The notes beneath the pieces are model-generated. The model saw only the letters and a list, made by a program, of their open reading frames with translations, searched no databases and was not told the DNA's origin. A DNA stretch of 64,000 bases, from contig NZ_PGEX01000001.1 in NCBI RefSeq assembly GCF_002797675.1, positions 248,001 to 312,000 on the forward strand, given 5' to 3'. The DNA comes from Hallerella succinigenes. Its GTDB lineage: Bacteria; Fibrobacterota; Fibrobacteria; Fibrobacterales; Fibrobacteraceae. The position numbers were made by a program, and so were the translations under genes. This document shows, one piece after another, positions 1 through 64,000 of the stretch (within the stretch, counting starts at the first letter, position 1; each line of letters starts with the position of its first letter).

Positions 1-174
1 TACCTCTTGAGAGGCCATATTGGGGAGAGTCACCGTAGTCCGCATCTGCATTTCGCAGGTGTCCGGGAACGCAGCCTTTTTCTGGTTCTCAAAAACGGCG
101 TTAAGATCCAGGGCATGCCCCGAGACACACACAAAAAGCAAGCCGCCTAAAATCACCTGTATTCGTTTGTTCAT
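1..174 (-). CDS. Secreted protein, N-terminal part only (runs off window)
   Basis: Fifty-eight codons are visible before the window edge. The ATG follows a strong AAGGAGG ribosome binding site whose first bases are the TAA stop of the giant lipase gene, so the two genes are probably cotranscribed and translationally linked. The protein opens with Met-Asn-Lys-Arg and a hydrophobic stretch ending around GHA, a plausible signal peptide. After it come DLNAVFENQKKA and a Cys near residue 41. The layout recalls small exported proteins of the outer-membrane lipoprotein-sorting (LolA-like) type, but too little is visible to assign it. No function is claimed. Confidence 0.75.
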   Translation of the reverse strand, partial: MNKRIQVILGGLLFVCVSGHALDLNAVFENQKKAAFPDTCEMQMRTTVTLPNMASQEV

Positions 175-185
175 ATCAAACCTCC

Positions 186-3100
186 TTACATCAACGACAA
201 AAGTTTTGTTGATTGAATCGTTCCGTTCACTTTCAAGACCAGGTAGGTGGTTTTCATATTGATTCCTGACCAGTTCACTTGTACAAACTGTTCACCAGGA
301 GCAAGGGTTCCAGCGAAGATCGATTTTACCGGAATCCCCACAGCATTTACCAAATCCAGCGAAAGAGTCGTCCAATTTTCAAGAGTCAGCACCAGGCCTT
401 CATCCGTGCGGACAACCGGAATAGAGCCATCCCCGTGATAGCCATTATCTGGCGTTGTTACAGAGTTTTCGCCTGACTGCTCCGATGCAATCACGGAACT
501 TTCCGGCCAATCAGGAGAATCTCCATAGACGCGGTTTCCAAGGGAGTCGAACACGCAAATTCCACGCGCCTCTGCCATAGCCCCCGAAAGACCTGCATGG
601 CTTGGGTCGTCACTTGCGTTCCAAACATTCGCCCATTCGGAAAGATGTAGCGAGAAATTCACCGGGTCACCCATGACGTTCCCCGCCCCGATGGAACCTT
701 CGCAATGCACGCTAACCTGCCAACGTCCGCTGCCAAGGCTTTCCATGTCCGCCGTGGAACAGGAGGCCAAGTGATTTATATCCAATATGGGAGCGAGACC
801 CTCTTCTACATAGAAGTAGTAACGCACGTCAAAATTCCGAAGCACCACGCTACCCAGGTTTTCCACCTTGAAATGGATTTCGCTAGCCTGGTTGTCACTC
901 CGCATATCGAAAGCCAATACGCGGGCCTTCGCCATAATGGATGTCTCATCCTCCATCTCGGCACAGCTGCCGCCAATCAAATTGTTGTTACTATCAAGGA
1001 CGACGATTCCCTCGTCCTGCACAAATCCATATTCGGCAGCAGCCACATAGGACGGGTCATCTTCCGCATTCCAAGGAGACCAATCGAAATTGTAGAGGCC
1101 AAAATGAGGCCCATCCCCATAGAAAGCCGAATCCTGCGGTGCAAGTGCTGAATCTGTAAACTTCCACTCGGCATACCCCGTACGCGGACTTTCCGAATGG
1201 ACGGCAAGCAGGGTGGAGTCCTGCGGATAGAATGCCGACGTTTGGACCTGCGACGGATCCTCGCCACGGAAATAGTAACGGACGGAATAGCCTTTGATTG
1301 TTTCATCGGATACATTTTTTAACCTGATGCGGGGCCGAAGCATGGAGCGGTCATCAAAGCCTTCGTACTTCAGGAACGTCTGAATTTTGGGCGACACAGC
1401 ATCTGCCAGAGATTCATCAAAGGAACTTCTACCCCAGGCAATCATGGACGGAGAAACAGCCTTTTCCGCCAAGGCAATTCCACCGATTTGCACGCCTTCG
1501 GGCACATCCAGCGAAATCGTGTGAACCCCGCTAGAAAGCGAAAGTGTTACCCCGGAAATCTCTGTCGCCCTCCATGCACCGGAAAGTCCAATCTGCCCAG
1601 AAAGGAGGGCTCCTTCGCCGACGGAAATATTTGCACCCGTAAGATTTGCCGAACGGGCATACGCAACAACACTATAGTTACCCGAAGTCTCAACATTCAA
1701 TGTCATGCGAAGTTTGGAATGAGCGGAACTTGCGAGCAGGTAACGGTTTCCTGCAACGGCACAGGAGAACTGCCCTGAAAAGCCTTCCAGCATCTCCATA
1801 TCCTTTACGGCAACCACAATCACATCCGACAAGTCGCCGTCATCGGCTACAGGTACAGACAAGGCGAAAATCTCTTCATCGGACAGGGCTCCCGAATAGA
1901 GGCGGATATCGGCGATATTCCCGATATACGAATTATTAGACGATCCGCCTAAGGTCAAAGTGCCATAGAGTTCCCTTTCGGCATCAATCCCGTCAGGAAC
2001 GGACTTTGCACGTTCCCCATCCACATAGAACCTGACGCCACTAGAATCCGAAACAACCGCCACATGCTCCCAGGTCTTGGTCGAGGCGGAAAGTACCTCG
2101 CCAGAGAACCATTCCCGACCGCCCTCGGAAAGTTTCAACGATCGCCCCTTTTGTAAAAGCCGTATGGAAAGTCCACCGGAGCCTTTGAAGGAAAGGATTT
2201 CGTTCCAGGAATCGGACGAGTAACCCCTCTTGATACGGGCTTCCAGCGTATAAGAATCCGCCGTTCCCAAATCTACCCGGCCTTTTCCGGATGCAAAATC
2301 CGCGACATGGCCGAAATAGATTCCGACATCGCTTTGCCAAGGGCTACTCACGGAAGCCAGATTCAGGTCGTGTCCTGTTCCCAAGAACTCGTAGGCCGTT
2401 TGACCCGAGCCCTCCCGGGCGGGATACCAGAGCGCAAGTTCCGACGGATAGGGATAGATGTTATCCGTTGCAAAGGTCGTGTCAGCATGGTTATGCCCAT
2501 AGTCTTCGGCACGGAACGTAAGTCTAAGCCTGCACCCCAGACATTCCGTCATTTGCCTGCGGGTCAGTCTAAGCGCCGCGCTTACAGTTCCAGCGGAATC
2601 CGGTATCAGGCTCATTTTATCGAGCGCCACGCCGCCAAACTCCGGCGATACCGTCACGGCGGCGATACCGGATTCCAAATCCGAGACTTTCGCCGTCACT
2701 GTAAAGACCCTGTCCAAGATCTCGGAAGATTCCTGCACGTCAAAACCTTCGACGGACGGACGCATCGAATCTGTGTAAACTGACGGTCCAGCCACCTGCT
2801 GCTCCATTCCGAGCGTAGAAACGCCTAGATAGCGGGATTCGTAAATACCATCTGCGATTTTTCCGACTACGGAAGTTCCGAGAATCCTTGATCCGTCATA
2901 AAAAATCGTATCGGGATTGTCGCCATGAATTTCCGTGACAAGTTTACCGTCCCGGTAAAGGGAAACCGTTCCCACGCCAGGCTGATTACACTCCGCACCG
3001 TATGCCATGTAGCCATTGTCAAGACCGAGCCACAGGGAATCGGACGGGACGGAACAGGCGTATTCGGAAGGAACCGTAAGGGCCCGCGCCACAGCGGGAG

Positions 3101-6100
3101 CGGAGGGCAGTTCAACGGAATTGCCCAAGGAATCAGGTTCGGATTTCGCCACAACGAAAATGTAATTCGTGTCTATCACGCCATTTCGAGTAGGCAGCGA
3201 AACATGGGCATATCCGTTCAAGTCTACCGTAAAGGTCAACGGAACCGCTGGCGTCATGTCGCCCTTGCCATTCCACAGGGGATCGTCATCCACGTATAGG
3301 GCATAATTGCCTATTCCCTTCACTTTCACGATTCTTTCGGCGGATGCCGCCACTTCCGGCAAGATTTCCAGGTCGAAATCAGGGGTTTCCGCCAATACGG
3401 AAGATATGGCAGCAAATACAGAGAATGTCTTCGTCTCTGCGGAAATCAGGATGTATTCCCAGTTGTTCTCACCCGGATAGCATTCTTCAGAATTCCACGT
3501 ACTACACGTAGCCTTTTCCGAAGAACCCGTCGAAACGGCTGCTCTTCCATCGGCATTAAGGTAGCCGTACAAGGCGTTAGTCAGTGGGACGAATTTCTTA
3601 TTGTCAAAATCTATCTTGTAAAGCGTGAGAGTTTGCGGAGTGACACCTTTGGAATCCATTTCCGCCTTGGATATACGCATCTGTATTCTGGGAAGCTTTG
3701 TCGTATCATTGAACTCCATGGACGGCAAAACCTCCATAACAGGGCCCGTCAGCGGCATATTGTTGAATTCTTCAAACGGGTAATCGTCAACTTCGGCAGT
3801 CCGGACAGTGACATCCTTATTTTCCTGCAGCGAATTTGTCGGGAAGGTCACGGAAAGTTCGCCGAACAGGGAGTGGACCGTACTTTCGTTATCCGGATTT
3901 ACATCCGAACCCACATAAAGATTGTAAGTGTTATAATAAAGCTCGTCAACTTTACCACCCCAAGTCAGCAGGAACTGCGTATTACCTTGCAATCGGTTTA
4001 CATCAAACCAGGCAAGACGATGACTTCCAGACACGGAAGCTATCGTATCCTTAATCACGTAATAGGTGCCACCCTTAAGGTAGGAAAGCTGATATTTCTG
4101 TCCAGAAGTCAAGTAAGCCTTTAGCTCTACAAGTTCCTTGGGGCGGGCGACATCAATGTCCTTGGCATCCTTGAAGCTGATCACCCTGTCATCCAATGTC
4201 TTTTCACTGGAAATGGCAAAATGGGAATGTTCCGTGGAGTCTAGGTGCAGAATATCTATGCTATCTACTTTCGGTTCTTTTATCCAAGAATGAAAGCCCC
4301 GGTAAAAATATTTTAAGGGCAAATTTGCCGGTTTCATTTGCGTAGGAATCCGGGATACGCTATCCTGCGATTCGCGATAATACCGATTCTTTATTACCGT
4401 ATCCTTGGTATCAAAATAGAGCGTGTCGAATGCGGTGCTGAACCTTGCTTTTTTCGCATCACTGGCCGACAATCTTGCGTCTATTGATTCTACGGAGTAT
4501 CCGTTCTTTTCACCCTTCAGTTTAGCCAGCGTATCGAGAGAAACATAGAATGAAGCGTCCTTGTAATTCGAAGAATTCGGTTTTACAAGCAAGTTGCTGA
4601 CGGCAGTGGTATTTCCAATCTTAGATTCATCCAGATAGCCTATGTCGTTTGGAGCATGATAGTGCGCAGGGGAATTAACGGGATTCTTGATGATTCCGTC
4701 CGACGTGTAGGTCGTTTCCCAGAAGGCGTTGTCAAAATCATCGAGATAATAATGTATCTTGGAGCCACCCTTGTAGAACTTCTTGCAACCGGCAGTTTCC
4801 TTCACTTCGGACCATTCTTCATTATCGGCACATTTCCCTGAAATCGTGTCAAGTACATTGGTCGGTGCCGGGAAATCAACGATCTTTTCATACCCTTGAC
4901 TCCACATCATATTTCTGCCTACATAGAAATAGACGTAGCCGGCATTGTAAAGCGGTGTTCGAATGGAATCCGGCTCCCCATTCTTGCTCGTAACGGAAAC
5001 TTGGCATCTGGGGTTGTGGACATATCCGTCTATAGCCAACTGATAGGCGGCATCGTAATTCGTCGCATTGCCGTAGTCGCAACCAGTCGTTGATTCCAGA
5101 GGATTTCCCAACACAATGGCCTTGAAGTAATCTTTGTCGGAACGCGGTCCGTAAAATTTCAAGTCAAAATAGGAGGGCTGCTGATGGGTAGAATCCTCGT
5201 CGGCAAAAAGGAAGGTATTCTTTCCACCCTGCAACTCACTTGCTGGTAAAAAGGGCAGTGCCTGCATTTCATAGGGCGTTAACAATCCATACGTTCTGTC
5301 AAATTTCCAGGACGTACCGTCAAAATAGTTCCCCTCGTCAATAACCGATTTGTTTTTCAAGTCTTTTTGAAGGGCTGCCATATATCCGTCTGTTCCCGAT
5401 GCAGATTCGGCATAAATGGTCTTGTTCGTGTGGTCAAATCGAACGGTGCGATTTACAAGGTTATCCATGCCAAAGGGCGCATCCCAGTAGGAATCAGGGA
5501 TTTTGAATTTTATTGAAAAATTAGCCCGCTGATACCTATGGAATCCCTCTCTTGAGCAATGAGTATTTGGAGTGCCAAATTCATCAAAGAAAATCTCATT
5601 TTCTCCTGGATAGAATACCAAATCAAGTAGATTTTTGTTAGGATTATAATTAGTGGTTACAATATCTGCGCCATAGTCACAAGTATTTTCCAGGGCATCC
5701 TTTCCCTCATCTGCCTTACACCCCAATCCATTATTTTGATAACCGAATTGCACAGAATCAACTTTGTCTGTACCTGGCAGATAAAAGCCTTCTTTTTCCG
5801 AATAATCATCTAATTTCCATACTACATAGTTACTTCGTTTTGCTTTATTAAAATCATCCAAGGTTGAAATAGAATCCAATTGTTCCTCTTCAAGAAAATC
5901 TTGAAATCCCTTGAGCGTAAATACAACAATGTCAATATAGTTGTTCGCAGGATAATCCTTTCCGTCAAAACCATGGGATTTTTTACTCCAGATAAAAGGT
6001 AAGACATGTTCTCTTTGAGTAGATGAAAAGTCCAACACGCCAGCTGTCACGAAATCTTGTTTATTGAGGGTTCCCTCCTCACAAGTCCAATTATAATTCC

Positions 6101-9100
6101 CATTTATCTGTTCTACTTCGGCATGAAAATGTTCAACATAGACCAAATCCAGCTGTTTCCTGTGTCTCTTTATTGCCAGGCTAAACCGTTTGGGGGCATA
6201 GCCGTAGATTCTTTGCGTTCCCAAAACATCTGCATTCAGAGTCACCCCATTACGCAAATCCGTAGGCAAGTATTTTGCAGCAATATCCGTCCTCACAAGG
6301 TAATCTGGAACAGGGACATACCTATTTTTCCCGTTATCGTCAAAAGCCTCGGAAACAACCAAATTCGTGCCATCTTCAAAGGCTGGCACCATTTTTTTCA
6401 AAGAAATCTTGAGTTCGGTGGATGCTGTCTTTTTATGGGAACCTTCTACTTCGTAAGCATCAATCACAACCCTGTATTTTCCAGGTTCGACTGCGAACCC
6501 CTCCGCATCCTTTGCATCCCATAAAACCGAATAAGCGGTCCGTTTAGCATTCGCCCTTGTGAAGACGGAATCCTGTAGAGTTCTAACCACATTCCCTTCC
6601 GAATCCGTTATTTTGATGGACACATAGGCATCCCTGTACAGGATTCCATAAGGGATATTCAAAGATCCAAGATCATATAATTTCACCTCCTCCGTATCCG
6701 TAGTAGTATCCTCATCAACAGTATCGGAATTGAGCGAATCCGCAGAATTGTCGATAAGGTAGAACTCCGAAAGTTCAGGAAGCGATATTTCCATTTCCGG
6801 CAAAACAAGAGTCACCACGGTATCGATTAAAGTGGCAAACGGATTGTCGAGGCTATTCTCGACCACTTCCGCATGGAGAGTGACGCTACCTGATGGCGGA
6901 TACGTGTTCGTGGAAGAGATTCCATTCCAAACATAATTCAGTCCATAGCTTTTCGGGTTGACAGACCAGCCTGTATTCCAGGGATTTACGGAAGAGGACT
7001 GTTCTAGGTCCATAAAAGCAAATCCACTTTCCTTGTGAGAACCGAAATAGACAGGAATATTCGCATCGCTTATTGAACCATTTCCGGCAATACGAAATGC
7101 CCCAGAGGATTGCATCGTTAAATGTCCACTTGCACCAAAAAGAGTCATCAACTTGTCAGTATATGCAGGGAACTGCCAAATCGGATAACTAGACAAATAG
7201 GAGCCAGCAGCGCTTTGAACATAGGAATAATCGGCAATTTCATCCGAGACACTGCAACCCAAATCCATGTTGCCCAAACCATCCGAAGAAAGGCAAGTTT
7301 CTCCAAATGTATTTGAGTCAAAGGAAACCTTTATCGAATCCGAACTTTCAAGTCCTTTCCATTTCAGGTGATACGCGCCCTCTTTTTCGTAAAACCACAC
7401 TCCCCTTGACAAGGCCGTATCGGCAGGTTCACCATAAAACGGATTTGCAAAGACCCGTTCCATGGATTTGTCAAAAAGTCCGACACCCTTGGAATCCTCA
7501 GCATACAAATGCAACAGGTAATTATGATTGAAATTTCCTTCTAGGCGTAAGGACATTGAAAGAGAATCCTTGCCCACTTCCATAACCGCGGAAGAAATAT
7601 CAAAGACAACCTTTGGGGATTCTTCATTGACGGAAACCTCATCAACCGTCACCAAAGTAGAATCCGATTGCCATTCGCAGGTCTCACAGGAGCGGGTAGA
7701 AAGTTCGATATAGACTTTCGATTCGGAAAATCCCACATTGTGCAGGTAGCCCAAAACCCCTTCGGTACTCTGCGCCGTTTTGGATATGTAAGAACTATCT
7801 TCAGAACGGTTCGAGGCGACCACCGCAATATTGTCGGTCAGCCATTCATCGGAATTCTCGTAACGATAGCGAAGCCTGTAGACGGTCGTATTTTCGGCGC
7901 TTGCTGAAGCAGGCGGTGCAATTCCCACGATAGGGATGTATTCAGCCGTGAGAAATTCCCTGTCTTCTGCCGGAGATACGATTTCGGGGTAACGGTTCCC
8001 CACATGGAACAGATCCGTGCGGACACTTGAGTTCCCGGCGGCATCTAGGCATACGGCCTCGAGATAGCGTTTGCCATTTCGTTCTCCCACGGCAACGGCA
8101 GGAATATCAAACCTGACCGTATCGGTTTTTAGGATACCCTCGCTGACATTACGCCATAAGCCGTCAGCATCGCCTCCAAGAACGTGGTAATGGCAGCGCA
8201 TCCCCGTGCGGTTTGTCGCGATGTCATCCGATTCCGAAACATTGAGAGTCGCAGCGAAATCCTTCACCGAATCAGGATAAACAAGGCGGGAACTGACAAG
8301 GCTCACGATTTTCGGGGCGGTGCGGTCAATGCGGATTTTCTTTGTGTAATCGTATGCCTTTGTATTCTTCGCTTCATCACGAACGCTCGCCCTGAGGATA
8401 TAATCGCCATCTTGCAAGCGCATTCCCGACATTTCCGTCCATGTTCCATACCCCACATTACTTGCGTCCCTGACCCATACGGAATCACCAGCCCGGTCAA
8501 CTTTGGATACGTCATCCACATGCGCAAAGTCCCAACCGATAGTCACTGCGGTAGAATCGCGACCACCCAGAGGTTCCTTTACCAAATATTCCACTTGCAA
8601 CAGGCTATCTTCTGAAACATATTCCAAGTCCTGATTGCGGGAAGGACGTGAAAAACCTGCATACTTTTCAACTCCGAAGGAATCCACCGGAGACCCTCCG
8701 ACCTTTTCAAAATTCAGTTCGGGAGCGGTCCTGTCGATACGAAATTCGATTGTCTTTTCTGTGCGATTGAAACTATAATCGCCGAGGGTGCTCCAGTCAG
8801 AATCCCTGTCGTTTCCGCCAGCAATTTTTGTGACAAGACCCGTGGCGAAATCATACGCCTCCAGATTTGGGGCGGCATAGTCGATGGCAAGAGCCTTCAC
8901 CCGATAAAGCCCGTCTTGCAGGTTTTCCCTATTCGGAACTTTATCCCATGCCACGGCGAAATCTTTAGAAGTGACATCATATAACGAGGGCATCGACGTA
9001 ATAAGAGAAAATCCGTTGCCGTTGCTTTTCTCCAATTGCCACCGCATGGCCCGGATGTCAGGAATGGTAGAATCGCCCCAGGCAAAGCGGGCGATAAATA

Positions 9101-11858
9101 CTGAACTGTCAGGATTCATGCATGGTTTGTCAACCGAAAGTTCAAAATTTGGCGGCGTGACATCCACATTAAAGGGCACATCATAGACATCGTTGCTGTC
9201 ATTGCTTTCTCCGGCGGAATTGTGGGTAATGGCATTGAACACCCAATGATGTTCTCCTTCGGTTAGGTTGCTTTCGGAAATTCTAGAACGATAGACATTA
9301 CCACTGCCTTCACTCCGCAAAAAATCCATATCCTGCAGATTGCCAAAGGTTTTCCTAACACCGTCCGCAGTATACCACACGGAATCACGCATGCCCACCA
9401 CGGAAAAGCCCTGGTAATCAAGGACACTCGCGTAGGCTTCAAAACCGGAGATGGAATTTACCGCCACATCCCGCTTAGGCCACATAGGCACCAGCAGATC
9501 GTCCGTCGCCTTGAACAGATAATAGAACCTTTGCGTATTTGATAAACCTATCTTGTTCACCGTCGAAATCGTGACCGTGTTCTGGTTGTCCTTTTGGATA
9601 GCAAGAAGGTTGTCGTAGCCATATTTACGGGGTTCAAAATCGAACTGACCATTTTTCTTGACCGGATGTTTTTCTTTTCTTAGTTCAGTCCATTCACTAC
9701 CAGAAGTCCGTTTGTAAACCGTGCAGTTGTCGTTTGTATCATAGTCTTTTGAAACATCGCATTCCCATGCGATTTCCTCCTGATAGTTGAAGTTCATGCG
9801 GATCTGGCGCAACCTGTGCGGCATCAGGTCATCCACAACAAAGGAGTATTTTTCAATCCTGTCATCGGCAGTAATCGCAGGTACCTCATAACGTTCCACA
9901 TGACGAATGGGGACGATCGTGTCGTCAGGTGTTCCATCCGGTCTAAGCCCCGGCACACGTTCCCAACGATCCACCTTCACGCCCATCTTCGACCAGTCGG
10001 ATTCCGACTTGAAGCGGAGCGGGGACAAAGAAGAAACCGCTTGAGCCTTTTGATAGGAATTCAAATCTGTTGATGACTTGAAAAGACCTACAGCACAATT
10101 CGCCGCATCACGCGAACCGACATAATAGCAGTTGCGGTTCAGAGTGGATACATCACGTGCGGAATCACTCATCCCCTGAAGTTGATTCAATGTCGCAGTA
10201 TCGTTCAATGCCAAATTCACGAAGGGTCGCTCGTAAAGGAAGTCTTCCATGAGATAGGGCGTGTATGAAAAAGACCCATTTTGTAACGAATAGGTATTGA
10301 AACTTGCCTTCATTGTATCCAAATAGTCCCAATACAAAGAAATCTGGTGGGATTCCTCCATGTCGGATTTTCCAGCAATAGCGGCGGGGATAATAGAGGG
10401 AGCAGCCTGCTCCGCGCCAGCAAAGCCGAGGGCAATCTTGGCTGCATTTGCACACGGGGAGCATATGTAACCAAGGGTAAGGTCTAAATCCCGAATCTGA
10501 TTTGTTACGGATTCGATAATTAAAGCAACATCGCCTAAAGTGCCAGACGCGCTCGGAGCCGCATTGAAATACGCCCGTTCGACATCGATCATAGGATCAT
10601 TCAGAACATCGACTCCAGAACCATTGCTAGAAAAATCGGGAACTATGCTACTACCCGTTTGTTGTACGGGAATGCCCGCATAGCCCATCATGAACGAAGT
10701 CAGTGCATTGACATACCTTGCAGACATATCACCCGATCCTTCCAGTTGGGCGTTGTAATTCAAATACGGCATAGCAGCATAGTCAGGAATAAAGGTACGA
10801 ATTCCCCCGGCTAAACCATCGTCAAGATCGCCCGGATCCGACATCGTCATTCCATGCCGACCTGACAAAATTCTGATCATGGGCATGGAGTCAGGCTCAT
10901 AAGACAATCCGTTCAAAGAATCAATCGTGCCGAAACCAGTCTGTTTCGGGTCCACATAGTGGAGCAGAGGGTCTCTTTCAACATAGTATTCAGGAGATAA
11001 GGCCGTTGCGACGAGATTGCCAAGTTCTTTCCTCAACAAATTAGAGGATATTGTGGTGATTGAAAAACCGACATCGCCGACATTTCCCAGCAAGAGCATC
11101 TGCGGGACAACGGAAAGCGCTGAGGATTCAAGATTTTTCCCCAGATGTCCCCAAAAATCATCTATCGCATTCATTTTGGCAATCATGTTCATCGTCCCCG
11201 TACCCTCGTGCGGACTATCGAGCGTTATTATCTTGTCCACATCGCCATTGTAGAAGTTTCCTTGCACGTACTCTCGGGAAACGACTCCACCCATGCTGTG
11301 GCCGATAAGGATGTAGCGGGATGCAAGTTGACGATAGAGGTCTGGATTTTTTCGAATGAGTTCGAGAGCGGATTGACCGAAATGCACTGTACCACTATCA
11401 TCTTTGGCGATAGCTTTCATCTCCTGCGCTTCTTCAAATAGAGATCTTCGTTTTCCGAATTTAGAGAAGCCACTTGTTTGTACATTCCACATTCGGTCCC
11501 CCATTTCATGAGCGTTATTCAGTGAAGTGTTCGCTGGATTTGTAAATGAGCGCCAGTTATAGATATAAGAATTACGAGCATTCTCGTAATTTTTTTCACT
11601 TACAATTTCTTCGAATATATTTTTTGCAAGCCATTTGGTTATTCGGTTATTCGAGGTATAGTCCCCAAGTGTCGCATTACCCAAAAAAGTCGTATCCTCA
11701 TAAGCCGAGACATACTCCGAATTCTCAGATATTCCCTTATCAGAGCCATATGCCCCATGGACCATCATCACATTGTAATTTTCAATAGATTCCATCGGCT
11801 TGGGGATAGACCAAGCATATGCGATAATCAATGCGACTGCAATAAATATTTTTCTCAT
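186..11858 (-). CDS. Giant secreted multidomain lipase/esterase with carbohydrate-binding-like modules
   Basis: A 3,890-residue exported hydrolase. I start it at the ATG that opens the signal peptide MRKIFIAVALIIAYAWS, one base after the lipoprotein A stop; the frame extends 11 codons further upstream. Residues ~20-330 are an alpha/beta-hydrolase with the nucleophile elbow GHSMGG (Ser188) and, just after, TLDSPHEGTG, as in lactonizing/PGAP1-type lipases. Residues ~330-770 are shared with the truncated paralogue upstream. Ig-like domains follow, each opening with a D-x-T-x-P motif (near 898, 1040 and 1178), then a FlgD-type Ig domain (~1735-1815). Near the C-terminus are a LamG/concanavalin-like domain (~3150-3330), a CBM6/35-like domain (~3350-3475) and two related CBM3-like modules (~3490-3620 and ~3636-3775) with the RYYF and WNAxDDPS signatures. 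The last ~70 residues resemble a type 9 secretion sorting domain. It probably acts outside the cell or on its surface. Substrate unknown: lipid ester or polysaccharide-linked ester are both possible. Confidence 0.9.
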   Translation of the reverse strand: MRKIFIAVALIIAYAWSIPKPMESIENYNVMMVHGAYGSDKGISENSEYVSAYEDTTFLGNATLGDYTSNNRITKWLAKNIFEEIVSEKNYENARNSYIYNWRSFTNPANTSLNNAHEMGDRMWNVQTSGFSKFGKRRSLFEEAQEMKAIAKDDSGTVHFGQSALELIRKNPDLYRQLASRYILIGHSMGGVVSREYVQGNFYNGDVDKIITLDSPHEGTGTMNMIAKMNAIDDFWGHLGKNLESSALSVVPQMLLLGNVGDVGFSITTISSNLLRKELGNLVATALSPEYYVERDPLLHYVDPKQTGFGTIDSLNGLSYEPDSMPMIRILSGRHGMTMSDPGDLDDGLAGGIRTFIPDYAAMPYLNYNAQLEGSGDMSARYVNALTSFMMGYAGIPVQQTGSSIVPDFSSNGSGVDVLNDPMIDVERAYFNAAPSASGTLGDVALIIESVTNQIRDLDLTLGYICSPCANAAKIALGFAGAEQAAPSIIPAAIAGKSDMEESHQISLYWDYLDTMKASFNTYSLQNGSFSYTPYLMEDFLYERPFVNLALNDTATLNQLQGMSDSARDVSTLNRNCYYVGSRDAANCAVGLFKSSTDLNSYQKAQAVSSLSPLRFKSESDWSKMGVKVDRWERVPGLRPDGTPDDTIVPIRHVERYEVPAITADDRIEKYSFVVDDLMPHRLRQIRMNFNYQEEIAWECDVSKDYDTNDNCTVYKRTSGSEWTELRKEKHPVKKNGQFDFEPRKYGYDNLLAIQKDNQNTVTISTVNKIGLSNTQRFYYLFKATDDLLVPMWPKRDVAVNSISGFEAYASVLDYQGFSVVGMRDSVWYTADGVRKTFGNLQDMDFLRSEGSGNVYRSRISESNLTEGEHHWVFNAITHNSAGESNDSNDVYDVPFNVDVTPPNFELSVDKPCMNPDSSVFIARFAWGDSTIPDIRAMRWQLEKSNGNGFSLITSMPSLYDVTSKDFAVAWDKVPNRENLQDGLYRVKALAIDYAAPNLEAYDFATGLVTKIAGGNDRDSDWSTLGDYSFNRTEKTIEFRIDRTAPELNFEKVGGSPVDSFGVEKYAGFSRPSRNQDLEYVSEDSLLQVEYLVKEPLGGRDSTAVTIGWDFAHVDDVSKVDRAGDSVWVRDASNVGYGTWTEMSGMRLQDGDYILRASVRDEAKNTKAYDYTKKIRIDRTAPKIVSLVSSRLVYPDSVKDFAATLNVSESDDIATNRTGMRCHYHVLGGDADGLWRNVSEGILKTDTVRFDIPAVAVGERNGKRYLEAVCLDAAGNSSVRTDLFHVGNRYPEIVSPAEDREFLTAEYIPIVGIAPPASASAENTTVYRLRYRYENSDEWLTDNIAVVASNRSEDSSYISKTAQSTEGVLGYLHNVGFSESKVYIELSTRSCETCEWQSDSTLVTVDEVSVNEESPKVVFDISSAVMEVGKDSLSMSLRLEGNFNHNYLLHLYAEDSKGVGLFDKSMERVFANPFYGEPADTALSRGVWFYEKEGAYHLKWKGLESSDSIKVSFDSNTFGETCLSSDGLGNMDLGCSVSDEIADYSYVQSAAGSYLSSYPIWQFPAYTDKLMTLFGASGHLTMQSSGAFRIAGNGSISDANIPVYFGSHKESGFAFMDLEQSSSVNPWNTGWSVNPKSYGLNYVWNGISSTNTYPPSGSVTLHAEVVENSLDNPFATLIDTVVTLVLPEMEISLPELSEFYLIDNSADSLNSDTVDEDTTTDTEEVKLYDLGSLNIPYGILYRDAYVSIKITDSEGNVVRTLQDSVFTRANAKRTAYSVLWDAKDAEGFAVEPGKYRVVIDAYEVEGSHKKTASTELKISLKKMVPAFEDGTNLVVSEAFDDNGKNRYVPVPDYLVRTDIAAKYLPTDLRNGVTLNADVLGTQRIYGYAPKRFSLAIKRHRKQLDLVYVEHFHAEVEQINGNYNWTCEEGTLNKQDFVTAGVLDFSSTQREHVLPFIWSKKSHGFDGKDYPANNYIDIVVFTLKGFQDFLEEEQLDSISTLDDFNKAKRSNYVVWKLDDYSEKEGFYLPGTDKVDSVQFGYQNNGLGCKADEGKDALENTCDYGADIVTTNYNPNKNLLDLVFYPGENEIFFDEFGTPNTHCSREGFHRYQRANFSIKFKIPDSYWDAPFGMDNLVNRTVRFDHTNKTIYAESASGTDGYMAALQKDLKNKSVIDEGNYFDGTSWKFDRTYGLLTPYEMQALPFLPASELQGGKNTFLFADEDSTHQQPSYFDLKFYGPRSDKDYFKAIVLGNPLESTTGCDYGNATNYDAAYQLAIDGYVHNPRCQVSVTSKNGEPDSIRTPLYNAGYVYFYVGRNMMWSQGYEKIVDFPAPTNVLDTISGKCADNEEWSEVKETAGCKKFYKGGSKIHYYLDDFDNAFWETTYTSDGIIKNPVNSPAHYHAPNDIGYLDESKIGNTTAVSNLLVKPNSSNYKDASFYVSLDTLAKLKGEKNGYSVESIDARLSASDAKKARFSTAFDTLYFDTKDTVIKNRYYRESQDSVSRIPTQMKPANLPLKYFYRGFHSWIKEPKVDSIDILHLDSTEHSHFAISSEKTLDDRVISFKDAKDIDVARPKELVELKAYLTSGQKYQLSYLKGGTYYVIKDTIASVSGSHRLAWFDVNRLQGNTQFLLTWGGKVDELYYNTYNLYVGSDVNPDNESTVHSLFGELSVTFPTNSLQENKDVTVRTAEVDDYPFEEFNNMPLTGPVMEVLPSMEFNDTTKLPRIQMRISKAEMDSKGVTPQTLTLYKIDFDNKKFVPLTNALYGYLNADGRAAVSTGSSEKATCSTWNSEECYPGENNWEYILISAETKTFSVFAAISSVLAETPDFDLEILPEVAASAERIVKVKGIGNYALYVDDDPLWNGKGDMTPAVPLTFTVDLNGYAHVSLPTRNGVIDTNYIFVVAKSEPDSLGNSVELPSAPAVARALTVPSEYACSVPSDSLWLGLDNGYMAYGAECNQPGVGTVSLYRDGKLVTEIHGDNPDTIFYDGSRILGTSVVGKIADGIYESRYLGVSTLGMEQQVAGPSVYTDSMRPSVEGFDVQESSEILDRVFTVTAKVSDLESGIAAVTVSPEFGGVALDKMSLIPDSAGTVSAALRLTRRQMTECLGCRLRLTFRAEDYGHNHADTTFATDNIYPYPSELALWYPAREGSGQTAYEFLGTGHDLNLASVSSPWQSDVGIYFGHVADFASGKGRVDLGTADSYTLEARIKRGYSSDSWNEILSFKGSGGLSIRLLQKGRSLKLSEGGREWFSGEVLSASTKTWEHVAVVSDSSGVRFYVDGERAKSVPDGIDAERELYGTLTLGGSSNNSYIGNIADIRLYSGALSDEEIFALSVPVADDGDLSDVIVVAVKDMEMLEGFSGQFSCAVAGNRYLLASSAHSKLRMTLNVETSGNYSVVAYARSANLTGANISVGEGALLSGQIGLSGAWRATEISGVTLSLSSGVHTISLDVPEGVQIGGIALAEKAVSPSMIAWGRSSFDESLADAVSPKIQTFLKYEGFDDRSMLRPRIRLKNVSDETIKGYSVRYYFRGEDPSQVQTSAFYPQDSTLLAVHSESPRTGYAEWKFTDSALAPQDSAFYGDGPHFGLYNFDWSPWNAEDDPSYVAAAEYGFVQDEGIVVLDSNNNLIGGSCAEMEDETSIMAKARVLAFDMRSDNQASEIHFKVENLGSVVLRNFDVRYYFYVEEGLAPILDINHLASCSTADMESLGSGRWQVSVHCEGSIGAGNVMGDPVNFSLHLSEWANVWNASDDPSHAGLSGAMAEARGICVFDSLGNRVYGDSPDWPESSVIASEQSGENSVTTPDNGYHGDGSIPVVRTDEGLVLTLENWTTLSLDLVNAVGIPVKSIFAGTLAPGEQFVQVNWSGINMKTTYLVLKVNGTIQSTKLLSLM

Positions 11859-11859
11859 G

Positions 11860-12759
11860 TTAATATTCCAAACGAATGACGGTCCCATCATTTCGATAAA
11901 ATTCTAATTCCCTATTCCCCGTCCATTTTACATCAGAACACATTATTTCATCTTTTGTCAAAGAACAAACTCTCACTCCCAGCTCCATCATATTTCCACA
12001 AAAACGACCATCAAATAATTTTTCCATCGGAGCAAAAATACTATCCTTTTCATTTTTCAATACAAAACTATTTCCGTCTTTTTCATCCAACAGCAAGCAA
12101 TACACTTCATCATCCCAAGCCCTTACATCGTCACACACCTTAATCCATTCCAAATTTTTATCCAAACGTTTGTAAGTCAAAGTTCCAGAAATCGTATCCA
12201 AGACTGCATATTGACAACTATCTTCTCCAGCAGAGAGATTTCCTCCCAGCGCGATAAATGTTCCATCCAGCCATTGGTGCATTCGTTCAATTTTAGAAGA
12301 ATGCGAACAACCTTCATTCTTTCTTGAAATCTTCATTTCATGCGCAGTTTCGCCAATCTTCCATAAAAGCATGTTTTTTTCTTCCCAACGCCAGAAAATG
12401 GAATCCGTCAGTTGATACCAACGATAGCCGCCTCTTTTATTCGTGAGGGAATCAGTCCATCGAGGTCCATCTTCTTGCACTCGATAATTATAGACAAGCA
12501 ATCGGTCATGCCCACATGACGATTCTTCGCTGTACCCATCACCGATTGACCACGTTTCGGTAGTTTCAAGCCACTCTCTGCAATCGTACGCAACGACCAG
12601 GGAATCATCTATGAAACCAGCAATCAACGGAGTACCCCTGCCATCACTCCATTTAAACTCCACCCTGTCGCTGCACCCCCACATGCATACGCATGCAAAC
12701 GCAGTTATGGCAACCACAATCAGCCTTTTAATTTCAAACTTTTTCAACAGATGTTTCAT
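11860..12759 (-). CDS. Lipoprotein A, partner of the giant lipase
   Basis: 299 residues with a type II-like signal ending in CMWGC, which makes Cys29 the probable lipidated residue; Trp at -2 is unusual for a lipobox. The rest is rich in Trp, Asp and paired Cys, with many short beta-strand-like segments such as DDVRAWDDEVYCLLLDE. I do not recognise a named family. An AAGGAG ribosome binding site lies about 10 nt before the ATG. The stop is one base before the giant lipase start, which implies coupled translation, and the ATG overlaps the stop of truncated lipase copy 2 (ATGA). A full-length paralogue lies at 13535-14431 and remnants of a third at 16787-17198 and 17885-18034, so the gene has been duplicated together with its lipase. 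A dedicated chaperone, anchor or immunity/inhibitor role is inference. Confidence 0.85.
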   Translation of the reverse strand: MKHLLKKFEIKRLIVVAITAFACVCMWGCSDRVEFKWSDGRGTPLIAGFIDDSLVVAYDCREWLETTETWSIGDGYSEESSCGHDRLLVYNYRVQEDGPRWTDSLTNKRGGYRWYQLTDSIFWRWEEKNMLLWKIGETAHEMKISRKNEGCSHSSKIERMHQWLDGTFIALGGNLSAGEDSCQYAVLDTISGTLTYKRLDKNLEWIKVCDDVRAWDDEVYCLLLDEKDGNSFVLKNEKDSIFAPMEKLFDGRFCGNMMELGVRVCSLTKDEIMCSDVKWTGNRELEFYRNDGTVIRLEY

Positions 12760-13517
12760 ACTCTGTTCTCCTTAAAGTTTCTCCTGCAAATTTTCATACA
12801 AAATAACAGCAATCCAAGTCGCATATTCAAAGCACCGGTTCCTTCGTGAGGACTATCAAGCGTGATTATCTTGTCCACGTCGCCATTGTAGAAGTCGCCC
12901 TGCACGTACTCGCGTGAAACGACTCCACCCATGCTGTGCCCAATAAGGATGTAGCGAGAGGCTAATTGACGGTAAAGATCAGTATTTCTACGAATCGTAT
13001 CAAGCGCTTCCTGACCATAAATGTATTTTCTTTCAGTAGAATCATATACAGAAGCCTTAACTTCCTGAGCCTCTTCCATCATTGCACGACGATGTTCATA
13101 TCTGGTCGCTGGCATGAACCACGTCCTGTCGCCTAGTTCAAAGGCATTATTATAGGAACTGTTCGCCGGATTGGAAAACGAACGCCACTGATAGACATAG
13201 GAATGCTTTGGGTGCACATCATCCACATTCATTTCCGGCTCATCGAATACCTTTGTCGTAAGCCAGTGTAATAAACGAGGTTCATCATCAAGATTTTCAT
13301 GATAGCGTCCCAACGCAGCACCATTATCTAAGGCTTTCGTCGCAGCGTAAGCCTCCTTAGTTTTCGTGGTATCCGATATATCTAGGAACCCTTTTTCTTT
13401 ACCATACGCTCCGTGAATAAGCATCACGTTATAATTTTCAATAGATTCCATTGGTTTGGGAACGGACCAGCATTCACAACACACCGCAGCAAACAGTACA
13501 ATTATCAACTTTTTCAT
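12756..13517 (-). pseudogene. Lipase copy 2, truncated after the active-site region
   Basis: The first ~225 residues match the giant lipase: signal peptide starting MKKLIIVLF, then PKPMESIENYNVM, RSFSNPANSS and the elbow GHSMGGVVSREYVQG, ending with DSPHEGTGALNM. Similarity then stops abruptly and the frame runs through the leader of lipoprotein A to a stop that overlaps its ATG. A deletion seems to have joined the middle of this gene to the next lipoprotein leader. The start is the ATG after an AGGAT ribosome binding site, not the ATG seven codons upstream. The piece keeps the nucleophile Ser but has lost everything downstream, including the region expected to carry the catalytic His, so a working enzyme is unlikely. 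It may still be translated as a short exported protein. Confidence 0.85.
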
Positions 13518-13534
13518 ATTTATCCTACTGAAAA

Positions 13535-14431
13535 TCAATATTCAACCACTAACTCATCATTTTGATAAAATTTTAATCCATCACTATTACCATACCATAT
13601 TACATCAGAACAGGTAATTTTATCGTTATTTATATCGCAGATGCTCCCACCCAATTTAATCATATCACCCCAAAAACCGCCAATCGCAAATTTTCGAGGA
13701 GCAGGGATTGTATCATTTTCATTTTTTAAAACAAAACTTATTTCTCCTTCATCATCAAGAATTACGCAATACACATCATCATCCCATGCCCGCACATCAT
13801 CACACTCTTTAATCCATTCCAAATCATCACTCAAACGTTTAAAAGTTAATGTTCCCGCAATCGTATCCAGAACGGCATATTGGCAGCCATAATCACTCGC
13901 ATTCAATGAATTATCGCTACGGGCAATAAACTTTCCGTCAAGCCACTGTTTTACCGAGGCGATTCCAAATTCATCCGAGCAACCTTCTATTATTTTTTTC
14001 AACTTTATTTGATGTTGCGTTTCTCCGACTTTCCACAATCTGATTGAATTCGGCATATCACCGCCCCAAATAATTGAATCCGTCATCTGCCCGCGAAAGG
14101 CATTTGTCATGTTATATTCACCAAGGGTATCGCACCATCTCGGACCATCTTCCTGAACGCGGTAATTGTAAACACATAAACGTTCGTGCCCGGATTCAAC
14201 GACATCCCAATATGGTTCAAAGGTCCCTTCATGAGACTCCGTCCTCAATTGGTAGCTTCCGACCATAACCAAGGAGTCGTCAACAAAGCCCACAATTTCC
14301 GCACCCGTAAAGCCCTCATTCCAATGAACCCTATCTTCCGAACACCCCCACATGCATATGCATGCAAGTAAAAGTATTCCAATGATATACAATGGCGTTT
14401 CGATTCTATTTTGATAAAATTTCTGTTTCAT
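13535..14431 (-). CDS. Lipoprotein B, paralogue of lipoprotein A
   Basis: 298 residues from the ATG that opens MKQKFYQNRIETPLYIIG; an ATG 14 codons upstream (14473) overlaps the stop of lipase copy 3 but gives a poor signal peptide. The signal ends in CICMWGC (Cys30), as in lipoprotein A. Shared blocks include YNYRVQEDGPRW, CQYAVLDTI, GTLTFKRL and DDVRAWDDDVYC. It is clearly homologous to lipoprotein A but diverged along its length, so the duplication is not very recent. It is intact although the lipases on either side (copies 2 and 3) are broken, so it is an orphan partner. Its stop is 17 nt before the copy 2 start. Retention of an orphan lipoprotein is what one expects of an immunity-like function, but this is inference. 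Confidence 0.85.
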   Translation of the reverse strand: MKQKFYQNRIETPLYIIGILLLACICMWGCSEDRVHWNEGFTGAEIVGFVDDSLVMVGSYQLRTESHEGTFEPYWDVVESGHERLCVYNYRVQEDGPRWCDTLGEYNMTNAFRGQMTDSIIWGGDMPNSIRLWKVGETQHQIKLKKIIEGCSDEFGIASVKQWLDGKFIARSDNSLNASDYGCQYAVLDTIAGTLTFKRLSDDLEWIKECDDVRAWDDDVYCVILDDEGEISFVLKNENDTIPAPRKFAIGGFWGDMIKLGGSICDINNDKITCSDVIWYGNSDGLKFYQNDELVVEY

Positions 14432-14469
14432 GGAATAATCCCCAAAATGTGAGCCAAAGATAGAAATTA

Positions 14470-16787
14470 TCACGCTATCTTGTTCACCGTCGAAATCGTG
14501 ACCGTGTTCTGGTTGTCCTTCTGGATTGCCAACAAATTGTCATATCCGTACTTTCGCGGTTCAAAGTCGAACTGGCCGTTTTTCTTGACAGGGTGAACGT
14601 ATTTAATGGTATCGCCGCTCGCGGAATCAAGAATCGCATTCCATTTCCCACCACCGGAGCGTTTGTAAACGGTGCAGGCATCGTTTGCTTCGGGATCCTT
14701 CGTAATATCGCACTCCCAGGCGATTTCTTCTTGGTAGTTGAAATTCATGCGGATTTGACGCAACCTGTGAGGCATCAAGTCGTCCACGACGAACGAGTAC
14801 TTTTCAATCCTGTCATCGGCAGTAATTGCAGGAACCTCGTAACGTTCCACATGACGGATGGGGACACCCTTCTCATTTTTAGAACCGTCAGGATGCAAAC
14901 CATCTACTTTTTCCCAACGGTCCACCTTCACCCCCATCTTCGACCAGTCGGATTCCGACTTGAAGCGGAGTGGCATTGTCAAGCCCGAAAGAGGCTGTTT
15001 CTTTTGTGTTGAATTCAAGTCATTTGCCGACTTGAAAAGACCTATGGCACAGTTTACACCGTTCTTTGAACCAATGTAAAAGCAGTTGCGGTTGAAGGTA
15101 GAAACGTCGCGAGCGGAATCGCTCATGCCCTGGAGCTTATTCAAGGTCGCAATATCGTTCAATGCCAAATTCACGAAGGGTCGCTCGTAAAGGAAGTCCT
15201 CGTAAACATGGACAGAATCGTTCAGCATCCAATTCTTGAAGCCCTTATCAATCGGCAAATTATGGGATTCCGACAGATCCGCGATACCAGCCTGAACCAC
15301 GTCCACGATCGTGCCCGCAAGCAACGCGGCGAGCTGGACAGCAAGAGCAGACTTGACGGCATCGGCCATTTCCGACGAAATTAGCCCCAAGGAATTGTCG
15401 ATTCCTTTCATCTCTTGCTGAACGGCAGTAAAGGAAATCTCGAGCAGTTTGCCCAGTTCCCGGCTCGCTTTCGGCGCCGCATTGAAATATTTTCTCGCGA
15501 CATCGACCATTTCGTCATTCAGCATATCGACATTCTGAGCGTCGCTCGATGTCGCGGGAACGATGTTGCTGTCAGTCGTAAGCATCGGGATCCCTGCAAA
15601 TCCCATTACGATCGACGTGACCGCATTGACGTACCTCGTCGAAACGTTTCCGTCTCCATTCAGCTGAGCAAGTGGATTTGCCAACAGAAGCACGTCGCGC
15701 GGTCACCCATATAATAAAAAGCAGCAAGGTGGTCCTGCGGGTCCGTGAAAGTCATGCCGTTTCGACCGGCCATTATCCGGAACATGGGCAGCGAATCCGC
15801 GATATAGGGGCGCCTGTTCAGCGAATCGATCGTCTGGAAGCCATGCTTTTTAGGGTCCACATAGTGGACAAGCGAATCCGTACTGAAGTACTTTTGCGGG
15901 GACGCAAGCGTTGCCGCCGCGTCGCCGATTTCATCCAAGGCGAGATAACACGCAAGTCCAACGACTCCAGATATAAGGTTTCCGAAATCCCCTGTCAGGA
16001 CAAGAGAGAAAAAAGCGGCGGAACTGACGGTATTGGGAACGGATTTTAAAATGTTCTTTTTTATGTTTTCCCCAAAATCCTCGCTCACGTTCTTTGCCAC
16101 GATCATGTTCAACGCACCGGTCCCTTCATGCGGACTATCAAGAGTGATTATCTTATCAACGTCTCCGTTATAGAAATTGCCCTGCACGTACTCGCGAGAG
16201 ACGACTCCGCCCATGCTGTGGCCAATAAGGATGTAGCGAGAAGCCAGTTGTCGATAGCGATCGGGATTTTGGCGGATAATTTCTAGTGCGGTTTGGCCCT
16301 TCTCTGTTGTATCAATCCTTATTCCAGAATCAGTTACAACCTCTTGTGTAATAATAGCTTTCACTTCCTGAGCCTCTTCAACCAAGGCACGACGCCCTCC
16401 AAATTTCTTATCCTTGTTCCACGTTCTATCGCCAAGTTCAACGGCGTTGTTCTTGGAGCTATTGGCAGGATTTGTGAATGAACGCCATGAATAGAGATAA
16501 GAATCATGCACGTTTCGCATGCTATCCGGTTCTTCAAAAGCATTTTTACTTAACCAATAGGTCAATCTATTTTCGCTATCATATTTACCAATGTGACCTT
16601 TACCACGAAAACTTGTATCTCGGTTAGCTTCAACTAAAGAATTATCCTCTTTAATTCCCTTATCCGCTCCCAAGGCTCCATGAAGCATCATCACATTGTA
16701 ATTCGTGATACTTTCCATCGGCTTAGGAATAGACCAAGACATAGATGTAAAAGCTACCAAAAGAACACACGAAATTCATCGTTTCAT
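14470..16787 (-). pseudogene. Lipase copy 3, nonsense codon plus frameshift, truncated at its end
   Basis: Homologous to residues 1 to ~770 of the giant lipase. Three lesions are visible. The natural ATG at 16785-16787 gives Met-Lys-Arg and then an in-frame TGA at 16776-16778, followed in frame by the rest of the signal peptide (ISCVLLVAFTSMSWS). Around 15660-15693 the frame shifts: the first frame ends shortly after YYMGDR, and the matching sequence LANPLAQLNGDGNVSTRYVN continues in another frame. Similarity ends at TVTISTVNKI with a stop right after, so the Ig, LamG and CBM-like parts were never copied or were deleted. The nucleophile motif GHSMGG is still readable. The broken start overlaps the stop of the lipoprotein C remnant, which repeats the lipoprotein-lipase order of the other units. 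Confidence 0.88.
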
Positions 16788-17198
16788 TATTTCGCCCTTT
16801 TCAAACCCCAATAGATGATGTATACATCATCTTCTCTATTTTTAAAAGAAATTCCACTAGGCAAAGCTGACGCGAAGCACTTAATTTTTCCACTCTCTAA
16901 CCGGCAAAACATCTCGTTCCAGCAAGAGAATGTTCCCCTGAAATTGCAAAACAGCGCCCGCAGTCCAGAAATAATCATTTTCCAAGACGTGTCTCAAGCT
17001 ATCATTTACAAACAACGAAGACGTCCGTTCTTCTTTATCAAATTTCAAGCAATAAACATCCTTCCCCCATGCCCGCACATCATCACATTTCTTAATCCAT
17101 TTTAAATCACTATCCAATACGCCATACTGACATGATTCATTTCCAAGACTATCCATATCAAACCCTTTTACATCAGGGGGAACGTTCCTTTCTCCCAT
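16787..17198 (-). pseudogene. Lipoprotein C, C-terminal remnant with frameshift
   Basis: The part reading SCQYGVLDSDLKWIKKCDD and VRAWGKDVYCLKFD lines up with the second half of lipoproteins A and B (CQYAVLD, EWIKECDDVRAWDDDVYC). The match then moves to a second frame (EMFCRLESGKIKC, then a tail ending GLKRAK), so there is at least one frameshift near 16900. No start codon or signal peptide is attached. The stop TAA overlaps the ATG of lipase copy 3, the same junction seen in the intact pair. The missing N-terminal part is probably the fragment at 17885-18034. Confidence 0.75.
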
Positions 17199-17235
17199 TG
17201 GGGAAGCTTACAAAAATGGGTAGCTGACACAAGCG

Positions 17236-17427
17236 CTATGGATTCTTAAACTGCAAAATTTCTTCGGCAGTCAATTCAGAAAAATCCTTTCCAACACGCT
17301 CGGCATATTCGCCGAGTTTAAAAATATTCAACTTGCTTTTGGGCGGATTTTTGTAAGGATCTGGAGTCGCCATATACTCTTCCATAGAATCCGCCAAGAT
17401 AACAGCGGGTCTTCTAATTCCATTCAT
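17236..17427 (-). CDS. Small hypothetical protein (63 aa), second gene of a pair
   Basis: Reads MNGIRRPAVILADSMEEYM, then a Pro/Lys-rich segment and a helical C-terminus (LGEYAERVGKDFSELTAEE). The ATG is 14 nt inside the 3' end of the upstream 121-aa gene; an alternative ATG at 17469 would overlap more. No family recognised. The overlap and small size suggest a two-gene cassette, possibly antitoxin-like, but nothing in the sequence proves that. The pair sits between the two halves of the lipoprotein C relic. Confidence 0.5.
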   Translation of the reverse strand: MNGIRRPAVILADSMEEYMATPDPYKNPPKSKLNIFKLGEYAERVGKDFSELTAEEILQFKNP

Positions 17428-17779
17428 AGGTATAGACCTCCAAAAGTTTTTGTGCAGCACCCTTATCAAGCATAAAATGAAATGGGTGCAGAATCCCTAA
17501 AAAAGATGCTCCAATAACTCCAATATAGTGATTCAACAACTCTTTGTTAAGGGCAAATCCGTAAACCTTCAAGGCGAGAGCATAGACCTCAACTTCTGTG
17601 GGGACATTGATCCAATTGATTCCCCACCCATCCTTTTCCTTGAACTTTCTCAGAAATGAGCGGCTTTCGATCTTGAACACTACAGTTTCTTTGATTTCGC
17701 CAGTTTTGATATCTTTGAGACAAGGAACAATTTCATCCAGCCAAATGTCAACACATCCGCCATTCAGCGTATCTTTCAT
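17414..17779 (-). CDS. Hypothetical protein (121 aa), possibly an internally deleted acetyltransferase-like protein
   Basis: Starts MKDTLNGGCVDIWLDEIVPC and ends QKLLEVYTYEWN. From memory of Fibrobacter accessory genes, the beginning and end resemble a longer GNAT-like protein whose middle (the acetyl-CoA-binding part) is missing here between EVYALALK and FALNKELLNHY. That comparison is recollection, not a search, so treat it as tentative. The start follows a purine-rich site (GGGGAGGAGCG) and a leader that resembles those of the ORF6N genes at 41932 and 44511. It overlaps the following small gene by 14 nt. Confidence 0.5.
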   Translation of the reverse strand: MKDTLNGGCVDIWLDEIVPCLKDIKTGEIKETVVFKIESRSFLRKFKEKDGWGINWINVPTEVEVYALALKVYGFALNKELLNHYIGVIGASFLGILHPFHFMLDKGAAQKLLEVYTYEWN

Positions 17780-17884
17780 CTTTCGCTCCTCCCCGCCTAC
17801 AAGCTTAAAAAGGCAGGGCTTTAGGTTGTTTTACATCGCGCGTCGAAAGCAAAATTCTACACACTTGTGCACTAATGTAAATTA

Positions 17885-18034
17885 CTAGAATCGGATTGTC
17901 AAGAGCGCCGCACTTCTTCTATCCTCCCAGTCATAATACGGATCCCCACACCCCCACATGCATACGCATGCAAACGCGAGCATCAAGCCAGCAATCAATC
18001 CTTCAATCCCAAACTTGTTCAACAGATGTTTCAT
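17885..18034 (-). pseudogene. Lipoprotein C, N-terminal remnant
   Basis: A 49-codon frame, MKHLLNKFGIEGLIAGLM through CVCMWGCGDP, almost the same as the signal peptide of lipoprotein A, then a stop. The leader upstream (18035-18059) is nearly identical to that of lipoprotein A at 12760-12784, including the AAGGAG site. The fragment is most simply the 5' end of the gene whose 3' end is at 16787-17198, separated by the segment holding the two small genes. Confidence 0.75.
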
Positions 18035-18104
18035 ACTCTGTTCTCCTTAAAATTTCTACCTACCCACGATTCTGGTTTGTTCTTTAGTGTGATTCTTATA
18101 CAAG

Positions 18105-18140
18105 AAAACCCCGAAAGCAGGGCACAACATTCAGGGTTTT
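18105..18140 (-). terminator. Possible terminator after the PPOX-like gene
   Basis: Seven-base arms (AAAACCC and GGGTTTT) enclose a 22-base loop, 38 bases past the stop of the gene at 18178. The outer part supplies U residues on the minus strand. The long loop makes this only a moderate candidate. Confidence 0.4.
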
Positions 18141-18177
18141 CATCGAAATTTTCCGTACTTTTTGTTCAAAATGGGAA

Positions 18178-18576
18178 TTAGAACTTCACCGTGCGAGGCG
18201 TTTCCGCAAAGCTGTAGAACGTAGCGGTCGCATCCTTAAAGTAAAAGACCTCCGTGTTGTCATCATCCGGAGAATACATCGCCTTGAGACTCGGATAATG
18301 TTCGAGCATATCGACCTTCGCTTCGCGCCGGTCATCCGATACAAGCTTTCCCGTGATACGCAGCCATTTCGAACCGGACTTATCCAGGGCGCAAACTTCT
18401 ACTTTAGCATTCGTATGAATCTGCTTGGAAACGTCCTTAGACTTCCCCGTCTGAATGTAAAGTTTGCCATCAAAAATGTTGGCTGTACCAAAGGGACGCA
18501 CGCGAGGCTGATCCCCATCGACCGTAGCAACAAAATAGACACCGCATTCCTTGAGAAACTTTTCGACTTCCTGCAT
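18178..18576 (-). CDS. Pyridoxamine 5'-phosphate oxidase-fold flavoprotein
   Basis: 132 residues, the normal size of the small single-domain PPOX-like family. The N-terminal part VEKFLKECGVYFVATVDGDQ, then PRVRPFGTANIFDGKLYIQT and later KVEVCALD, form the split-barrel signature. These proteins bind FMN or a deazaflavin and reduce or bind small substrates; the true substrate cannot be told from sequence. An AAGGAG-like site (ttAAGGAGtc) precedes the ATG by 7 nt. The gene appears to stand alone between terminator-like hairpins. Confidence 0.85.
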   Translation of the reverse strand: MQEVEKFLKECGVYFVATVDGDQPRVRPFGTANIFDGKLYIQTGKSKDVSKQIHTNAKVEVCALDKSGSKWLRITGKLVSDDRREAKVDMLEHYPSLKAMYSPDDDNTEVFYFKDATATFYSFAETPRTVKF

Positions 18577-18690
18577 AAAGACTCCTTAATTTCTTCTTTC
18601 AATATATAAAACAAATAGGTAAGTTTCTCTTTTTTCACAATTCTATAAAAAGCTCGTTTCACGAATAAAACTTCATTTTGAAACAGAAAG

Positions 18691-18712
18691 AACGACCCGA
18701 CCGGGTCGCCCT
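18691..18712 (-). terminator. Terminator-like hairpin after the outer-membrane barrel gene
   Basis: Perfect 6-base arms CGACCC / GGGTCG around a GACC loop (18693-18708), 28 bases beyond the stop of the gene at 18737, followed on the minus strand by a T-rich stretch (TTCTTTCTGTTT). Confidence 0.5.
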
Positions 18713-18736
18713 TCTGGTTTTAGGGTAAGTACATTT

Positions 18737-19795
18737 TTAGAAGGACATGGCAACCGATGCGCCAGCGCCAACCGAGACATCTTTATTGTCTCCTTCGTAA
18801 TCGTCGCCGAGCGGAATACAGGCGCGAACGTAAGCATCAAAGCCCAAGTTTTCCGTCGCCGTGTAATAAGCCTTCGGCCCCGCCCAAATCTGAGCGAGGG
18901 AAGCATCCGAATCCAGAGCCATCGTGTGATATTCTCCCTGAATGCCTAAGGCGAATTTATCCGTAATTCCGAAGCTCGGTTCCACGTAGAAGAACATGTA
19001 TTCCGGGACTTCCAGATCTGTGGCGCTTTCATCATCGATGATCGCGTAGAATGCGGTCGCCTTGAGACTCACCTTGCCAAAGTTCAGCTCCGGTTCCACG
19101 GCAAAGGCGTGCGTCATCTTCGGTTCGTCTTCCGTGAGATAATCGGACTTTAAGCCGTAAGCGAGCTGTGCGCTACCGAACGATCCGAACACAAGGTTCG
19201 CCGTAACACCCGCGCGGAGGCTGTTATGACTTTCTGTCTGATAACTTTTATAATTGAAGAATGGACGGATCGTATGTTCACCGAGCGCAAGATCATAAGC
19301 GATATGCGCATCATAGGTCGTACAGCCTTCTTCGCTGCAGTCGTCAGCATCCGTGCCAAGACCCAAGCCGACCACAAGACCGTAGGCATTCACTTCAAAG
19401 CCACGGATGCCGCGTTCCACCATGCCGATCGCGTAATCCGCAGGGTCGTCATAGTTGTAATAACGGAATGCGCCTTCCGCATAAGTGAAGTCTCCCACCT
19501 TGAACGCGACCTTCTCACTCAACAGGTACTGGACAAACGCTCCATCATACGCAAAACCCGGAGCCGTTCCATCCCCATCCGCGGAAATTGCCGCTTCCGC
19601 AGACCACTTATCCGTAAACTGGATTGCAAATAAAAGGTTAAAAGTCGAACTGTAATCGTGATACCAAGTCCCGCTTACGTTCTGAGCATTGGCTTCGAAT
19701 TCCACTTCACCAGCGACAGAAAATTTCGGAGCTTCTGCAAAAAGCGGAGAAGCAGCGAGAGCCGTTGCAAGAACCATTTCGATTGTCTTTTTCAT
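18737..19795 (-). CDS. Outer-membrane beta-barrel (porin-like) protein
   Basis: 352 residues with a clear signal peptide (MKKTIEMVLATALAASPLFA, cleavage after LFA-E). The rest alternates aromatic and hydrophobic residues in many amphipathic strands, for example KWSAEAAISADGDG and AFKVGDFTYAEGAFRYYNY, and ends in the C-terminal strand VSVGAGASVAMSF with a terminal Phe, as expected for a BAM-inserted barrel. One loop carries a Cys pair (DDCSEEGC). The size would fit about 16 strands. Function (porin, transporter or structural barrel) is not deducible. An AAAGGAGG motif lies about 35 nt upstream of the ATG, too far to be its ribosome binding site, and the site used is not obvious. Confidence 0.8.
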   Translation of the reverse strand: MKKTIEMVLATALAASPLFAEAPKFSVAGEVEFEANAQNVSGTWYHDYSSTFNLLFAIQFTDKWSAEAAISADGDGTAPGFAYDGAFVQYLLSEKVAFKVGDFTYAEGAFRYYNYDDPADYAIGMVERGIRGFEVNAYGLVVGLGLGTDADDCSEEGCTTYDAHIAYDLALGEHTIRPFFNYKSYQTESHNSLRAGVTANLVFGSFGSAQLAYGLKSDYLTEDEPKMTHAFAVEPELNFGKVSLKATAFYAIIDDESATDLEVPEYMFFYVEPSFGITDKFALGIQGEYHTMALDSDASLAQIWAGPKAYYTATENLGFDAYVRACIPLGDDYEGDNKDVSVGAGASVAMSF

Positions 19796-19872
19796 TGCAT
19801 GTTTCCTTATTTGAGGGTTTACAACCTCCTTTATGCAAAAATGATGCCAATCGAAAGTCTTTGAAATCGGAA

Positions 19873-19919
19873 TAAAAAAAGGAAACCGCTCATTTGTCTA
19901 AGACAAAAATGTGGTTTCC
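19873..19919 (-). terminator. Rho-independent terminator of sodB
   Basis: On the minus strand, 23 bases after the sodB stop, GGAAACC pairs with GGTTTCC and inner bases extend the stem (TGTC/GACA), followed directly by seven T residues. Confidence 0.85.
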
Positions 19920-19942
19920 GATTTCAGAAATGTAAGGAACGT

Positions 19943-20542
19943 TTAGCCGAAACGTTTGTTCACTTCATCCCAGTTCACGATGCTCCACAAAGCCTTCAGG
20001 TAATCCGGACGGCGGTTGCGGTAGTCGATGTAATAGGCATGTTCCCAAACGTCGAACGTGAGCAGCGGAACAAGACCCTTTGTCAGCGGATTCTGGGCGT
20101 TGCCTTCCTGCGTAATGACAAGATTACCCGAAGCATCTGCCGAAAGCCATACCCAGCCCGAACCGAAAAGGCCCGCGCCTTTTGCCTGGAATTCTTCCTG
20201 GAACTTTTCAAAAGAGCCAAAGTCACGCGCGATGGCATCCGCAATTTTACCCGTGGGAACGTTATTTTCTACAGGCGCCTTGAACTGCAAGAAGTACATG
20301 GAATGGTTCAGGAACTGGCCTGCATTATTAAAGACGCCACCATCCGCAGTCTTTACAATTTCTTCCAAAGACTTGCCTTCAAATGCACTGCCGGGGAGGG
20401 CCGCATTCAAATTATTCAGGTAAGTCTGCAAGTGCTTACCGTAGTGGAATTCGATGGTTTCGGCGCTCAATGCCGGAGACAAATCAGCTGCCGCATACGG
20501 AAGTACCGGCATTTCGAATTTACCATTGATTGGTTGTGTCAT
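19943..20542 (-). CDS. sodB: Iron/manganese superoxide dismutase
   Basis: 199 residues from the ATG preceded by GAGG; an upstream in-frame ATG would add 21 unrelated residues. Removes superoxide in the cytoplasm. The sequence LPYAAADLSPALSAETIEFH and HYGKHLQTYLNNLN is the standard N-terminal helix pair, with metal ligand His33. The other ligands are the His in NHSMYF and the Asp and His of DVWEHAYYIDY. NAGQFLNHSMYF and GSGWVWL look more like the Fe-dependent branch, as is common in anaerobes. It has its own terminator and no cotranscribed neighbour. Confidence 0.95.
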   Translation of the reverse strand: MTQPINGKFEMPVLPYAAADLSPALSAETIEFHYGKHLQTYLNNLNAALPGSAFEGKSLEEIVKTADGGVFNNAGQFLNHSMYFLQFKAPVENNVPTGKIADAIARDFGSFEKFQEEFQAKGAGLFGSGWVWLSADASGNLVITQEGNAQNPLTKGLVPLLTFDVWEHAYYIDYRNRRPDYLKALWSIVNWDEVNKRFG

Positions 20543-20662
20543 AGTTACCTCATAGTGAAAGAAAGAAAAGCCATAGCCCAAAACCCCTTCAAAAATTTTG
20601 AACACATCCTATCTTGAATATAAACAAACTCAGAGGGTAAAGTCTGCGTTTTTACAGAGCTC

Positions 20663-20785
20663 CTACAGGAAAAACGAAATCGGGAAGACTTCCTCATTAA
20701 ATTCGTCGCCAACGTTTGCATCCACAAGCCTTGCTTGTGCTGAATCCGCAGCGGCAAAATACTGGAAAAGAGTGTCCAAATCCAT
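20663..20785 (-). CDS. Possible 40-residue small protein
   Basis: A short frame reading MDLDTLFQYFAAADSAQA, then an acidic stretch and the end VFPISFFL. The composition looks protein-like and acidic, but there is no clear ribosome binding site and no recognised family. It lies between sodB and tRNA-Arg. Reported with low confidence because it is too short to judge. Confidence 0.25.
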   Translation of the reverse strand: MDLDTLFQYFAAADSAQARLVDANVGDEFNEEVFPISFFL

Positions 20786-20921
20786 TTTACCGTACGATTG
20801 TTTTCTTTTTTGAGTTCCGCAATCCGAGAAATCAACGGCTTGCTGATTTCGTTTTTATATAGACAAAGACTAAAATGGTTCGGATGCGATTTCTACATTT
20901 GTACGAGAAATGCGGGAAAAC

Positions 20922-20955
20922 AAAAAAAGCTCCAAGATTTCTCTCGGAGCTTTTT
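20922..20955 (-). terminator. Terminator of tRNA-Arg
   Basis: Immediately after the tRNA on the minus strand, AAGCTCC and GGAGCTT form a stem followed by seven T residues. Confidence 0.85.
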
Positions 20956-20957
20956 CG

Positions 20958-21031
20958 TGCGAGTGGCAGGACTCGAACCTGCAACCTACTGGTTCGTAGC
21001 CAGTTGCGCTATCCAGTTACGCCACATTCGC
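20958..21031 (-). tRNA. tRNA-Arg (anticodon ACG)
   Basis: A 74-base cloverleaf. The D stem is GCGT/GCGC, the anticodon stem ACTGG/CCAGT encloses the loop CTACGAA (anticodon ACG), there is a five-base variable loop, and the T stem GCAGG/CCTGC encloses TTCGAGT. The acceptor stem GCGAATG/CACTCGC has one A-C mismatch at the fifth pair. CCA is not encoded. The ACG anticodon is normally edited to ICG by TadA, which lets it read CGU, CGC and CGA. Confidence 0.95.
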
Positions 21032-21095
21032 ATTTGCGACGACCCAAATATAGAACTTGAAAAACATTTGTCAAGGGGTCTTCACAAGATTTTTT

Positions 21096-22016
21096 TCATT
21101 TTTTTATTGGATGGAGGGTCACCGAAAGCTTGTAAGCCTGGGGTCTCTGTTCCGAAGTCGTGAGTCCATCCGAGTAACGCACCTGAATATAATAGGCGAG
21201 CTTATCGGTAATTGTCGTCGTTCCGCATTCGTGAATGTCACCGATTCCCACAATCGTATCAATCGGAGCGACCTTTTTCTGGTTCTTCATGTCGTAAGTG
21301 AAGAATTCCTGGTTGTCATCCGTGCATTCTGCCGGGGCCGCGCCTATCTTGGACGGTCCAAGAACCACGAGCTGCAGCGGAATATCCGTAGAGCGGGCTT
21401 CGAGCTGGATCGAAATCGTATCGCGCTTCTGAAGGAAGATGCGGTAGGTATCCGCGTCGTCTTCACAGTTTTTGCTGTACTGGCCACCGAGAATTCCCGT
21501 GACGGTGAGCGTCTTGGTTGTCTTTGCGCCGTTGTAGAACTTGCTGCCCGTTGAATCGGTGAGAACATCGGCATCGGCCGGTTTCTTGTTCGAATAACAG
21601 GTTCCTTCTTTGTTGTATTCGTATTCGTCACTGTCGAGGAACGGATATGTGGAGAAGGTCACCGTCTGGAGCTTGCTCTTGTTGCCGTCTTCATCCTGGA
21701 TGTTTGCGAACTTGAGCGTGTCGTAATCGCTGTCGACGGCAAAACGCGGAATGCTTGCGAGCGTATCCGTTGCACCGACAATATAAATTTTTTTGCCCTT
21801 CTGCTTCACCACGGTGATCGGCTGGTTCGAAGTCACGAGGGAATCATCAAAGTCCTCAATCGACTTGTCGAAAACCGCAACCAGGGTATCCATGGCGGAA
21901 ACCGTGCCGAAAACGCTTTCGAGCTTGGGCGGATCGTTATCGACAGAACCGCAAGCGACAAGCCCAAGGAATGAGAGGGTCAGTGCGGAAGGAACAATTC
22001 CCTTAAAAAGGCTCAT
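21096..22016 (-). CDS. Exported lipoprotein of unknown function
   Basis: 306 residues with a type II signal ending LGLVACG (Cys22). The mature part starts with SVDNDPPKLESVFGTVS, an Ig-like strand order often found in bacterial surface proteins, and later has paired cysteines (EGTCYSNKK, YSKNCEDD, PAECTDDN, HECGTT) that could form disulfides. No enzymatic motif is visible. The C-terminus YKLSVTLHPIKK is typical of the last strand of a beta-sandwich. Divergently arranged with PBP1A, separated by 90 bases. Confidence 0.75.
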   Translation of the reverse strand: MSLFKGIVPSALTLSFLGLVACGSVDNDPPKLESVFGTVSAMDTLVAVFDKSIEDFDDSLVTSNQPITVVKQKGKKIYIVGATDTLASIPRFAVDSDYDTLKFANIQDEDGNKSKLQTVTFSTYPFLDSDEYEYNKEGTCYSNKKPADADVLTDSTGSKFYNGAKTTKTLTVTGILGGQYSKNCEDDADTYRIFLQKRDTISIQLEARSTDIPLQLVVLGPSKIGAAPAECTDDNQEFFTYDMKNQKKVAPIDTIVGIGDIHECGTTTITDKLAYYIQVRYSDGLTTSEQRPQAYKLSVTLHPIKK

Positions 22017-22106
22017 TTCATTTACTCCAAAAAAAAATTTAGTTCCCTATAAAGTTACATTTTATCCAAACTTTTCGCTAGTACCCTTTGTATATAGTGT
22101 GATAAA

Positions 22107-24416
22107 ATGAACGTATTCCAAAAGATCGCTTCGGCGGTGGGCAAAGTATTCCCCCGCCCAGGGAAAATGGTTTTCATTTGGCTCGGGATCTTCCTTGTGC
22201 CATGCATCGCAGCGTTTGTCGCGATCTACCTATACTTCGCAAGTCTCGTTCCCACGCTCCCCTCCTTGCAGCAGCTCGAAGACATTGACCCGAAGCTCGT
22301 GACGACCGTTTACGACAAGGACAGCATTCCCGTTCACGAATTCTTTGTGGAACGCCGCGTGTGGACTCCAATCGATTCCATTCCGCAGATGCAGATGAAT
22401 GCGGTGATGGCAACGGAAGACCGCGACTTTTACACACACTGGGGCATGAACATTGTCGCGATTCCGAAGGCCGTGATCCAATCCGTGACACGCGGCGACA
22501 AGATCCGTGGCGCTTCGACTTTGACCCAGCAGCTTTCAAAGCTCTTGTTCCTCACTCCGGAACGCAAACTTTCGAGAAAAATCAAAGAAGCCATGACGTC
22601 GGTCCGCATCGAGCAGACCTACACCAAGCGTGAGATTATGGAGTTCTACATGAACGAAGTTTACCTCGGCGGCGGCAACTACGGCTTCCAGGCGGCGAGT
22701 GACTTCTACTTTGGAAAGCCTCTCGACAGCATTTCGATTCCGCAGATGGCGATCCTCGCCGGCATGCTCCAACGCCCGGAAGGTTACCGTCCGGACCGCC
22801 ACCCGGAGACTGCACTTGAACGCCGCAACACGGTCCTCTACGCCATGCAGAACGCCGGCTACATTTCCAAGGAAGATTACAAGCGCTACATCGAAGAACC
22901 TGTGGAAACGGTCAAGCACAAGGTCGGCAACGGTTCTGGCCTTTACTACTACGAAGAAATCCGCAAGTTCATGGAAAACAAGTACGGTCAAAAATCCCTG
23001 TACGCAGACGGCGTGAACATCTACAGCACGATCGATCCGAACATCCAGGCTTTCGCCGAAGAAGTGGAAAAAAAGCATATCGCCCGCATTCGCAAGCGCA
23101 TTCAGCAGCGTGCGGTCTGGAAGCTCGGCCTAAGTTCCAAGTACAACATGCCTGCGGACTCGGTCGTCGCCCACTTCGACAGCGTTTACGCACTCTTCAA
23201 AAAGGATTATCTCGCAAAGGATACCGCCTCCGATCCGTCCAAGTGGCGCTATCCGGATTCTTCGCGTTACCACGCACCGCAAATGGCAATGATCCTTATT
23301 GAAAATGGAACGGGAGCTATCCGCGCCATGGTCGGTGGCAACAGCTTTGCCGAATCCCGTTGGAACCGTGCAGTCCAGTCTCTTCGTCAGCCGGGCTCTT
23401 CCTTTAAGCCAATCGTCTATGCGGCAGCCGTAGAAGCAGGCGCCTCTCCTTGCGACTCGATCAACGACCAGCCGGTGACGATTGAAGACGAAGGCGATCC
23501 GTCCAAGACCTGGCGACCGGCGAACTTCGAAAAGGAATTCGAAGGCATGATGACGATGCGCCGAGCCTTGTACCGTTCCATGAACCTTCCTGCAGTTCTC
23601 ACCGGTATCAAGTACGGACTTTCGAACGTGGTGGACTATGCCCGCAAGTTCGGTATCAAGAAAGCGCCTTTGCAGCCCGTGCCGAGCCTCGCCCTCGGGT
23701 CGATCGGCAGTACGCTCATGGAAATGACTTCCGCTTATACGGTGTTCCCGAACGGCGGCGTGCGTATCGAGCCTTACATGATCGACTCGATCGTCGACAA
23801 GTCGGGCAACGTGATCGAACGCCACAAGAGCGAAGAAAAAACAGTCCTAAAACCGGCGAGCGCTTACATCATGGTCGACATGCTGAAGGACGTGAACATT
23901 CACGGCACCGCAGCCCGTGTCGGCGCAAGCGGATTCCGTCACCCGAGCGGCGGAAAAACCGGTACAACGAACAACTACGCAGACGCCTGGTACATCGGAT
24001 TTACCCGTTATTACACGATGGGCGTCTGGGTCGGAACAGACTCCCCTGCCCCGATGGGTCCGGGCCATACCGGTTCCGAAGACCCGCTTCCAGCCTGGAT
24101 CGAAGTGATGAAGGAACTCCACAAGGATCTCCCGATCCGCGGATTCTCGATGCCAGCAGGCGTCATTGCAAAAAAAGTCTGTAACCACACAGGCAAGATC
24201 GCAGGCGAATTCTGCGGAGCGACCTCGTTCTGTCTCTATTCCGCTGGTCATATTCCAGAAGAACACTGCGACGGCAACCACTTCTCGAACAAAAAGGATG
24301 CGGGAGACGCCACAATCTTCTCGAGCAAGAGCACTGCGGAAGGATCCATGACGGCGAAAACGAAAAAGGAAAAGAACGCACCGCCGCCGAAAAAGAAAAC
24401 CCGCCAAATGTTCTAA
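22107..24416 (+). CDS. Bifunctional penicillin-binding protein 1A (glycosyltransferase/transpeptidase)
   Basis: 769 residues. Polymerises lipid II and cross-links peptidoglycan in the periplasm. A cytoplasmic tail and one membrane helix (~20-45) come first. The GT51 domain has the catalytic Glu104 in ATEDRDFYTHWG, then GASTLTQQLSKLLFL, KIKEAMTSVRIEQTYTK and NEVYLGGGNYGFQAAS. The transpeptidase domain has SSFK (Ser431, Lys434), SMN (491-493) and KTG (617-619). The tail after ~690 holds four Cys and ends in a Lys/Pro-rich stretch (KKKTRQMF). The ribosome binding site is weak. A terminator follows directly, so it is a single-gene unit on its 3' side. Confidence 0.95.
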   Translation: MNVFQKIASAVGKVFPRPGKMVFIWLGIFLVPCIAAFVAIYLYFASLVPTLPSLQQLEDIDPKLVTTVYDKDSIPVHEFFVERRVWTPIDSIPQMQMNAVMATEDRDFYTHWGMNIVAIPKAVIQSVTRGDKIRGASTLTQQLSKLLFLTPERKLSRKIKEAMTSVRIEQTYTKREIMEFYMNEVYLGGGNYGFQAASDFYFGKPLDSISIPQMAILAGMLQRPEGYRPDRHPETALERRNTVLYAMQNAGYISKEDYKRYIEEPVETVKHKVGNGSGLYYYEEIRKFMENKYGQKSLYADGVNIYSTIDPNIQAFAEEVEKKHIARIRKRIQQRAVWKLGLSSKYNMPADSVVAHFDSVYALFKKDYLAKDTASDPSKWRYPDSSRYHAPQMAMILIENGTGAIRAMVGGNSFAESRWNRAVQSLRQPGSSFKPIVYAAAVEAGASPCDSINDQPVTIEDEGDPSKTWRPANFEKEFEGMMTMRRALYRSMNLPAVLTGIKYGLSNVVDYARKFGIKKAPLQPVPSLALGSIGSTLMEMTSAYTVFPNGGVRIEPYMIDSIVDKSGNVIERHKSEEKTVLKPASAYIMVDMLKDVNIHGTAARVGASGFRHPSGGKTGTTNNYADAWYIGFTRYYTMGVWVGTDSPAPMGPGHTGSEDPLPAWIEVMKELHKDLPIRGFSMPAGVIAKKVCNHTGKIAGEFCGATSFCLYSAGHIPEEHCDGNHFSNKKDAGDATIFSSKSTAEGSMTAKTKKEKNAPPPKKKTRQMF

Positions 24417-24421
24417 ACTTC

Positions 24422-24447
24422 AAAACGCCCGAAATTCGGGCGTTTTT
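24422..24447 (+). terminator. Rho-independent terminator after PBP1A
   Basis: Stem AAAACGCCCG / CGGGCGTTTT around AAATT, five bases after the stop, ending in a T run. Confidence 0.92.
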
Positions 24448-24503
24448 CATTGGACCCATGGACTGAAGACTCTTTTTTTACTTACATTTCTAGCAAAAAT
24501 TGC

Positions 24504-24511
24504 TATCTTTG
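24504..24511 (+). promoter_or_regulatory. TAnnTTTG-type -7 element of rlmN
   Basis: TATCTTTG lies seven bases before the proposed GTG start, matching the Bacteroidetes -7 consensus. This would give a leaderless or nearly leaderless message. Confidence 0.5.
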
Positions 24512-24518
24512 CGTCTCG

Positions 24519-25616
24519 GTGACGTATAATTTTAAAGATATCAAATCCCTGACAGTGGATGAACTCAAGGAATGGCTTTCCGCGAATTGCGAAAAGACAT
24601 ACCGCGCTGATCAAATCGAGAACTGGCTTTTCTGCCAGCAGGTTTCGAGCTATGACCAGATGAAGAACATTCCACAGCAAACCAGGGATAAGCTTTCCAA
24701 AGCTTTCGCGATCCGCTCGCTTACAGAAGTGCAGCATCTCGTTTCTGTCGACGGAGCCGTCAAATGGCTCTTTAGAACGGCCGATGACCATTACATCGAA
24801 ACAGTGCTCATTCCGACGAACGGACGTTTTTCCGTCTGTGTTTCCACTCAGATTGGCTGCGCCATGAACTGCGCGTTCTGCCGCACCGCCAAAATGGGAT
24901 TCATCCGCAATCTCGAAGCGGGTGAAATTCTCGAAGAAATCATCCGCGTGAATGATTATCTGAAAGAAACCGGAGAAATCAACGCCGACGGCAAACAGGC
25001 TCAGGTGACAAACATCATCTTCATGGGTATGGGCGAACCGCTCAACAACCTGGAAAATGTCCATCGCACCTGTTGCACCTTGCACAACCAAAAGCTCTTC
25101 AACTTGGGCCGTAAAAAGATGACCGTGAGCACAAGCGGAGTCGTCCCCAAAATCAAGGAGCTCGTGGACCGCAACACGCCATGCTGCCTCGCCGTGAGCC
25201 TCAACAGCACAAACAACGAAGCCCGCGGATCCGTGATGCCGGTGAACAAGATTTGGCCAATCGAAAAGCTTCTCGAAGCGACCGACGAGTATTCGCGTCG
25301 TACCGATAACTACGTCACCTTCGAATTTGTTTTGATGAAAGACGTTACCTGCACTCCTGCCGCAGCCAAGGAACTGATCCGTATCTGCGCGCCGCGTCGT
25401 GTCAAGGTGAACGCAATCGTTTTGAACGCCATGGACGATCCGAACTTGGAAGCCCCGACACAGGAAGACGTCGACAGCTTTCTCGAAAAGGTGCGTGCAG
25501 CCAACATCCAGATCACCATTCGCAATCCGCGCGGTCGCGACATTTTCGCCGCATGCGGACAGCTCGCTTATAAAAAACAACAGAAGGTAGCCAATGCTGA
25601 CACAGAATCTGCCTGA
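24519..25616 (+). CDS. rlmN: 23S rRNA/tRNA adenine C2-methyltransferase RlmN
   Basis: 365 residues from a GTG start; the open frame goes further back to 24450, but that stretch overlaps the promoter-like sequence and adds non-conserved residues. A radical-SAM enzyme that methylates A2503 of 23S rRNA and A37 of some tRNAs. The iron-sulfur motif is C114-x3-C118-x2-C121 in QIGCAMNCAFC. GEILEEIIRVN, FMGMGEPLNNLENV and STSGVVPKI are family blocks. The resolving Cys is in the C-terminal part (FAACGQLAYK). The 3' end overlaps the next gene by 23 bases, so the two are cotranscribed. Confidence 0.95.
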   Translation: MTYNFKDIKSLTVDELKEWLSANCEKTYRADQIENWLFCQQVSSYDQMKNIPQQTRDKLSKAFAIRSLTEVQHLVSVDGAVKWLFRTADDHYIETVLIPTNGRFSVCVSTQIGCAMNCAFCRTAKMGFIRNLEAGEILEEIIRVNDYLKETGEINADGKQAQVTNIIFMGMGEPLNNLENVHRTCCTLHNQKLFNLGRKKMTVSTSGVVPKIKELVDRNTPCCLAVSLNSTNNEARGSVMPVNKIWPIEKLLEATDEYSRRTDNYVTFEFVLMKDVTCTPAAAKELIRICAPRRVKVNAIVLNAMDDPNLEAPTQEDVDSFLEKVRAANIQITIRNPRGRDIFAACGQLAYKKQQKVANADTESA

Positions 25617-26217
25617 GTTCTGGGAAAATCTCTACACGGAACACAAGGATTACTGGAATTTGAAGAAAGCCACTCCGGCTCTTCTCGACTTCTTCAAGAA
25701 CCCCGTCTGTCCCCAAACGGGAAGCGTGCTCGTCCCGGGCGCAGGCTTCGGCTATGATGCAGAAGCTTGGGCAGAACGCGGACACGAAGTGCTCGCCGTT
25801 GACTTTGCACCGACAGCTGTCGATGAACTCGACCGTCTTTCCCGCAAGCACGAAAACTTCAAGTCCCTCGACTTGGACCTTTTCGAACTGAACCCGAAGG
25901 ATCCGAAGAAGGGCGGACAGCAGTTTGACATCATCTATGACTACTGCACGTTCACGGCAATCCATCCGGGTCGTCGCGACGAATGCTTTGAAGTCTGGCA
26001 GAAGATGCTCAAGGATGACGGCATCGTCATCGCGTTCTTCTACCCGTTCTTGAACGGCAACTCCCTCCAGGGTCCTCCGCATCCGACTTCCGAAGGCGAA
26101 CTCATGGCTCGTCTCGACGGCATTTTCGACATTGCCGAACGCATGCCGGTGAAGGACAGCATTCCGACCCGTAAAGGCAAGGAAGAGATCTGGATCCTGA
26201 AAAAGGTCGAAGAATAA
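25594..26217 (+). CDS. SAM-dependent methyltransferase, thiopurine methyltransferase (TPMT) type
   Basis: 207 residues. The N-terminal FWENLYTEHKDYWNLKKATP, the SAM loop VLVPGAGFGYDAEAWAERGH and the acidic residue in VLAVDFAPTAVDEL are characteristic of the TPMT/thiol methyltransferase family. FDIIYDYCTFTAIHPGRRDE and DDGIVIAFFYPF follow the family pattern. Bacterial members methylate thiols, halides or metalloids; the substrate cannot be told here. The gene starts inside the end of rlmN, with AGAAGG before the ATG. Confidence 0.88.
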   Translation: MLTQNLPEFWENLYTEHKDYWNLKKATPALLDFFKNPVCPQTGSVLVPGAGFGYDAEAWAERGHEVLAVDFAPTAVDELDRLSRKHENFKSLDLDLFELNPKDPKKGGQQFDIIYDYCTFTAIHPGRRDECFEVWQKMLKDDGIVIAFFYPFLNGNSLQGPPHPTSEGELMARLDGIFDIAERMPVKDSIPTRKGKEEIWILKKVEE

Positions 26218-26291
26218 TAAATATATTTTGAAGGTCATCCTTTCACGGGGATGGCCTATCGTGTTTTAAAACGAACCAAGGAATTTTGACT

Positions 26292-26789
26292 ATGGCAGAA
26301 GAAAATCTTTGCCCGTGCGGCTCCGGCAAAACCTACACCGAATGCTGCGAACCGATCATTAAGGGTTTGACCCTCGCTCCGACTCCGGAAGCCCTGATGC
26401 GCTCCCGTTACACCGCTTACGCCAAGCACGAAGTGAAGTGGCTCAAGGACTCTCTCGAACCATCCCAGCAGGCCGACTACGATGAAAAGAGCGTCGAAGA
26501 ATGGAGCAACCGTTCCGAATGGCTTGGCATCAAGATTCTCCAAACGAAGACCGAAGAAGAAAAGAACATCGGTTGGGTCGAATTCGTCTGCAAGTTCAAG
26601 CAGGGCAACATCGCCCGTGAGCACCACGAACTTTCTGAATTCCACCGCGTGAAGGGCGCATGGCTCTTCTACGACGGTCGCGCAGTGAAGCCGCAGACCA
26701 TCCACAAGGAAGCGGAAGTCGGTCGAAACGATCCGTGTCCGTGCGGTTCGGGCAAAAAGTACAAGAAGTGCTGCGGCGCTAACAAGTAA
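26292..26789 (+). CDS. YchJ-like protein with SEC-C zinc motifs at both ends
   Basis: 165 residues; the ATG after AAGGAATTTTGACT is taken as the start. An SEC-C motif ([13 protein letters not shown]) opens the protein and another ([13 protein letters not shown]) closes it, with a YchJ-type NTF2-like middle region: [20 protein letters not shown], then [19 protein letters not shown] and [22 protein letters not shown] motifs bind zinc and in SecA contact SecB and the ribosome. The role of YchJ proteins is not established. Confidence 0.9.
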
Positions 26790-26791
26790 TT

Positions 26792-26880
26792 TGCGACTTC
26801 GTCGCAGTTGGCTGAGCTTAGTGGGTAGAACTTAGTTGTTAACATAATCTAAGTTCTGATCTCTAAGCTCTAAGTTCTAC
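26792..26880. repeat. Intergenic palindromic repeat element
   Basis: Two hairpins in a row. The first is TGCGAC-ttc-GTCGCA (26792-26806). The second pairs GAGCTTAG (26814-26821) with CTAAGCTC (26863-26870) and AGAACTTAG (26827-26835) with CTAAGTTCT (26849-26857). A further TAAGTTCT follows. A related stretch (CTAAGCTCTAAGCTCTGAAC) lies at 56741-56760, so the element is probably a dispersed repeat. Confidence 0.65.
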
Positions 26881-26902
26881 ACTCAACCCTTACCTATTCA
26901 AT

Positions 26903-27868
26903 ATGTTCAAAGTTTTCGTAGATGGTGAAGCCGGGACCACTGGCCTTCAAATCAACGAACGTCTCGCCAACCGCGACGACGTGGAACTTTTGCACATCGA
27001 TCCTGAACTCCGCAAAGATGCGAAAGAGCGCCAGCGTTTAATCAACGAATCCGACGTTACATTCCTCTGCTTGCCGGATGCCGCTTCGAAGGAAAGTGCA
27101 GAACTCTGCACCAATCCGAAGACGAAGATCATTGATGCGTCTACCGCCCACCGTACCAATCCAGCTTGGGCTTACGGACTTTCGGAACTCTCCCCGGAAT
27201 TTCGCAAAGCCGTTGAAACGAATACCCGCATTGCAAATCCGGGTTGCCACGCTTCCGGATTCATTCTCGGAGTCTATCCGCTGATCGCGGCTGGACTTTT
27301 GAAAAAGAATGCGGACCTAGCCACATACAGCCTTACCGGCTACTCGGGCGGCGGAAAAAAAATGATCGCGGACTACGAAGCGGAAGGTGCCCAGATTTCG
27401 CATCCGGGAGAATCCCCTCGCCTGTTTGCACCGCGCCCTTATGCGCTCGGACATCATCACAAACATCTTCCTGAAATGATGCAGGTATGCGGACTTGAAA
27501 AAGCCCCAATCTTCAATCCGGTCGTCGGTCCATATTATAAAGGCATGGCCGTTTCCACAGCTCTTTTCCAGAGCTCTCTCACCAAGAGCGCTTCGGCAAA
27601 AGACGTTCAGGAAATTTTAGCGGCTCATTACGCAAACACCCGCTTTGTCAAAGTTCTCCCGTTTGAAGAAGAACCGACACTGGATGCAGGTTCTCTTAAC
27701 CCGACGGAATGCAATGGAACGAACGAAGCTCACGTTTACGTGTTCGGCAAGGATTCTTCCATCCAAGTCTCCGTCATTCTCGACAATCTGGGCAAGGGTG
27801 CGAGCGGCGCCGCGATTCAGAACATGAACATCGCGCTCGGACTTGACGAAGGAATCGGCCTGGTTTAA
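26903..27868 (+). CDS. argC: N-acetyl-gamma-glutamyl-phosphate reductase (short, type 2)
   Basis: 321 residues. NADPH-dependent third step of arginine biosynthesis. The N-terminal FVDGEAGTTGLQINERL is the dinucleotide-binding loop of the short type 2 enzymes. The catalytic Cys is C115 in NPGCHASGF. SLTGYSGGGKKMI, RPYALGHHHKHLPEM and NLGKGASGAAIQN are conserved. It stands alone here, with no other arg genes beside it. Its last codons overlap by four bases with the convergent ATPase gene. Confidence 0.95.
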   Translation: MFKVFVDGEAGTTGLQINERLANRDDVELLHIDPELRKDAKERQRLINESDVTFLCLPDAASKESAELCTNPKTKIIDASTAHRTNPAWAYGLSELSPEFRKAVETNTRIANPGCHASGFILGVYPLIAAGLLKKNADLATYSLTGYSGGGKKMIADYEAEGAQISHPGESPRLFAPRPYALGHHHKHLPEMMQVCGLEKAPIFNPVVGPYYKGMAVSTALFQSSLTKSASAKDVQEILAAHYANTRFVKVLPFEEEPTLDAGSLNPTECNGTNEAHVYVFGKDSSIQVSVILDNLGKGASGAAIQNMNIALGLDEGIGLV

Positions 27869-29604
27869 GCCAAGCCCTTTAAATAATCTTCCACATTCAG
27901 ATAATTAATGTTACCGAGCGCTCCCGCGGGGCCTCGGTATATTATGTTTTTGCTCAAAATTTTCCCATAGCGGAATTCCGTATCGGCGCATTTTTTTACG
28001 TCCAGCAAGTGACGGCACTGTTCCCTGGCGGCCCGGTCGCTGTGCTTGATCTCGTAGATTTCACAGCAGGCGTTTTTCAGGTCAAACACCACCATATCAA
28101 ATTCGCCAACAGCAAACTGCAACTGAAAAACTTGTTTGTCCGGTCTAGCCATCTTGGTTTCAAGCAATACAATTTCTTCCATCATGCGACCGCGAATCTC
28201 GTCGAGAATTCGCTTTTCGATGGACATGCGCTCGGCTATCGGAATATTCCTGAACGTTTCGTCAAGCAACAAGCTCTGGATAAGCGCCGACGCCTGGGCG
28301 TAACGAAGCCCCGGCTGCGAAAGAACTGTACGCGAAACACGCGCATTCAGGTTCGACATGTTTACCACATCGATGTCGCACGTAAGGTCCAACAAGTCCA
28401 AATATTCTTTAATCTCCGCACGGTGAGCCTCGCCTATTCCGACAGACAGTTCCGCCTTATCACGTATCTGCAAAATGTGCTTTAGTCTCTTCGTTACCGC
28501 ACCTATATCAACCCTATCCAAGATATCCGTAGGCTTGAACCTGTCGCGACGCAGATTCTGTGCAGAACGTCTCAAGTCGCCTGACTTAAATTTTCTCGTC
28601 AACACCTCTATCGTAAAGCGGTGATTCACGTCCTCCACGATGCGGTTAATCGCATTCGTCAGTTCCCCTGCATCATAGAGTTCCTGCAACGAGCGAAAAT
28701 GCCCCTCATGCTGATAGCACTTCAAGGAATGCTGAATATTGCGGGCAATGGCGGAATCCACATAATCGTCCGCGCTCTCTTTCGTCGCAAAAGTAAACTT
28801 GTCCATATTGTAGTTCGCACCCCCCATGCTCATGGTACCGCCGAACTCAATGAACTTGTCTATCCCCACTACACCAAGGACATTTTCAAATTCACGATAT
28901 GGGATAAAGGTCGTATGCAGCAAAATGCAGCGGTCATAAAGCTGTTCGTCTTCCGAAAAGACAAACCCTAGGGAATCCGTCCCCGAAAGGACTATCTTCA
29001 TGCCACCTGCCGCAAACACATCGGAGAACAGCGCTGCTCCCTCGATAAAATCGCTGAGCATAGTCACTTCGTCAATAAACACGTAGCGGTAACCGAGCGA
29101 TTCCAGCAACTTGAGATCGTGATTGACATCGGCAAGGGAGTGGCGGGAGCTCAGCTGGACAAACGCCGTTTTTGCAAGCATCTCGGCGGGCATCTCGCCC
29201 ATAAGCTGGCGAACAAGCGTCGTCTTGCCCGTACGGCGAAGCCCATACAGAATCAGAACGCGGTCATTGTTTTCGCTATAGATATAGTCGTGGAGGGCAG
29301 CAAAACACTCGCGTTTTTTCCACTTCATTACAGAGGCGAAAAAGCGGGGCAACTGCGCACCGATTTTCACATCGGTCTTGAAATTCGGAGTGGCAGAATA
29401 AGCCGCAACGGGTTCAGCCACCATGCCCTGCAATACACCACGCAGCGATTCTTTTTGTGCACGCTCCGCCGCAATTTTCGCGGCAAGTTCCGCAAATTCC
29501 TCGTCTTTCACACGACGGCTACGCTGCTTGCCGTTTTCTGTCCACTGGTAGTAAGCATAACGCTTGCCGTGGATTGTCTTGTAGGTGATTCCGCCGATAC
29601 TCAT
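27865..29604 (-). CDS. AAA+ ATPase with C-terminal nuclease-like domain (DUF4143-like)
   Basis: 579 residues. The first ~35 residues (ITYKTIHGKRYAYYQWTENG) look like the small beta domain found at the start of some mobile-element proteins. The ATPase domain has Walker A GLRRTGKTT at 121-129 and Walker B YVFIDEVTML near 180, then a sensor-like IVLSGTDSL. The C-terminus reads VGEFDMVVFDLKN and EIYEIKHSDRA, the Asp and Glu-x-Lys spacing of a PD-(D/E)xK nuclease fold. Such ATPases are frequent singletons in anaerobes, and their role (mobile element or defence) is not known. It has no operon partner. Confidence 0.82.
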   Translation of the reverse strand: MSIGGITYKTIHGKRYAYYQWTENGKQRSRRVKDEEFAELAAKIAAERAQKESLRGVLQGMVAEPVAAYSATPNFKTDVKIGAQLPRFFASVMKWKKRECFAALHDYIYSENNDRVLILYGLRRTGKTTLVRQLMGEMPAEMLAKTAFVQLSSRHSLADVNHDLKLLESLGYRYVFIDEVTMLSDFIEGAALFSDVFAAGGMKIVLSGTDSLGFVFSEDEQLYDRCILLHTTFIPYREFENVLGVVGIDKFIEFGGTMSMGGANYNMDKFTFATKESADDYVDSAIARNIQHSLKCYQHEGHFRSLQELYDAGELTNAINRIVEDVNHRFTIEVLTRKFKSGDLRRSAQNLRRDRFKPTDILDRVDIGAVTKRLKHILQIRDKAELSVGIGEAHRAEIKEYLDLLDLTCDIDVVNMSNLNARVSRTVLSQPGLRYAQASALIQSLLLDETFRNIPIAERMSIEKRILDEIRGRMMEEIVLLETKMARPDKQVFQLQFAVGEFDMVVFDLKNACCEIYEIKHSDRAAREQCRHLLDVKKCADTEFRYGKILSKNIIYRGPAGALGNINYLNVEDYLKGLA

Positions 29605-29655
29605 AACGTCCCTTTTTAACTTAAATTTAACTTATTAAGTTAAAAAAGTCAATAG

Positions 29656-29956
29656 GGCGAAAGAAAATGCGACAGCCATCCCTACGCAAGAATCTTTTTC
29701 GATATTTCCGGCGATGAACAGCGGGGCAACGACCTCTCCGAATGGGGCAGCGTATGCATCACCTACACCGCGAACAGAACTCGTGACCGCAAACATCAAG
29801 TGGAGCGACTTTGTCCAGGAAGGCTTCAGGCTCCGCGTCGAACGCGACAGCGTCGTGAAAAACATCAGCCGCGTGGAAGTCAGTTTCGAGAAACCAGGCA
29901 CGAATATTTCGGCAAAGACTCATTCCATCCGCAAGTACGGGACCTGCAACAAGTAG
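29656..29956 (+). pseudogene. Relic of a Fibrobacter surface-protein C-terminal domain
   Basis: One frame reads SHPYARIFFDISGDEQRGND and then LSEWGSVCITYTANR; a second frame continues TANIKWSDFVQEGFRLRV to SFEKPG and a final Cys-containing end (KYGTCNK). Read together they match my memory of a beta-sandwich domain at the C-terminus of many Fibrobacter carbohydrate-active and FISUMP-type proteins (pattern F-D-x-x-G-D ... WG-x-x-C-I-T-Y ... W-x-x-F ... G-x-C). The middle of the domain is missing and the frame changes near 29780, so it is a dead fragment. No start codon or ribosome binding site is attached. Confidence 0.6.
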
Positions 29957-29984
29957 AAATGGGATTTCCCGATAACAATTTTTC

Positions 29985-29992
29985 TACATTTG
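29985..29992 (+). promoter_or_regulatory. TAnnTTTG-type -7 element of obgE
   Basis: TACATTTG ends four bases before the obgE ATG, so the transcript would begin at or very near the start codon. There is no ribosome binding site, which supports a leaderless start. Confidence 0.6.
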
Positions 29993-29996
29993 TTGC

Positions 29997-30992
29997 ATGT
30001 TCCTAGACGAAAAAACGATTGAAGTTCGCTCCGGCAAGGGCGGTAACGGTCTTAGCAGTTTCCGCCGTGAAAAGTTTGTACCGCTTGGAGGCCCGGACGG
30101 TGGCGACGGTGGTCGCGGCGGCAGTGTCATCTTGCGTGCGAACGAACAGTATTCCACGCTTTTGGACATGGGCAACGCTCATATTTACAAGGCTGACAAC
30201 GGTCAGGACGGCGGAGCCGCCCGTTGCACCGGTCGTTCTGCCAAGGATTTGATTGTCGACGTTCCCTGTGGCACGCTCGTCAAAGATTCCGAAGGTCACA
30301 TTCTTGCGGACCTGACGGAACCGAACCAGCGCTGGGTGGCAGCCAAGGGCGGACGCGGCGGACTCGGCAACGTTCACTTTGTAACGCCCACCATGCAGGG
30401 GCCAGAAAAGGCAACGCAGGGTCAGCGCGGTGAACGTCGTGAACTTTACCTGGAACTGAAGCTCGTTGCAGACGTGGGCCTTGTGGGGTTCCCGAATGCA
30501 GGCAAGTCTTCCCTCGTAAACAAGATTTCGAGCGGCAAGCCTAAAGTCGGCGACTACCCGTTCACCACTCTCGAACCGGTGCTCGGTATCGTGACGGAAT
30601 CGGCACGTTCCTTTGTCGTTGCAGACATTCCGGGTTTGATCGAAGGCGCAAGCGAAGGCAAGGGCCTCGGTCATGAATTCTTGAAACACATCGAACGCAC
30701 CTACGCTCTTCTTTTCGTCATCGACGCTTTTGACGATAACGCCTGGAAGAACTTCCAGACCCTTCGCAAGGAACTCAAACAATTCCACCCGAAGCTTGTG
30801 GAAAAGCCGTTCATCGTGGCTCTCAACAAGGCCGACTTGGGAATTGAAAAAGCCGAAAAAGCGTTCAAGGCCAAGAAACAGGAATACATTGCAACGTCTG
30901 CGATAACGGGAATCGGCCTGAAGGAACTGAAGAAGGCCCTCGGCAAACTCGTACCGGACAAGCGCAAAAAGAATACAGGTTGGGGAAAGTAA
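29997..30992 (+). CDS. obgE: GTPase Obg/CgtA (ribosome assembly)
   Basis: 331 residues. A GTPase that binds the 50S subunit during late assembly and responds to ppGpp. The glycine-rich Obg domain (KGGNGLSSFRREKFVPLGGP, DGGDGGRGGS) occupies ~1-155. The G domain follows with G1 GFPNAGKSS, the TT of FTTLEPVLG, G3 DIPGLIEGA, G4 NKAD and G5 SA. The extra C-terminal domain of some Obg proteins is absent; the protein ends in a basic tail. First gene of an apparent operon with HU, smpB and an amidase. Confidence 0.97.
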   Translation: MFLDEKTIEVRSGKGGNGLSSFRREKFVPLGGPDGGDGGRGGSVILRANEQYSTLLDMGNAHIYKADNGQDGGAARCTGRSAKDLIVDVPCGTLVKDSEGHILADLTEPNQRWVAAKGGRGGLGNVHFVTPTMQGPEKATQGQRGERRELYLELKLVADVGLVGFPNAGKSSLVNKISSGKPKVGDYPFTTLEPVLGIVTESARSFVVADIPGLIEGASEGKGLGHEFLKHIERTYALLFVIDAFDDNAWKNFQTLRKELKQFHPKLVEKPFIVALNKADLGIEKAEKAFKAKKQEYIATSAITGIGLKELKKALGKLVPDKRKKNTGWGK

Positions 30993-30993
30993 A

Positions 30994-31341
30994 ATGGGCG
31001 CATCCAAAAACATCACCAAAAAAGATCTCGTGGAAGAAATCGCATCGCGCGCCGGAATGACCCAGGTCGACACGAAAATCATTGTGGAAAATTTTTTGGA
31101 TGCGATTTCCAACGCCCTGATTGAAGGCAAGAACATCGAAATCCGCGGATTCGGACGCTTTAAGCTCCGCATGCGCGGTGCTCGCACCGCCCGCAATCCT
31201 CGCACCGGGGAAAAGGTGAGTATCGACGCCCAAATTCGTCCGGTATTCGAAGCGAGCCGCGAACTCAGCAAAATTTTTGACGAGAAATCCGCCGATGCGG
31301 AATTCATCGGAAACATCGAAGGCGAAGAAGACAATGGCTGA
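30994..31341 (+). CDS. HU/IHF-family DNA-binding protein with acidic tail
   Basis: 115 residues, longer than the usual ~90. The fold-defining parts are ITKKDLVEEIASRAGMTQVD, ALIEGKNIEIRGFGRFKLRM and the DNA-binding arm RTARNPRTGEKV. The last ~25 residues (DEKSADAEFIGNIEGEEDNG) form an acidic extension not found in E. coli HU. It starts one base after the obgE stop and overlaps the smpB start, so translation is probably coupled. Confidence 0.93.
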   Translation: MGASKNITKKDLVEEIASRAGMTQVDTKIIVENFLDAISNALIEGKNIEIRGFGRFKLRMRGARTARNPRTGEKVSIDAQIRPVFEASRELSKIFDEKSADAEFIGNIEGEEDNG

Positions 31342-31816
31342 TAAAAAAGAAGTCGCAAAAACGCCGACGATCACAAACCGAAAGGCTCAACATCTTTACT
31401 TTATCGAAGATCGTTTTGAAGTCGGCGTCATGCTCGTCGGCTCTGAAATCAAATCGATTCGAGCTGGTAAATGCAGCTTTAACGAAGCCTGGGTCGAAGT
31501 CTCCAAAGACAAGAACGAACTTTGGCTTGTGGGCGCCCACATCGACGAATATTTTTTCGCCAAACGCTTTGGGCACGAACCGCAGCGCAAGCGCAAGTTG
31601 CTCGCCCACGTTTCTGAAATCCAGAAGATGCGCAAAGCAACTGAACTCAAGGGTCTCACCCTGATTCCGTTGAAGTTGTATTTTAAAAAGCGTTACGCAA
31701 AGATCGAAGTAGGCTTATGTCGAGGCAAGGACCAAAGAGACAAACGACAAGATATTATCGCTCGGGACGAGAAACTCGCCATAGCGCGCATCGTCAAAGC
31801 GAGCGGTCGACGCTGA
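31334..31816 (+). CDS. smpB: SsrA-binding protein SmpB
   Basis: 160 residues. Binds tmRNA and brings it to stalled ribosomes. Conserved blocks are NRKAQHLYFIEDRFEVGVML, GSEIKSIRAGKCSFNEAWVE, RKRKLLAH and the tail-proximal IPLKLYFKKRYAKIEVGLCR then GKDQRDKRQ. The ATG lies inside the end of the HU gene. No tmRNA gene is seen in the window. Confidence 0.96.
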   Translation: MADKKEVAKTPTITNRKAQHLYFIEDRFEVGVMLVGSEIKSIRAGKCSFNEAWVEVSKDKNELWLVGAHIDEYFFAKRFGHEPQRKRKLLAHVSEIQKMRKATELKGLTLIPLKLYFKKRYAKIEVGLCRGKDQRDKRQDIIARDEKLAIARIVKASGRR

Positions 31817-33039
31817 TTTTTATAACGCTGCTTTTGTGGCTAGGCCTCTTCACGGAAGCGGTCGCAAGCGTTCCTATCTCAAAAATCGACGGGACCTGGA
31901 TGGTGAACTTGGATTCGCTTTCCAAGGAAGAAGGTCTCAAAACCCATTTGCAACCGGTAGAACGTCATTTTAAGACCGAAGGCAAAGAGCTTTCCTGTTC
32001 CTTCGTTCTCGGATTCCCGTACATTTTTGCCAACGGGAATGCAGTCAAGCTTTCGACGCCCACCGTCTTCGAAAACGATGTCGTCTGGACGCCTCTCGAA
32101 GAAACGGTTGAAATTTTTGGCAAGGCATTTTCCAAAAAATACACGGTCGATACCACGGCAAAGCTTTTGAAAACGGATTCCCCTCTGGCCGTTTCTTCTT
32201 CCGCGAAAAAGCCGTCATCCTCTTCGGTTGCAAAGTCCTCATCCTCTGTCGCGAAATCTTCGTCGTCCGTCGCAGAAAAGGCGGCGCCTCTCGTGCGCAA
32301 GAATGCGCCTGCGGGATCTCGTGAAGTCAGGAACATTGTGATCGATCCGGGCCACGGTGGAAAAGACCCAGGTGCCATCGGTTTGATTTCTAACGAAAAA
32401 GACATCGTGCTTGCGGTTTCCAAGCTTCTTGAAAAAGAACTTGTCGCCATGGGCTTTCATGTGAAGCTCACCCGCAGTACAGACAAATTCATTCAACTTT
32501 CCGAACGTCCGCAGATTGCAAACAAGTGGAACGGCGATCTCTTTATCAGCCTCCACTGCAACGCCATCGACGGCAACAAAGCTCGCAAAAAGAAGACGAA
32601 AGGATTCCGCATTTACGTACTGCGCGATCCGGAAAGCGAAGAAGACCGAGCCATTGCCCGCCGTGAAAACAAGGTGGCCAAGACCTACGGCGACAAGAAT
32701 TCCAAGGAAGAACTTTCCCCCCTCGACTGGCTCAAGATTCAAGCCCGTCTGGAACAGTACAAACAGGCGAGTTACACCTTTACCGAAAAGGTGATCAAAG
32801 CCTATGAAGGCGGAAAGATTTCCAAAATGGGATCCGGTGCTGGCGGTGCGGGATTCATGGTGCTTGTCGGTGCATTCATGCCGGCGACACTCGTGGAACT
32901 CGGCTTCATTAGCAATCCCGAAGAAGAACTATACATGAATTCGGAAAAAGGTCAAAAGGATATGGCAAAGCGTATCGCCAAAAGCGTACAGGAATACAAA
33001 AAGGCTCTTGACGAATATCTGAAAACGCTTTCTCACTAA
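31717..33039 (+). CDS. N-acetylmuramoyl-L-alanine amidase (AmiC type) with Ser-rich linker
   Basis: 440 residues from an ATG 100 bases inside smpB; there is no closer ATG, though a later non-ATG start is possible. A basic start and hydrophobic stretch (LIFITLLLWLGLFTEAVAS) make a signal peptide. Residues ~45-155 resemble a copper-amine-oxidase-like N-terminal domain found in wall hydrolases, then a linker of repeated SSSSVAK units, a style common in Fibrobacter. The Amidase_3 domain has zinc ligands in IDPGHGGKDPGA, the Glu of ISNEKDIV and the His of SLHCNA, with the catalytic Glu in PATLVELGFISNPEE. It cleaves the amide between MurNAc and the stem peptide in the periplasm. Confidence 0.92.
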   Translation: MSRQGPKRQTTRYYRSGRETRHSAHRQSERSTLIFITLLLWLGLFTEAVASVPISKIDGTWMVNLDSLSKEEGLKTHLQPVERHFKTEGKELSCSFVLGFPYIFANGNAVKLSTPTVFENDVVWTPLEETVEIFGKAFSKKYTVDTTAKLLKTDSPLAVSSSAKKPSSSSVAKSSSSVAKSSSSVAEKAAPLVRKNAPAGSREVRNIVIDPGHGGKDPGAIGLISNEKDIVLAVSKLLEKELVAMGFHVKLTRSTDKFIQLSERPQIANKWNGDLFISLHCNAIDGNKARKKKTKGFRIYVLRDPESEEDRAIARRENKVAKTYGDKNSKEELSPLDWLKIQARLEQYKQASYTFTEKVIKAYEGGKISKMGSGAGGAGFMVLVGAFMPATLVELGFISNPEEELYMNSEKGQKDMAKRIAKSVQEYKKALDEYLKTLSH

Positions 33040-33140
33040 AAAAGAAATTCTTTTTACAAAAATGTCGTTTCCAAAAATCTAAACAACGCATTTTCGTTAT
33101 CTTTTTTAAAATTTTGTATGTAAACATCCATGTAAGATTC

Positions 33141-33148
33141 TATCTTTG
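33141..33148 (+). promoter_or_regulatory. TAnnTTTG-type -7 element of yebC
   Basis: TATCTTTG, with a TTTG at 33113-33116 that could be the -33 element, though the spacing (24 bases) is a little long. The yebC start is 31 bases downstream with a normal GAGG site. Confidence 0.55.
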
Positions 33149-33178
33149 AAAAACAAAATTTGAACACCCGAGGTATAT

Positions 33179-33925
33179 ATGTCCGGACACTCTAAATGGG
33201 CAACCACGAAACGCAAAAAAGCAAAGACTGACGTCGCCCGCGCAAAAGCCTGGAACAAATTCATTAAGGAAATCTCCATCGCAGCCAAGCTCGGTGGTGG
33301 CAACCCGGATTCCAACCCGCGTCTCCGCGCAGCCATCCTCAAGGCCAAGAGCCAGAGCCTTCCTGCCAAGAACATCGAATCCGCTATCGCAAAGGGTACT
33401 GGTGAAGGTAAAGATGTCATCATGGAAGAACCGATCTATGAAGGTCGCGGTCCGGGTGGCGTTGCCATTTTCGTGAAGTGCATGACGGACAACAAGACCC
33501 GTACGGTCTCCAACATCCGCAATATCTTCAACAAGAACGGCGGTAGTCTCGGCGAATCCGGTTCTGTTGCCTGGGCATTTACGCACAAGGGCGTGATTGA
33601 TGTCGATGCCACGAAGTATGCTGAAGACCAGGTCATGGACGTGGCTCTCGAAGCAGGTGCTGACGACATGGCCACAGAAGATGACGTTCACGAAATTTCG
33701 ACGTCCCCGGAAGCATTCGACGCTGTGACCAAGGCTCTCGAAGCGGCGGGTATCGAAATGCTCAACGCTGAAATTTCTTACGTCCCGAACGATCCGGTCA
33801 AGCTCGACCACGGCGATGCCCAGAAGCTCCTCAAGCTTCTCGACAAGTTCGAAGATGATGACGACGTCCAGGACGTTTATCACAACGCTGAAATCAGCGA
33901 TGAAGACATGGACGCAGCAGAATAA
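33179..33925 (+). CDS. YebC/TACO1-family translation factor
   Basis: 248 residues, standard length. Opens with the hallmark MSGHSKWATTKRKKAKTD; PEAFDAVTKALEAAGIE lies in the C-terminal half. Older annotations call this a transcriptional regulator, but the mitochondrial homologue TACO1 and recent bacterial work point to help for ribosomes at poly-proline and similar stalls. The C-terminus is strongly acidic. Single gene with its own promoter-like site and terminator. Confidence 0.95.
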   Translation: MSGHSKWATTKRKKAKTDVARAKAWNKFIKEISIAAKLGGGNPDSNPRLRAAILKAKSQSLPAKNIESAIAKGTGEGKDVIMEEPIYEGRGPGGVAIFVKCMTDNKTRTVSNIRNIFNKNGGSLGESGSVAWAFTHKGVIDVDATKYAEDQVMDVALEAGADDMATEDDVHEISTSPEAFDAVTKALEAAGIEMLNAEISYVPNDPVKLDHGDAQKLLKLLDKFEDDDDVQDVYHNAEISDEDMDAAE

Positions 33926-33946
33926 TTCGCATCGGTTTTCAAAAGA

Positions 33947-33979
33947 AAAGGCTCCGCATTTGCGGGGCCTTTCTTTTTT
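33947..33979 (+). terminator. Rho-independent terminator after yebC
   Basis: AAAGGC-TCCGC / GCGG-GGCCTTT stem around ATTT, then a T-rich tail. It may also serve the convergent ppa gene. Confidence 0.85.
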
Positions 33980-34005
33980 AGAATTCTTTTGTCTCCTGCC
34001 AAAAA

Positions 34006-34605
34006 TCAAATCATCATCAGGTCGGTATTCGGATTGTATTCGGAGTTCGCTTCCGGTTCCTGGTAGCAATGTTCCGGAGCCTGGATCTGGGTCGCAAAAA
34101 AGTTCTTGTGCGCTTCCACGATCTTTTCGCGAGCCACTTCGGCGGAGAGCCAATCGCCGATTTCCACGGCCTTGCCTTCGAGTTCCTTGTAATACTGGAA
34201 GAAGTTACGGGTAATCTTCAGGAACATCGGGTCCACGTCATGCAAATCGCGGATAGGATGCGGAATGTACAGAGGCACGCCAAGCACCTTGTAATCCTTT
34301 TTGCCGCCATCGGTCATGTCCAAGACACCCACGGCGCGGCAAGAGACGACGGTACCCGTCGCAAGAGGCGCAGAGCAGTAAACAAGCATATCCAAGGCGT
34401 CACCGTCATCGGCACGGGTACTCGGAATGAGGCCGTAGCTGCACGGATAACTCATGGAAGAAAGCAGGCAACGGTCCAAACGGAAGACGTGGAAACGTTC
34501 ATCATATTCGTACTTGACGTTCGTATCCTTTGGAATTTCAACAACACAATCCACTTCGTATGGATATTTCGGCCCAATCGGGAGTTCTAAGTAATTAATT
34601 GGCAT
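34006..34605 (-). CDS. ppa: Inorganic pyrophosphatase, family I
   Basis: 199 residues starting MPINYLELPIGPKYPYEVDC; an upstream ATG would add 12 residues but lies in the promoter-like stretch. Hydrolyses PPi to phosphate in the cytoplasm. Metal-binding acids are in DDGDALDMLVY and the Asp of LDMTDGGKKDYKVL; the Tyr/Lys pair DYK is also part of the site. HVDP-type sequence (LHDVDP) follows. A TATATTTA motif at 34610-34617 on the same strand, five bases before the ATG, looks like a weak -7 element. Confidence 0.95.
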   Translation of the reverse strand: MPINYLELPIGPKYPYEVDCVVEIPKDTNVKYEYDERFHVFRLDRCLLSSMSYPCSYGLIPSTRADDGDALDMLVYCSAPLATGTVVSCRAVGVLDMTDGGKKDYKVLGVPLYIPHPIRDLHDVDPMFLKITRNFFQYYKELEGKAVEIGDWLSAEVAREKIVEAHKNFFATQIQAPEHCYQEPEANSEYNPNTDLMMI

Positions 34606-34625
34606 AAGGTAAATATAACTTACAA

Positions 34626-35894
34626 TTAACGAGAACGCCATCTTAAAGAAGTGTTTTTGTCATAAAGACCCACGGCAACCTTGATTTCTCCGCCGTCAGG
34701 ACTGTAACCTGCTTCGATACGGATTCGGTCGAGAGCCGGGATAATAAAATGAATGCCGCCGTAAACGCTCTGGCGGTAATCGCCCCAGTCGGGAGTTTGC
34801 GTATTCCAAAGGAACGAGCCTTCGACACCGGCGACGAGCTGCACCCCCCAAAAGAGATTTGCCCCCATGATGCTGAACGGATGGCGTTCAAGCAAAACAA
34901 AACGTTCTTCCACGTTCCAGATTGCTTCGTGGCGACCGTGAATACTTGAGTCCGGATCAAAGCCGCGGAGCGTATTTGCACCGCCCTGGTGCAAACGGTC
35001 AAAGAACATCTGAGTTCCCGGACGGTAGCGCAAAAGCGAAGATACGCCCGTAATGAAGCGTCCCATCGGATAATACAGGCGGTTATCCCACAGGAATTCA
35101 ATATAATCCTCTACGTCCGCATAAAAGGCGCCATAGCGCGTCACACGGAATTCTTCATAAGCACCGAGATGCGGGTCCACCTTGGAATCTCGCGCGTCTA
35201 GGAGTACGCCTACGCCCAAATCCGGAACGGCGCCGTACTTTTGCACGTAACGGTAAGAAGCCGCCCAAAGGAACGAAAAATCCTTCCAGAGCCTTGCGCC
35301 GATTTCTAGGTGCGAATACCAGGAGCGGTCATCAAAGTTCCTTAAATCGTCCCAGGAATCCGTGCGCAGGAATTCAAAGTTCCAGGACAGCGGAAGCCCC
35401 AAAAGCCACGGAGAGCTCGCGTAGATGGCAAATTCCTTGGAATCGAAAAGCGGGCTCACCGACGTGCGATACTGAGCTTCCACTCGGATATCTTCCCCTG
35501 CCACATTCAAATGCGAAAGGGCAAGGCCCAGCATCCAGCCGTCCTGATCGGTCTTTTTACCGGCGGGCGACGGAATCCAGTGCAAGAGTTCCGTGAAGCG
35601 GTATTCAAGTTCAACGCCTTCCGCGGATTCCGTACAAACTAATGAAATATCCGAAAAGAGATCGAGGCTTTCCAGATTCAATTTTTCGATGCGAAAATTT
35701 TCGGAGGAAAAAGGCTTTCCCGATGCATTCAAAAGTTCCCGTTCCACCACGTGAGGTTGGGTGTCGTCGAGACCCGAAAATCGAATGCTTTGCACAGGCT
35801 TTCCTTCCGTGCAGGTTCCCGCCAGAGACTCGCCCGCAAACGCGACGGCCCCAATGCCCAGGAGGAATGTCAACGAGGAAAGGATTCGCTTCAT
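34626..35894 (-). CDS. Omp85-superfamily outer-membrane protein with one POTRA domain
   Basis: 422 residues with a signal peptide (MKRILSSLTFLLGIGAVAFA). Residues ~30-105 form a single POTRA-like unit (VQSIRFSGLDDTQPHVVERE, IEKLNLESLDLFSDISLVC). The rest is a C-terminal Omp85 barrel in which GGANTLRGFDPDSS matches the conserved (V/L)RG(F/Y) motif of loop 6. With only one POTRA it is shorter than BamA (five) or TamA (three) and closer to the small bacterial-surface-antigen group. It may insert or export outer-membrane or surface proteins; the client is unknown. The start is five bases after a TACTTTTG element. Confidence 0.85.
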   Translation of the reverse strand: MKRILSSLTFLLGIGAVAFAGESLAGTCTEGKPVQSIRFSGLDDTQPHVVERELLNASGKPFSSENFRIEKLNLESLDLFSDISLVCTESAEGVELEYRFTELLHWIPSPAGKKTDQDGWMLGLALSHLNVAGEDIRVEAQYRTSVSPLFDSKEFAIYASSPWLLGLPLSWNFEFLRTDSWDDLRNFDDRSWYSHLEIGARLWKDFSFLWAASYRYVQKYGAVPDLGVGVLLDARDSKVDPHLGAYEEFRVTRYGAFYADVEDYIEFLWDNRLYYPMGRFITGVSSLLRYRPGTQMFFDRLHQGGANTLRGFDPDSSIHGRHEAIWNVEERFVLLERHPFSIMGANLFWGVQLVAGVEGSFLWNTQTPDWGDYRQSVYGGIHFIIPALDRIRIEAGYSPDGGEIKVAVGLYDKNTSLRWRSR

Positions 35895-35899
35895 GGGTT

Positions 35900-35907
35900 C
35901 AAAAGTA
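35900..35907 (-). promoter_or_regulatory. TAnnTTTG-type -7 element of the Omp85 gene
   Basis: TACTTTTG on the minus strand, five bases before the ATG and with no ribosome binding site between. It directly abuts the rpmE terminator. Confidence 0.6.
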
Positions 35908-35916
35908 GCTACAAAA

Positions 35917-35947
35917 AAAGCTCCCCAAATCCGGGAAGCTTTTTTGA
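35917..35947 (-). terminator. Terminator after rpmE2
   Basis: AAAAAAGCTTCCC / GGGAGCTTTTTT type stem, T-rich on both sides; it ends rpmE2 transcription just before the promoter of the next gene. Confidence 0.85.
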
Positions 35948-35967
35948 AAAGTTTTTAAGAAGTAGGA

Positions 35968-36288
35968 TTACTTTTCTTCCGCTTCTTCGCTCTTCTTGGC
36001 GGCAACGCGACGCGTCTTACGCTTTGCACCAGCAATGTTCAACTTACCATCACCAGCGAAACGCTTGTTGAACTGATCAATACGACCAGCGGTATCCACG
36101 CGGTGTTGCTTGCCAGTCCAGAACGGATGAGTGTCGCTCGTGATTTCCAAAGTAACCACGCCATATTCGACACCATCGATCACTTTCTTTTCGGCAGACG
36201 ACTTCGTGGAGCGGGTGATGAACTCTTTACCCGTATTCGCATCAACGAACACGACCGGATTGTAATCGGGATGAATACCATTTTTCAT
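35968..36288 (-). CDS. rpmE2: 50S ribosomal protein L31 type B
   Basis: 106 residues from the ATG after TAGGA; the upstream 12-codon extension is not conserved. Begins MKNGIHPDYNPVVFVDANTG and has THPFWTGKQHRVDTAGRIDQ, then FNKRF. The CxxC zinc pairs of type A L31 are absent, which defines the zinc-independent type B. A basic, Lys/Glu-rich tail of ~20 residues is added (KRKTRRVAAKKSEEAEEK). Confidence 0.95.
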   Translation of the reverse strand: MKNGIHPDYNPVVFVDANTGKEFITRSTKSSAEKKVIDGVEYGVVTLEITSDTHPFWTGKQHRVDTAGRIDQFNKRFAGDGKLNIAGAKRKTRRVAAKKSEEAEEK

Positions 36289-36321
36289 TTTGTTAATCCT
36301 ACTTATAAACGTTAGGTGAAC

Positions 36322-36329
36322 CAAATTTA
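36322..36329 (-). promoter_or_regulatory. TAnnTTTG-type -7 element of rpmE2
   Basis: TAAATTTG on the minus strand, 33 bases before the rpmE2 ATG, leaving room for a short leader with a TAGGA site. Confidence 0.55.
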
Positions 36330-36363
36330 GATGAATTTTTACATTTTGGCAATTCGCAAATAG

Positions 36364-36371
36364 TATTTTTG
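36364..36371 (+). promoter_or_regulatory. TAnnTTTG-type -7 element of the LysM lipoprotein gene
   Basis: TATTTTTG, four bases before the ATG, divergent from the rpmE2 element 35 bases away. Confidence 0.55.
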
Positions 36372-36375
36372 TACC

Positions 36376-36975
36376 ATGAAACCGAAAAAATGTGTTGCTC
36401 TCTTCTCGATTTGCTCGGTCGCAGGCCTTATGATTGCCTGTGGACAGAACGAAAGCACCGAAGGACGTTTGCAGGTCAACAAAAAATATGTTTTGGAATC
36501 CTGGCCGGATAGCGCCTACATCGCCGATTTGGATTCCATTCTAAAAGCCGAACCTTTGAAACCGGGCGCCGATAGCGAACGCACGGAACTCACCATTTAC
36601 TCGGGGAACATTCCAACGATTCACCTTCCGGGCCAAAAGAAGGCTTCAAAGCAAGCAACCGCATCTGCGGAAAAGCGAACCGTTGCAGCCAGTCCAGCGA
36701 ACACGGCCAAGCCGGCGAAGGCCGCGGAGCGCTTTGCGGACAACTTCATGAACGCGCTCGGAGCTTTGCAGTCCGACCCGACGAACACTTCCAAGTACAA
36801 GACCGTTTCTGCGAAGGACGGCGAAAACCTTTTCGCCCTGCTTTCCCGTGCCTATGGTCAGGATGCGACGAAGCTTCCCCGCTTCTACACGCTTTCTACC
36901 TTGCAGTCGGTGAATCCCGGAGTCAAGCTCGAACATTTAAATGCGGGCGATCAGGTGCGTATTCCAAATCTTTAA
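36376..36975 (+). CDS. LysM-domain lipoprotein
   Basis: 199 residues. Lipoprotein signal MKPKKCVALFSICSVAGLMI followed by ACG (Cys22). The middle is an Ala/Lys-rich linker (KKASKQATASAEKR). The last ~60 residues fit a divergent LysM module: SAKDGENLFALLSRAYGQDA, TLQSVNPGVKLEHLNAGDQV, ending RIPNL. LysM binds peptidoglycan GlcNAc, so it is likely a wall-binding outer-membrane lipoprotein. A terminator follows. Confidence 0.85.
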   Translation: MKPKKCVALFSICSVAGLMIACGQNESTEGRLQVNKKYVLESWPDSAYIADLDSILKAEPLKPGADSERTELTIYSGNIPTIHLPGQKKASKQATASAEKRTVAASPANTAKPAKAAERFADNFMNALGALQSDPTNTSKYKTVSAKDGENLFALLSRAYGQDATKLPRFYTLSTLQSVNPGVKLEHLNAGDQVRIPNL

Positions 36976-36993
36976 GCTTTTGAATTTCTAAGC

Positions 36994-37025
36994 AAAAAGT
37001 CCGGGCTAACGCTCGGACTTTTTGT
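36994..37025. terminator. Bidirectional terminator between the LysM gene and hisB
   Basis: AAAAAGTCCG / CGGACTTTTT with GGC/GCT extension around TAAC, T runs on both strands, between two convergent genes. Confidence 0.92.
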
Positions 37026-37047
37026 TTTAACATTTTAAGGATAAGAC

Positions 37048-37638
37048 TTAAAGCGTGCCTTTGGAGCTCGGCACTCCCTTCACATTGCGCGAGGGCGCAA
37101 CAGCCATCGCGACAGCACGTGCGAAGGCTTTGAAGATAGCTTCGAGGCAGTGGTGATTGTCTGCGCCATAGAAGAGTTCCACGTGCAAATTCATGCGGGC
37201 ATTTTCGCAGAGCGACTTGAAGAAATGTTCAAAGAGGCTCACCGGCATATTCTCTGCGCCGACCGTCGAATTCGGAAGTTTTGCATTCCAGACAAAGCCG
37301 ATACGATTCGAGAAGTCAAGGCAAACACGAGCCAGCGCTTCATCCATCGGAACAAAATAGAAGCCGTAGCGTTCAATGCCCTTCTTGTCGCCGAGGCACT
37401 TGATAAAAGCTTCGCCGAGGCAGATCGCAATGTCTTCGATCGAATGGTGCATGTCCACGTAAGTGTCGCCATGGCTTTCCACGTTCAGCGTAAAACCACC
37501 GTGCACCTGGAAAAGGTCGAGCATGTGATTAAGGAAGCCCGAGCCTGTATCGATTTTACCGCGAGAGACCTCATCCAAATTGAGCGAAAGCTTGATCTGG
37601 GTTTCGCTCGTGTTGCGGATAATCTGCGCTTCTCTCAT
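37048..37638 (-). CDS. hisB: Imidazoleglycerol-phosphate dehydratase
   Basis: 196 residues, the monofunctional size. Sixth step of histidine biosynthesis. Manganese-binding His clusters are visible: FLNHMLDLFQVHGGF, DMHHSIEDIAICLGEA, LFEHFFKSL and ADNHHCLEAIFKAF. The end VKGVPSSKGTL is the family signature. It is the last gene of a four-gene run starting at 40164, an unusual setting away from other his genes. Confidence 0.96.
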   Translation of the reverse strand: MREAQIIRNTSETQIKLSLNLDEVSRGKIDTGSGFLNHMLDLFQVHGGFTLNVESHGDTYVDMHHSIEDIAICLGEAFIKCLGDKKGIERYGFYFVPMDEALARVCLDFSNRIGFVWNAKLPNSTVGAENMPVSLFEHFFKSLCENARMNLHVELFYGADNHHCLEAIFKAFARAVAMAVAPSRNVKGVPSSKGTL

Positions 37639-37641
37639 CGC

Positions 37642-38613
37642 TTATCTCCTTGTAATCTTGCCATTCGTGCTCAAGCAGAAACGGCTCGCGTAGCCTTTGC
37701 GGATCGGAACCGGAATTTCCTTGCCGTTCGCAACCACCTTGCTGACTGCGTCCGGGTTGCCGATCACCAAGCAGAGTGTATCGTTATAGGCGTAAGTGAT
37801 CTTCGAATATTTCGTCGTCAAATTGCCTTCACGGAGAACCTTGTTATCGTTCAAGCTGCGGTAGATGCCGACCCAAGAGGTCGAGGAATCCCTGCCCGAA
37901 ATCGTAACATGGAGTTTGCCCTTTGCTTCCGGAACCGAATCTTTCTTTTCGGTTGCACGGGAATCCGAAGAGAGGAAGGTCGTCACGGAGCTGCCCTTGG
38001 CAGAAATCTTCTTTGCGCTGTCGAGAGCGGCCTGCATCGCGGAGGAATCCTGTTCCACGTTCAAGGATTCAGGCGGAACATTTTCCGCACCATCGGGAAC
38101 CGTCGTTTCGAAAGATGTCGTATCGTCTTCCACGATTGCTGCCTTTTGCACGGGAGCAGGCGTCGGAGATTCCGGAGCCAACGACATCTTGTTCAAGAAC
38201 TTGACGCCGGCGAAGAAGGCTGTGGCCAAGATGATAATCACAATCAGAACCGCCTTGAAGCTGTTCTTATTCGCATTGAGTTTTGTACCCGCAAAGCCTT
38301 CCGATTCAGAAGTAATGGTTTTCGGAGCGATGAACTCCTCTGAATAAGAAGAACCGACTTCCTTGGAATAGCATTCGAGGACCTTTGGCATATCGAGTCC
38401 GAGCGCCACAGCGATCGAATTCAAGTATCCTCGGACATATGCTTCCACCGGGAACTTGTTCCATTCACCCGCTTCGATTTCTTGCAAGTGTTCCAACGAA
38501 ACACGGGTCTTCTGAGAAAATTCTTCCAAAGAAATTCCCTTGGATTCACGAACACGCTTCAGGTATTCGCCAAGCTTTTCGTTTGAAGCCTTTTCTTCCG
38601 CAAAATCAGACAT
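37642..38613 (-). CDS. RodZ-like protein: cytoplasmic HTH, one membrane helix, periplasmic domain
   Basis: 323 residues. N-terminal HTH_25 (LGEYLKRVRESKGISLEEFS, TRVSLEHLQEIEAGEWNKFP and VEAYVRGYLNSIAVALGLD), a membrane helix (AVLIVIIILATAFFAGVKFL, ~120-140), a Ser/Thr/Pro-rich linker and a C-terminal DUF4115-like beta domain (KGKLHVTISGRDSS, VLREGNLTTKYS, VRK-like end). RodZ links MreB filaments to the wall elongation machine. The identity rests on architecture, not on specific residues. Eight-base overlap with the maf start region. Confidence 0.85.
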   Translation of the reverse strand: MSDFAEEKASNEKLGEYLKRVRESKGISLEEFSQKTRVSLEHLQEIEAGEWNKFPVEAYVRGYLNSIAVALGLDMPKVLECYSKEVGSSYSEEFIAPKTITSESEGFAGTKLNANKNSFKAVLIVIIILATAFFAGVKFLNKMSLAPESPTPAPVQKAAIVEDDTTSFETTVPDGAENVPPESLNVEQDSSAMQAALDSAKKISAKGSSVTTFLSSDSRATEKKDSVPEAKGKLHVTISGRDSSTSWVGIYRSLNDNKVLREGNLTTKYSKITYAYNDTLCLVIGNPDAVSKVVANGKEIPVPIRKGYASRFCLSTNGKITRR

Positions 38614-39175
38614 TTGACTCTCCTAAATGATCGATCAAATCCAGGGTCTTCGCAACAGGAAGACCGACTACGTTATAAAAACAACCGTTCACCGCTTTGA
38701 CAAGACGTGCGCCGATGCCTTGAATGGCATAAGCTCCAGCCTTGTCCATCGGTTCGCCGGAATTCACATATTCCTGCAAAGCCTGTTCGGTGTTGTGACG
38801 GAAAATCACATCGGTGATTTCCTTCGACGATTCCAGAATTTTCCCGTTGTGCGCAATGGCTACGCCCGAAATCACTTTATGACGGCTGCCGTTCAAAAGC
38901 TTGAGCATCGAAAGCGCCTCGCTGGGGTCTTTCGGTTTACCGAGCGCTTTGCTGTCCATGATGACCAACGTGTCGAAGCCGAGAACATATTCATTTGGAA
39001 AGCGCTTGGAGACTTCGAGAGCTTTTCCTTCCGCAAACTTCTGCGGTCTTTCCTTGGGCTTCAAGCCTTCACCGTCTTCGACAAAATTGGATTTTTCGAC
39101 GCGAAACGGCACCTTCAACTGGGTGAGGATGTCAGAGCGACGCGGCGAGGCGCTTGCAAGAATAAAGGATTTCAC
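38606..39175 (-). CDS. maf: Maf-family nucleotide pyrophosphatase
   Basis: 189 residues. Begins MKSFILASASPRRSDILTQL, the diagnostic SASPRR substrate loop, with FDTLVIMDSKALGKPKDPSE and SGVAIAHNG further on. Maf proteins hydrolyse dTTP, UTP or modified nucleotides and can block division when overexpressed. The stop overlaps the rodZ-like gene by eight bases and the start overlaps the nucleotidyltransferase by four. Confidence 0.95.
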   Translation of the reverse strand: MKSFILASASPRRSDILTQLKVPFRVEKSNFVEDGEGLKPKERPQKFAEGKALEVSKRFPNEYVLGFDTLVIMDSKALGKPKDPSEALSMLKLLNGSRHKVISGVAIAHNGKILESSKEITDVIFRHNTEQALQEYVNSGEPMDKAGAYAIQGIGARLVKAVNGCFYNVVGLPVAKTLDLIDHLGESNV

Positions 39176-40164
39176 AAAACCCCCGAAATCACTTTGGAAT
39201 GGTCACCGAGCAACAGCGACCCCTTGAATCCTTTCACTTCGGAATCGCCGCCAAAAATCGAGTGCGAAATTTCAGAATCAACGAGCGTTGTGTGTTCCGA
39301 AATCACGGAATCCGCAATCTTCGAATTTTCAATGACGACTCCCGGTCCGACCGAGACGTTCGGTCCGACAAGAGAATTGCGAATCACAGCCGTTTCCGCG
39401 ATATGACAAGGCGGAATTATAGTGCTGTCCTTAAAACGGGAAACGTCCTGAGGTTCAAGACCCGAAAGAATTTTCGCATTGGTCTTGAGGAAGGATTCCG
39501 CCGTTCCACAGTCGAGCCAAGAGCGAATCGGAGCCGTGCGGAACTTCGCGCCTGATTCCACCATCATCTGGAGAGCGTCTGTCAACTGGTATTCGTTGCG
39601 TGTGCGAATATCTTCGCGAATCAATTTTTCGAGCGAAGAGCGAAGAAGGGCGACATCCGTGATGTAATAGATGCCGACTAGAGCTTCATTTGAAACAAAT
39701 GTTTGCGGCTTTTCGACAAGCTTTGTGATGCGGCCCGAAGAATCGGTCACCGCCACACCAAAGCGACGCGGGTCTTCCACTTCACGCGTCATCAAGACGT
39801 TTTCTTTTTCGGTCTTGAGGAAAGAGAGATCTGCATCAAAAAGCGTATCGCCTAAAATGATCAAAACAGGCTCATCATCGGTCAAGAAAGGCAAGCAAAG
39901 GGAGATCGCTTCCCCGAGTCCCTGCGGATTGCATTGCCGCACGGTACGCGCATTCTGGAAGCTCCTTTGCTTGATGAAATCTTCAACAAGTTCTCCTTTA
40001 TACCCAGTAATGAAAATCTGTTCGGAGACAGGCAAGGAATCGTAGGACGCAATAATATGATCTATCAGCGTTCTTCCGGCAATAGGAAGAAGGCACTTTG
40101 GTAAAGACAAAGTGAATGGTCTAAGACGCGTTCCAGTTCCGGCCACAGGCAAAATGACTTTCAT
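39172..40164 (-). CDS. Sugar-phosphate nucleotidyltransferase with left-handed beta-helix
   Basis: 330 residues. The nucleotide-binding motif is GTGTRLRPFTLSLPKCLLPI; a metal-binding Asp is in LIILGDTLFDAD and a substrate loop in LVEKPQTFVSNEALVGIYY. After ~240 the sequence turns into hexapeptide repeats (VIRNSLVGPNVSVGPGVVIE, NSKIADSVISEHTTL), an LbH fold. This resembles archaeal and cyanobacterial dTDP-/UDP-/GDP-sugar pyrophosphorylases (RmlA-like, GlmU-like). It heads the operon with maf, rodZ-like and hisB and may feed surface glycan synthesis; the sugar is not predictable. Confidence 0.88.
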   Translation of the reverse strand: MKVILPVAGTGTRLRPFTLSLPKCLLPIAGRTLIDHIIASYDSLPVSEQIFITGYKGELVEDFIKQRSFQNARTVRQCNPQGLGEAISLCLPFLTDDEPVLIILGDTLFDADLSFLKTEKENVLMTREVEDPRRFGVAVTDSSGRITKLVEKPQTFVSNEALVGIYYITDVALLRSSLEKLIREDIRTRNEYQLTDALQMMVESGAKFRTAPIRSWLDCGTAESFLKTNAKILSGLEPQDVSRFKDSTIIPPCHIAETAVIRNSLVGPNVSVGPGVVIENSKIADSVISEHTTLVDSEISHSIFGGDSEVKGFKGSLLLGDHSKVISGVL

Positions 40165-40284
40165 AATTACTCTAAATCTAGAATTTCTAGCTCAAGTGGA
40201 CACAAGTTTCCGTAGAAAAACCCTTGAATTACCATCCCCCATCTTCTACGCTCTTGTGCGGTGCCTAGACTCTCGCGGACCCAC

Positions 40285-40498
40285 TTCCGGGTCGCTTGCA
40301 TATTTGAAGAACGCTTCTGCACCGCCTTCGATGTATATTGCGTTAAAAGAAGCGGGAGAAACCGAGTATTGGGTGGAACTGTTGTACGAGGCAAAATATT
40401 TAGAAGCAAAGAAATTCAAAATAATTATTGAGCCATGCCGAGTATTAATTCGGATGCTTAGCGCTATAACCAAAACCGCCAAAAAAACTTCCAAATAA
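40285..40498 (+). pseudogene. Fragment of a four-helix-bundle (23S rRNA IVP-like) protein
   Basis: The in-frame segment MYIALKEAGETEYWVELLYE, then AKYLEAKKFKIIIEPCRVLI, matches the C-terminal half of the four-helix-bundle proteins encoded in rRNA intervening sequences and elsewhere (A-L-K-E-A-x-E-T-x-Y-W). The N-terminal half is missing or scrambled, so it is treated as a remnant. The ATG at 40331 could still give a ~55-residue peptide. Confidence 0.5.
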
Positions 40499-40530
40499 TT
40501 TCACACTACACTCTTCACACCACACATTTG

Positions 40531-40538
40531 TATATTTG
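40531..40538 (+). promoter_or_regulatory. TAnnTTTG-type -7 element
   Basis: TATATTTG, 31 bases before the small coiled-coil gene. Confidence 0.45.
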
Positions 40539-40569
40539 TCTGTCGGACAACGAAACGAGGAAGCGCTAT

Positions 40570-40728
40570 ATGACTTGGCAACAGGAATTGGATGACTTGG
40601 TGTACGATGAGCGCCAGCGCACTAAAGCAGCCGAAAAGCGCGCCAGCGAGGCTGAAACTCGTGCGGATGCTGCAGAAAATCGTGCCGAGAAGTACGAGAA
40701 GATTCTCAAGGAACACGGGCTCCTTTAA
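40570..40728 (+). CDS. Small coiled-coil protein (52 aa)
   Basis: MTWQQELDDLVYDERQRTKA followed by AEKRASEAETRADAAENRAE and KYEKILKEHGLL: a continuous heptad-like helix rich in Ala, Glu and Arg. GAGGAAG precedes the ATG. The same style of tail closes Rpn-type PD-(D/E)xK 'transposase' proteins in Fibrobacter and Bacteroides relatives, so this may be the surviving end of such a gene rather than an independent one. A terminator follows. Confidence 0.5.
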   Translation: MTWQQELDDLVYDERQRTKAAEKRASEAETRADAAENRAEKYEKILKEHGLL

Positions 40729-40758
40729 GTAAGCCCTTTTTCAAGAAAATAAGCCCAA

Positions 40759-40790
40759 AGCCGGTCCGCAGGGGCCGGTTTTGCTGTTTT
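40759..40790 (+). terminator. Rho-independent terminator
   Basis: CCGGTCC-GCA-GGGGCCGG stem followed by TTTTGCTGTTTT, 30 bases after the small coiled-coil gene. Confidence 0.75.
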
Positions 40791-40954
40791 AGGTCGTTTC
40801 TTTTCAACAAAGACTTCTTTTCATTTTCATCAACAACTTCAGGAACGCGAGCAATGGCACGAGACAACTCGCGAAAATTGTCACAAGCATGTAGAGACCG
40901 CGTTCAGTAAAGGCCGTCGGATTAACAGGACTGTATTTTAGCTTGGCAAGGTGG

Positions 40955-41932
40955 TCAAATTTTTTGACCAGCTCCTTTTTCTGCCTGAATCTTCTGCGAT
41001 TCCTTCAACACTTCGTCCAACGTGAAATCTTCCTGCGTAAAGAAAAACGTGTTCTTGCCCAAATCCTTGAGCGAAGCCCCGAAGTGGTAGGCCGTATCGT
41101 CTATGAACAAGAATCGGTCGTGCATTCCGTAACTAGGCAGAACTTGCATCGGGCAGTCGGGATATTGTTCGTTGTAAGTGGCTAGGTCCATTTCAAGGAC
41201 TTTGCTTTTGTCATAGGTGTAGATTGTCACGGAAACGCCTTTTTCCCGCTTGAGCATCATGGCCAGAGTCTTCTCGGTCACGTACCTGTCGACAAGTACG
41301 ATTCTTTTCTTTGCCTGGCGAATCAGGTCACAGACAAATACATAGGCATCGAACTCCTGGTTGTTGTAAAATAAGCCCTTGGTTTTGAGCTCGCCCCTGT
41401 CCATCGCCTCGAAAAGTTCGTCAAATTTACGGTCGTGGTCAAGCAGATGCTCGTCATGACCGGTCAAGCGGCAGTCCTGTTCCAAATCTTTTGCTTCTAC
41501 ATTTGAAAGCCGGTTTATAAAACCTCCATTTTGCAATATAAAATGACGCATCGCCACGAATGCTTTCATGATGTCTATGCTGACCCTGATGGCTTTTTCG
41601 CTATGCAGCACAGCAGAAAGCATGGCTACTCCCTGTTCGGTGAAGGCATAAGACGAATATTTGGAATGCTGTCCACGTCCAGTTTTTATGGTTCCATCTT
41701 GGCACCTTAGAGACTCTTCTTTTGTCAGCTCGAAGTAGAACTCATCGGGAAATCTGTTGGGATTTCTTTTTACGGCCCGATTAATGTACTTCGTTTCCAC
41801 CCCGTAAAGCGTCGCCAAATCGCGGTCAAGCAACACCTGCTTGCCACGAATGACTTGAATCATCTTTCCGATGCCTGACTCCATAAGCGGGTTAGGTGCG
41901 GAATTATCCGTTTTTTCGGTCTTTTTAGCCAT
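40955..41932 (-). CDS. ORF6N-domain protein with PLD-like C-terminal domain, copy 1
   Basis: 325 residues. Residues ~18-120 are the ORF6N (KilA-N-related) domain: VIRGKQVLLDRDLATLYGVE, INRAVKRNPNRFP, then FTEQGVAMLSAVL. The linker has Asp/His-rich helices (TGHDEHLLDHDRKFDELFEA). The C-terminal part, FVCDLIRQAKKRIVLVDRYV and HDRFLFIDDTAYHFGASLKD, resembles one half of a phospholipase-D-like fold (His, then Asp, then G-x-S). ORF6N occurs in phage antirepressors and accessory regulators; the PLD-like part might bind or cut nucleic acid. It is the most distal of three tandem paralogues and carries its own TATATTTG promoter and hairpin leader. Residues between ~50 and 95 differ strongly from the other copies. 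Confidence 0.88.
   Translation of the reverse strand: MAKKTEKTDNSAPNPLMESGIGKMIQVIRGKQVLLDRDLATLYGVETKYINRAVKRNPNRFPDEFYFELTKEESLRCQDGTIKTGRGQHSKYSSYAFTEQGVAMLSAVLHSEKAIRVSIDIMKAFVAMRHFILQNGGFINRLSNVEAKDLEQDCRLTGHDEHLLDHDRKFDELFEAMDRGELKTKGLFYNNQEFDAYVFVCDLIRQAKKRIVLVDRYVTEKTLAMMLKREKGVSVTIYTYDKSKVLEMDLATYNEQYPDCPMQVLPSYGMHDRFLFIDDTAYHFGASLKDLGKNTFFFTQEDFTLDEVLKESQKIQAEKGAGQKI
41686..41710. repeat. Decayed palindrome inside ORF6N copy 1
   Basis: Arms around the five-base loop ATCTT (41696-41700) pair at seven of nine positions. It lies at the same codons as the perfect palindromes of copies 2 and 3 (protein text LRCQDGTI). Confidence 0.6.
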
Positions 41933-41986
41933 CTTCTACTCCTTCCGCCTACAAGCAAAAAAAGGCGGGGCAACGTGTTCTCGATG

Positions 41987-41994
41987 CAAATATA
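41987..41994 (-). promoter_or_regulatory. TAnnTTTG-type promoter and hairpin leader of ORF6N copy 1
   Basis: TATATTTG on the minus strand, then a ~55-base leader with a CCGCC/GGCGG hairpin and AGGAG before the ATG. A near-identical leader precedes copy 2. Confidence 0.6.
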
Positions 41995-42417
41995 CGTTCC
42001 TCGTATGTCACATTAATCTGCGTTGTCATCTTGTAATGCCAGGCTTTCTTTTTCTGCCTGAATCTTCTGCGATTCCTTCAACACTTCGTCCAACGTGAAA
42101 TCTTCCTGCGTAAAGAAAAACGTGTTCTTGCCCAAATCCTTGAGCGAAGCCCCGAAGTGGTAGGCCGTATCGTCTATGAACAAGAATCGGTCGTGCATTC
42201 CGTAACTTGGCAAGACTTGCATCGGGCTGTCGGGATATTGCTCGTTGTAAGTTGCCAGGTCTAACTCGAGAACCTTGCTCTTGTCGTAGGTGTAAATAGT
42301 CACGGAAACGCCTTTTTCCCGCTTGAGCATCATGGCCAGAGTCTTCTCGCTCACGTACCTGTCGACAAGTACGATTCTTTTCTTTGCCTGGCGAATCAGG
42401 TCACAGACAAATACATA

Positions 42418-43899
42418 GTTGACCCTTAAAAAGTCACTTCGCGAGCGCAGGATAAGGAGGTTCGCCGTTTTTATTCACCCCTTCCCGGCAAAGGAAGCAA
42501 CAGTATAGCCATTCCAACAGGACAAAAAAGCGCCTCATGGCCCTCTTGAAGTTGAACGCCGCTGCTGCAAGCTTTGCATTGAGCATGTCGCCAAAGATTC
42601 CCTTGTAGAAATTTCTGCCCATACGGTGGTCGCTTTTCAGGTGGCCGTTGATAGGCTCGATGCCTGCCCTCTTGCAAAAAAGCTTGTGAGCCTTTTCCTT
42701 CTGGTAGTAAGTCGCGTTTTTCTTCGGGACGTCCGGTATCACGATCTTTGTCGTTCCGGATTCCTTTTGTCCGCGGTAGCCTCGGTCGCATGCGGCCTGG
42801 CTCGGCCTGAATCCAAGCATTTGTTCAACATGGTCAAGCGTATCGTCTATCGTATGTCCGTCATACTCGTCCCGGAACGAGACCGCGCCGACAATGATGC
42901 CGCTGTAGCTCCGGGCGATTGACACCTTGTTGCCGAACTCGTATTTCTTGTGTTCCTTGCCCTTGCCGATGCATTTTACTTCGGGTTCGTGAAGCGAATA
43001 GACCTTGTCCTTGTCGCATTTCTTCTGTGCCAGAACTTTTTTGAAAAGCTCGATTTTTTCTTTGTACGTGTTCAACAAGTTCTTGCTGGCGAGATTTCGC
43101 TCTAATTCACGGACGAGCCGTCCCGCGATTGTCTTCAGCCTGCGATCTGCCTTGTGAGCCTTCTTGCCGTTCTTCGGGTGATTGCGGAAACGCTGGTCAC
43201 GATGGACCTTCTTCAAGGTTCTCTTGTAGGACTGTCTTTGCGGAAGATCATGCTCTTCCACGATCCTCTGTACCTGTTCTATTATCTTGTTCGCAAGTTT
43301 GGCGTCTGTAGGGAACGTGATGTTCTTTTCCTGCACGGTCGTGTCAAGAAAGACCGTGCCGCATCCTGTCGGTCCTTGTTTATCGTGGTCATCGTTGACG
43401 AGGATACTTTCCTTGAGGATCATGTCCATGCCCGCTTCGCCAATCATGTGCCGGAAGTGAACAAGTTCGCTCGGGTCGCAGGGTTGCTCCGTCGAGAAGA
43501 ACCGTTCTCCGCAAAAATACTGGTAATAGGCGTTTTCCTGAAACTGCTCCACGACGGACTCGTCCGATACGTTGCGGATGTGCTTCAGGATGATGAGCCC
43601 GGTCATGAGACGGATCGGCTTGTTCGGCGCACCCATTTTGTCGTCAAACCGTTTCGAAAACTCGGTCTCGAACTTGTTCCAGTCAATCTTGTTCGCGAGA
43701 ACGTAGAGGGAATGCTTGTGGTTCAACTGCTCCTCAAGGGAACAGAAAAGGCTTGTCTGTGCGTGGGATTTTGGCGGTCTGTACATAAAAAATTGCAAGG
43801 TTTTCAATCATATTTTAGAAAACCTTGCAATATTTTCACAGGGTAGAAATCAGTTTTTCCCAATAGTTATGCGGGCTGGGCGGGATTTTAAGGGACGAC
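42418..43899 (-). mobile_element. IS5/IS1182-like insertion sequence, 1,482 bp
   Basis: Bounded by imperfect terminal inverted repeats: left end GTTGACCCTTAAAA and right end (read inward) GTCGTCCCTTAAAA, 12 of 14 matching. The flanks are direct repeats TACATA at 42412-42417 and 43900-43905; the uninterrupted copy 1 gene has a single TACATA at the matching site. One transposase gene fills the element. The 6-bp target duplication is measured from this sequence. Confidence 0.92.
42434..43807 (-). CDS. DDE transposase of the IS
   Basis: 457 residues. DUF772-type N-terminal domain (IRLMTGLIILKHIRNVSDES, HFRHMIGEAGMDMI), then a DDE catalytic domain: Asp in GTVFLDTTVQEKNITFPTDA, Asp in ACDRGYRGQ and Glu in RAGIEPINGHLKSDHRMG. 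A Lys/Arg-rich insert lies between the first and second Asp. Typical of the IS5 superfamily (IS1182-like). The reading frame is intact, so the element could still move. It ends 16 bases from the left end of the element. Confidence 0.93.
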   Translation of the reverse strand: MKTLQFFMYRPPKSHAQTSLFCSLEEQLNHKHSLYVLANKIDWNKFETEFSKRFDDKMGAPNKPIRLMTGLIILKHIRNVSDESVVEQFQENAYYQYFCGERFFSTEQPCDPSELVHFRHMIGEAGMDMILKESILVNDDHDKQGPTGCGTVFLDTTVQEKNITFPTDAKLANKIIEQVQRIVEEHDLPQRQSYKRTLKKVHRDQRFRNHPKNGKKAHKADRRLKTIAGRLVRELERNLASKNLLNTYKEKIELFKKVLAQKKCDKDKVYSLHEPEVKCIGKGKEHKKYEFGNKVSIARSYSGIIVGAVSFRDEYDGHTIDDTLDHVEQMLGFRPSQAACDRGYRGQKESGTTKIVIPDVPKKNATYYQKEKAHKLFCKRAGIEPINGHLKSDHRMGRNFYKGIFGDMLNAKLAAAAFNFKRAMRRFFVLLEWLYCCFLCREGVNKNGEPPYPALAK

Positions 43900-44256
43900 T
43901 ACATAGGCATCGAACTCCTGGTTGTTGTAAAATAAACCCTTGGTTTTGAGCTCGCCACGGTCCATCGCCTCGAAAAGTTCGTCAAATTTACGGTCGTGGT
44001 CAAGCAGATGCTCGTCATGACCGGTCAAGCGGCAGTCCTGTTCCAAATCTTTTGCTTCTACATTTGAAAGCCGGTTGACGAGGCCTCCGTTACCCATCAT
44101 AAGGTGACGCAGTTGCACGAATGCCCGCATGATGGCGATGTTGACCTTGATTGCAGACTCACTTTTTAGAACCGAAGATAGCATCGCTACGCCTTGTTCG
44201 GTGAAAGCTAAAGAACGGTATTTTGTGTGCTTTCCCTTTAAATTTTGCCCCTTTTT

Positions 44257-44285
44257 TTCTAAGGTCGCATTTTGCGACCTTAGAA
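44257..44285. repeat. Perfect 12-bp-arm palindrome inside ORF6N copy 2
   Basis: TTCTAAGGTCGC (44257-44268), loop ATTTT, GCGACCTTAGAA (44274-44285). It encodes LLRSQNATLE on the minus strand. Copies 1 and 3 have a palindrome with a five-base loop at the same codons but different arm bases. Confidence 0.9.
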
Positions 44286-44565
44286 GTTGCGATTCCTCTA
44301 AAGAGAGATGTATGCAAAAATCTTCGGGAAAACGCTCAATATTGCGCTTTACCTGCTCATTTATACGCTTCGTTTCCACCCCGTAAAGCGTCGCCAAATC
44401 GCGGTCAAGCAGCACCTGCTTGCCACGAACTATTTGAATCATTTTTTCGACACCCGACTCCACGATCGGGTTTGGTACGGAATCATCCGTTTTTTCGGTC
44501 TTTTTAGCCATCTTCTACTCCAATTCGCCTACAAGCAAAAAAGACGGGGAAACGTGTTCTCGATG

Positions 44566-44573
44566 CAAATATA
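44566..44573 (-). promoter_or_regulatory. TAnnTTTG-type promoter of ORF6N copy 2
   Basis: TATATTTG on the minus strand, in a leader nearly identical to that of copy 1, with the same spacing to the ATG. Confidence 0.6.
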
Positions 44574-44591
44574 CGTTCCTCGTATGTCACA

Positions 44592-45557
44592 TTAATCTGC
44601 GTTGTCATCTTGTAATACCTGACTTTTTTTTCCCTGAATCTTCTGCGATTCCTTCAACACTTCGTCCAACGTGAAATCTTCCTGCGTAAAGAAGAACGTG
44701 TTCTTGCCCAAATCCTTGAGCGAAGCCCCGAAGTGGTAGGCCGTATCGTCTATGAACAAGAATCGGTCGTGCATTCCGTAACTAGGCAGAACTTGCATCG
44801 GGCTGTCGGGATATTGCTCGTTGTAAGTTGCCAGATCTAACTCGAGAACCTTGCTCTTGTCGTAGGTGTAAATAGTCACGGAAACGCCTTTTTCCCGCTT
44901 GAGCATCATCGTCAAGGTTTTCTCGTTTACATATCTATCGACCAGCACAATTCTCTTTTTGGCTTGGCGAATGAGGTTGCAGACAAATACATAGGCATCG
45001 AACTCCTGGTTGTTATAAAATAAACCCTTAGATTTAAGCTCGCCACGGTCCATCGCCTCGAAAAGAGAATCTATTTTGTGGTCATGATCTAAAAGACGGG
45101 CGTCTTGTTCCAAATCTTTTGCTTCGACATTAGAAAGGCGATTGACGATTCCGCCATTTTGATATAAATACTGCCGCATGGCGACAAACGCATCCATGAT
45201 TGCGATGGATACATTCACGGCAACCTTGCTTTTCAGGACGGATGAAAGCATGGCAAAGCCCTGTTCCGTAAAAACATAGGGCTTAAACCTGTCGCCGCCC
45301 CAACTTGAAATCACATTTTGTGATTTCAAGTTTTCTTGTTCGTTTTTTTCCAACCGGAAACAATATCTTTCCGGAAAGCGCTCGATGTTCCGTTTGACAG
45401 CCTGATTTATCGCTCTAGTTTCAACGCCATACAACGTTGCAATATCGCGGTCAAGCAGCACCTGCTTGCCACGAACAATTTGAATCATTTTTTCGACACC
45501 CGACTCCATGAGCGGGTTAGGTGCGAAATCATCCGTTTTTTCGGTCTTTCTAGCCAT
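44592..45557 (-). CDS. ORF6N-domain protein with PLD-like C-terminal domain, copy 3
   Basis: 321 residues; first of the tandem set in transcription order. Starts MARKTEKTDDFAPNPLMESG. The ORF6N part has IVRGKQVLLDRDIATLYGVE and INQAVKRNIERFPE; the variable segment reads LEKNEQENLKSQNVISSWGG, then FKPYVFTEQGFAMLSS. The C-terminal half is almost identical to copies 1 and 2 (DRFLFIDDTAYHFGASLKDL). TATAGGAG precedes the ATG, directly after a large inverted repeat that could end upstream transcription. Conserved ends with a divergent middle suggest exchange of a recognition segment. Confidence 0.88.
   Translation of the reverse strand: MARKTEKTDDFAPNPLMESGVEKMIQIVRGKQVLLDRDIATLYGVETRAINQAVKRNIERFPERYCFRLEKNEQENLKSQNVISSWGGDRFKPYVFTEQGFAMLSSVLKSKVAVNVSIAIMDAFVAMRQYLYQNGGIVNRLSNVEAKDLEQDARLLDHDHKIDSLFEAMDRGELKSKGLFYNNQEFDAYVFVCNLIRQAKKRIVLVDRYVNEKTLTMMLKREKGVSVTIYTYDKSKVLELDLATYNEQYPDSPMQVLPSYGMHDRFLFIDDTAYHFGASLKDLGKNTFFFTQEDFTLDEVLKESQKIQGKKSQVLQDDNAD
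45302..45332. repeat. Perfect 13-bp-arm palindrome inside ORF6N copy 3
   Basis: AACTTGAAATCAC (45302-45314), loop ATTTT, GTGATTTCAAGTT (45320-45332). Same position and loop as in copy 2; about half of the paired arm positions differ, yet every pair is kept. Encodes NLKSQNVIS. Confidence 0.9.
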
Positions 45558-45578
45558 CTTCTACTCCTATAAACGCAA

Positions 45579-45644
45579 AAAAGCCGACCTTTGCTATATA
45601 AGAACACCCAATTTTATTGGGGATATAACAAAAAGTCGGCTTTT
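45579..45644. repeat. Nested inverted repeat before ORF6N copy 3 (possible attenuator)
   Basis: Outer arms AAAAGCCGAC (45579-45588) and GTCGGCTTTT (45635-45644) pair perfectly, and an inner hairpin (CCCAATTTTATTGGG) lies between them. T runs on both sides could stop transcription in either direction. On the minus strand it ends eight bases before the AGGAG of copy 3. Confidence 0.75.
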
Positions 45645-45802
45645 CTAGTCGAACTTGGCTTGCAAGCGGATATTCGCTGCCGGTGCCTGTTATGGTGTAA
45701 TATACAAAAAGCTGAGTAAAAAAAGGCAAGGGAACTCCCTTTTTGTCACCTTTTGACATTCCAAAAATCTATATTTCAAGGCAAATAGAGTTTTCTCTTG
45801 TT

Positions 45803-45843
45803 CTCTACTTGAAACTTCGACACTTTCATACACAGGGAATAAG
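45803..45843. repeat. 41-bp direct repeat, first copy (second at 46082-46122)
   Basis: The two stretches match at 38 of 41 positions, centred on GAAACTTCGACACTTTCATA, 279 bases apart. Both lie in the non-coding stretch between the ORF6N and methyltransferase genes. On the minus strand both could encode VYESVEVS, so they may be relics of the same small gene. Confidence 0.75.
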
Positions 45844-46316
45844 ACGGACGCTCACGTCTGCGACCGGCGCAAGCCTGTCGCATCGTTTTGGTACATGCAT
45901 ATTTGATAAATCTGCCTGTAGGCAAACGGCCATTTTGGGGCGTGAGTTGTTTGCGTTTATTTGTGTAGGGCAGTCGAAGGCCTCAGGTAGGTAAATGCAT
46001 TCAACTCCACGCCTTTTTTATTTCCCAAAAAGACTGAAGAAATGCAGAACGGGGGTAGACTCGCTGAGTTTTGCTCTTGTCCTCTAACTGAAACTTCGAC
46101 ACTTTCATACACAAGGAATAAGGCAATGACTCGCCACAGCCCGTGTATTGCATGGGCGTAGTGTACCCTGGGCGTATTGTATCCGCTCGGGTTTTTGCGG
46201 GTGTATTGTATTCGTTTGAAAATGTCGCGCTTTTGGGCGAGGAGTGAGTCGGCTCCCCGCCGTTTCTTTTTGCCTGCACCCCGGCCAAGCGAATCGGCCA
46301 GAACCGCTCCCGCGAG
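45844..46316. other. Intergenic stretch without a convincing gene
   Basis: Contains the second 41-bp repeat copy, short G/T-rich repeats (GTGTATTGTAT near 46205, GTGTATTGCATGG near 46151) and no frame with a start signal and protein-like composition that I trust. It looks like the scar of a rearranged accessory junction upstream of the restriction-modification operon. Confidence 0.5.
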
Positions 46317-46332
46317 AGTGAACTCGTTCACT
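46317..46332. promoter_or_regulatory. Palindrome just upstream of the methyltransferase gene (possible operator)
   Basis: AGTGAAC-TC-GTTCACT, perfect seven-base arms, ending 16 bases before the ATG and right before the GGAG site. Its position would allow autoregulation of the restriction-modification operon by a repressor or by the methyltransferase. Confidence 0.5.
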
Positions 46333-46348
46333 TTCAACACGGAGCGAT

Positions 46349-47407
46349 ATGGCCCAGACTCGACAGAAGAAGAATGTAATCAGGGTTTTTGAAGGCTTTG
46401 CTGGTTATGGCGGAGCATCCTTTGGATTGAAAAGAGCAAAAAGAGCTTTGACGAATTTTGATTACACTATTGTTGGTTATTCAGAGTTCGATAAATACGC
46501 TTCGAAGTTATTTGACGCAAATCATCGTGACGCGAAAGGAAACCCTATAAAGAATTGGGGCGACATTACAAAGATTGATCCAAATGATTTGCCAGATTTT
46601 GATTTGTTTACGGGAGGATTTCCCTGCCAGCCATTCTCTTCCGCAGGAATGCAAATGGGGACCGAAGACCCATATGGCCGAGGGGCAATGCTTGGGCATA
46701 TCATTCGAATATGTCGAGTAAAAAAGCCGAAGTACATCCTTTTGGAAAATGTTAAAGGCTTCACGTCTGGAAAGTTTAAGCCCATCCATGATCAACTTGT
46801 AAAAGACTTGATTGAAATGGGATATGGCACGACGGAAGAAAATACTTTAGCGAGAGTTGTTCTGAACTCGAAGGATTATGGGGTTCCGCAAAATAGAGAG
46901 CGCCTTTGGATGTTCGCTCAATTAGGTGGCTTGCCTAAAAATTTTGAAATGAAGCCGCCTGAAATCCAAAGTGATTTAAAAATGGCCGATTTCTTGGACA
47001 ACACTCCTGAAAAATATCTCTATCTGTCTGATGAACAAATTGCTCACTTGAAGGTGAAACATCATATCGATTCTTTTGTCGTCAAAACGCCGTTGTGTTT
47101 TGATGTGTATAACAAGAAAATCAAAAAAGATGGCTATAGCATAACAATCACCCAGCCGGAACATAATAGTCTTCGTGTTATTGAGCCTCCTAAGAAATTT
47201 GGTAAAGATAAGGGCAAAGAAATTGTTCGAAAGATGTCTGTTCATGAGCAATTTCGTCTGATGGGTTTTGATATATCTCGCGATAAAAAGAATTGCGAAA
47301 TCAACTTCGACGGACAATCGTATTCCCAGTTGTCTAAACGAGCAGGAAATGGTTGGGATGTTAATGTTGTCGGAATTCTTTTAGCTCATATATGGAGGCA
47401 ACTATGA
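46349..47407 (+). CDS. DNA (cytosine-5) methyltransferase of a LlaJI-like restriction-modification system
   Basis: 352 residues. SAM loop FEGFAGYGGASFGLKRA, catalytic Cys93 in GGFPCQPFSSAG (motif IV), ENV at 133-135 (motif VI), QNRERLW at 181-187 (motif VIII) and the C-terminal motif X KRAGNGWDVNVVG. The target-recognition region between ~200 and 300 is short. It protects host DNA at the site cut by the downstream nuclease. More AT-rich than the core genes, suggesting transfer. Its stop overlaps the next start (ATGA). LlaJI itself has two methyltransferases; only one is visible here. Confidence 0.93.
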   Translation: MAQTRQKKNVIRVFEGFAGYGGASFGLKRAKRALTNFDYTIVGYSEFDKYASKLFDANHRDAKGNPIKNWGDITKIDPNDLPDFDLFTGGFPCQPFSSAGMQMGTEDPYGRGAMLGHIIRICRVKKPKYILLENVKGFTSGKFKPIHDQLVKDLIEMGYGTTEENTLARVVLNSKDYGVPQNRERLWMFAQLGGLPKNFEMKPPEIQSDLKMADFLDNTPEKYLYLSDEQIAHLKVKHHIDSFVVKTPLCFDVYNKKIKKDGYSITITQPEHNSLRVIEPPKKFGKDKGKEIVRKMSVHEQFRLMGFDISRDKKNCEINFDGQSYSQLSKRAGNGWDVNVVGILLAHIWRQL

Positions 47408-49140
47408 GACTTGACCAAGGTTCTTTGATTTTTTCTCCACAAAATGGAGAATGTCCTTCATGGGAAACAGCTCTTGGTCAATCACGAGAACCTAGAGATG
47501 ATATGCCTCCGTATTATTTCAAGGCGGAAGGTTATGAGAATATGTTAAAGGGAATGTACTTTAATTCAGTCCCTTTGGCTAAAACATCTTGCGTTTTAGG
47601 TAAGAAGAAATTATTCGTCACTGCAAGCGAATCGTATTTAAATCCCGAATATCAGGAAATACAATTAGCATCAAAATTTGATAATATTATTGTTCATTTT
47701 CAAAACAATACTAAAATTTTTCGGAATACTCCAATCATTCTATTGTTAACGAAAATACAAGACGTTAACAAATCTCATTACAGGAGACGATCAATCAAAT
47801 ATTCTCCTCATACAACTTATGATACAATAAAAAACCAAGAATCCTTTGAAGAAATTCAAAGACATTATCAAGATCGTTTGATGTGTTATGGCTTTTTCAT
47901 CGAGCATTTTGATACACTTCATTTATATTGTGTGAGCGTTGATGATAATAGTTATACTTATTCTAATTTGAGCTTACCTCAAACGGAATGGACAGATTGG
48001 GCTGATTGGGAATTAAAAGAACGCAAAAAAAATCAGAACGAAATACTTGCAAATTCGTCACAAGAAGATTCTATTGTCGAACCACCATCACAAAATCAGT
48101 CCTTCACCCCCTCCCAAATCATCTACTACGGTGTTCCGGGGTGCGGCAAGAGCAACAAGATCCGGGAGCAACTGAAGGACGTTCCTGAGAAGAACAAGGT
48201 TCGTGTCGTGTTTCACCCGGAATACTGCAATGCGGATTTCGTGGGGCAGATTTATCCTTACGTAAAGCCGGATAACGGCGGTGTTGAATATCGCTTTAAA
48301 CCGGGTCCGTTTGCGGAAATCGTGCGTAGGGCCTATCGCAATCCTGCGGAGCCGTTCTTCTTGGTTATCGAGGAAATCAACCGCGGCAATGCGGCCGCTA
48401 TTTTTGGGGAAATGTTCCAGTTACTGGACCGTATACGCCCGGAAGATGGCCCTGAAGAACTCTCGGGTAACGTCTATGACACAGGTTGGAGTTCTTACGG
48501 AGTTACAAACATTGATGTGAACGCGTATGTTCGCCAGAAAAGTACGGATAATCCGGAAAAGATTGAATACGACGATTCCATCCCGTACGGCGACAAAATA
48601 AAGTTTATCAACAATACTGCTGTGCGCTTGCCGCCGAATCTTTCTATTTATGCAACAATGAACACAAATGACCAGAACGTGTTCACGATGGATAATGCGT
48701 TCCAGCGCCGTTTCAAGTCAAAGATGATTCGAAATGTTTTGGACGAAAATTCCGCCCAGTACAAGACCGAAATTGACGATACAGGCGTTTACTGGGGTGA
48801 TTTCCGTAAATGGATAAACGAAAAGATTCTATTGCCATAGACGGCTGTTTTGAAGGCTGATGACAAGTGTCTGGGCGGTTGGTTCATCACAGGCGAAAAA
48901 ATCGGCGGCGTGGACAAAATCAAGAAAGAAGACTTTGCGGAAAAGGTTCTCAAGTATCTGTGGGACGACGTTTTCAAGCGCAACAAGTCTGGCGAGATTT
49001 TCGTCAAGGATGATAAAGTCAACTCCCTTTCGGATTTGATAGACGCTTTTGAAACGTCCGTCGGATTTGAGTCCTTTGAAAAGATTTTCAAGATGAATGA
49101 CGTGGATAAGGCAAAGTTGCAAAAGCAGGCGAATACCTAA
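47404..49140 (+). pseudogene. McrB-like AAA+ restriction subunit, split by an in-frame amber codon
   Basis: Starts at the ATG after GGAGG. Residues 1-235 are a variable, probably DNA-sensing, N-terminal domain in AT-rich DNA. From ~236 the McrB-type AAA+ motor begins: Walker A GVPGCGKS (243-250), Walker B FFLVIEEINRGNAAAIFGEM, sensor NLSIYATMNTNDQNVFTMD and the Arg finger region FQRRFKSKM. At codon 479 (48838-48840) there is a TAG. The same frame then continues 99 codons (LKADDKCLGGWFITGEKIG, VLKYLWDDVFKRNKSG) with the normal C-terminal lid of this family and reaches a TAA directly before the nuclease gene. Without the TAG it would be a full 578-residue protein. Either a nonsense mutation or suppression is possible; the truncated protein loses the lid. 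Confidence 0.85.
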
Positions 49141-50559
49141 ATGACAGCACTTGCACAACATATCGCAGAACCCGCACCAAAGGCTTTCACGTCTTTTGCG
49201 GATTTTTGCGTGTATGATGCTTGGCGTTCAAGTGACGAAAAGAAGGACAAATCGTTTGTTGGGATAAAGATTGAGGATAACCGCCCCAAAATCTATTTCC
49301 CGATGGGGTATCGCGCATCAAAGCCACCCGAGGATGTTTGCAAGCGGGATTTCTACCAGCTTATTGCTGTATTGAACGATAAATCCCTGCAAAGCTATTT
49401 CTCCGAAGAAGACTTGAAAAAATTCCAACTGGATTTCCCGTTCTACGCGTATCTTTCGGTATTGCAGTACTATCTCGATTTCGGCTACTTTGTGGAATCC
49501 GAAACGATTTACAAGAAGGGTTTCTCCGGCAAAATCAGCTGGCCGCGAACAATTAAAAGAATTAAGCCGCAGGTTGTCAAAGACGAAGAAGGTCACGATC
49601 AAGTTGTATATCTAAACTTGATTACTCGCAATACGAGTTACCGCGAAGACAACCTGATAACGCTCGTCCACAAGTTTTGTGTTAAAGAGGCCGCTCAACT
49701 GATTGGTCCGCTTTACGGAATTTCAGAAGACGAAGTCGAAGAGCCGGAACTTTTGTTCGACTATGAACTATTTGCAGAAGTGATTCAGGATAAAATCACA
49801 GCGACTTTCAACGATAAACATTTGGAACTTTTTCATGCGATGCTGAAAATGGTTCGCTATTTAGGGAACAGGGATAATCGTGGCGAAGATGGTAGTGAAA
49901 ACGAGCCGTTATTCGGCGTAAATACCTTCGCCCCCGTGTGGGAAGCGATGGTGGATAAAATTTTCGGGAAGTTGCCGCAGGGTGTCGCCAAGGATAAATT
50001 TAATCCGCATTGTGAATGGGATCTGAGTTCTGGAGCCCGCGGATACGAAAATCCCACTTATGCAATGCGTCCCGATACGATTATGTGGGATGAGGAAGGC
50101 AATCGTCTTTATGTTCTGGATGCCAAGTATTATAAGTTTGGCGTGACTGGTTCTGCATCAGATTTACCGTCTTCGGGTTCGATTTGCAAGCAAATTGCTT
50201 ATGCGGAATATGTGGAAACACATTGGAAAGAAATTTTAGGCGTGGATTCTATCGTTCTGCCAAAGCCTATCTACAATGCGTTCCTACTGCCGTATTGTTT
50301 TGATGCCGACAACTCTCAATTACCGCCGGACGACGGCTTTGAAACGCGTCCTTGCAAGATGCGCTTTATAGGCTTTTGCCATGGGAACTGGAAGAATCTT
50401 GATGCAAGGCCGGGCGAAGTCGATTATCGTTCTTACCACCGAATCGCGGGAATTTTGCTGGATGTAAGGTCGGTGATGAAGAACTATGGAGCGTTTGGTG
50501 AGGCTCAAAAGACGTTGGCGACGTGTATTTTGAGGGAAAACTCGAATTGTTGTACATGA
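49141..50559 (+). CDS. LlaJI-type restriction endonuclease subunit
   Basis: 472 residues beginning immediately after the McrB-like frame (TAA-ATG). It follows the LlaJI R2 layout, equivalent to McrC: an N-terminal helical/beta domain and a C-terminal PD-(D/E)xK nuclease with RPDTIMWDEEG (Asp near 311), VLDAKYYKFG (Asp ~327 and Lys ~329) and the following SSGSICKQIAYAEYVE helix. Works with the AAA+ subunit, which translocates DNA. The ribosome binding site is weak, so reinitiation after the upstream stop is likely; a defective motor would leave the nuclease without its partner. Confidence 0.9.
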   Translation: MTALAQHIAEPAPKAFTSFADFCVYDAWRSSDEKKDKSFVGIKIEDNRPKIYFPMGYRASKPPEDVCKRDFYQLIAVLNDKSLQSYFSEEDLKKFQLDFPFYAYLSVLQYYLDFGYFVESETIYKKGFSGKISWPRTIKRIKPQVVKDEEGHDQVVYLNLITRNTSYREDNLITLVHKFCVKEAAQLIGPLYGISEDEVEEPELLFDYELFAEVIQDKITATFNDKHLELFHAMLKMVRYLGNRDNRGEDGSENEPLFGVNTFAPVWEAMVDKIFGKLPQGVAKDKFNPHCEWDLSSGARGYENPTYAMRPDTIMWDEEGNRLYVLDAKYYKFGVTGSASDLPSSGSICKQIAYAEYVETHWKEILGVDSIVLPKPIYNAFLLPYCFDADNSQLPPDDGFETRPCKMRFIGFCHGNWKNLDARPGEVDYRSYHRIAGILLDVRSVMKNYGAFGEAQKTLATCILRENSNCCT

Positions 50560-50575
50560 ATGCTTCCATTGGTTA

Positions 50576-50888
50576 TTGCATCAATATTATTTTTCTAAAA
50601 ATGACTCCGATGCGGTTCATTCATGTAGCAAAGACTCATTTACAATTTTTGGTTGCTCCGAAGACGATTCTGCGATAAATATTCTTGAATGGCAGGCAAA
50701 CTATGCTGCCGCATGTTTCTTGATGCCACAAGAGGATGTTTCGCAGGCTTTTATTAAACGTTTTGCGTTTAAAGGGCTTTCCTCAGAAACCGCTAGAAAT
50801 GAAGCGCTGGGTGAATGCTCATATTTCTATGTTGGCGAAGCAATTTGATGTCGCCATAGAATATGGGAGCGATGTGGAATTCGCGTAG
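50576..50888 (+). pseudogene. ImmA/IrrE-type metallopeptidase relic
   Basis: The first frame has ILEWQANYAAACFLMPQEDV, the segment that follows the HExxH motif in ImmA/IrrE peptidases; a second frame continues MKRWVNAHISMLAKQFDVAI, the usual W-x-N-x-x-I-S-x-L-A-K-x-F-x-V end of that family. The HExxH part is missing and the frame shifts near 50800, so it is inactive. Such genes often pair with phage-type regulators in mobile islands. Confidence 0.7.
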
Positions 50889-51173
50889 ATGGAAATTTTT
50901 TATTCTATTTGTTAGAAATTAGCGAACAGCAAACGGTAAATGTATGAAACTAGACAAGTATGCTATTGTAGCCAAATTGGACGTGAGCATTCGTCTTATT
51001 CTCAGTGACTTTTGAAGTGGTGAATTTCTAGGTTTGAGAATAAATTACCACGCCATATTCGCAAAGGCCTGAAATATGCTTGGAAATACGGAAAAACGAG
51101 CTTTGCGGTCATTTGCTGACGGAGAAACGAAATACTATTTCACATCTCCTTAAAAATTATGTATGTTTAGAGC
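50889..51173. other. Non-coding stretch with short frames only
   Basis: Holds a 23-codon frame starting MKLDKYAIVAKLDVSIRLIL and then stops in all frames. I see no known domain. TATGTTTA, nine bases before the next ATG, resembles a weak TAnnTTTG element for the ATPase gene. Confidence 0.4.
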
Positions 51174-52379
51174 ATGATCAATCGCAAAATAGCCCCCTAT
51201 ATCCAGTCCCAGATGGCTGAATACCCTTCTGTCACCTTGTTCGGCCCGCGTCAATGCGGAAAAACGACGCTTGTTCGCGCCCTTTTCCCAAACTACGCAT
51301 ATGCGAACCTAGAAGATTTTGCCACCCGTGAATTGGCGTCGAAGGATCCCGACGAGTTTTTCACAAGGTTTCCCGCTCCGGTCATCATCGACGAAATTCA
51401 TCGGATCCCATCCCTGTTGGGGCAGGTTCAGGTGCGTATCGACCGAAACCCTCTCAAAGGGCAGTTTTTGCTTACGGGCAGCAACCAAATTTCGGTAAAA
51501 GCATCCGTAGCCCAGTCTCTAGCTGGCAGAACGTCCATTATCGACATGCTTCCTCTGTCCATCTCTGAAATAGAGTCGGCAGGGATTATGCTGGAGCGCG
51601 ACGATCAGATTATTGCTGGTGGAATGCCGTTCCTGTTTGCTGAAAGCGGACACGCTCCGTCCGATTACTACAGGAATTATGTGAACACCTACGTGGAAAG
51701 GGACATCGCGCAACAGGCGTCCGTTCGTGACCTATCCAAGTTTTTCAATTTCCTGAAACTGCTGGCAGGACGTACTGGGCAGTTGATGAACAGTGCAGCA
51801 ATCGGGGCCGAAGCGGGCGTTTCAGGTAAAACTATTTCTGCATGGCTTTCGCTTTTGGAAGCCTCGCATATTGTCTATGTCTTGAAGCCTTGGTTTACTT
51901 CTAGGACTAGCCAGGTTGTCAAAAGTCCCAAGGTTTATTTTTGTGATACGGGACTCGCCTGTTATTTGTTAGGGATAGAGACTCCAGTTCAACTGCAGCG
52001 AGATCCGATGCTAGGAAAGTTGTTCGAAAATCTTGTTTTGTTAGAAGCCCTGAAAAGCAGATTAAATAACGGCTTAGAGCCGAACCTGTATTTTTTCAGG
52101 AACAGCAATGGGCTGGAAGTGGACCTTATTCTTTCGCGCAAGCAAGGGCTCGATCTATTCGAAGTCAAAAGCGGCAAGGCTTTTGACCAGGATTTCAGCA
52201 AACCCATGAAAAGTTTTTCCGAGAAGTACGCAAAGCATCTTTCCCAAAATCCGCCGACAATCGTTTATAGCGGAGACGGCGCGGAATCGTTTATGGGAAC
52301 TCGCTATGAAAACTTCAAGTCTGTTGGGGGCTTGTTCTGCGAAAGAGAGGAAAAATTTAGGCTACAGTTTAAACACTGA
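51174..52379 (+). CDS. AAA ATPase of the DUF4143 group
   Basis: 401 residues. Walker A FGPRQCGKTTLVR (24-31) and Walker B VIIDEIHRIPSLLGQVQVRI, sensor FLLTGSNQIS. The middle has the winged-helix part (AAIGAEAGVSGKTISAWLSL, LLEASHIVYVLKPW) and the C-terminal DUF4143 nuclease-like domain LYFFRNSNGLEVDLILSRK, ending in LFEVKSGKAF. These ATPases are among the commonest accessory genes in anaerobic gut and rumen bacteria; function unknown. It closes the accessory island. Confidence 0.9.
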   Translation: MINRKIAPYIQSQMAEYPSVTLFGPRQCGKTTLVRALFPNYAYANLEDFATRELASKDPDEFFTRFPAPVIIDEIHRIPSLLGQVQVRIDRNPLKGQFLLTGSNQISVKASVAQSLAGRTSIIDMLPLSISEIESAGIMLERDDQIIAGGMPFLFAESGHAPSDYYRNYVNTYVERDIAQQASVRDLSKFFNFLKLLAGRTGQLMNSAAIGAEAGVSGKTISAWLSLLEASHIVYVLKPWFTSRTSQVVKSPKVYFCDTGLACYLLGIETPVQLQRDPMLGKLFENLVLLEALKSRLNNGLEPNLYFFRNSNGLEVDLILSRKQGLDLFEVKSGKAFDQDFSKPMKSFSEKYAKHLSQNPPTIVYSGDGAESFMGTRYENFKSVGGLFCEREEKFRLQFKH

Positions 52380-52491
52380 TGGCCCAGTTTTTAATTCGAT
52401 ATTCGTCAAATATTGTCGGTTGCAAAAGCGACTCATACGAATTGGCTACACATTTTAAAAAATCGGTCTATCCTTTTTGGGGTCCAGTTTT

Positions 52492-53199
52492 TCATTTGTA
52501 CGTTCGCAAAAGAGCTTTTTCTTTTGCAGCAATACGGTAACTTTCGCAAGCCTTCTGAATCGTCTTCGCATGAATCCACGGTGAAAGTTTTTTCTTTTGA
52601 ATATAAGGCAGCGCCACGTTCCATTGTTTTGCAAGTGCCGTGGCAAAGTACCAGGCGACGACCATTTGAACGTAATAACGGTCGGCACCTTCAAAACGGT
52701 TTTCATCCACAGTAGCGACGCGCTTCAAATGTTCCTCGCGAAAGCGCTCGTCTAAAAAGAACGCCATCAGCATATTCACGCCGAAGCGCACCGTGTAAGC
52801 CTTATCGGACTTGAGCCATTCCAAAGCTTTCGATTCAAAACGGGTCGTATCCTTTAAAAGCGCCTTAGGAGATTTTCCGTCGCAGACCGCCCAGTTATCG
52901 ATATACGGCAAAAAGCTTTCCACCTGCCGCAAGCAGGTTTCAAAGTCGCAAATCTTTTCCACAATGAACAGGTGAATCTGATTTTCTTCAAAGTACCGGT
53001 GCGGAAGGCTTTGCAAAAACTCTTCCACTTCGGCGGGCGAAGCGTTTTTCGAAAACTCCTGGGCGAGTTTCCGAAGTGTTGGAACGCGGACTCCGATAAA
53101 AGTTTTTGGGTCAATGCCCGGAAGCAACGCCGTGTGAAATTCACGGTACTTCAAATCCTGTTCCGCAAGCAAACGTTTTTCAAGTTCCGTCCGCGTCAT
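52492..53199 (-). CDS. DNA alkylation repair protein, AlkD-like
   Basis: 235 residues, all helical HEAT-like repeats. FIGVRVPTLRKLAQEFSKNA, ENQIHLFIVEKI, DNWAVCDGKSPKALLKD and VRFGVNMLMAFFLDERF are family blocks; the Asp of DNWAVCD and Arg of VRFGVNML correspond to the catalytic pocket of AlkD. Removes N3- and N7-alkylpurines without flipping the base. It ends 21 bases after the lptD stop, in the same direction, so it precedes lptD in neither transcript nor operon with certainty. Confidence 0.88.
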   Translation of the reverse strand: MTRTELEKRLLAEQDLKYREFHTALLPGIDPKTFIGVRVPTLRKLAQEFSKNASPAEVEEFLQSLPHRYFEENQIHLFIVEKICDFETCLRQVESFLPYIDNWAVCDGKSPKALLKDTTRFESKALEWLKSDKAYTVRFGVNMLMAFFLDERFREEHLKRVATVDENRFEGADRYYVQMVVAWYFATALAKQWNVALPYIQKKKLSPWIHAKTIQKACESYRIAAKEKALLRTYK

Positions 53200-53220
53200 G
53201 GAAGTTCCCCACCGCCAAAA

Positions 53221-55686
53221 TTAATCTTCCGTACTCGAAGCGTTCAGTTTGATATCCGGCAAGTCCTTCACGTACACGGTAAAGCTCCAGCCCGCAGCAG
53301 GGCCCGTCGGAGTCCAGGTGAAGTCAAGCTTCCAGCAATGCAAGGTTCTATCGAAAGTAAATTCATGGGTTGCAAAACGGCCTTCCGTGTAACTGTAGCG
53401 CGTCGAATATGTCATTGACCAGTTGGGCGTCGGATGCAAAGACGCGGAAATTCCTGTAGAATGCGAAATGTTGTCCTTGAAAACCTTTTTACCGACGCGC
53501 GTACTGGAGAACGAATAGCGGTAATCAAGACTCGCCGACCAGGAATCCTTCTGGTACTTTCCCATTTGCGAAGCAAGGCCCGAGTTAAAGTCGCCCGACC
53601 AGTTGAAACTCTTGGAAAGATCGTAAGCCCAATAAGTCAGTTCCGGGAAGCGGACCTTATTCGGATCCTCTTCATACTTGTGATAAACACTGTGACGGGT
53701 GCGAATGGTGAACATGTAATTCGGGAGCACCTGAAACCCAAAGCTCGAATTGATGTCCGACCAATGGAGAGAATCTGCGGCAAAGTTGTAAGACGTCGAA
53801 TGCGAAGTTGTAATCAGGCGGCGGGTGCCGTAAGTATCTTCCGTTTCCGTTGTATCCTTGCCGTCTTCCGAAGCCTTCTTTTGCCCAAGCGTTTTCAAAT
53901 ACTTGATATCGAAATCGTTCGAAATCGAGAAGCCGAGCGATTTCTGTTCAATCTGGTAAGGCGTCTGGCCAAGAAGCGGGTGCTTCACAAAGTACTTGTT
54001 CGTGTCGAGTTCCGGCGCATAGGTGTACGAAATACTCGGAGAAAGCACATGGCGCACACCGGTAAAGCGTCCGATATTTGGCATCCAAATTCCATACAGC
54101 TTAGTATCAGCGGTCAAACTGTAATTGTGGTTGTAAAAGAATTCACCATATTCATCGTTTTCCGGATTCCAACCGCTACGCTGCTTGCGGTACTTTGCAG
54201 AATCTTCCGGATTGATCCAGCGGTTGCCCGTCCACATGCCGGTGAAGGTAGCCTTCGGCGTCAAGTTAATCACATCAAAGAGAGATGCGGAATAGTCCAC
54301 AGAATACGTTCCCGTGTAGCCCGTATACCAGACGGCGGTATCTATATTCCGCACCGTATCTGCTGCGATGACTTCATAAAGGTTGAAACGGTTCGAGAAC
54401 GAGTAGTTGAACTTGTCTAGCCAGGATTCTTCCGAAGCGACTTCATCATCGTCGTCTTCAAAATCAAAAAGTTGACCGCTCATGCGGTACTGGATGTCCG
54501 GGATCTGGCGTTCCTTGTATCCCGTCGTCAAGTTGTAGTTCTGCAAGAGTTTCACCGTCAAACTCTTGTTCGATCCGAACTTGCCCGAATACGTCATCTG
54601 GGCGTTTGCCTGCTGATCCAAGATCGTTTCCGCATCGGTACCGTTATCCTGGCGAACGCTCTGATCCGAAACAAAAGAACCTGTACCGGAAAGGGTATGT
54701 TTTCCGTCGGGCGTCAAATTCTGATTGTGGTTAAAGCGAATGTCATATCCACTGTTTGCAAAATCAAACTGTTCAAGGTAACTCGTATAAGAAATGTTTC
54801 CGTCCAAATGGTAGCGCCATTTATAGCGGATCGATTCCGAAAGCGTCGTCTTTTCAAAGTTTGCCGAAGAACCTTCGATCACATCGGCCGAAGTCGTCGC
54901 GTCCCAGTAATCGTTCGGCGCATAGTAAAAGCCCACATTCTTGATGTAAAAACCCTGGACCTGGTCACCGCCGAGCTTAGGCGTCAAAAGTCCGGAACGC
55001 CTACCGCTCTTGAGCGGCGCCACGATCATCGGAAGCACCGCCACCGGAACATCCGCAATGTTCAGCACGACAGGTCTTGCCGTCACACTTTCCTTCGGCT
55101 TCACCACCATGCGTCTACCGTAGAAGTAATAATGCTGGTGCGTCGTATCGTCACAGGTACTAAAGTCGCCACGGGCAATCAAAAGTCTTGTATCCGGAAG
55201 GCGGCGAACCTCCACGCCGTTTAGCTGATTGTTGTCCTGGAAGGTCGTCGCATAATAGATTTCCCCCACTCGGGACTTCATATTGTACTTCATGCGATAA
55301 CCCGCAAGCGACGGATTCTTGGTTTCACGGAGCACCGGATTTCCGCTTGCCTGCAAAACCTGATCTTTTTGATTAAAAAGGATCGTATCCGCATCGAGAG
55401 TCGCCGTGCGATATTTCAGCTGCGCCTTATCGTTCAAATTGAATGTGGACGTTCCCACGTCATACTGCAAATCAACCGCATGGTATTCCACCGTATCGGT
55501 TTTTGTCGTATCGTTTGAAGATCCGAACCAATCGCCATCCGTCGTATCCGTCTCTGTGGAATCAGCGGGATCGGGCCTTTCCGGCAAATCAATTGGCGTC
55601 ATTTCTTGCGCCGAAGCGAAAGACGAAAAAACAAGTGCGAGCCAAAACAAGCACTCTAGAATTCTTCGCTTCAACGTGTTCTTCAT
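53221..55686 (-). CDS. lptD: LPS-assembly protein LptD-like
   Basis: 821 residues with a signal peptide (LFWLALVFSSFASA). Residues ~60-200 form an OstA/LptA-like beta-jellyroll (AQLKYRTATLDADTILFNQK, GNPVLRETKNPSLAGYRMKY); the rest is a 26-strand-type barrel: PVAVLPMIVAPLKSGRRSGL, FYIKNVGFYYAPNDYWDATT, GVRHVLSPSISYTYAPELD and the final strand ending GWSFTVYVKDLPDIKL. Inserts lipopolysaccharide into the outer leaflet together with LptE. The ATG is chosen over an in-frame GTG one codon upstream. There is no strong ribosome binding site. The tail after the barrel is short and acidic. Confidence 0.9.
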   Translation of the reverse strand: MKNTLKRRILECLFWLALVFSSFASAQEMTPIDLPERPDPADSTETDTTDGDWFGSSNDTTKTDTVEYHAVDLQYDVGTSTFNLNDKAQLKYRTATLDADTILFNQKDQVLQASGNPVLRETKNPSLAGYRMKYNMKSRVGEIYYATTFQDNNQLNGVEVRRLPDTRLLIARGDFSTCDDTTHQHYYFYGRRMVVKPKESVTARPVVLNIADVPVAVLPMIVAPLKSGRRSGLLTPKLGGDQVQGFYIKNVGFYYAPNDYWDATTSADVIEGSSANFEKTTLSESIRYKWRYHLDGNISYTSYLEQFDFANSGYDIRFNHNQNLTPDGKHTLSGTGSFVSDQSVRQDNGTDAETILDQQANAQMTYSGKFGSNKSLTVKLLQNYNLTTGYKERQIPDIQYRMSGQLFDFEDDDDEVASEESWLDKFNYSFSNRFNLYEVIAADTVRNIDTAVWYTGYTGTYSVDYSASLFDVINLTPKATFTGMWTGNRWINPEDSAKYRKQRSGWNPENDEYGEFFYNHNYSLTADTKLYGIWMPNIGRFTGVRHVLSPSISYTYAPELDTNKYFVKHPLLGQTPYQIEQKSLGFSISNDFDIKYLKTLGQKKASEDGKDTTETEDTYGTRRLITTSHSTSYNFAADSLHWSDINSSFGFQVLPNYMFTIRTRHSVYHKYEEDPNKVRFPELTYWAYDLSKSFNWSGDFNSGLASQMGKYQKDSWSASLDYRYSFSSTRVGKKVFKDNISHSTGISASLHPTPNWSMTYSTRYSYTEGRFATHEFTFDRTLHCWKLDFTWTPTGPAAGWSFTVYVKDLPDIKLNASSTED

Positions 55687-55701
55687 CACACGGCAATTAT
55701 A

Positions 55702-55732
55702 GAAAAGGAAAAGCTCCTGTTTTACCAGGAGC
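55702..55732 (-). terminator. Terminator of the PDZ-protein gene
   Basis: GCTCCTG / CAGGAGC around GTAAAA, followed on the minus strand by TTTTCCTTTTC; it sits between the PDZ-protein gene and lptD. Confidence 0.85.
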
Positions 55733-55772
55733 CTCTTCTAAAAAGCCTTAGAACAGACTAAGTCAAAAGAAC

Positions 55773-56588
55773 TTAGCGGAGTTCCGCTGCCACTGCGGAA
55801 GCGGCACCGTTCTGTTCAATGTGAACAATGTAACGGCCGGAAGCCGCATTCTTGCCGTCCCATGCGAGGGACTGCGAACCGGCCTTCGCATCTTCCTTCA
55901 AAAGGCGAGCGGCTACTTCACCGTTCGCATTCACAATGCGCACCACGGTAGAGCCTTCTGCACGCAGGTTGATCGCGACCTGTTCACGGTCAAAGGCATT
56001 CAAGGAGCCCGCGGCACGCACACTGCGGTTCTTCACCTGCGGAGCGACTTCTTCTTCAGCCGTTTCCACGGAGACCACGGAAAGATCGGAAGAAGAAACC
56101 TTCATTTCTTCCTTCACCACGTGACCATGCTGCATCACCGAAAGAAGCTTCTGATTCCTGGAAAGATTTTGAGAAGCGACTTCCGCAATTTCGTCCGAGG
56201 AATAGCTGTTCTGATTTTCGCCATACCAAGCTTCTACTTTGGACGCATCCACGTCGTTCACCGAAATATTTGCACGGCGAAGCGTTACTGTAAAAGTTTC
56301 CTTTTCACGGAGTACGGAAAGTTCCACAGGTCTTCCGACCGTTCCGCGGAGCACTTCCTTCGAAGCATCGATATCGTTACCGGCTATCGAAACACCGTCC
56401 ACGGCAATAATGCGGTCTTTTGATTCAAGACCCGCTTCTGCTGCCGGAGAACCCGGAATCACGTCCGAAACGAGAACGCCTTCGTTCACCGCATAAATCG
56501 TAACACCGATACCGCCAAAATTTTCACCTGCCATAGCTGGCAAAGCAAGCATGGCCGCAAATAAAGAAGCGTTTACAAAACTTTTCAT
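55773..56588 (-). CDS. Exported PDZ-domain protein with FlgD-like C-terminus
   Basis: 271 residues; signal peptide (SLFAAMLALPAMAGE). PDZ domain at ~25-105: FGGIGVTIYAVNEGVLVSDV, PGSPAAEAGLESKDRIIAVD, GRPVELSVLREKETFTVTL. A Ser/Glu-rich linker leads to a C-terminal beta-sandwich (STVVRIVNANGEVAARLLK, then SLAWDGKNAASGRYIVHIEQ), a FlgD/T9SS-type sandwich often found at the end of Fibrobacter exported proteins. There is no protease domain, so it is a scaffold or binding protein. A promoter-like TATATTTA lies 38-45 bases upstream. Confidence 0.83.
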   Translation of the reverse strand: MKSFVNASLFAAMLALPAMAGENFGGIGVTIYAVNEGVLVSDVIPGSPAAEAGLESKDRIIAVDGVSIAGNDIDASKEVLRGTVGRPVELSVLREKETFTVTLRRANISVNDVDASKVEAWYGENQNSYSSDEIAEVASQNLSRNQKLLSVMQHGHVVKEEMKVSSSDLSVVSVETAEEEVAPQVKNRSVRAAGSLNAFDREQVAINLRAEGSTVVRIVNANGEVAARLLKEDAKAGSQSLAWDGKNAASGRYIVHIEQNGAASAVAAELR

Positions 56589-56736
56589 AGATTTCCTCGC
56601 TGAGATATACCTTAAATATATAATAAAACGAGTTAAATTGAATACATCATTATTCGCATATAATAGACTTCCGGTTCAGGAAACTCGAATTCGAAAGCCG
56701 CCGTCATCGAAAACCGCCGTATAAGCTTCTGGTCAC

Positions 56737-56760
56737 TCAACTAAGCTCTAAGCTCTGAAC
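56737..56760. repeat. Partial copy of the intergenic repeat seen at 26792-26880
   Basis: CAACTAAGCTCTAAGCTCTG resembles CTAAGCTCTAAGTTCTAC at 26863-26880. It lies in the gap after the exported protein gene at 56764. Confidence 0.45.
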
Positions 56761-56763
56761 CCC

Positions 56764-57849
56764 TCACTCCTCGTACTCGTATTCGTCTTCATCCGAGTCG
56801 TCGTATTCTTCATATTCGTCGTTTTCGTTCGGCAAAATGATGAGTCCGAGCGTCACCGGTTCGCCCTTTTCGTCCAAGAAGCCCTCCAAGTAAAGGGTCG
56901 TCGAAAGGCGGATCAGGCGAAGGTCCATCATCGTTCCGCCGTCGTGAACACTTTTGGAACCATACGGGATGAAGAGAAATTTTTTGCGCACAAATTCAAA
57001 TCGGTTTTCGTCAAAGTTCCAACTCCAGCTCGTTTTGCCGTCTTCGGAATCTTCGTAATCGCAGACTTCCTTGTCGATGTCGCATTCAAAGGAAGCATTG
57101 CCCTGGTAACGCTTGTTCCATTCCGTGCTAAAAGCGCAGGTCTTAATACTGTGTCCACCGTTCACTTTGGAATTCAACTTGTCGTTGATCGTAACGATGT
57201 CCATCTTTTCGTTCTTCACCTGGTTCCAGACGTCGCGCAAAATAATATAGCTTTCAATGCCCTTGGGGCAGTTGCCCGTGCGATTCACTTCTTCGTGGGT
57301 CGCTAAGAGCTTTTGCTGCAAATCGATGTCCACCGCCATCGGAATTTCGACTTCCTTGATTTTTTCAATCACCTTGCGCGGAGGAACGGCAATAATCTTG
57401 TCGTCCTTTTTCACCAGGTAGCCGAGTTCATCGCGGACCATGTTCAAGCACTGTTGCACGTGAATGCCCACGGTATTCGACGCGGCACTCACAAAGTCCA
57501 CGCCGATTTCCAAATTCCATTCGCCAGCCTGAGACGTATTCTTGTCGAGCTTGCAGTAAGCTTCTTCACGGATACCGTCGATGTAAATGATCTTCGCCTT
57601 GAGCTTCGTGAGCATTTCGCCTTCTTGGTCCAGGCGTTCTAAGCTCCAAAAGTTCGGATTCTGGCGCAAAAGTTCGGAAAAAGCCTTGTCACCGTCCAAT
57701 GCAGGCAACAACGAATCGTTCCGCGCATTCTTTTCTTGCAAAAGTACAGAATATTCCGTCGTAATATCTGGATTGTTAAAAAGCGAATGCGTCGCCGCGA
57801 AAGCGGAAACCGCGCCCAAAGTCATTACTGCCAAAGCCAAAAATCGCAT
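56764..57849 (-). CDS. Exported acidic protein of unknown function
   Basis: 361 residues; signal peptide MRFLALAVMTLGAVSAFAAT. Central part IDGIREEAYCKLDKNTSQAG, EWNLEIGVDFVSAASNTVGI and HVQQCLNMVRDELGYLVKKD; several cysteines; the last 17 residues are Glu/Asp/Tyr repeats (EYEEYDDSDEDEYEYEE). No domain recognised. Probably periplasmic or surface located. It lies 14 bases after the metal permease stop, in the same direction, so it may be cotranscribed with the gene at 57864. Confidence 0.75.
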   Translation of the reverse strand: MRFLALAVMTLGAVSAFAATHSLFNNPDITTEYSVLLQEKNARNDSLLPALDGDKAFSELLRQNPNFWSLERLDQEGEMLTKLKAKIIYIDGIREEAYCKLDKNTSQAGEWNLEIGVDFVSAASNTVGIHVQQCLNMVRDELGYLVKKDDKIIAVPPRKVIEKIKEVEIPMAVDIDLQQKLLATHEEVNRTGNCPKGIESYIILRDVWNQVKNEKMDIVTINDKLNSKVNGGHSIKTCAFSTEWNKRYQGNASFECDIDKEVCDYEDSEDGKTSWSWNFDENRFEFVRKKFLFIPYGSKSVHDGGTMMDLRLIRLSTTLYLEGFLDEKGEPVTLGLIILPNENDEYEEYDDSDEDEYEYEE

Positions 57850-57863
57850 CGTCTATCCTACAA

Positions 57864-58676
57864 TCAATTTGCACCGAGAAGCTTCTGAACTCCCCAGTTT
57901 GCCACATACAGCAAAACGCTAAAGAGAATAATCGTCGGTCCCACCGTCAAGTTCCACACATAAGAAACCACAAGTCCCGCAAGCGAAAGCACCACCGAGA
58001 AAAGGCACGAAAAAAACATCATCTGCTTCAAATTTTTGGAATAACTCTGCGCTACATAAGCGGGAATCGTCAGAAGCGCAATCACAAGAATTAAGCCCAC
58101 AGTCTGTACCGCCATCACCACCGTGCAAGCGATCATCGCCATCAACAACATATACAGGCGAAACACCGGAATTCCACGCACACGGGCAAATTCCGGATCA
58201 TGCGACACAGCAAGAAACTGTCTAAAAAAGAACGCGGATACCGCTAAAATCAAAGCGGTCAAAATGCCCATGCCCCACAGAAGTTCATGCGGCACAGTCA
58301 AAATGCTGCCGAACAGAAAGCTCGTCAAATCGCCGCTGTAACCGGGCGTTAAATCCGTAAGAATCACACCGGCCGCCATACCCGCCGCCCAAATCACATT
58401 GATCAGCGTATCGGAACGTTTGCGGTCGATCCAAGTCAAATATCCCATCACGAGCGCACACACAAGCGCCATGCCGAGCGCACCGAGCATCGGTGAAAAT
58501 CCTAAAAAACAGGCAAGCCCTATTCCACCAAAAGAAGCGTGCGCCACACCGCCCGCCGTCCCCGCGATTTTATTCACCACCACATAGGATCCCATGACCC
58601 CGCAAGAAATTGCAACGAGAACCGCCGCAATAAAAGCGTTCTGCATAAAATCCATGGAAAGCATTTCTTGGAGCAT
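57864..58676 (-). CDS. Zinc/manganese ABC transporter permease (ZnuB/MntB type)
   Basis: 270 residues, eight or nine membrane helices. AISCGVMGSYVVVNKIAGTA, GGVAHASFGGIGLACFLGF, DRKRSDTLINVIWAAGMAAG and FARVRGIPVFRLYMLLMAM are the ABC-3 family blocks; the Gly-Ile-Pro loop (GIPV) contacts the ATPase. ABC-3 permeases import Zn, Mn or Fe with a binding protein and an ATPase, neither of which is in this window downstream; they may lie elsewhere. There is no ATPase next to it. Confidence 0.93.
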   Translation of the reverse strand: MLQEMLSMDFMQNAFIAAVLVAISCGVMGSYVVVNKIAGTAGGVAHASFGGIGLACFLGFSPMLGALGMALVCALVMGYLTWIDRKRSDTLINVIWAAGMAAGVILTDLTPGYSGDLTSFLFGSILTVPHELLWGMGILTALILAVSAFFFRQFLAVSHDPEFARVRGIPVFRLYMLLMAMIACTVVMAVQTVGLILVIALLTIPAYVAQSYSKNLKQMMFFSCLFSVVLSLAGLVVSYVWNLTVGPTIILFSVLLYVANWGVQKLLGAN

Positions 58677-58701
58677 AAGCCTTAATTTAGAAAATCGGAA
58701 C

Positions 58702-59376
58702 TTAGCCGAGTAATTTCAAAAGATCCATCAGGTCCGGAATGCGGAAATCCGTAAAACTGCCGTTTTCTTCGGATATCGGGTTCACCCACACCGTTTTCCA
58801 GCCGCGGTCATGCGCCGGGCGTAAATTGTGCAATGCGTCGTCGAGCAGCACAATCCGACTCGGATCATCGCCTTTTTTCCAAAATCCGTCGTATTCAAGA
58901 ACCTTTTCCATCGTTTCGTAGGCGCTCACCTGCGGTTTACCATCCCAGTTCATGTCTTCCAAGCCCACGATGCGTTCAAAGCAGTCGAGGATTCCCATTT
59001 TAGAAGAGCCTTTACGACTCCAGTCGGAACGCCCATTTGTAAAAATGTATTTAGGACCTTTGAGGATTTCGAGCAAAGCTCTCTTCTGCGGCGCAAAATC
59101 TGGGTAAACGAGAGTTTCGGGCTGATGGATAAAGTCAAAGAAGTCGTTCGGCGTAACCCCGTACACGGCGCGAAGCCCTGCCAAAGTGGTACCGTATTCC
59201 TTCCAATAGCGCTTGCGAATTTCTTGAGCGTGATCGTAATCGATGTTCGCCACCTGTTGTACGTACAGCGCAATGCGACGGTCGAGCGAATTCAAAACAG
59301 CACGTTCCGATTCCGCGTAAAGCGTCAGATCATAATCAAACAGCCAAATGCGATCCGTATCGTTTGAAAGAATCAT
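58702..59376 (-). CDS. HAD-family pyrimidine 5'-nucleotidase (Sdt1-like)
   Basis: 224 residues. HAD motif I LFDYDLTLYAES, motif II Thr in YIFTNGRSDWS, and motif IV DPSRIVLLDDALHNLRPAHD. The DYDLTLY and the helical cap with YYKEYGTTL-like sequence (RYWKEYGTTLAGLRAVYGVT) match the yeast Sdt1/bacterial pyrimidine nucleotidase group, which dephosphorylates UMP, CMP or similar. Its start overlaps the end of dgt by four bases, so the two nucleotide-metabolism genes are cotranscribed. Confidence 0.88.
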   Translation of the reverse strand: MILSNDTDRIWLFDYDLTLYAESERAVLNSLDRRIALYVQQVANIDYDHAQEIRKRYWKEYGTTLAGLRAVYGVTPNDFFDFIHQPETLVYPDFAPQKRALLEILKGPKYIFTNGRSDWSRKGSSKMGILDCFERIVGLEDMNWDGKPQVSAYETMEKVLEYDGFWKKGDDPSRIVLLDDALHNLRPAHDRGWKTVWVNPISEENGSFTDFRIPDLMDLLKLLG

Positions 59377-60677
59377 TGCACAAGACCGCTGATTTGACGT
59401 GCAAGGTAAGAAGCGTAATTGTCCGTCATGCCGCTCACAAAATCGAGCACCTGGTGATAGGCTTCAAGCGGTGTCACCGTCTGGCCGATTTTCGCCTGGC
59501 CAATCAAGCGCACAATGCGAGACGCACGGTAAGAAGATTCGCCGTACTTACGGAATTCATAGACACCGCTCACAAAGGCGTCAAGCACCGTGCTGAGCGT
59601 CGTATAGCTACCGACTTCAAGCTCCGTTTTTCTGCGGTCCGGGTAAATGCGTTCCCGGCCAAGGCGCTTTGCCACACGAATACCATCCACCGCATCGGCG
59701 TCCGCCAAATCAAGCAACGAACCCTTGAGTTCCCCGTTCATGATTTCTTCATAATGGATAATGAAGGCGCGGACCACGGCATCAATCAGGTTCTGAATGG
59801 CAAGTCCGCGCACGCTCGAAAGGAAGTCGCGGAAGTTCTGACCGTTTTCATTGTATTCACGGTCTATGTCCACCTGCGGGCCGCAGAGATATTCGAACAT
59901 GTTGCGCACATCGGCAAACTGCAAAATGCCGAGTTCAATCGCATCTTCCACGTCCAAAATGCAGTAGCAAATATCGTCCGCCGCTTCCACGAGATAGCTC
60001 ATCGGATGACGCATCCAAATGCCATTTCCGACTTCCGGAATGCCGAGCACATTTGCCATTTCACGGTAATCATCCGCTTCGGTCTGGAAAAGGCTCGTCG
60101 GAATGCCATAGCAGGCAAGGCGCGGATACTTCATCATCGATGAAACCGTCGGGAATGTAAGGCGCATGCCACCGTCTAAAAAGTGATATTCGAGCTTCGA
60201 AAGAATACGAACGCCTTGCGCGTTGCCTTCGAAGTTTTCAAAGTCCTTCATTTCGCGGTCGCTAAACTCCCTGAGCGGTGCGGATTCGCGGTTTTTGCGG
60301 AACCAGTCGCGGATAGCCGCTTCCCCGGCGTGACCGAACGGCGGGTTTCCAATGTCATGCGCCAAGGCGGCGGACTGGGCAATCGTTCCGAGAAGCGAGG
60401 CGTTAAAATTCCTGGGAAATTCTTTCGGCATTTCGTTGAACACCGAAATGGCAAGGCTGCGCGCGACGCTCGAAACTTCGAGCGAGTGCGTTAAGCGGCT
60501 GTGAACGTGATCGTTGACAGAGAACGGGTGAACCTGTGTTTTACGGCCCAGGCGACGGAAAGCCGTCGAAAAAACGATACGGTCAAAATCACGGTGAAAG
60601 TTGGAACGGTTCGGGTCACGGCTTGCCGGGTGACCGTAGCGCGTTGCAGAAAGAAGAGTTTCCCATTTCAGAATCAT
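59373..60677 (-). CDS. dgt: Deoxyguanosinetriphosphate triphosphohydrolase-like dNTPase
   Basis: 434 residues. HD domain with His in RLTHSLEVSSVARSLAI and the HD of ALAHDIGNPPFGHAGE, and the later metal ligand Asp in YLVEAADDICYCILDVEDAI. N-terminal RNFHRDFDRIVFSTAFRRLG-type sequence (SNFHRDFDRIVFSTAFRRLG) is diagnostic of Dgt. Hydrolyses dNTP to the nucleoside and PPPi; members differ in substrate and activators, so dGTP specificity is not certain. Overlaps the nucleotidase start. Confidence 0.93.
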   Translation of the reverse strand: MILKWETLLSATRYGHPASRDPNRSNFHRDFDRIVFSTAFRRLGRKTQVHPFSVNDHVHSRLTHSLEVSSVARSLAISVFNEMPKEFPRNFNASLLGTIAQSAALAHDIGNPPFGHAGEAAIRDWFRKNRESAPLREFSDREMKDFENFEGNAQGVRILSKLEYHFLDGGMRLTFPTVSSMMKYPRLACYGIPTSLFQTEADDYREMANVLGIPEVGNGIWMRHPMSYLVEAADDICYCILDVEDAIELGILQFADVRNMFEYLCGPQVDIDREYNENGQNFRDFLSSVRGLAIQNLIDAVVRAFIIHYEEIMNGELKGSLLDLADADAVDGIRVAKRLGRERIYPDRRKTELEVGSYTTLSTVLDAFVSGVYEFRKYGESSYRASRIVRLIGQAKIGQTVTPLEAYHQVLDFVSGMTDNYASYLARQISGLVQ

Positions 60678-60900
60678 GCGTCAAAAATAGCAATCCAAGC
60701 TTGACCGCGTGATTCATCAGGCCTTTTCCGCTGCCCGAGCCGAACATAAAAGCAAGCGCAACCAAACGTCTTAAAAATTTCTTGTGCAGCACCTTCAATT
60801 CTTGATTTCGACTGAATCTTTTTTCAAGCCACCCTCTTCAAATTCGCCTAAATTCCTGCGCCACCGCTTGAATTCAAGCCTGCAATCGCCAAAGCCGTTT

Positions 60901-62292
60901 TCATTTTCGTCGTTTGTTCCTCTTCCAAAAACTTAAAAAACAGATCACCCCAACATCGCCCAAAACAAAAGCGCTAAAAGCAACGAGCAGGTTCGCCGAA
61001 AATCCGTAACTGTGCAAACCGACCCCCAGCAAATTCACCCCGAACAGGCAAAAGGCGATGACAATCAAAAGAAGCGAAGAAAGCACTTCGAGCGTCTTCG
61101 GCTTCACAAAATTTTGAGCCTTCAAGTGGATTACCATGAGCACCCAAATGAGCACGAGCAAAGCCCCATTTTCCTTCGGATCCCAGCCCCAAAAACGTCC
61201 CCACGCGACCTCTGCCCAAAATCCGCCAAACAAAGTCCCAAGCGTCGAAACAGCAAATCCCACGCCCAAAGTTCCAAACAAAAGCTTTTGCAAGCTCACC
61301 GAAACTTCCCCGCCAAACGCCCGTTTTGCAAGCATCACGTGCGCAAGTAAACTCGCAAGAATCAGCCCGCAAAACCCGACCGCAATCGTAAACACGTGCA
61401 TCGAAAGCCAAAACGAAGAATTCAAAATCATCGCGACCGCGCCAAAGGGATCGCCCGCAAGCGCCGAACGCATCACCAAAAAGAGCGCAAGACATATCCC
61501 CGAACCGCAAGTGAGCAACGGCTTTACGCGCCCCTTCGCCGAGACCGCCACCGCAAAAATCGAAACGCCAAGCACAAGCGCAAGGAGCATCTCATAAAGC
61601 GTCGTCAGCGGAACCCGATTTTCCACAATTCCACGCCAAAGAAAAATGCCCGCACAGCCGAGCGAAACGATCGACTGCATCACCAAAGCGGCCTTCCACG
61701 CCCACGATTTCCATAGGGCAAGGAGCGAAAGTCCAAACGCTATGCACACAAAAATCCAAACACAGAACGGCAAATTCCAGTTCAAATAAGCCCGTTCCGC
61801 AAGCAACTGTCTAAGCGAAGTGGAAGAAAGCTCTTGCCTCGGCACAGAAATTCGCCAACAAAAGCCTTGCACTTGAAGCGAATCAAACAAATCCAGAGCG
61901 TAATCCAAGCGGGAAAGCTCGTGCGTCTGCGGATGGGAATCATCCCTTTCCGCGTACTGCTTTAAGAGCGAACGGCTTTCTTCAAAATCACTGCGCTTAA
62001 ACTCCCGCCGTGCCGGATCCAAGTGCAAAATTTCGACCGTCATGGAACGGTTCACCCGAAACACATTCAACGAGTCCGCAGAGCCGTCTACAATTTTCTG
62101 CAATAGCGTCTGTGGCTTGAGTCCCGCACACTTTTGTTTTTCGCATAGCGCATTTGCCAGCGCATTTTCTAGGGAATTCAGCGGACGCACGCGACCTTCA
62201 AAATTCACAAATTCAGGCTGGGCAAAGTTTTCCTGTGCAGCAAGGAGCTGCCACATCCAAAGCAACACGAACGAGAGCGTTCGAAGGTTCAT
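60901..62292 (-). CDS. ccsA: Cytochrome c biogenesis protein CcsA (haem exporter/lyase, system II)
   Basis: 463 residues. Signal, then a periplasmic region of ~150 residues (FVNFEGRVRPLNSLENALAN, CEKQKC), then about eight membrane helices. The tryptophan-rich WWD motif reads WGRFWGWDPKENGALL near 360; His residues flank it (SMHVFTIAVG, HSYGFSANLL). Exports haem and, with the ResB partner, attaches it to apocytochromes at CXXCH. The N-terminal GRVRPLN segment is the layout seen in Bacteroidetes and Campylobacter CcsA. Its start overlaps the ResB stop by four bases. Confidence 0.9.
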   Translation of the reverse strand: MNLRTLSFVLLWMWQLLAAQENFAQPEFVNFEGRVRPLNSLENALANALCEKQKCAGLKPQTLLQKIVDGSADSLNVFRVNRSMTVEILHLDPARREFKRSDFEESRSLLKQYAERDDSHPQTHELSRLDYALDLFDSLQVQGFCWRISVPRQELSSTSLRQLLAERAYLNWNLPFCVWIFVCIAFGLSLLALWKSWAWKAALVMQSIVSLGCAGIFLWRGIVENRVPLTTLYEMLLALVLGVSIFAVAVSAKGRVKPLLTCGSGICLALFLVMRSALAGDPFGAVAMILNSSFWLSMHVFTIAVGFCGLILASLLAHVMLAKRAFGGEVSVSLQKLLFGTLGVGFAVSTLGTLFGGFWAEVAWGRFWGWDPKENGALLVLIWVLMVIHLKAQNFVKPKTLEVLSSLLLIVIAFCLFGVNLLGVGLHSYGFSANLLVAFSAFVLGDVGVICFLSFWKRNKRRK

Positions 62293-62963
62293 CGTTTACG
62301 CCCTCCAAAAACCGCCACTCCATGCCAAACAAGCCCCACAAGCAGCATCACTGCAAACAAAAAAGGCGCAAATGCAAAAGGATCCCGCTTGACAAAAAAA
62401 CGCACGACTTTCTTTTGAGGCGTTATTTCAAAGGTTTCCCCAAAGTACATCGTGTAAGGTCCTATCGTCTGCGGCACGTTCAACCCCGTGCGGATTGTAT
62501 CCACACTGCCCAACGGCAACACCGTACAGCTCACCGAATCCGCATCCAAAATGGCAAACGAAGCGCCTACCGTTGAATCGATCCACACCTCCGAGCCGAC
62601 AAGTCCAAACGCCTGGAACGATTCCCGCGTTTGGGAACCCGCAAAACTCCCTGCGATCAAAATCAAAATGGAAAAGTGTACAAGCAGCATCCCAAATTTT
62701 CGGACGGAATGCGACAGGCGGAAAATACAGGCGAAAAGAAGATGGATAAAGAGAAGGACAGCGAGCGACTTGAGCGCCGGAAACGGCAAAATGCCTGCCA
62801 CCCAAAGGATCCAACTGTCAAAAAAACGGGAAACCCCTAAATCCAAGCCAGCACGAGCTTCAAAAAGCGTTCCCCAAAAAACCAATGCAAACAGGGCGAT
62901 CAAAAGGATCATGCCAAATTGCAGGGAGCCCAAAAAGCGTAAGGCGTAAAGGATTCGTTTCAC
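62289..62963 (-). CDS. ResB-like cytochrome c biogenesis protein (short)
   Basis: 224 residues; the common ResB protein is larger (450 or more), so this is the short form. Three membrane helices early on (FGMILLIALFALVFWGTLFE, ILPFPALKSLAVLLFIHLLF, FGMLLVHFSILILIAGSFAG), a periplasmic beta-region (ESFQAFGLVGSEVWIDSTVG, IGPYTMYFGETFEITPQKK) and a final helix. ResB and CcsA together ligate haem. The four-base overlap with ccsA and the function fit each other. A TAAATTTA and a TTTTG lie upstream of the ATG. Confidence 0.85.
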   Translation of the reverse strand: MKRILYALRFLGSLQFGMILLIALFALVFWGTLFEARAGLDLGVSRFFDSWILWVAGILPFPALKSLAVLLFIHLLFACIFRLSHSVRKFGMLLVHFSILILIAGSFAGSQTRESFQAFGLVGSEVWIDSTVGASFAILDADSVSCTVLPLGSVDTIRTGLNVPQTIGPYTMYFGETFEITPQKKVVRFFVKRDPFAFAPFLFAVMLLVGLVWHGVAVFGGRKR

Positions 62964-63079
62964 GCTCTAAATTTAGACAAAATTCCATTCTCTATAAGGA
63001 CAAGCTTTTCGTAAGGTATTTTTAAAAAGTTTTTTTACGAATTTTTAAAATTAAAGTAATTTTACAAGGTACTCACAAC

Positions 63080-64000
63080 ATGGGTGTTCTGATGGATTTT
63101 CAAAATAATACAACAATGACTTACGACCAGATGAACTCCATCTGGAACTTTAATTGCAGCGATCCTTTTTCGATTCTCGGCATTCACGCCTTGGAAACCG
63201 ACCGCGGACTCAAGACCGTGATTCGCGTGTACTTGCCGGGCGCCGCCTCCATTCGCGGAGAATCGGTCGAACCGGAAATCATCTACGGTCAAGCAAACTT
63301 TGAAGAACCGGCAGAAGAAGTCCAGATTGGTAAAAAAAAGACCGCAAAGAAGAATGCGAAGTCTGCAAAGACATCCAAAACCGCAAAAACGGCAAAGACC
63401 GCCAAGACGAGCTCTAAAAAGGCTTCCGTGGAAGATGACGCCAAGACTCTCGCTTTTGATTTTGTCCGCATCGATAACTCGGGATTCTTCGAAGCCGTAC
63501 TCGACATGGAATTCCAGCCGTTCTTCTACAAGCTTCACATTACGCTTGAAAACGGCATCCAGTACACGGTTGTCGATCCTTATGCATTCCTTCCGGTTCT
63601 CACGGACTTTGACTGCCATCTGATCAAGAACGGTACGCATTACGAACTTTACAAGAAGCTCGGTGCAAACATTGTGCGTCACCAAGGCTTTAACGGTGTG
63701 CAGTTCGCCGTTTGGGCTCCGAACGCCAAGAGCGTTTCCGTCGTCGGCAACTTCAACAGCTGGGATGGCCGTCGTCATCCGATGCGCATGATCGGATCTT
63801 CGGGCATTTGGGAAATCTTCATTCCGGATCTTGGCGAAAACGAACTTTACCGTTTCGAAATTCACGCCCAGGACGGTCGCCTGATCACCAAGTCCGACCC
63901 TCTGGCAAAGCTCAGCGAAATGCGTCCGGCTACGGCAAGCGTTACCACTCACCTCGAAGGTTACGAATGGAACGACAAGCTCTACATGGACACGCATTAC
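63080..64000 (+). CDS. glgB: 1,4-alpha-glucan branching enzyme, N-terminal part (runs off window)
   Basis: 307 codons are visible. AAGGT precedes the ATG by ~8 bases; an in-frame ATG four codons later is an alternative start. FNCSDPFSILGIHALETDRG, RVYLPGAASI and VVDPYAFLPVLTDFDCHLIK are the first carbohydrate-binding module; the second (CBM48) reads FAVWAPNAKSVSVVGNFNSW, DGRRHPMRMIGSSGIWEIFI and ENELYRFEIHAQDGRLITKS. A Lys/Ala/Thr-rich insert (residues ~85-115) interrupts the first module and has no place in other GlgB proteins I know. Branches glycogen, the storage glucan of Fibrobacter. The catalytic domain lies beyond 64000. Confidence 0.92.
   Translation, partial: MGVLMDFQNNTTMTYDQMNSIWNFNCSDPFSILGIHALETDRGLKTVIRVYLPGAASIRGESVEPEIIYGQANFEEPAEEVQIGKKKTAKKNAKSAKTSKTAKTAKTAKTSSKKASVEDDAKTLAFDFVRIDNSGFFEAVLDMEFQPFFYKLHITLENGIQYTVVDPYAFLPVLTDFDCHLIKNGTHYELYKKLGANIVRHQGFNGVQFAVWAPNAKSVSVVGNFNSWDGRRHPMRMIGSSGIWEIFIPDLGENELYRFEIHAQDGRLITKSDPLAKLSEMRPATASVTTHLEGYEWNDKLYMDTHY

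What the first reader, a model, noticed from the sequence alone, without database searches (positions are those of the whole stretch)
186..18034. Decayed tandem array of lipoprotein-plus-giant-lipase units
Three lipase starts and three lipoprotein genes alternate on one strand with the same junction each time: the lipoprotein stop lies on or within 17 bases of the lipase start. One unit is whole (lipoprotein A and the 3,890-residue lipase). Lipase copies 2 and 3 are broken, while lipoprotein B is intact. Intact small partners beside dead large effectors is the pattern of polymorphic effector-immunity loci. A lipoprotein with a dedicated surface lipase is also compatible with a chaperone or anchor. 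I know of no described system of this form.
Basis: partly seen in the sequence, partly recalled or inferred. Interest (0 to 1): 0.78.

Follow-up and report, generated by a model that had tools for sequence, protein, structure and literature searches.

The report
Swappable lipase toxins with lipoprotein guards
Gut Fibrobacter bacteria carry rows of small lipoprotein genes, each joined to the front of a giant secreted lipase of which usually only the last copy is complete; family-wide comparison shows that the lipoprotein and the lipase head are exchanged together as a cassette, which is what a bacterial weapon with its antidote would look like, built in the reverse direction from the known ones.

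Summary
The array is real. It is not simple decay. In about 59 of 111 Fibrobacteraceae genomes the same unit recurs: a lipoprotein of a family unknown to Pfam, immediately followed by a PGAP1/lipase-like N-terminal domain. Only the last (3') unit of an array continues into a ~3,900-residue protein. Upstream units end at recurrent joints, 12 of 88 ends at lipase residue ~224 and 8 at ~770. The residue-224 joint carries a conserved ~60-bp leader for the next lipoprotein. Lipoprotein sequence tracks the lipase head (r 0.91) but not the giant trunk (r 0.14); the switch lies at residues ~570-650. G104/G105 share 62-88% of the trunk with the window's protein but carry a different head and lipoprotein; G078 is the reverse. 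123 lipoproteins are intact and ~7 broken, whereas the size-matched lipase head is broken or absent in 71 of 119 units. All 26 complete lipases counted have an intact lipoprotein directly upstream. Best reading: an N-terminal-toxin polymorphic effector system, lipoprotein as immunity, orphans retained. Toxicity, binding and export are untested.

The parts
17906..18034 (-). lipoprotein C, 5' remnant (signal peptide and lipobox, profile positions 1-44)
17160..17895 (.). ~740-bp insert in lipoprotein C with 121-aa and ~62-aa reading frames; related copies elsewhere in the genome
16801..17135 (-). lipoprotein C, 3' remnant (profile 190-262, then frameshift; ancestral stop TGA 16801-16803)
15660..16787 (-). 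lipase 3, N-terminal part: TGA at codon 4, frameshift near residue 346
14470..15693 (-). lipase 3, rest of catalytic domain and conserved block 2; ends at the recurrent joint near residue 770-780
13535..14473 (-). lipoprotein B, intact (312 aa from GTG; lipobox Cys)
12759..13517 (-). lipase 2 fragment: residues 1-226 (nucleophile Ser, no catalytic-His region), then 17 codons that are leader sequence of lipoprotein A
12760..12821 (-). conserved joint/leader: block 1 end + ribosome-binding site of lipoprotein A; same joint in 10 further genomes
12822..12956 (-). lipase 2 copy of conserved block 1 (residues ~180-226, GHSMGG...LDSPHEGTG)
11860..12759 (-). lipoprotein A (299 aa), beta-propeller-like in the AlphaFold2 model (pLDDT 87)
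186..11858 (-). complete giant lipase (3,890 aa; initiation at the upstream ATG 11891 is possible, 3,901 aa)
10152..11858 (-). its N-terminal lipase head, residues 1-569; invariant S188 (GHSMGG), D214, H504
9492..10151 (-). conserved block 2 region (residues ~570-790), where sequence history switches from head to trunk
186..9491 (-). giant trunk (FlgD-Ig, LamG; C-terminal domain weakly resembling a type IX secretion signal)

Best explanation
A polymorphic effector-immunity locus with reversed polarity. Effector: a Sec-exported giant protein whose N-terminal lipase/esterase head is the active, variable part and whose ~3,000-residue trunk carries it, probably displayed from its C-terminal end by the type IX secretion system. 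Immunity: the lipoprotein encoded directly upstream, envelope-anchored and beta-propeller-like, which binds and neutralises its own lipase head. New lipoprotein+head cassettes recombine in front of the single trunk at two conserved blocks (residues 180-226 and 680-790). Older cassettes are pushed upstream, cut off at the recombination joint; their lipase parts erode while their lipoproteins are kept as protection against neighbours that still use the old head. Shown here: the cassette structure, joints, head/trunk exchange, the one-way dependence of lipase on lipoprotein, and conservation of orphan lipoproteins. Inferred: toxicity to bacteria, neutralisation, surface display, target lipid.
For: Same arrangement family-wide, lipoprotein not found in other families of the phylum searched. 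Lipoprotein distances correlate 0.91 with lipase residues 1-180, 0.61 with 227-570, 0.14 (not significant) with the trunk; sliding windows switch at ~570-650. Shuffling partners within arrays never reaches the observed correlation (0 of 2,000). Reciprocal head/trunk discordance: G104/G105 vs G078 against the window. Recurrent ends at residues 222-226 and 765-775 with a conserved joint found in 11 of 111 genomes and in no reversed-pattern control. A 96.7%-identical cassette in G027 and G016 ends at the joints. 26 of 26 complete lipases have an intact lipoprotein directly upstream; 66 intact lipoproteins have only a stub or nothing downstream. Orphan lipoproteins show dN/dS ~0.2-0.26, including pairs whose orphan state is shared by descent (0.23, 0.17). 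The complete lipase is the last unit of every multi-unit array that has one. SprA and >=23 type IX C-terminal domains in the genome.
Against: No toxicity, inhibition or binding data. Tight linkage alone gives some lipoprotein-head correlation. The giant's C-terminus is not recognised by the NCBIfam type IX model and only weakly by profile comparison. Several array members in other genomes keep an entire catalytic domain without the trunk; their role is unexplained. Most comparison genomes are draft metagenome assemblies, one per species. Lipoproteins might serve something other than immunity.
Confidence: 0.68

Rival explanations
1. The lipoprotein is a dedicated folding or export partner of the lipase head, as Lif foldases are for family I lipases; arrays are leftovers of head replacement.
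For: Strict adjacency and pairing specificity. The closest folds to the head are bacterial family I lipases, some of which need a foldase encoded next door.
Against: No Pfam hit to any chaperone, and the model is all-beta propeller-like, not the helical Lif fold. A partner without a client should decay, but 66 lipoproteins with a stub or nothing downstream are intact, and orphans are under purifying selection.
Confidence: 0.16
2. Silent-cassette antigenic or receptor variation: lipoprotein and lipase head are surface structures varied to escape phages or grazers, or the lipoprotein is an altered receptor, as next to BSAP toxins.
For: Silent N-terminal cassettes plus one full copy; both proteins mosaic and highly divergent.
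Against: Lipase residues S188, D214 and H504 are invariant in head alignments, pointing to an enzymatic function. In a silent-cassette store both halves should be kept, but only the lipoprotein half is. Each lipoprotein after the residue-224 joint has its own leader and ribosome-binding site.
Confidence: 0.11
3. Ordinary tandem duplication followed by decay, with no selected role for the extra copies.
For: Copies in the window are related, and lipase 3 and lipoprotein C are dead.
Against: Lipoproteins within one array are mostly 20-50% identical while near-identical cassettes sit in other genomes. Ends recur at fixed joints. Orphan lipoproteins are conserved.
Confidence: 0.03

Closest known systems
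CDI (CdiA/CdiI) and Rhs systems with orphan toxin/immunity modules
   Same: Constant trunk, variable effector domain with cognate adjacent small protein, strings of truncated orphan modules next to one complete gene, recombination through conserved sequence (papers PMC3150448, PMC3967940; abstracts only read here).
   Different: There the toxin is C-terminal and orphans lie 3' of the main gene; here the head is N-terminal and orphans lie 5'. The trunk shows no CdiA/Rhs match in Pfam.
Orphan immunity gene arrays of Vibrio cholerae T6SS clusters (Kirchberger et al. 2017, PMC5361080)
   Same: Successive incoming effector-immunity modules displace the effector but keep the old immunity gene, building an array beside one current pair.
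   Different: No T6SS link seen; effector fragments stay in the array and end at fixed joints; the array is upstream of the effector.
T6SS lipase effectors Tle with periplasmic immunity Tli
   Same: A lipase effector with a small envelope immunity protein is an established combination (general knowledge; Tle4-Tli4 appears as a weak fold match).
   Different: Here the effector has its own signal peptide and a ~3,000-residue trunk; no sequence relationship found.
TANFOR polymorphic toxins of Bacteroidetes (PMC7073777)
   Same: Polymorphic toxins of the same superphylum associated with type IX secretion.
   Different: TANFOR is an N-terminal trunk marker (abstract); here polarity is reversed and no TANFOR match was reported by Pfam.
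Bacteroidales acquired interbacterial defence / orphan immunity genes (PMC12247911, PMC10470768; abstracts)
   Same: Gut bacteria keep orphan immunity genes against effectors they do not carry.
   Different: Those act against T6SS effectors; here they are the displaced upstream part of the effector locus itself.

Membership tests
Polymorphic toxin systems | Secreted multidomain protein with a constant trunk and an exchangeable effector domain | tested here: met
   Head and trunk have independent histories, switch at ~570-650; reciprocal discordance
Polymorphic toxin systems | Cognate immunity gene adjacent and inherited with the effector domain | tested here: met
   Adjacency 26/26, r 0.91 with head vs 0.14 with trunk, 0/2,000 permutations; immunity activity itself not tested
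Polymorphic toxin systems | Orphan cassettes / orphan immunity genes | tested here: met
   66 intact lipoproteins followed by stub or nothing; recurrent joints
Polymorphic toxin systems | Effector domain at the C-terminus | tested here: not met
   Variable lipase domain is N-terminal, trunk is C-terminal
Polymorphic toxin systems | Effector is toxic and the partner neutralises it | not testable with these tools
   Needs expression assays
CDI / Rhs | CdiA haemagglutinin/filament or RHS repeats in trunk | tested here: not met
   Pfam shows FlgD_ig and Laminin_G_3 in the trunk above cut-off, nothing of CdiA/RHS
Type IX secretion cargo | Type IX machinery in the genome | tested here: met
   SprA at 1,209.6 bits; >=23 Por_Secre_tail domains over cut-off
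Type IX secretion cargo | Recognisable C-terminal sorting domain on the giant lipase | tested here: inconclusive
   No NCBIfam match; hhalign probability 46%, aligned over 64 columns at the C-terminal ends with the genome's own domains
Lif lipase foldases | Lipase chaperone family sequence / helical fold | tested here: not met
   No Pfam hit, propeller-like model
T6SS Tle/Tli | T6SS delivery (no signal peptide, association with VgrG/PAAR) | tested here: not met
   Head begins with a Sec-type signal sequence by inspection; no such domains in the protein. Presence of a T6SS in the genome was not tested

The most novel reading that the evidence does not exclude
A mirror-image polymorphic toxin class: the protein is anchored at its C-terminus by type IX secretion, so the exchangeable toxin sits at the N-terminus, the immunity gene sits upstream, and orphan cassettes pile up at the 5' end, with a conserved block-plus-leader joint as the exchange site. 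To my knowledge it would be the first contact weapon described for Fibrobacterota.
Probability: 0.5. Interest if true: 0.82.

Novelty: new variant of a known kind. Interest (0 to 1): 0.72.

Why it matters
Fibrobacter are major cellulose degraders of herbivore guts, and I found no described contact weapon for them in the papers searched. If right, this gives the phylum an interbacterial competition system, a new immunity-protein family (no Pfam or NCBIfam match) and a case where toxin polarity is reversed, possibly because the secretion system holds the other end of the protein. The cassette logic makes sharp, testable predictions about who protects against whom.

Tried and rejected
Random decay of a duplicated operon: rejected by recurrent joints and conserved orphans. 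Lipoprotein as Lif foldase: rejected on family and fold. Assignment of the giant's C-terminus to the type IX domain family: not achieved. Fold search gave only generic propeller matches of low TM score for the lipoprotein and lipase-like matches at E ~1e-3 for the head. Sequence search of solved structures gave nothing useful for the lipoprotein. Distant giant lipases (3.5-4.1k aa) share the trunk at ~30% but have no relative of this lipoprotein within the 1-4 kb of upstream sequence fetched, so the pairing rule is limited to this subfamily. A dN/dS contrast between live and truncated lipase fragments was not informative: most pairs are near saturation and may predate truncation. The promoter scan of the array was close to its shuffled expectation and is not used.
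Full report
OBSERVATION. On the minus strand of the window, in order of transcription: lipoprotein C (broken), lipase 3 (broken), lipoprotein B (intact), lipase 2 (fragment), lipoprotein A (intact) and a 3,890-residue lipase. The lipoprotein stop lies 1 nt (A), 17 nt (B) or, for the ancestral end of C, 13 nt from the lipase ATG. Lipase 3 has a stop at codon 4 and a frameshift. Lipoprotein C carries a ~740-bp insert. Lipase 2 is different: its reading frame is open through residue 226 and then runs into the leader of lipoprotein A. Repeats between the copies are 70-85% identical over 200+ nt.

WHAT THE PARTS ARE. The head of the lipase matches PGAP1 and palmitoyl-thioesterase models around GHSMGG. 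An alignment of 28 heads keeps S188, D214 and H504 invariant; that these are the catalytic residues is inferred. The AlphaFold2 model (pLDDT 79) matches bacterial family I lipases best, at E ~1e-3. The trunk has FlgD-Ig and LamG matches. The lipoproteins have a signal peptide, an invariant lipobox cysteine (C29) and no Pfam or NCBIfam family. The model of lipoprotein A (pLDDT 87) gives mostly beta-propeller folds as matches, all of low TM score. The genome is complete (3.13 Mb) and belongs to Fibrobacteraceae; named records with the same locus include Fibrobacter intestinalis ATCC 43854, F. succinogenes metagenome genomes, and horse, yak and termite-gut-type Fibrobacterota.

FAMILY-WIDE PATTERN. 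Lipoproteins occur in 59 and lipase heads in 58 of 111 family genomes; none of the other genomes of the phylum searched (168 in all, 111 of them of this family) had the lipoprotein. About 100 loci were fetched and annotated with iterated profiles. Of 123 intact lipoproteins, 26 precede a complete lipase, 12 a lipase that loses the trunk, 10 a fragment ending near residue 226, 5 (plus one at a contig edge) a head with a frameshift near its end, 41 a stub and 25 nothing; 3 are at edges. About 7 lipoproteins are broken. The lipase head, a smaller target, is broken or absent in 71 of 119 (Fisher P ~1e-21; 2e-14 without the 'nothing' class). Every complete lipase counted has an intact lipoprotein upstream. 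In all multi-unit arrays with a complete lipase, it is the last unit.

THE TRUNCATIONS ARE JOINTS. Ends of homology cluster at profile positions 222-226 (12 of 88) and 765-775 (8 of 88); the chance probability for either is below 1e-6, though shared descent means the events are not all independent. At the first joint the codons for ...HEGTGALNMQ run into ~60 bp of leader and ribosome-binding site of the next lipoprotein. This leader is 77% identical on average across genera, against ~52% in the coding sequence on either side. A pattern for the joint hits 11 of 111 genomes, once each, and never in the reversed control. A cassette 96.7% identical over 1,774 bp is shared by G027 and G016. It runs from the end of a lipase remnant to lipase codon ~230; in G027 it continues into a catalytic domain, in G016 it stops at the joint.

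HEAD AND TRUNK ARE EXCHANGED. Against the window's protein, G104 and G105 are 62-88% identical from residue 790 on but 17-50% through most of the head; G078 is 56-96% identical over residues 60-500 and 31-56% in the trunk. Across 21 giants, lipoprotein distances correlate with head windows (0.4-0.9) up to ~570 and hardly beyond 600 (0.04-0.2); trunk correlations do the opposite. Within class 1 alone the contrast holds (0.76 vs 0.21). Shuffling lipoprotein-lipase partners within arrays drops the correlation from 0.87 to 0.58 on average, and 0 of 2,000 shuffles reach it.

ORPHANS ARE SELECTED. Orphan-orphan lipoprotein pairs have median dN/dS 0.20-0.26, close to partnered ones (0.19). Two pairs share the orphan state by descent: G082/G110 (92% over 2.85 kb including stub and downstream; dN/dS 0.23) and G092/G093 (94.6% over 1.88 kb; 0.17).

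MECHANISM. The rule 'effector never without partner, partner often without effector' and exchange of partner plus effector domain on a fixed trunk are the marks of effector-immunity systems. Kirchberger et al. (PMC5361080) describe the matching process for V. cholerae T6SS clusters: an incoming module displaces the effector and the old immunity gene stays. Here polarity is reversed. A reason suggests itself: type IX cargo is held at its C-terminus, so the exposed end is the N-terminus. The genome has SprA and at least 23 type IX C-terminal domains, but the giant's own C-terminus is only a weak match (hhalign 46%), so this step is inference. Direct repeats of block 1 flank the cassettes, so homologous recombination could bring an upstream head back onto the trunk, as reported for orphan Rhs modules (PMC3967940, abstract). 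Fragments ending at 226 lack the H504 region and are probably inactive as they stand.

LIMITS. Correlation through linkage is expected to some degree and does not show binding. Most genomes are draft assemblies, one per species. Toxicity, specificity, target lipid, topology and display are untested.

Noticed in passing
window 17160-17895: Insert in lipoprotein C holds a 121-aa and a ~62-aa reading frame; related DNA (78-84%) occurs at 836.9-837.7 kb, 833.9 kb and 2,412 kb of the same genome, and a 28-35-bp piece recurs at four more places: a dispersed small-gene element.
   Followed up: partly
L161-L179: Distant giant lipases (3.5-4.1k aa, trunk ~30% identical) lack this lipoprotein, but several have other lipoprotein genes next to them, sometimes in tandem (L165, L168, L174, L175): possibly a second partner family.
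   Followed up: partly
L062:5514-5560, L062:9050-9100, L075:2250-2290, joint leaders: Leaders of lipoprotein genes share a near-palindrome TATTTTGTAnnAAAATA, perhaps an operator or promoter core.
   Followed up: no
L062, L064, L067 lipoproteins: Lipoproteins look mosaic themselves: N- and C-terminal parts appear to recombine around the block LxWIxxCDDVRAWG.
   Followed up: no
L127, L134, L085, L062 (784-835-aa units): Several array members keep the entire catalytic domain but lose the trunk at the second joint; they could be short secreted lipases.
   Followed up: no
L148 (G034:C107): A 1,245-aa compact protein with a lipase-head-like N-terminus lies between two lipoproteins of this family in a Fibrimonas-type genome.
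   Followed up: no
L208, L213: Records titled Paludibacteraceae and 'archaeon' hold lipase heads of this family; contig misbinning is more likely than transfer.
   Followed up: no

What the first reader, a model, noticed from the sequence alone, without database searches (positions are those of the whole stretch)
46349..50559. LlaJI-like restriction operon with one methyltransferase and an amber codon in the AAA+ subunit
Described LlaJI systems carry two m5C methyltransferases, since the site is asymmetric; here only one is present. The McrB-like gene is interrupted by TAG at 48838-48840 with 99 further codons of the normal C-terminal lid in the same frame. Either the system has just been inactivated (methylation kept, cutting lost), or the stop is suppressed, or a two-part motor is made.
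Basis: partly seen in the sequence, partly recalled or inferred. Interest (0 to 1): 0.56.

Follow-up and report, generated by a model that had tools for sequence, protein, structure and literature searches.

The report
Truncated LlaJI-type operon behind shared RNA
A gut-bacterial DNA-cutting defence operon has very probably lost its cutting activity through one recent stop codon while keeping its protective methylase; having a single methylase is normal for its relatives, and the operon sits behind a conserved RNA element that also precedes many unrelated defence systems in the same bacterial family.

Summary
In detail: one m5C methyltransferase (M), an McrB-like AAA+ gene (R1) stopped by TAG at 48838-48840 with 99 conserved codons still in frame, and a LlaJI-family nuclease (R2). 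Two inferences change. (1) One methyltransferase is no defect: 38 of 50 comparable Fibrobacterota operons have exactly one m5C gene nearby, and a genome with an open version has no other. (2) The TAG is best read as a private, recent nonsense mutation: six of six closest motors have a sense codon there, the tail shows no decay (dN/dS 0.03-0.09), and none of 49 tRNAs reads stops. Expected state: methylation kept, cutting lost. Readthrough and sequencing artefact stay open. Around it are two less ordinary things. M plus the R1 N-terminal domain is largely exchanged as a block against motor plus R2. M stands behind a ~600-bp leader holding a covarying terminator RNA with a candidate antiterminator, not in Rfam; relatives of this RNA precede Type I, II and III systems and surface-protein genes, in 87 of 167 Fibrobacterota genomes. 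I rate the amber low, the leader high.

The parts
45745..46348 (+). Leader directly 5' of M, shared with other RM loci
   Evidence: Sharp 5' edge at 45742-45747 in ten relatives; full or partial copies before other MTase genes
45791..45843 (+). Repeat box 1 (53 nt; holds GAAACTTCGACACTTTCATACACA); promoter-like by position only
   Evidence: sigma-70 scan finds nothing
46070..46122 (+). Repeat box 2, 91% identical to box 1, 279 nt downstream
45830..46034 (+). Structured RNA element
   Evidence: z -5.57; 13 of 38 pairs covary, 0 of 500 shuffles on all five measures; no Rfam match
45845..45859 (+). 5' motif able to pair with the terminator 5' arm (candidate antiterminator)
45937..46019 (+). Long terminator-like hairpin ending in six T
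46305..46346 (+). Hairpin whose outer stem CGCTCC/GGAGCG covers the likely ribosome site of M
   Evidence: fold; alignment read by eye
46349..47407 (+). M: m5C DNA methyltransferase
   Evidence: PF00145; HhaI-like solved relatives
47404..48090 (+). R1 N-terminal domain (inferred site-recognition part); with M the exchangeable specificity block
48100..48840 (+). R1 AAA+ motor up to the TAG
48838..48840 (+). In-frame TAG (codon 483 counted from 47392)
48841..49140 (+). Conserved C-terminal ~100 codons of R1 cut off by the TAG, still under old constraint
49141..50559 (+). R2: LlaJI-family (McrC-like) nuclease, open
   Evidence: PF09563; PADLOC PDLC03549

Best explanation
A LlaJI-type (McrBC-like, Type II) restriction-modification operon of a Fibrobacter-like bacterium. 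M methylates the site; the R1 N-terminal domain reads the unmethylated site; the R1 AAA+ motor with the R2 nuclease cuts. One methyltransferase suffices, most simply because the site is palindromic (inferred). A single recent nonsense substitution in a variable loop removes the conserved C-terminal ~100 residues of R1, so the motor is expected not to work, and R2, which starts right after the original R1 stop, may be translated less. Result: restriction lost, modification kept. Expression of M is probably set by the leader: an RNA that either ends at a terminator or, by pairing of a 5' motif with the terminator's 5' arm, lets transcription continue, followed by a hairpin over M's start. Shown: gene identities, open relatives, constraint on the tail, the single-M rule, block exchange, the covarying terminator RNA. 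Inferred: loss of cutting, palindromic site, switching by the leader.
For: Gene families. Sense codon at the TAG in 6 of 6 closest motors, no stop in any of 57 open R1 motors (open partly by construction) nor in 8 of 8 relatives found by tblastn. Tail dN/dS 0.03-0.09 against six relatives. Tail present, 76-136 aa, in every aligned motor. No stop-reading tRNA among 49. One m5C gene in 38 of 50 loci; G063 has a single PF00145 match, the M of its open operon. Leader RNA.
Against: No protein, RNA or methylome data. A stop in a loop that tolerates many residues is also where readthrough would give a working protein. Intact tail with low dN/dS fits an artefact equally well. The fold of R1 could not be modelled (pLDDT 33), so the effect of truncation is argued from conservation alone. 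Antiterminator covariation is weak.
Confidence: 0.74

Rival explanations
1. The TAG is an assembly or base-calling error and the operon is intact.
For: Tail under unchanged constraint; the second McrB-like gene of the same genome is also interrupted, by a frame change, as assemblies with residual errors show; no second strain is held.
Against: Single-contig genome, 100% complete; the TAG is a substitution and not an indel; the neighbouring M and R2 are open.
Confidence: 0.14
2. The stop is read through at a useful level (by a near-cognate tRNA), giving little but working R1.
For: The position lies in a loop of variable residues and length, so any inserted residue should be tolerated; low R1 could suffice.
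Against: No stop-reading anticodon among 49 tRNA genes; no relative has a stop there; TAG is used as an ordinary stop (3 of 38 ORFs of 200 aa or more).
Confidence: 0.07
3. A two-part motor: R1 residues 1-482 plus a separate C-terminal piece restarted at TTG 48850.
For: An open frame of 96 aa starts 10 nt after the TAG.
Against: No ribosome site before the TTG (by eye); no split at this place in relatives.
Confidence: 0.02
4. A two-methyltransferase system that lost one methyltransferase.
For: Founding LlaJI has two (PMC1459862, abstract passages and sections 5 and 11 read); 9 of 50 related loci have two.
Against: Operons with a 93-96% identical single M and open R1/R2 occur in several genomes; the leader runs up to M's start without room for a lost gene.
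Confidence: 0.03

Closest known systems
LlaJI of Lactococcus lactis pNP40
   Same: R2 of the same Pfam family, McrB-like R1 with a divergent N-terminal half, m5C methylation, M genes before R genes (PMC1459862 sections 5 and 11 read)
   Different: One M instead of two; R1 truncated by TAG; a leader RNA family not known from LlaJI; site unknown
BsuMI of Bacillus subtilis and LlaI
   Same: McrB-like subunit with linked m5C MTases; B. subtilis is the one control genome of 14 that matches PF09563
   Different: Three-gene restriction cassettes with short McrB-like subunits (PMC1459862 section 5 read)
McrBC, Type IV
   Same: AAA+ motor and nuclease pair
   Different: McrBC cuts methylated DNA and has no MTase; here an M is part of the operon
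Transcription attenuators and terminator-type riboswitch leaders (recalled class)
   Same: Terminator hairpin with a complementary upstream motif, before a gene on the same strand
   Different: No Rfam match; one family before RM systems of several types and before surface-protein genes; signal unknown

Membership tests
LlaJI-type RM | R2 of family RE_LlaJI (PF09563) | tested here: met
   E 1e-25, over cut-off
LlaJI-type RM | McrB-like AAA+ R1 with divergent N-terminus | tested here: met
   N-terminus has no Pfam match
LlaJI-type RM | Linked m5C methyltransferase | tested here: met
LlaJI-type RM | Two m5C methyltransferases, as in founding LlaJI | tested here: not met
   One M; but 38 of 50 related loci also have one, so this marks a subtype
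LlaJI-type RM | Asymmetric recognition site | not testable with these tools
   No methylome
LlaJI-type RM | B3-like DNA-binding fold of the R1 N-terminus | tested here: inconclusive
   Model failed, pLDDT 33; B3 fold taken from PMC12707154 passage
LlaJI-type RM | Uninterrupted R1 | tested here: not met
   TAG at 48838
McrBC Type IV | No cognate methyltransferase | tested here: not met
   M overlaps R1
Terminator attenuator leader | Conserved, covarying terminator hairpin before a same-strand gene | tested here: met
Terminator attenuator leader | Mutually exclusive antiterminator | tested here: inconclusive
   Pairing conserved (97.8% of cells) and stable, covariation weak
Terminator attenuator leader | Regulated switching by a signal | not testable with these tools
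   Needs RNA experiments
Known Rfam family | Score at or above a gathering cut-off | tested here: not met

The most novel reading that the evidence does not exclude
Fibrobacteraceae use one family of attenuator RNA as a common control element before otherwise unrelated RM systems (LlaJI-type and other m5C, EcoRI-type, Tsp45I-type, Type I HsdM, Type III-like MTases) and before surface-protein genes, so that defence and surface form one regulon; and the same leader upstream with the conserved motor downstream serve as homology arms through which LlaJI-type operons exchange their M plus R1 N-terminal specificity block.
Probability: 0.55. Interest if true: 0.82.

Novelty: new variant of a known kind. 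Interest (0 to 1): 0.6.

Why it matters
The amber by itself is an ordinary loss of restriction with protection kept, the order of loss that does not harm the host. What matters is around it: single-methyltransferase LlaJI-type systems are the rule in a phylum; their specificity half and cutting half behave as interchangeable blocks; and an undescribed terminator RNA family seems to put many unrelated defence systems under one kind of control, which makes the question of how bacteria co-ordinate a changing set of RM systems testable with leader-reporter experiments.

Tried and rejected
Suppressor tRNA: 49 tRNA matches in the own genome, anticodons read, none for TAG, TAA or TGA; an unusual tRNA missed by that search is not excluded. 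Structure: AlphaFold on 9 sequences failed (pLDDT 33); no fold search was run. Rfam: nothing at gathering, six chance-level hits at E up to 5. Sigma-70 scan of the leader: none, so 'promoter-like' for the 53-nt repeat is positional only. Viral contigs: no relative of R1, no exact match of an RNA core pattern. Plasmids: no leader match. A weak model hit at window 50901-51008 minus (27.6 bits) was not pursued. The RNA model was trained almost only on LlaJI-locus copies, so its score order favours RM genes; and MTase genes with no model hit beside them exist (own genome 1169438, 1178350, 1829194, 1833485, 2319713, 2823412). A leader as a coding region was considered and dropped because copies differ by many indels; no formal coding test was made.
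Full report
What is there. M (46349-47407), R1 (47404 or 47392 to 48840) and R2 (49141-50559) are as described, and the frame after the TAG (48838-48840) carries the missing end of the same R1 profile. M matches the m5C family nearly end to end. R1 keeps GVPGCGKS, EEINRGN and MNTNDQN before the stop (aligned with solved McrB chains). The window is bases 248001-312000 of a 3,127,022-base single-contig genome; the named records nearest by R2 are Fibrobacter.

The stop. Of nine related loci from genome contigs, eight cover R1 and none has a stop at this place. In a wider set from unnamed Fibrobacterota genomes, 57 of 57 R1 motors that form one open frame have a residue or a gap at that column, and the six closest all have a glutamine codon. 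Loci with R1 split, very short or missing were not in that alignment, so the 57 are open partly by construction. Among the 62 loci other than the window, the other clearly split R1 is L147, two overlapping frames. The column lies in a loop that varies in length and sequence just before the motif DK..G..F, invariant in alignments A1 and A2. Changes after the stop give dN/dS of 0.03-0.09 against six relatives, not higher than before the stop. So the lesion is too young for decay, or is not real. The 49 tRNA matches show no stop-reading anticodon. Three of 38 window ORFs of 200 aa or more end in TAG. The TTG 10 nt after the stop has no visible ribosome site. R2 begins with ATG directly behind the original TAA, so an early stop may also lower its translation (inference).

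One methyltransferase. I collected 62 other R2 loci with their neighbourhoods and scored M, R1 and R2 with profiles built from them. Twelve were dropped before counting: seven with R1 absent, split or short and five with too little upstream sequence. Of the 50 left, 38 have one m5C gene within 2.6 kb upstream of R1 on the same strand, nine have two, three none. Ten gap genes from nine of these loci were scanned with Pfam: one, in L173, is an extra N6/N4 MTase. A PF01555 search of 38 genomes shows no such gene beside the closest operons covered (G122 was not among the 38); N6/N4 genes do lie beside L173 and in the cluster of L137. Some loci are near relatives of each other and not independent. 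G063, 100% complete, has a single PF00145 match, the M of its own operon with open R1 and R2 (L132). Published LlaJI has two MTases for an asymmetric site (PMC1459862: passages and sections 5 and 11 read; PMC12707154: passages read). BanLI is a described one-MTase system taken to have lost its partner, with weak restriction (PMC3990576: passages read); here the one-gene form is common and open.

Two exchangeable blocks. For 42 loci (861 pairs) similarity of M and motor is unrelated (Spearman 0.08), motor and R2 go together (0.83), M and the R1 N-terminal domain go together in part (0.43). Of 66 pairs with motor similarity above 0.8, 51 have M under 0.45 and N-terminal similarity under 0.2; of 40 pairs with N-terminal similarity above 0.55, none has M under 0.45. 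Against a strict block: of 79 pairs with similar M but different motors, 40 have N-terminal similarity under 0.2 and 21 above 0.55, so M and N-terminus do not always move together. In the window the switch point shows as a DNA breakpoint between about 48030 and 48103 and a G+C step from 0.335 to 0.469. Loci with unrelated M (L131, L133) share both the leader and the motor side with the window, which are natural homology arms (inference). The listings (open PMC library) and the passages read show no description of this.

The leader. The ~600 bp before M recur, over all or part of their length, before other DNA methyltransferase genes: in the same genome at 214473-215168 before the MTase at 215189, and before PF01555 genes elsewhere. 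Window 45830-46034 (45835-46030 folded) folds far better than shuffles (-78.4 against -55.4 kcal/mol, z -5.57). On 36 copies the RNAalifold structure has 38 pairs, 13 with changes on both sides; none of 500 shuffles reaches any of the five measures; as the tool warns, relatedness alone can give this for some measures. Thirty-four copies not used for the model give a like terminator hairpin by themselves: 23 pairs, 8 with compensatory changes, 97.8% paired. A 5' motif (45845-45859) can pair with the terminator's 5' arm: mean -18.2 against -7.1 (sd 3.2) kcal/mol for other stretches in 36 copies. This pairing is conserved (97.8% of cells; slid versions 26-51%), but covariation is weak: two pairs changed on both sides, which 93 of 500 shuffles reach, and 382 of 500 reach its number of pair types. 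In 34 non-training copies the best pairing of the arm lies in the top 5% of shuffles in 21. Just before M's ATG the stem CGCUCC/GGAGCG covers the likely ribosome site and several rows keep it with changed bases (by eye); the second half of the leader as a whole folds only slightly better than shuffles (z -1.64).

What else carries it. In 12 genomes the model finds 79 copies, 1 to 12 per genome. I looked at 50 of the 79: eight LlaJI-type loci and 42 others. Of the 42, 15 have an RM or defence gene as first or second gene on the same strand (m5C MTase, EcoRI MTase, Tsp45I REase with N4/N6 MTase, PF01555 MTases, HsdM, D12 MTase, a SNF2-type helicase, a UvrD-PDDEXK gene), 12 a surface or repeat protein (Fib_succ_major, GLUG, collagen/transglutaminase), 15 something else or nothing recognised; for L206 and L208 this rests on PF01555 coordinates and a layout like L205 and L207. 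In the own genome six of seven copies precede RM or defence genes; the seventh precedes an EndoU nuclease gene. Twenty more copies, chosen by me from the top of the phylum list in genomes not yet looked at, gave 17 readable loci: 16 have an RM gene first and one (L247) an Eco57I-type MTase second; three were cut by contig ends. At E 1e-6, 87 of 167 Fibrobacterota genomes carry it, in four genera, all in one family. Nothing matched in Rfam, in viral contigs with an exact core pattern or in plasmids; outside the phylum it was not otherwise searched. Listings for Fibrobacter with small RNA, structured RNA or riboswitch, and for RM with leader RNA, show nothing on it (one passage of PMC2864571 read).

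How it most likely works. The leader sets how much M message is made and translated; R1 and R2 follow by overlap and adjacency. Here R1 ends early, so methylation goes on and cutting stops. The leader's terminator would hold transcription down, and pairing of the 5' motif would let it through; what shifts the balance is unknown, and no part of this has been measured.

Noticed in passing
window 45745-46348, RNA 45830-46034 (+); copies in L202-L261: Multi-copy structured terminator RNA with candidate antiterminator before RM systems of several types and before surface-protein genes in Fibrobacteraceae, not in Rfam.
   Followed up: yes
L065 (own genome 1816000-1835500), 6566-7520 minus: The second McrB-like motor gene of this genome is also interrupted: its Walker A part lies in another frame than the rest. 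It sits with two m5C MTase genes and a long R2-like gene.
   Followed up: partly
L147 (G141:C9:4257-18291), 7392-8851: Another relative with R1 split into two overlapping frames and no m5C gene found upstream by my profiles.
   Followed up: no
window 50576-50888: Fragments with weak match to capP (E 2.7e-4), looking like a frame-broken ImmA/IrrE-type protease remnant (name recalled).
   Followed up: no
window 43888-45557 minus: Two similar ORF6N-domain genes side by side (PADLOC PDC-S05), transcribed away from the leader; the start of the nearer one is also conserved next to the leader in L180, L183, L175 and L135.
   Followed up: partly
window 51174-52379: AAA_14/DUF4143 ATPase (PADLOC PDC-S01); a gene of the same domains lies between R1 and R2 in L153.
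   Followed up: no
window 50901-51008 minus: Weak match to the leader RNA model (27.6 bits).
   Followed up: no
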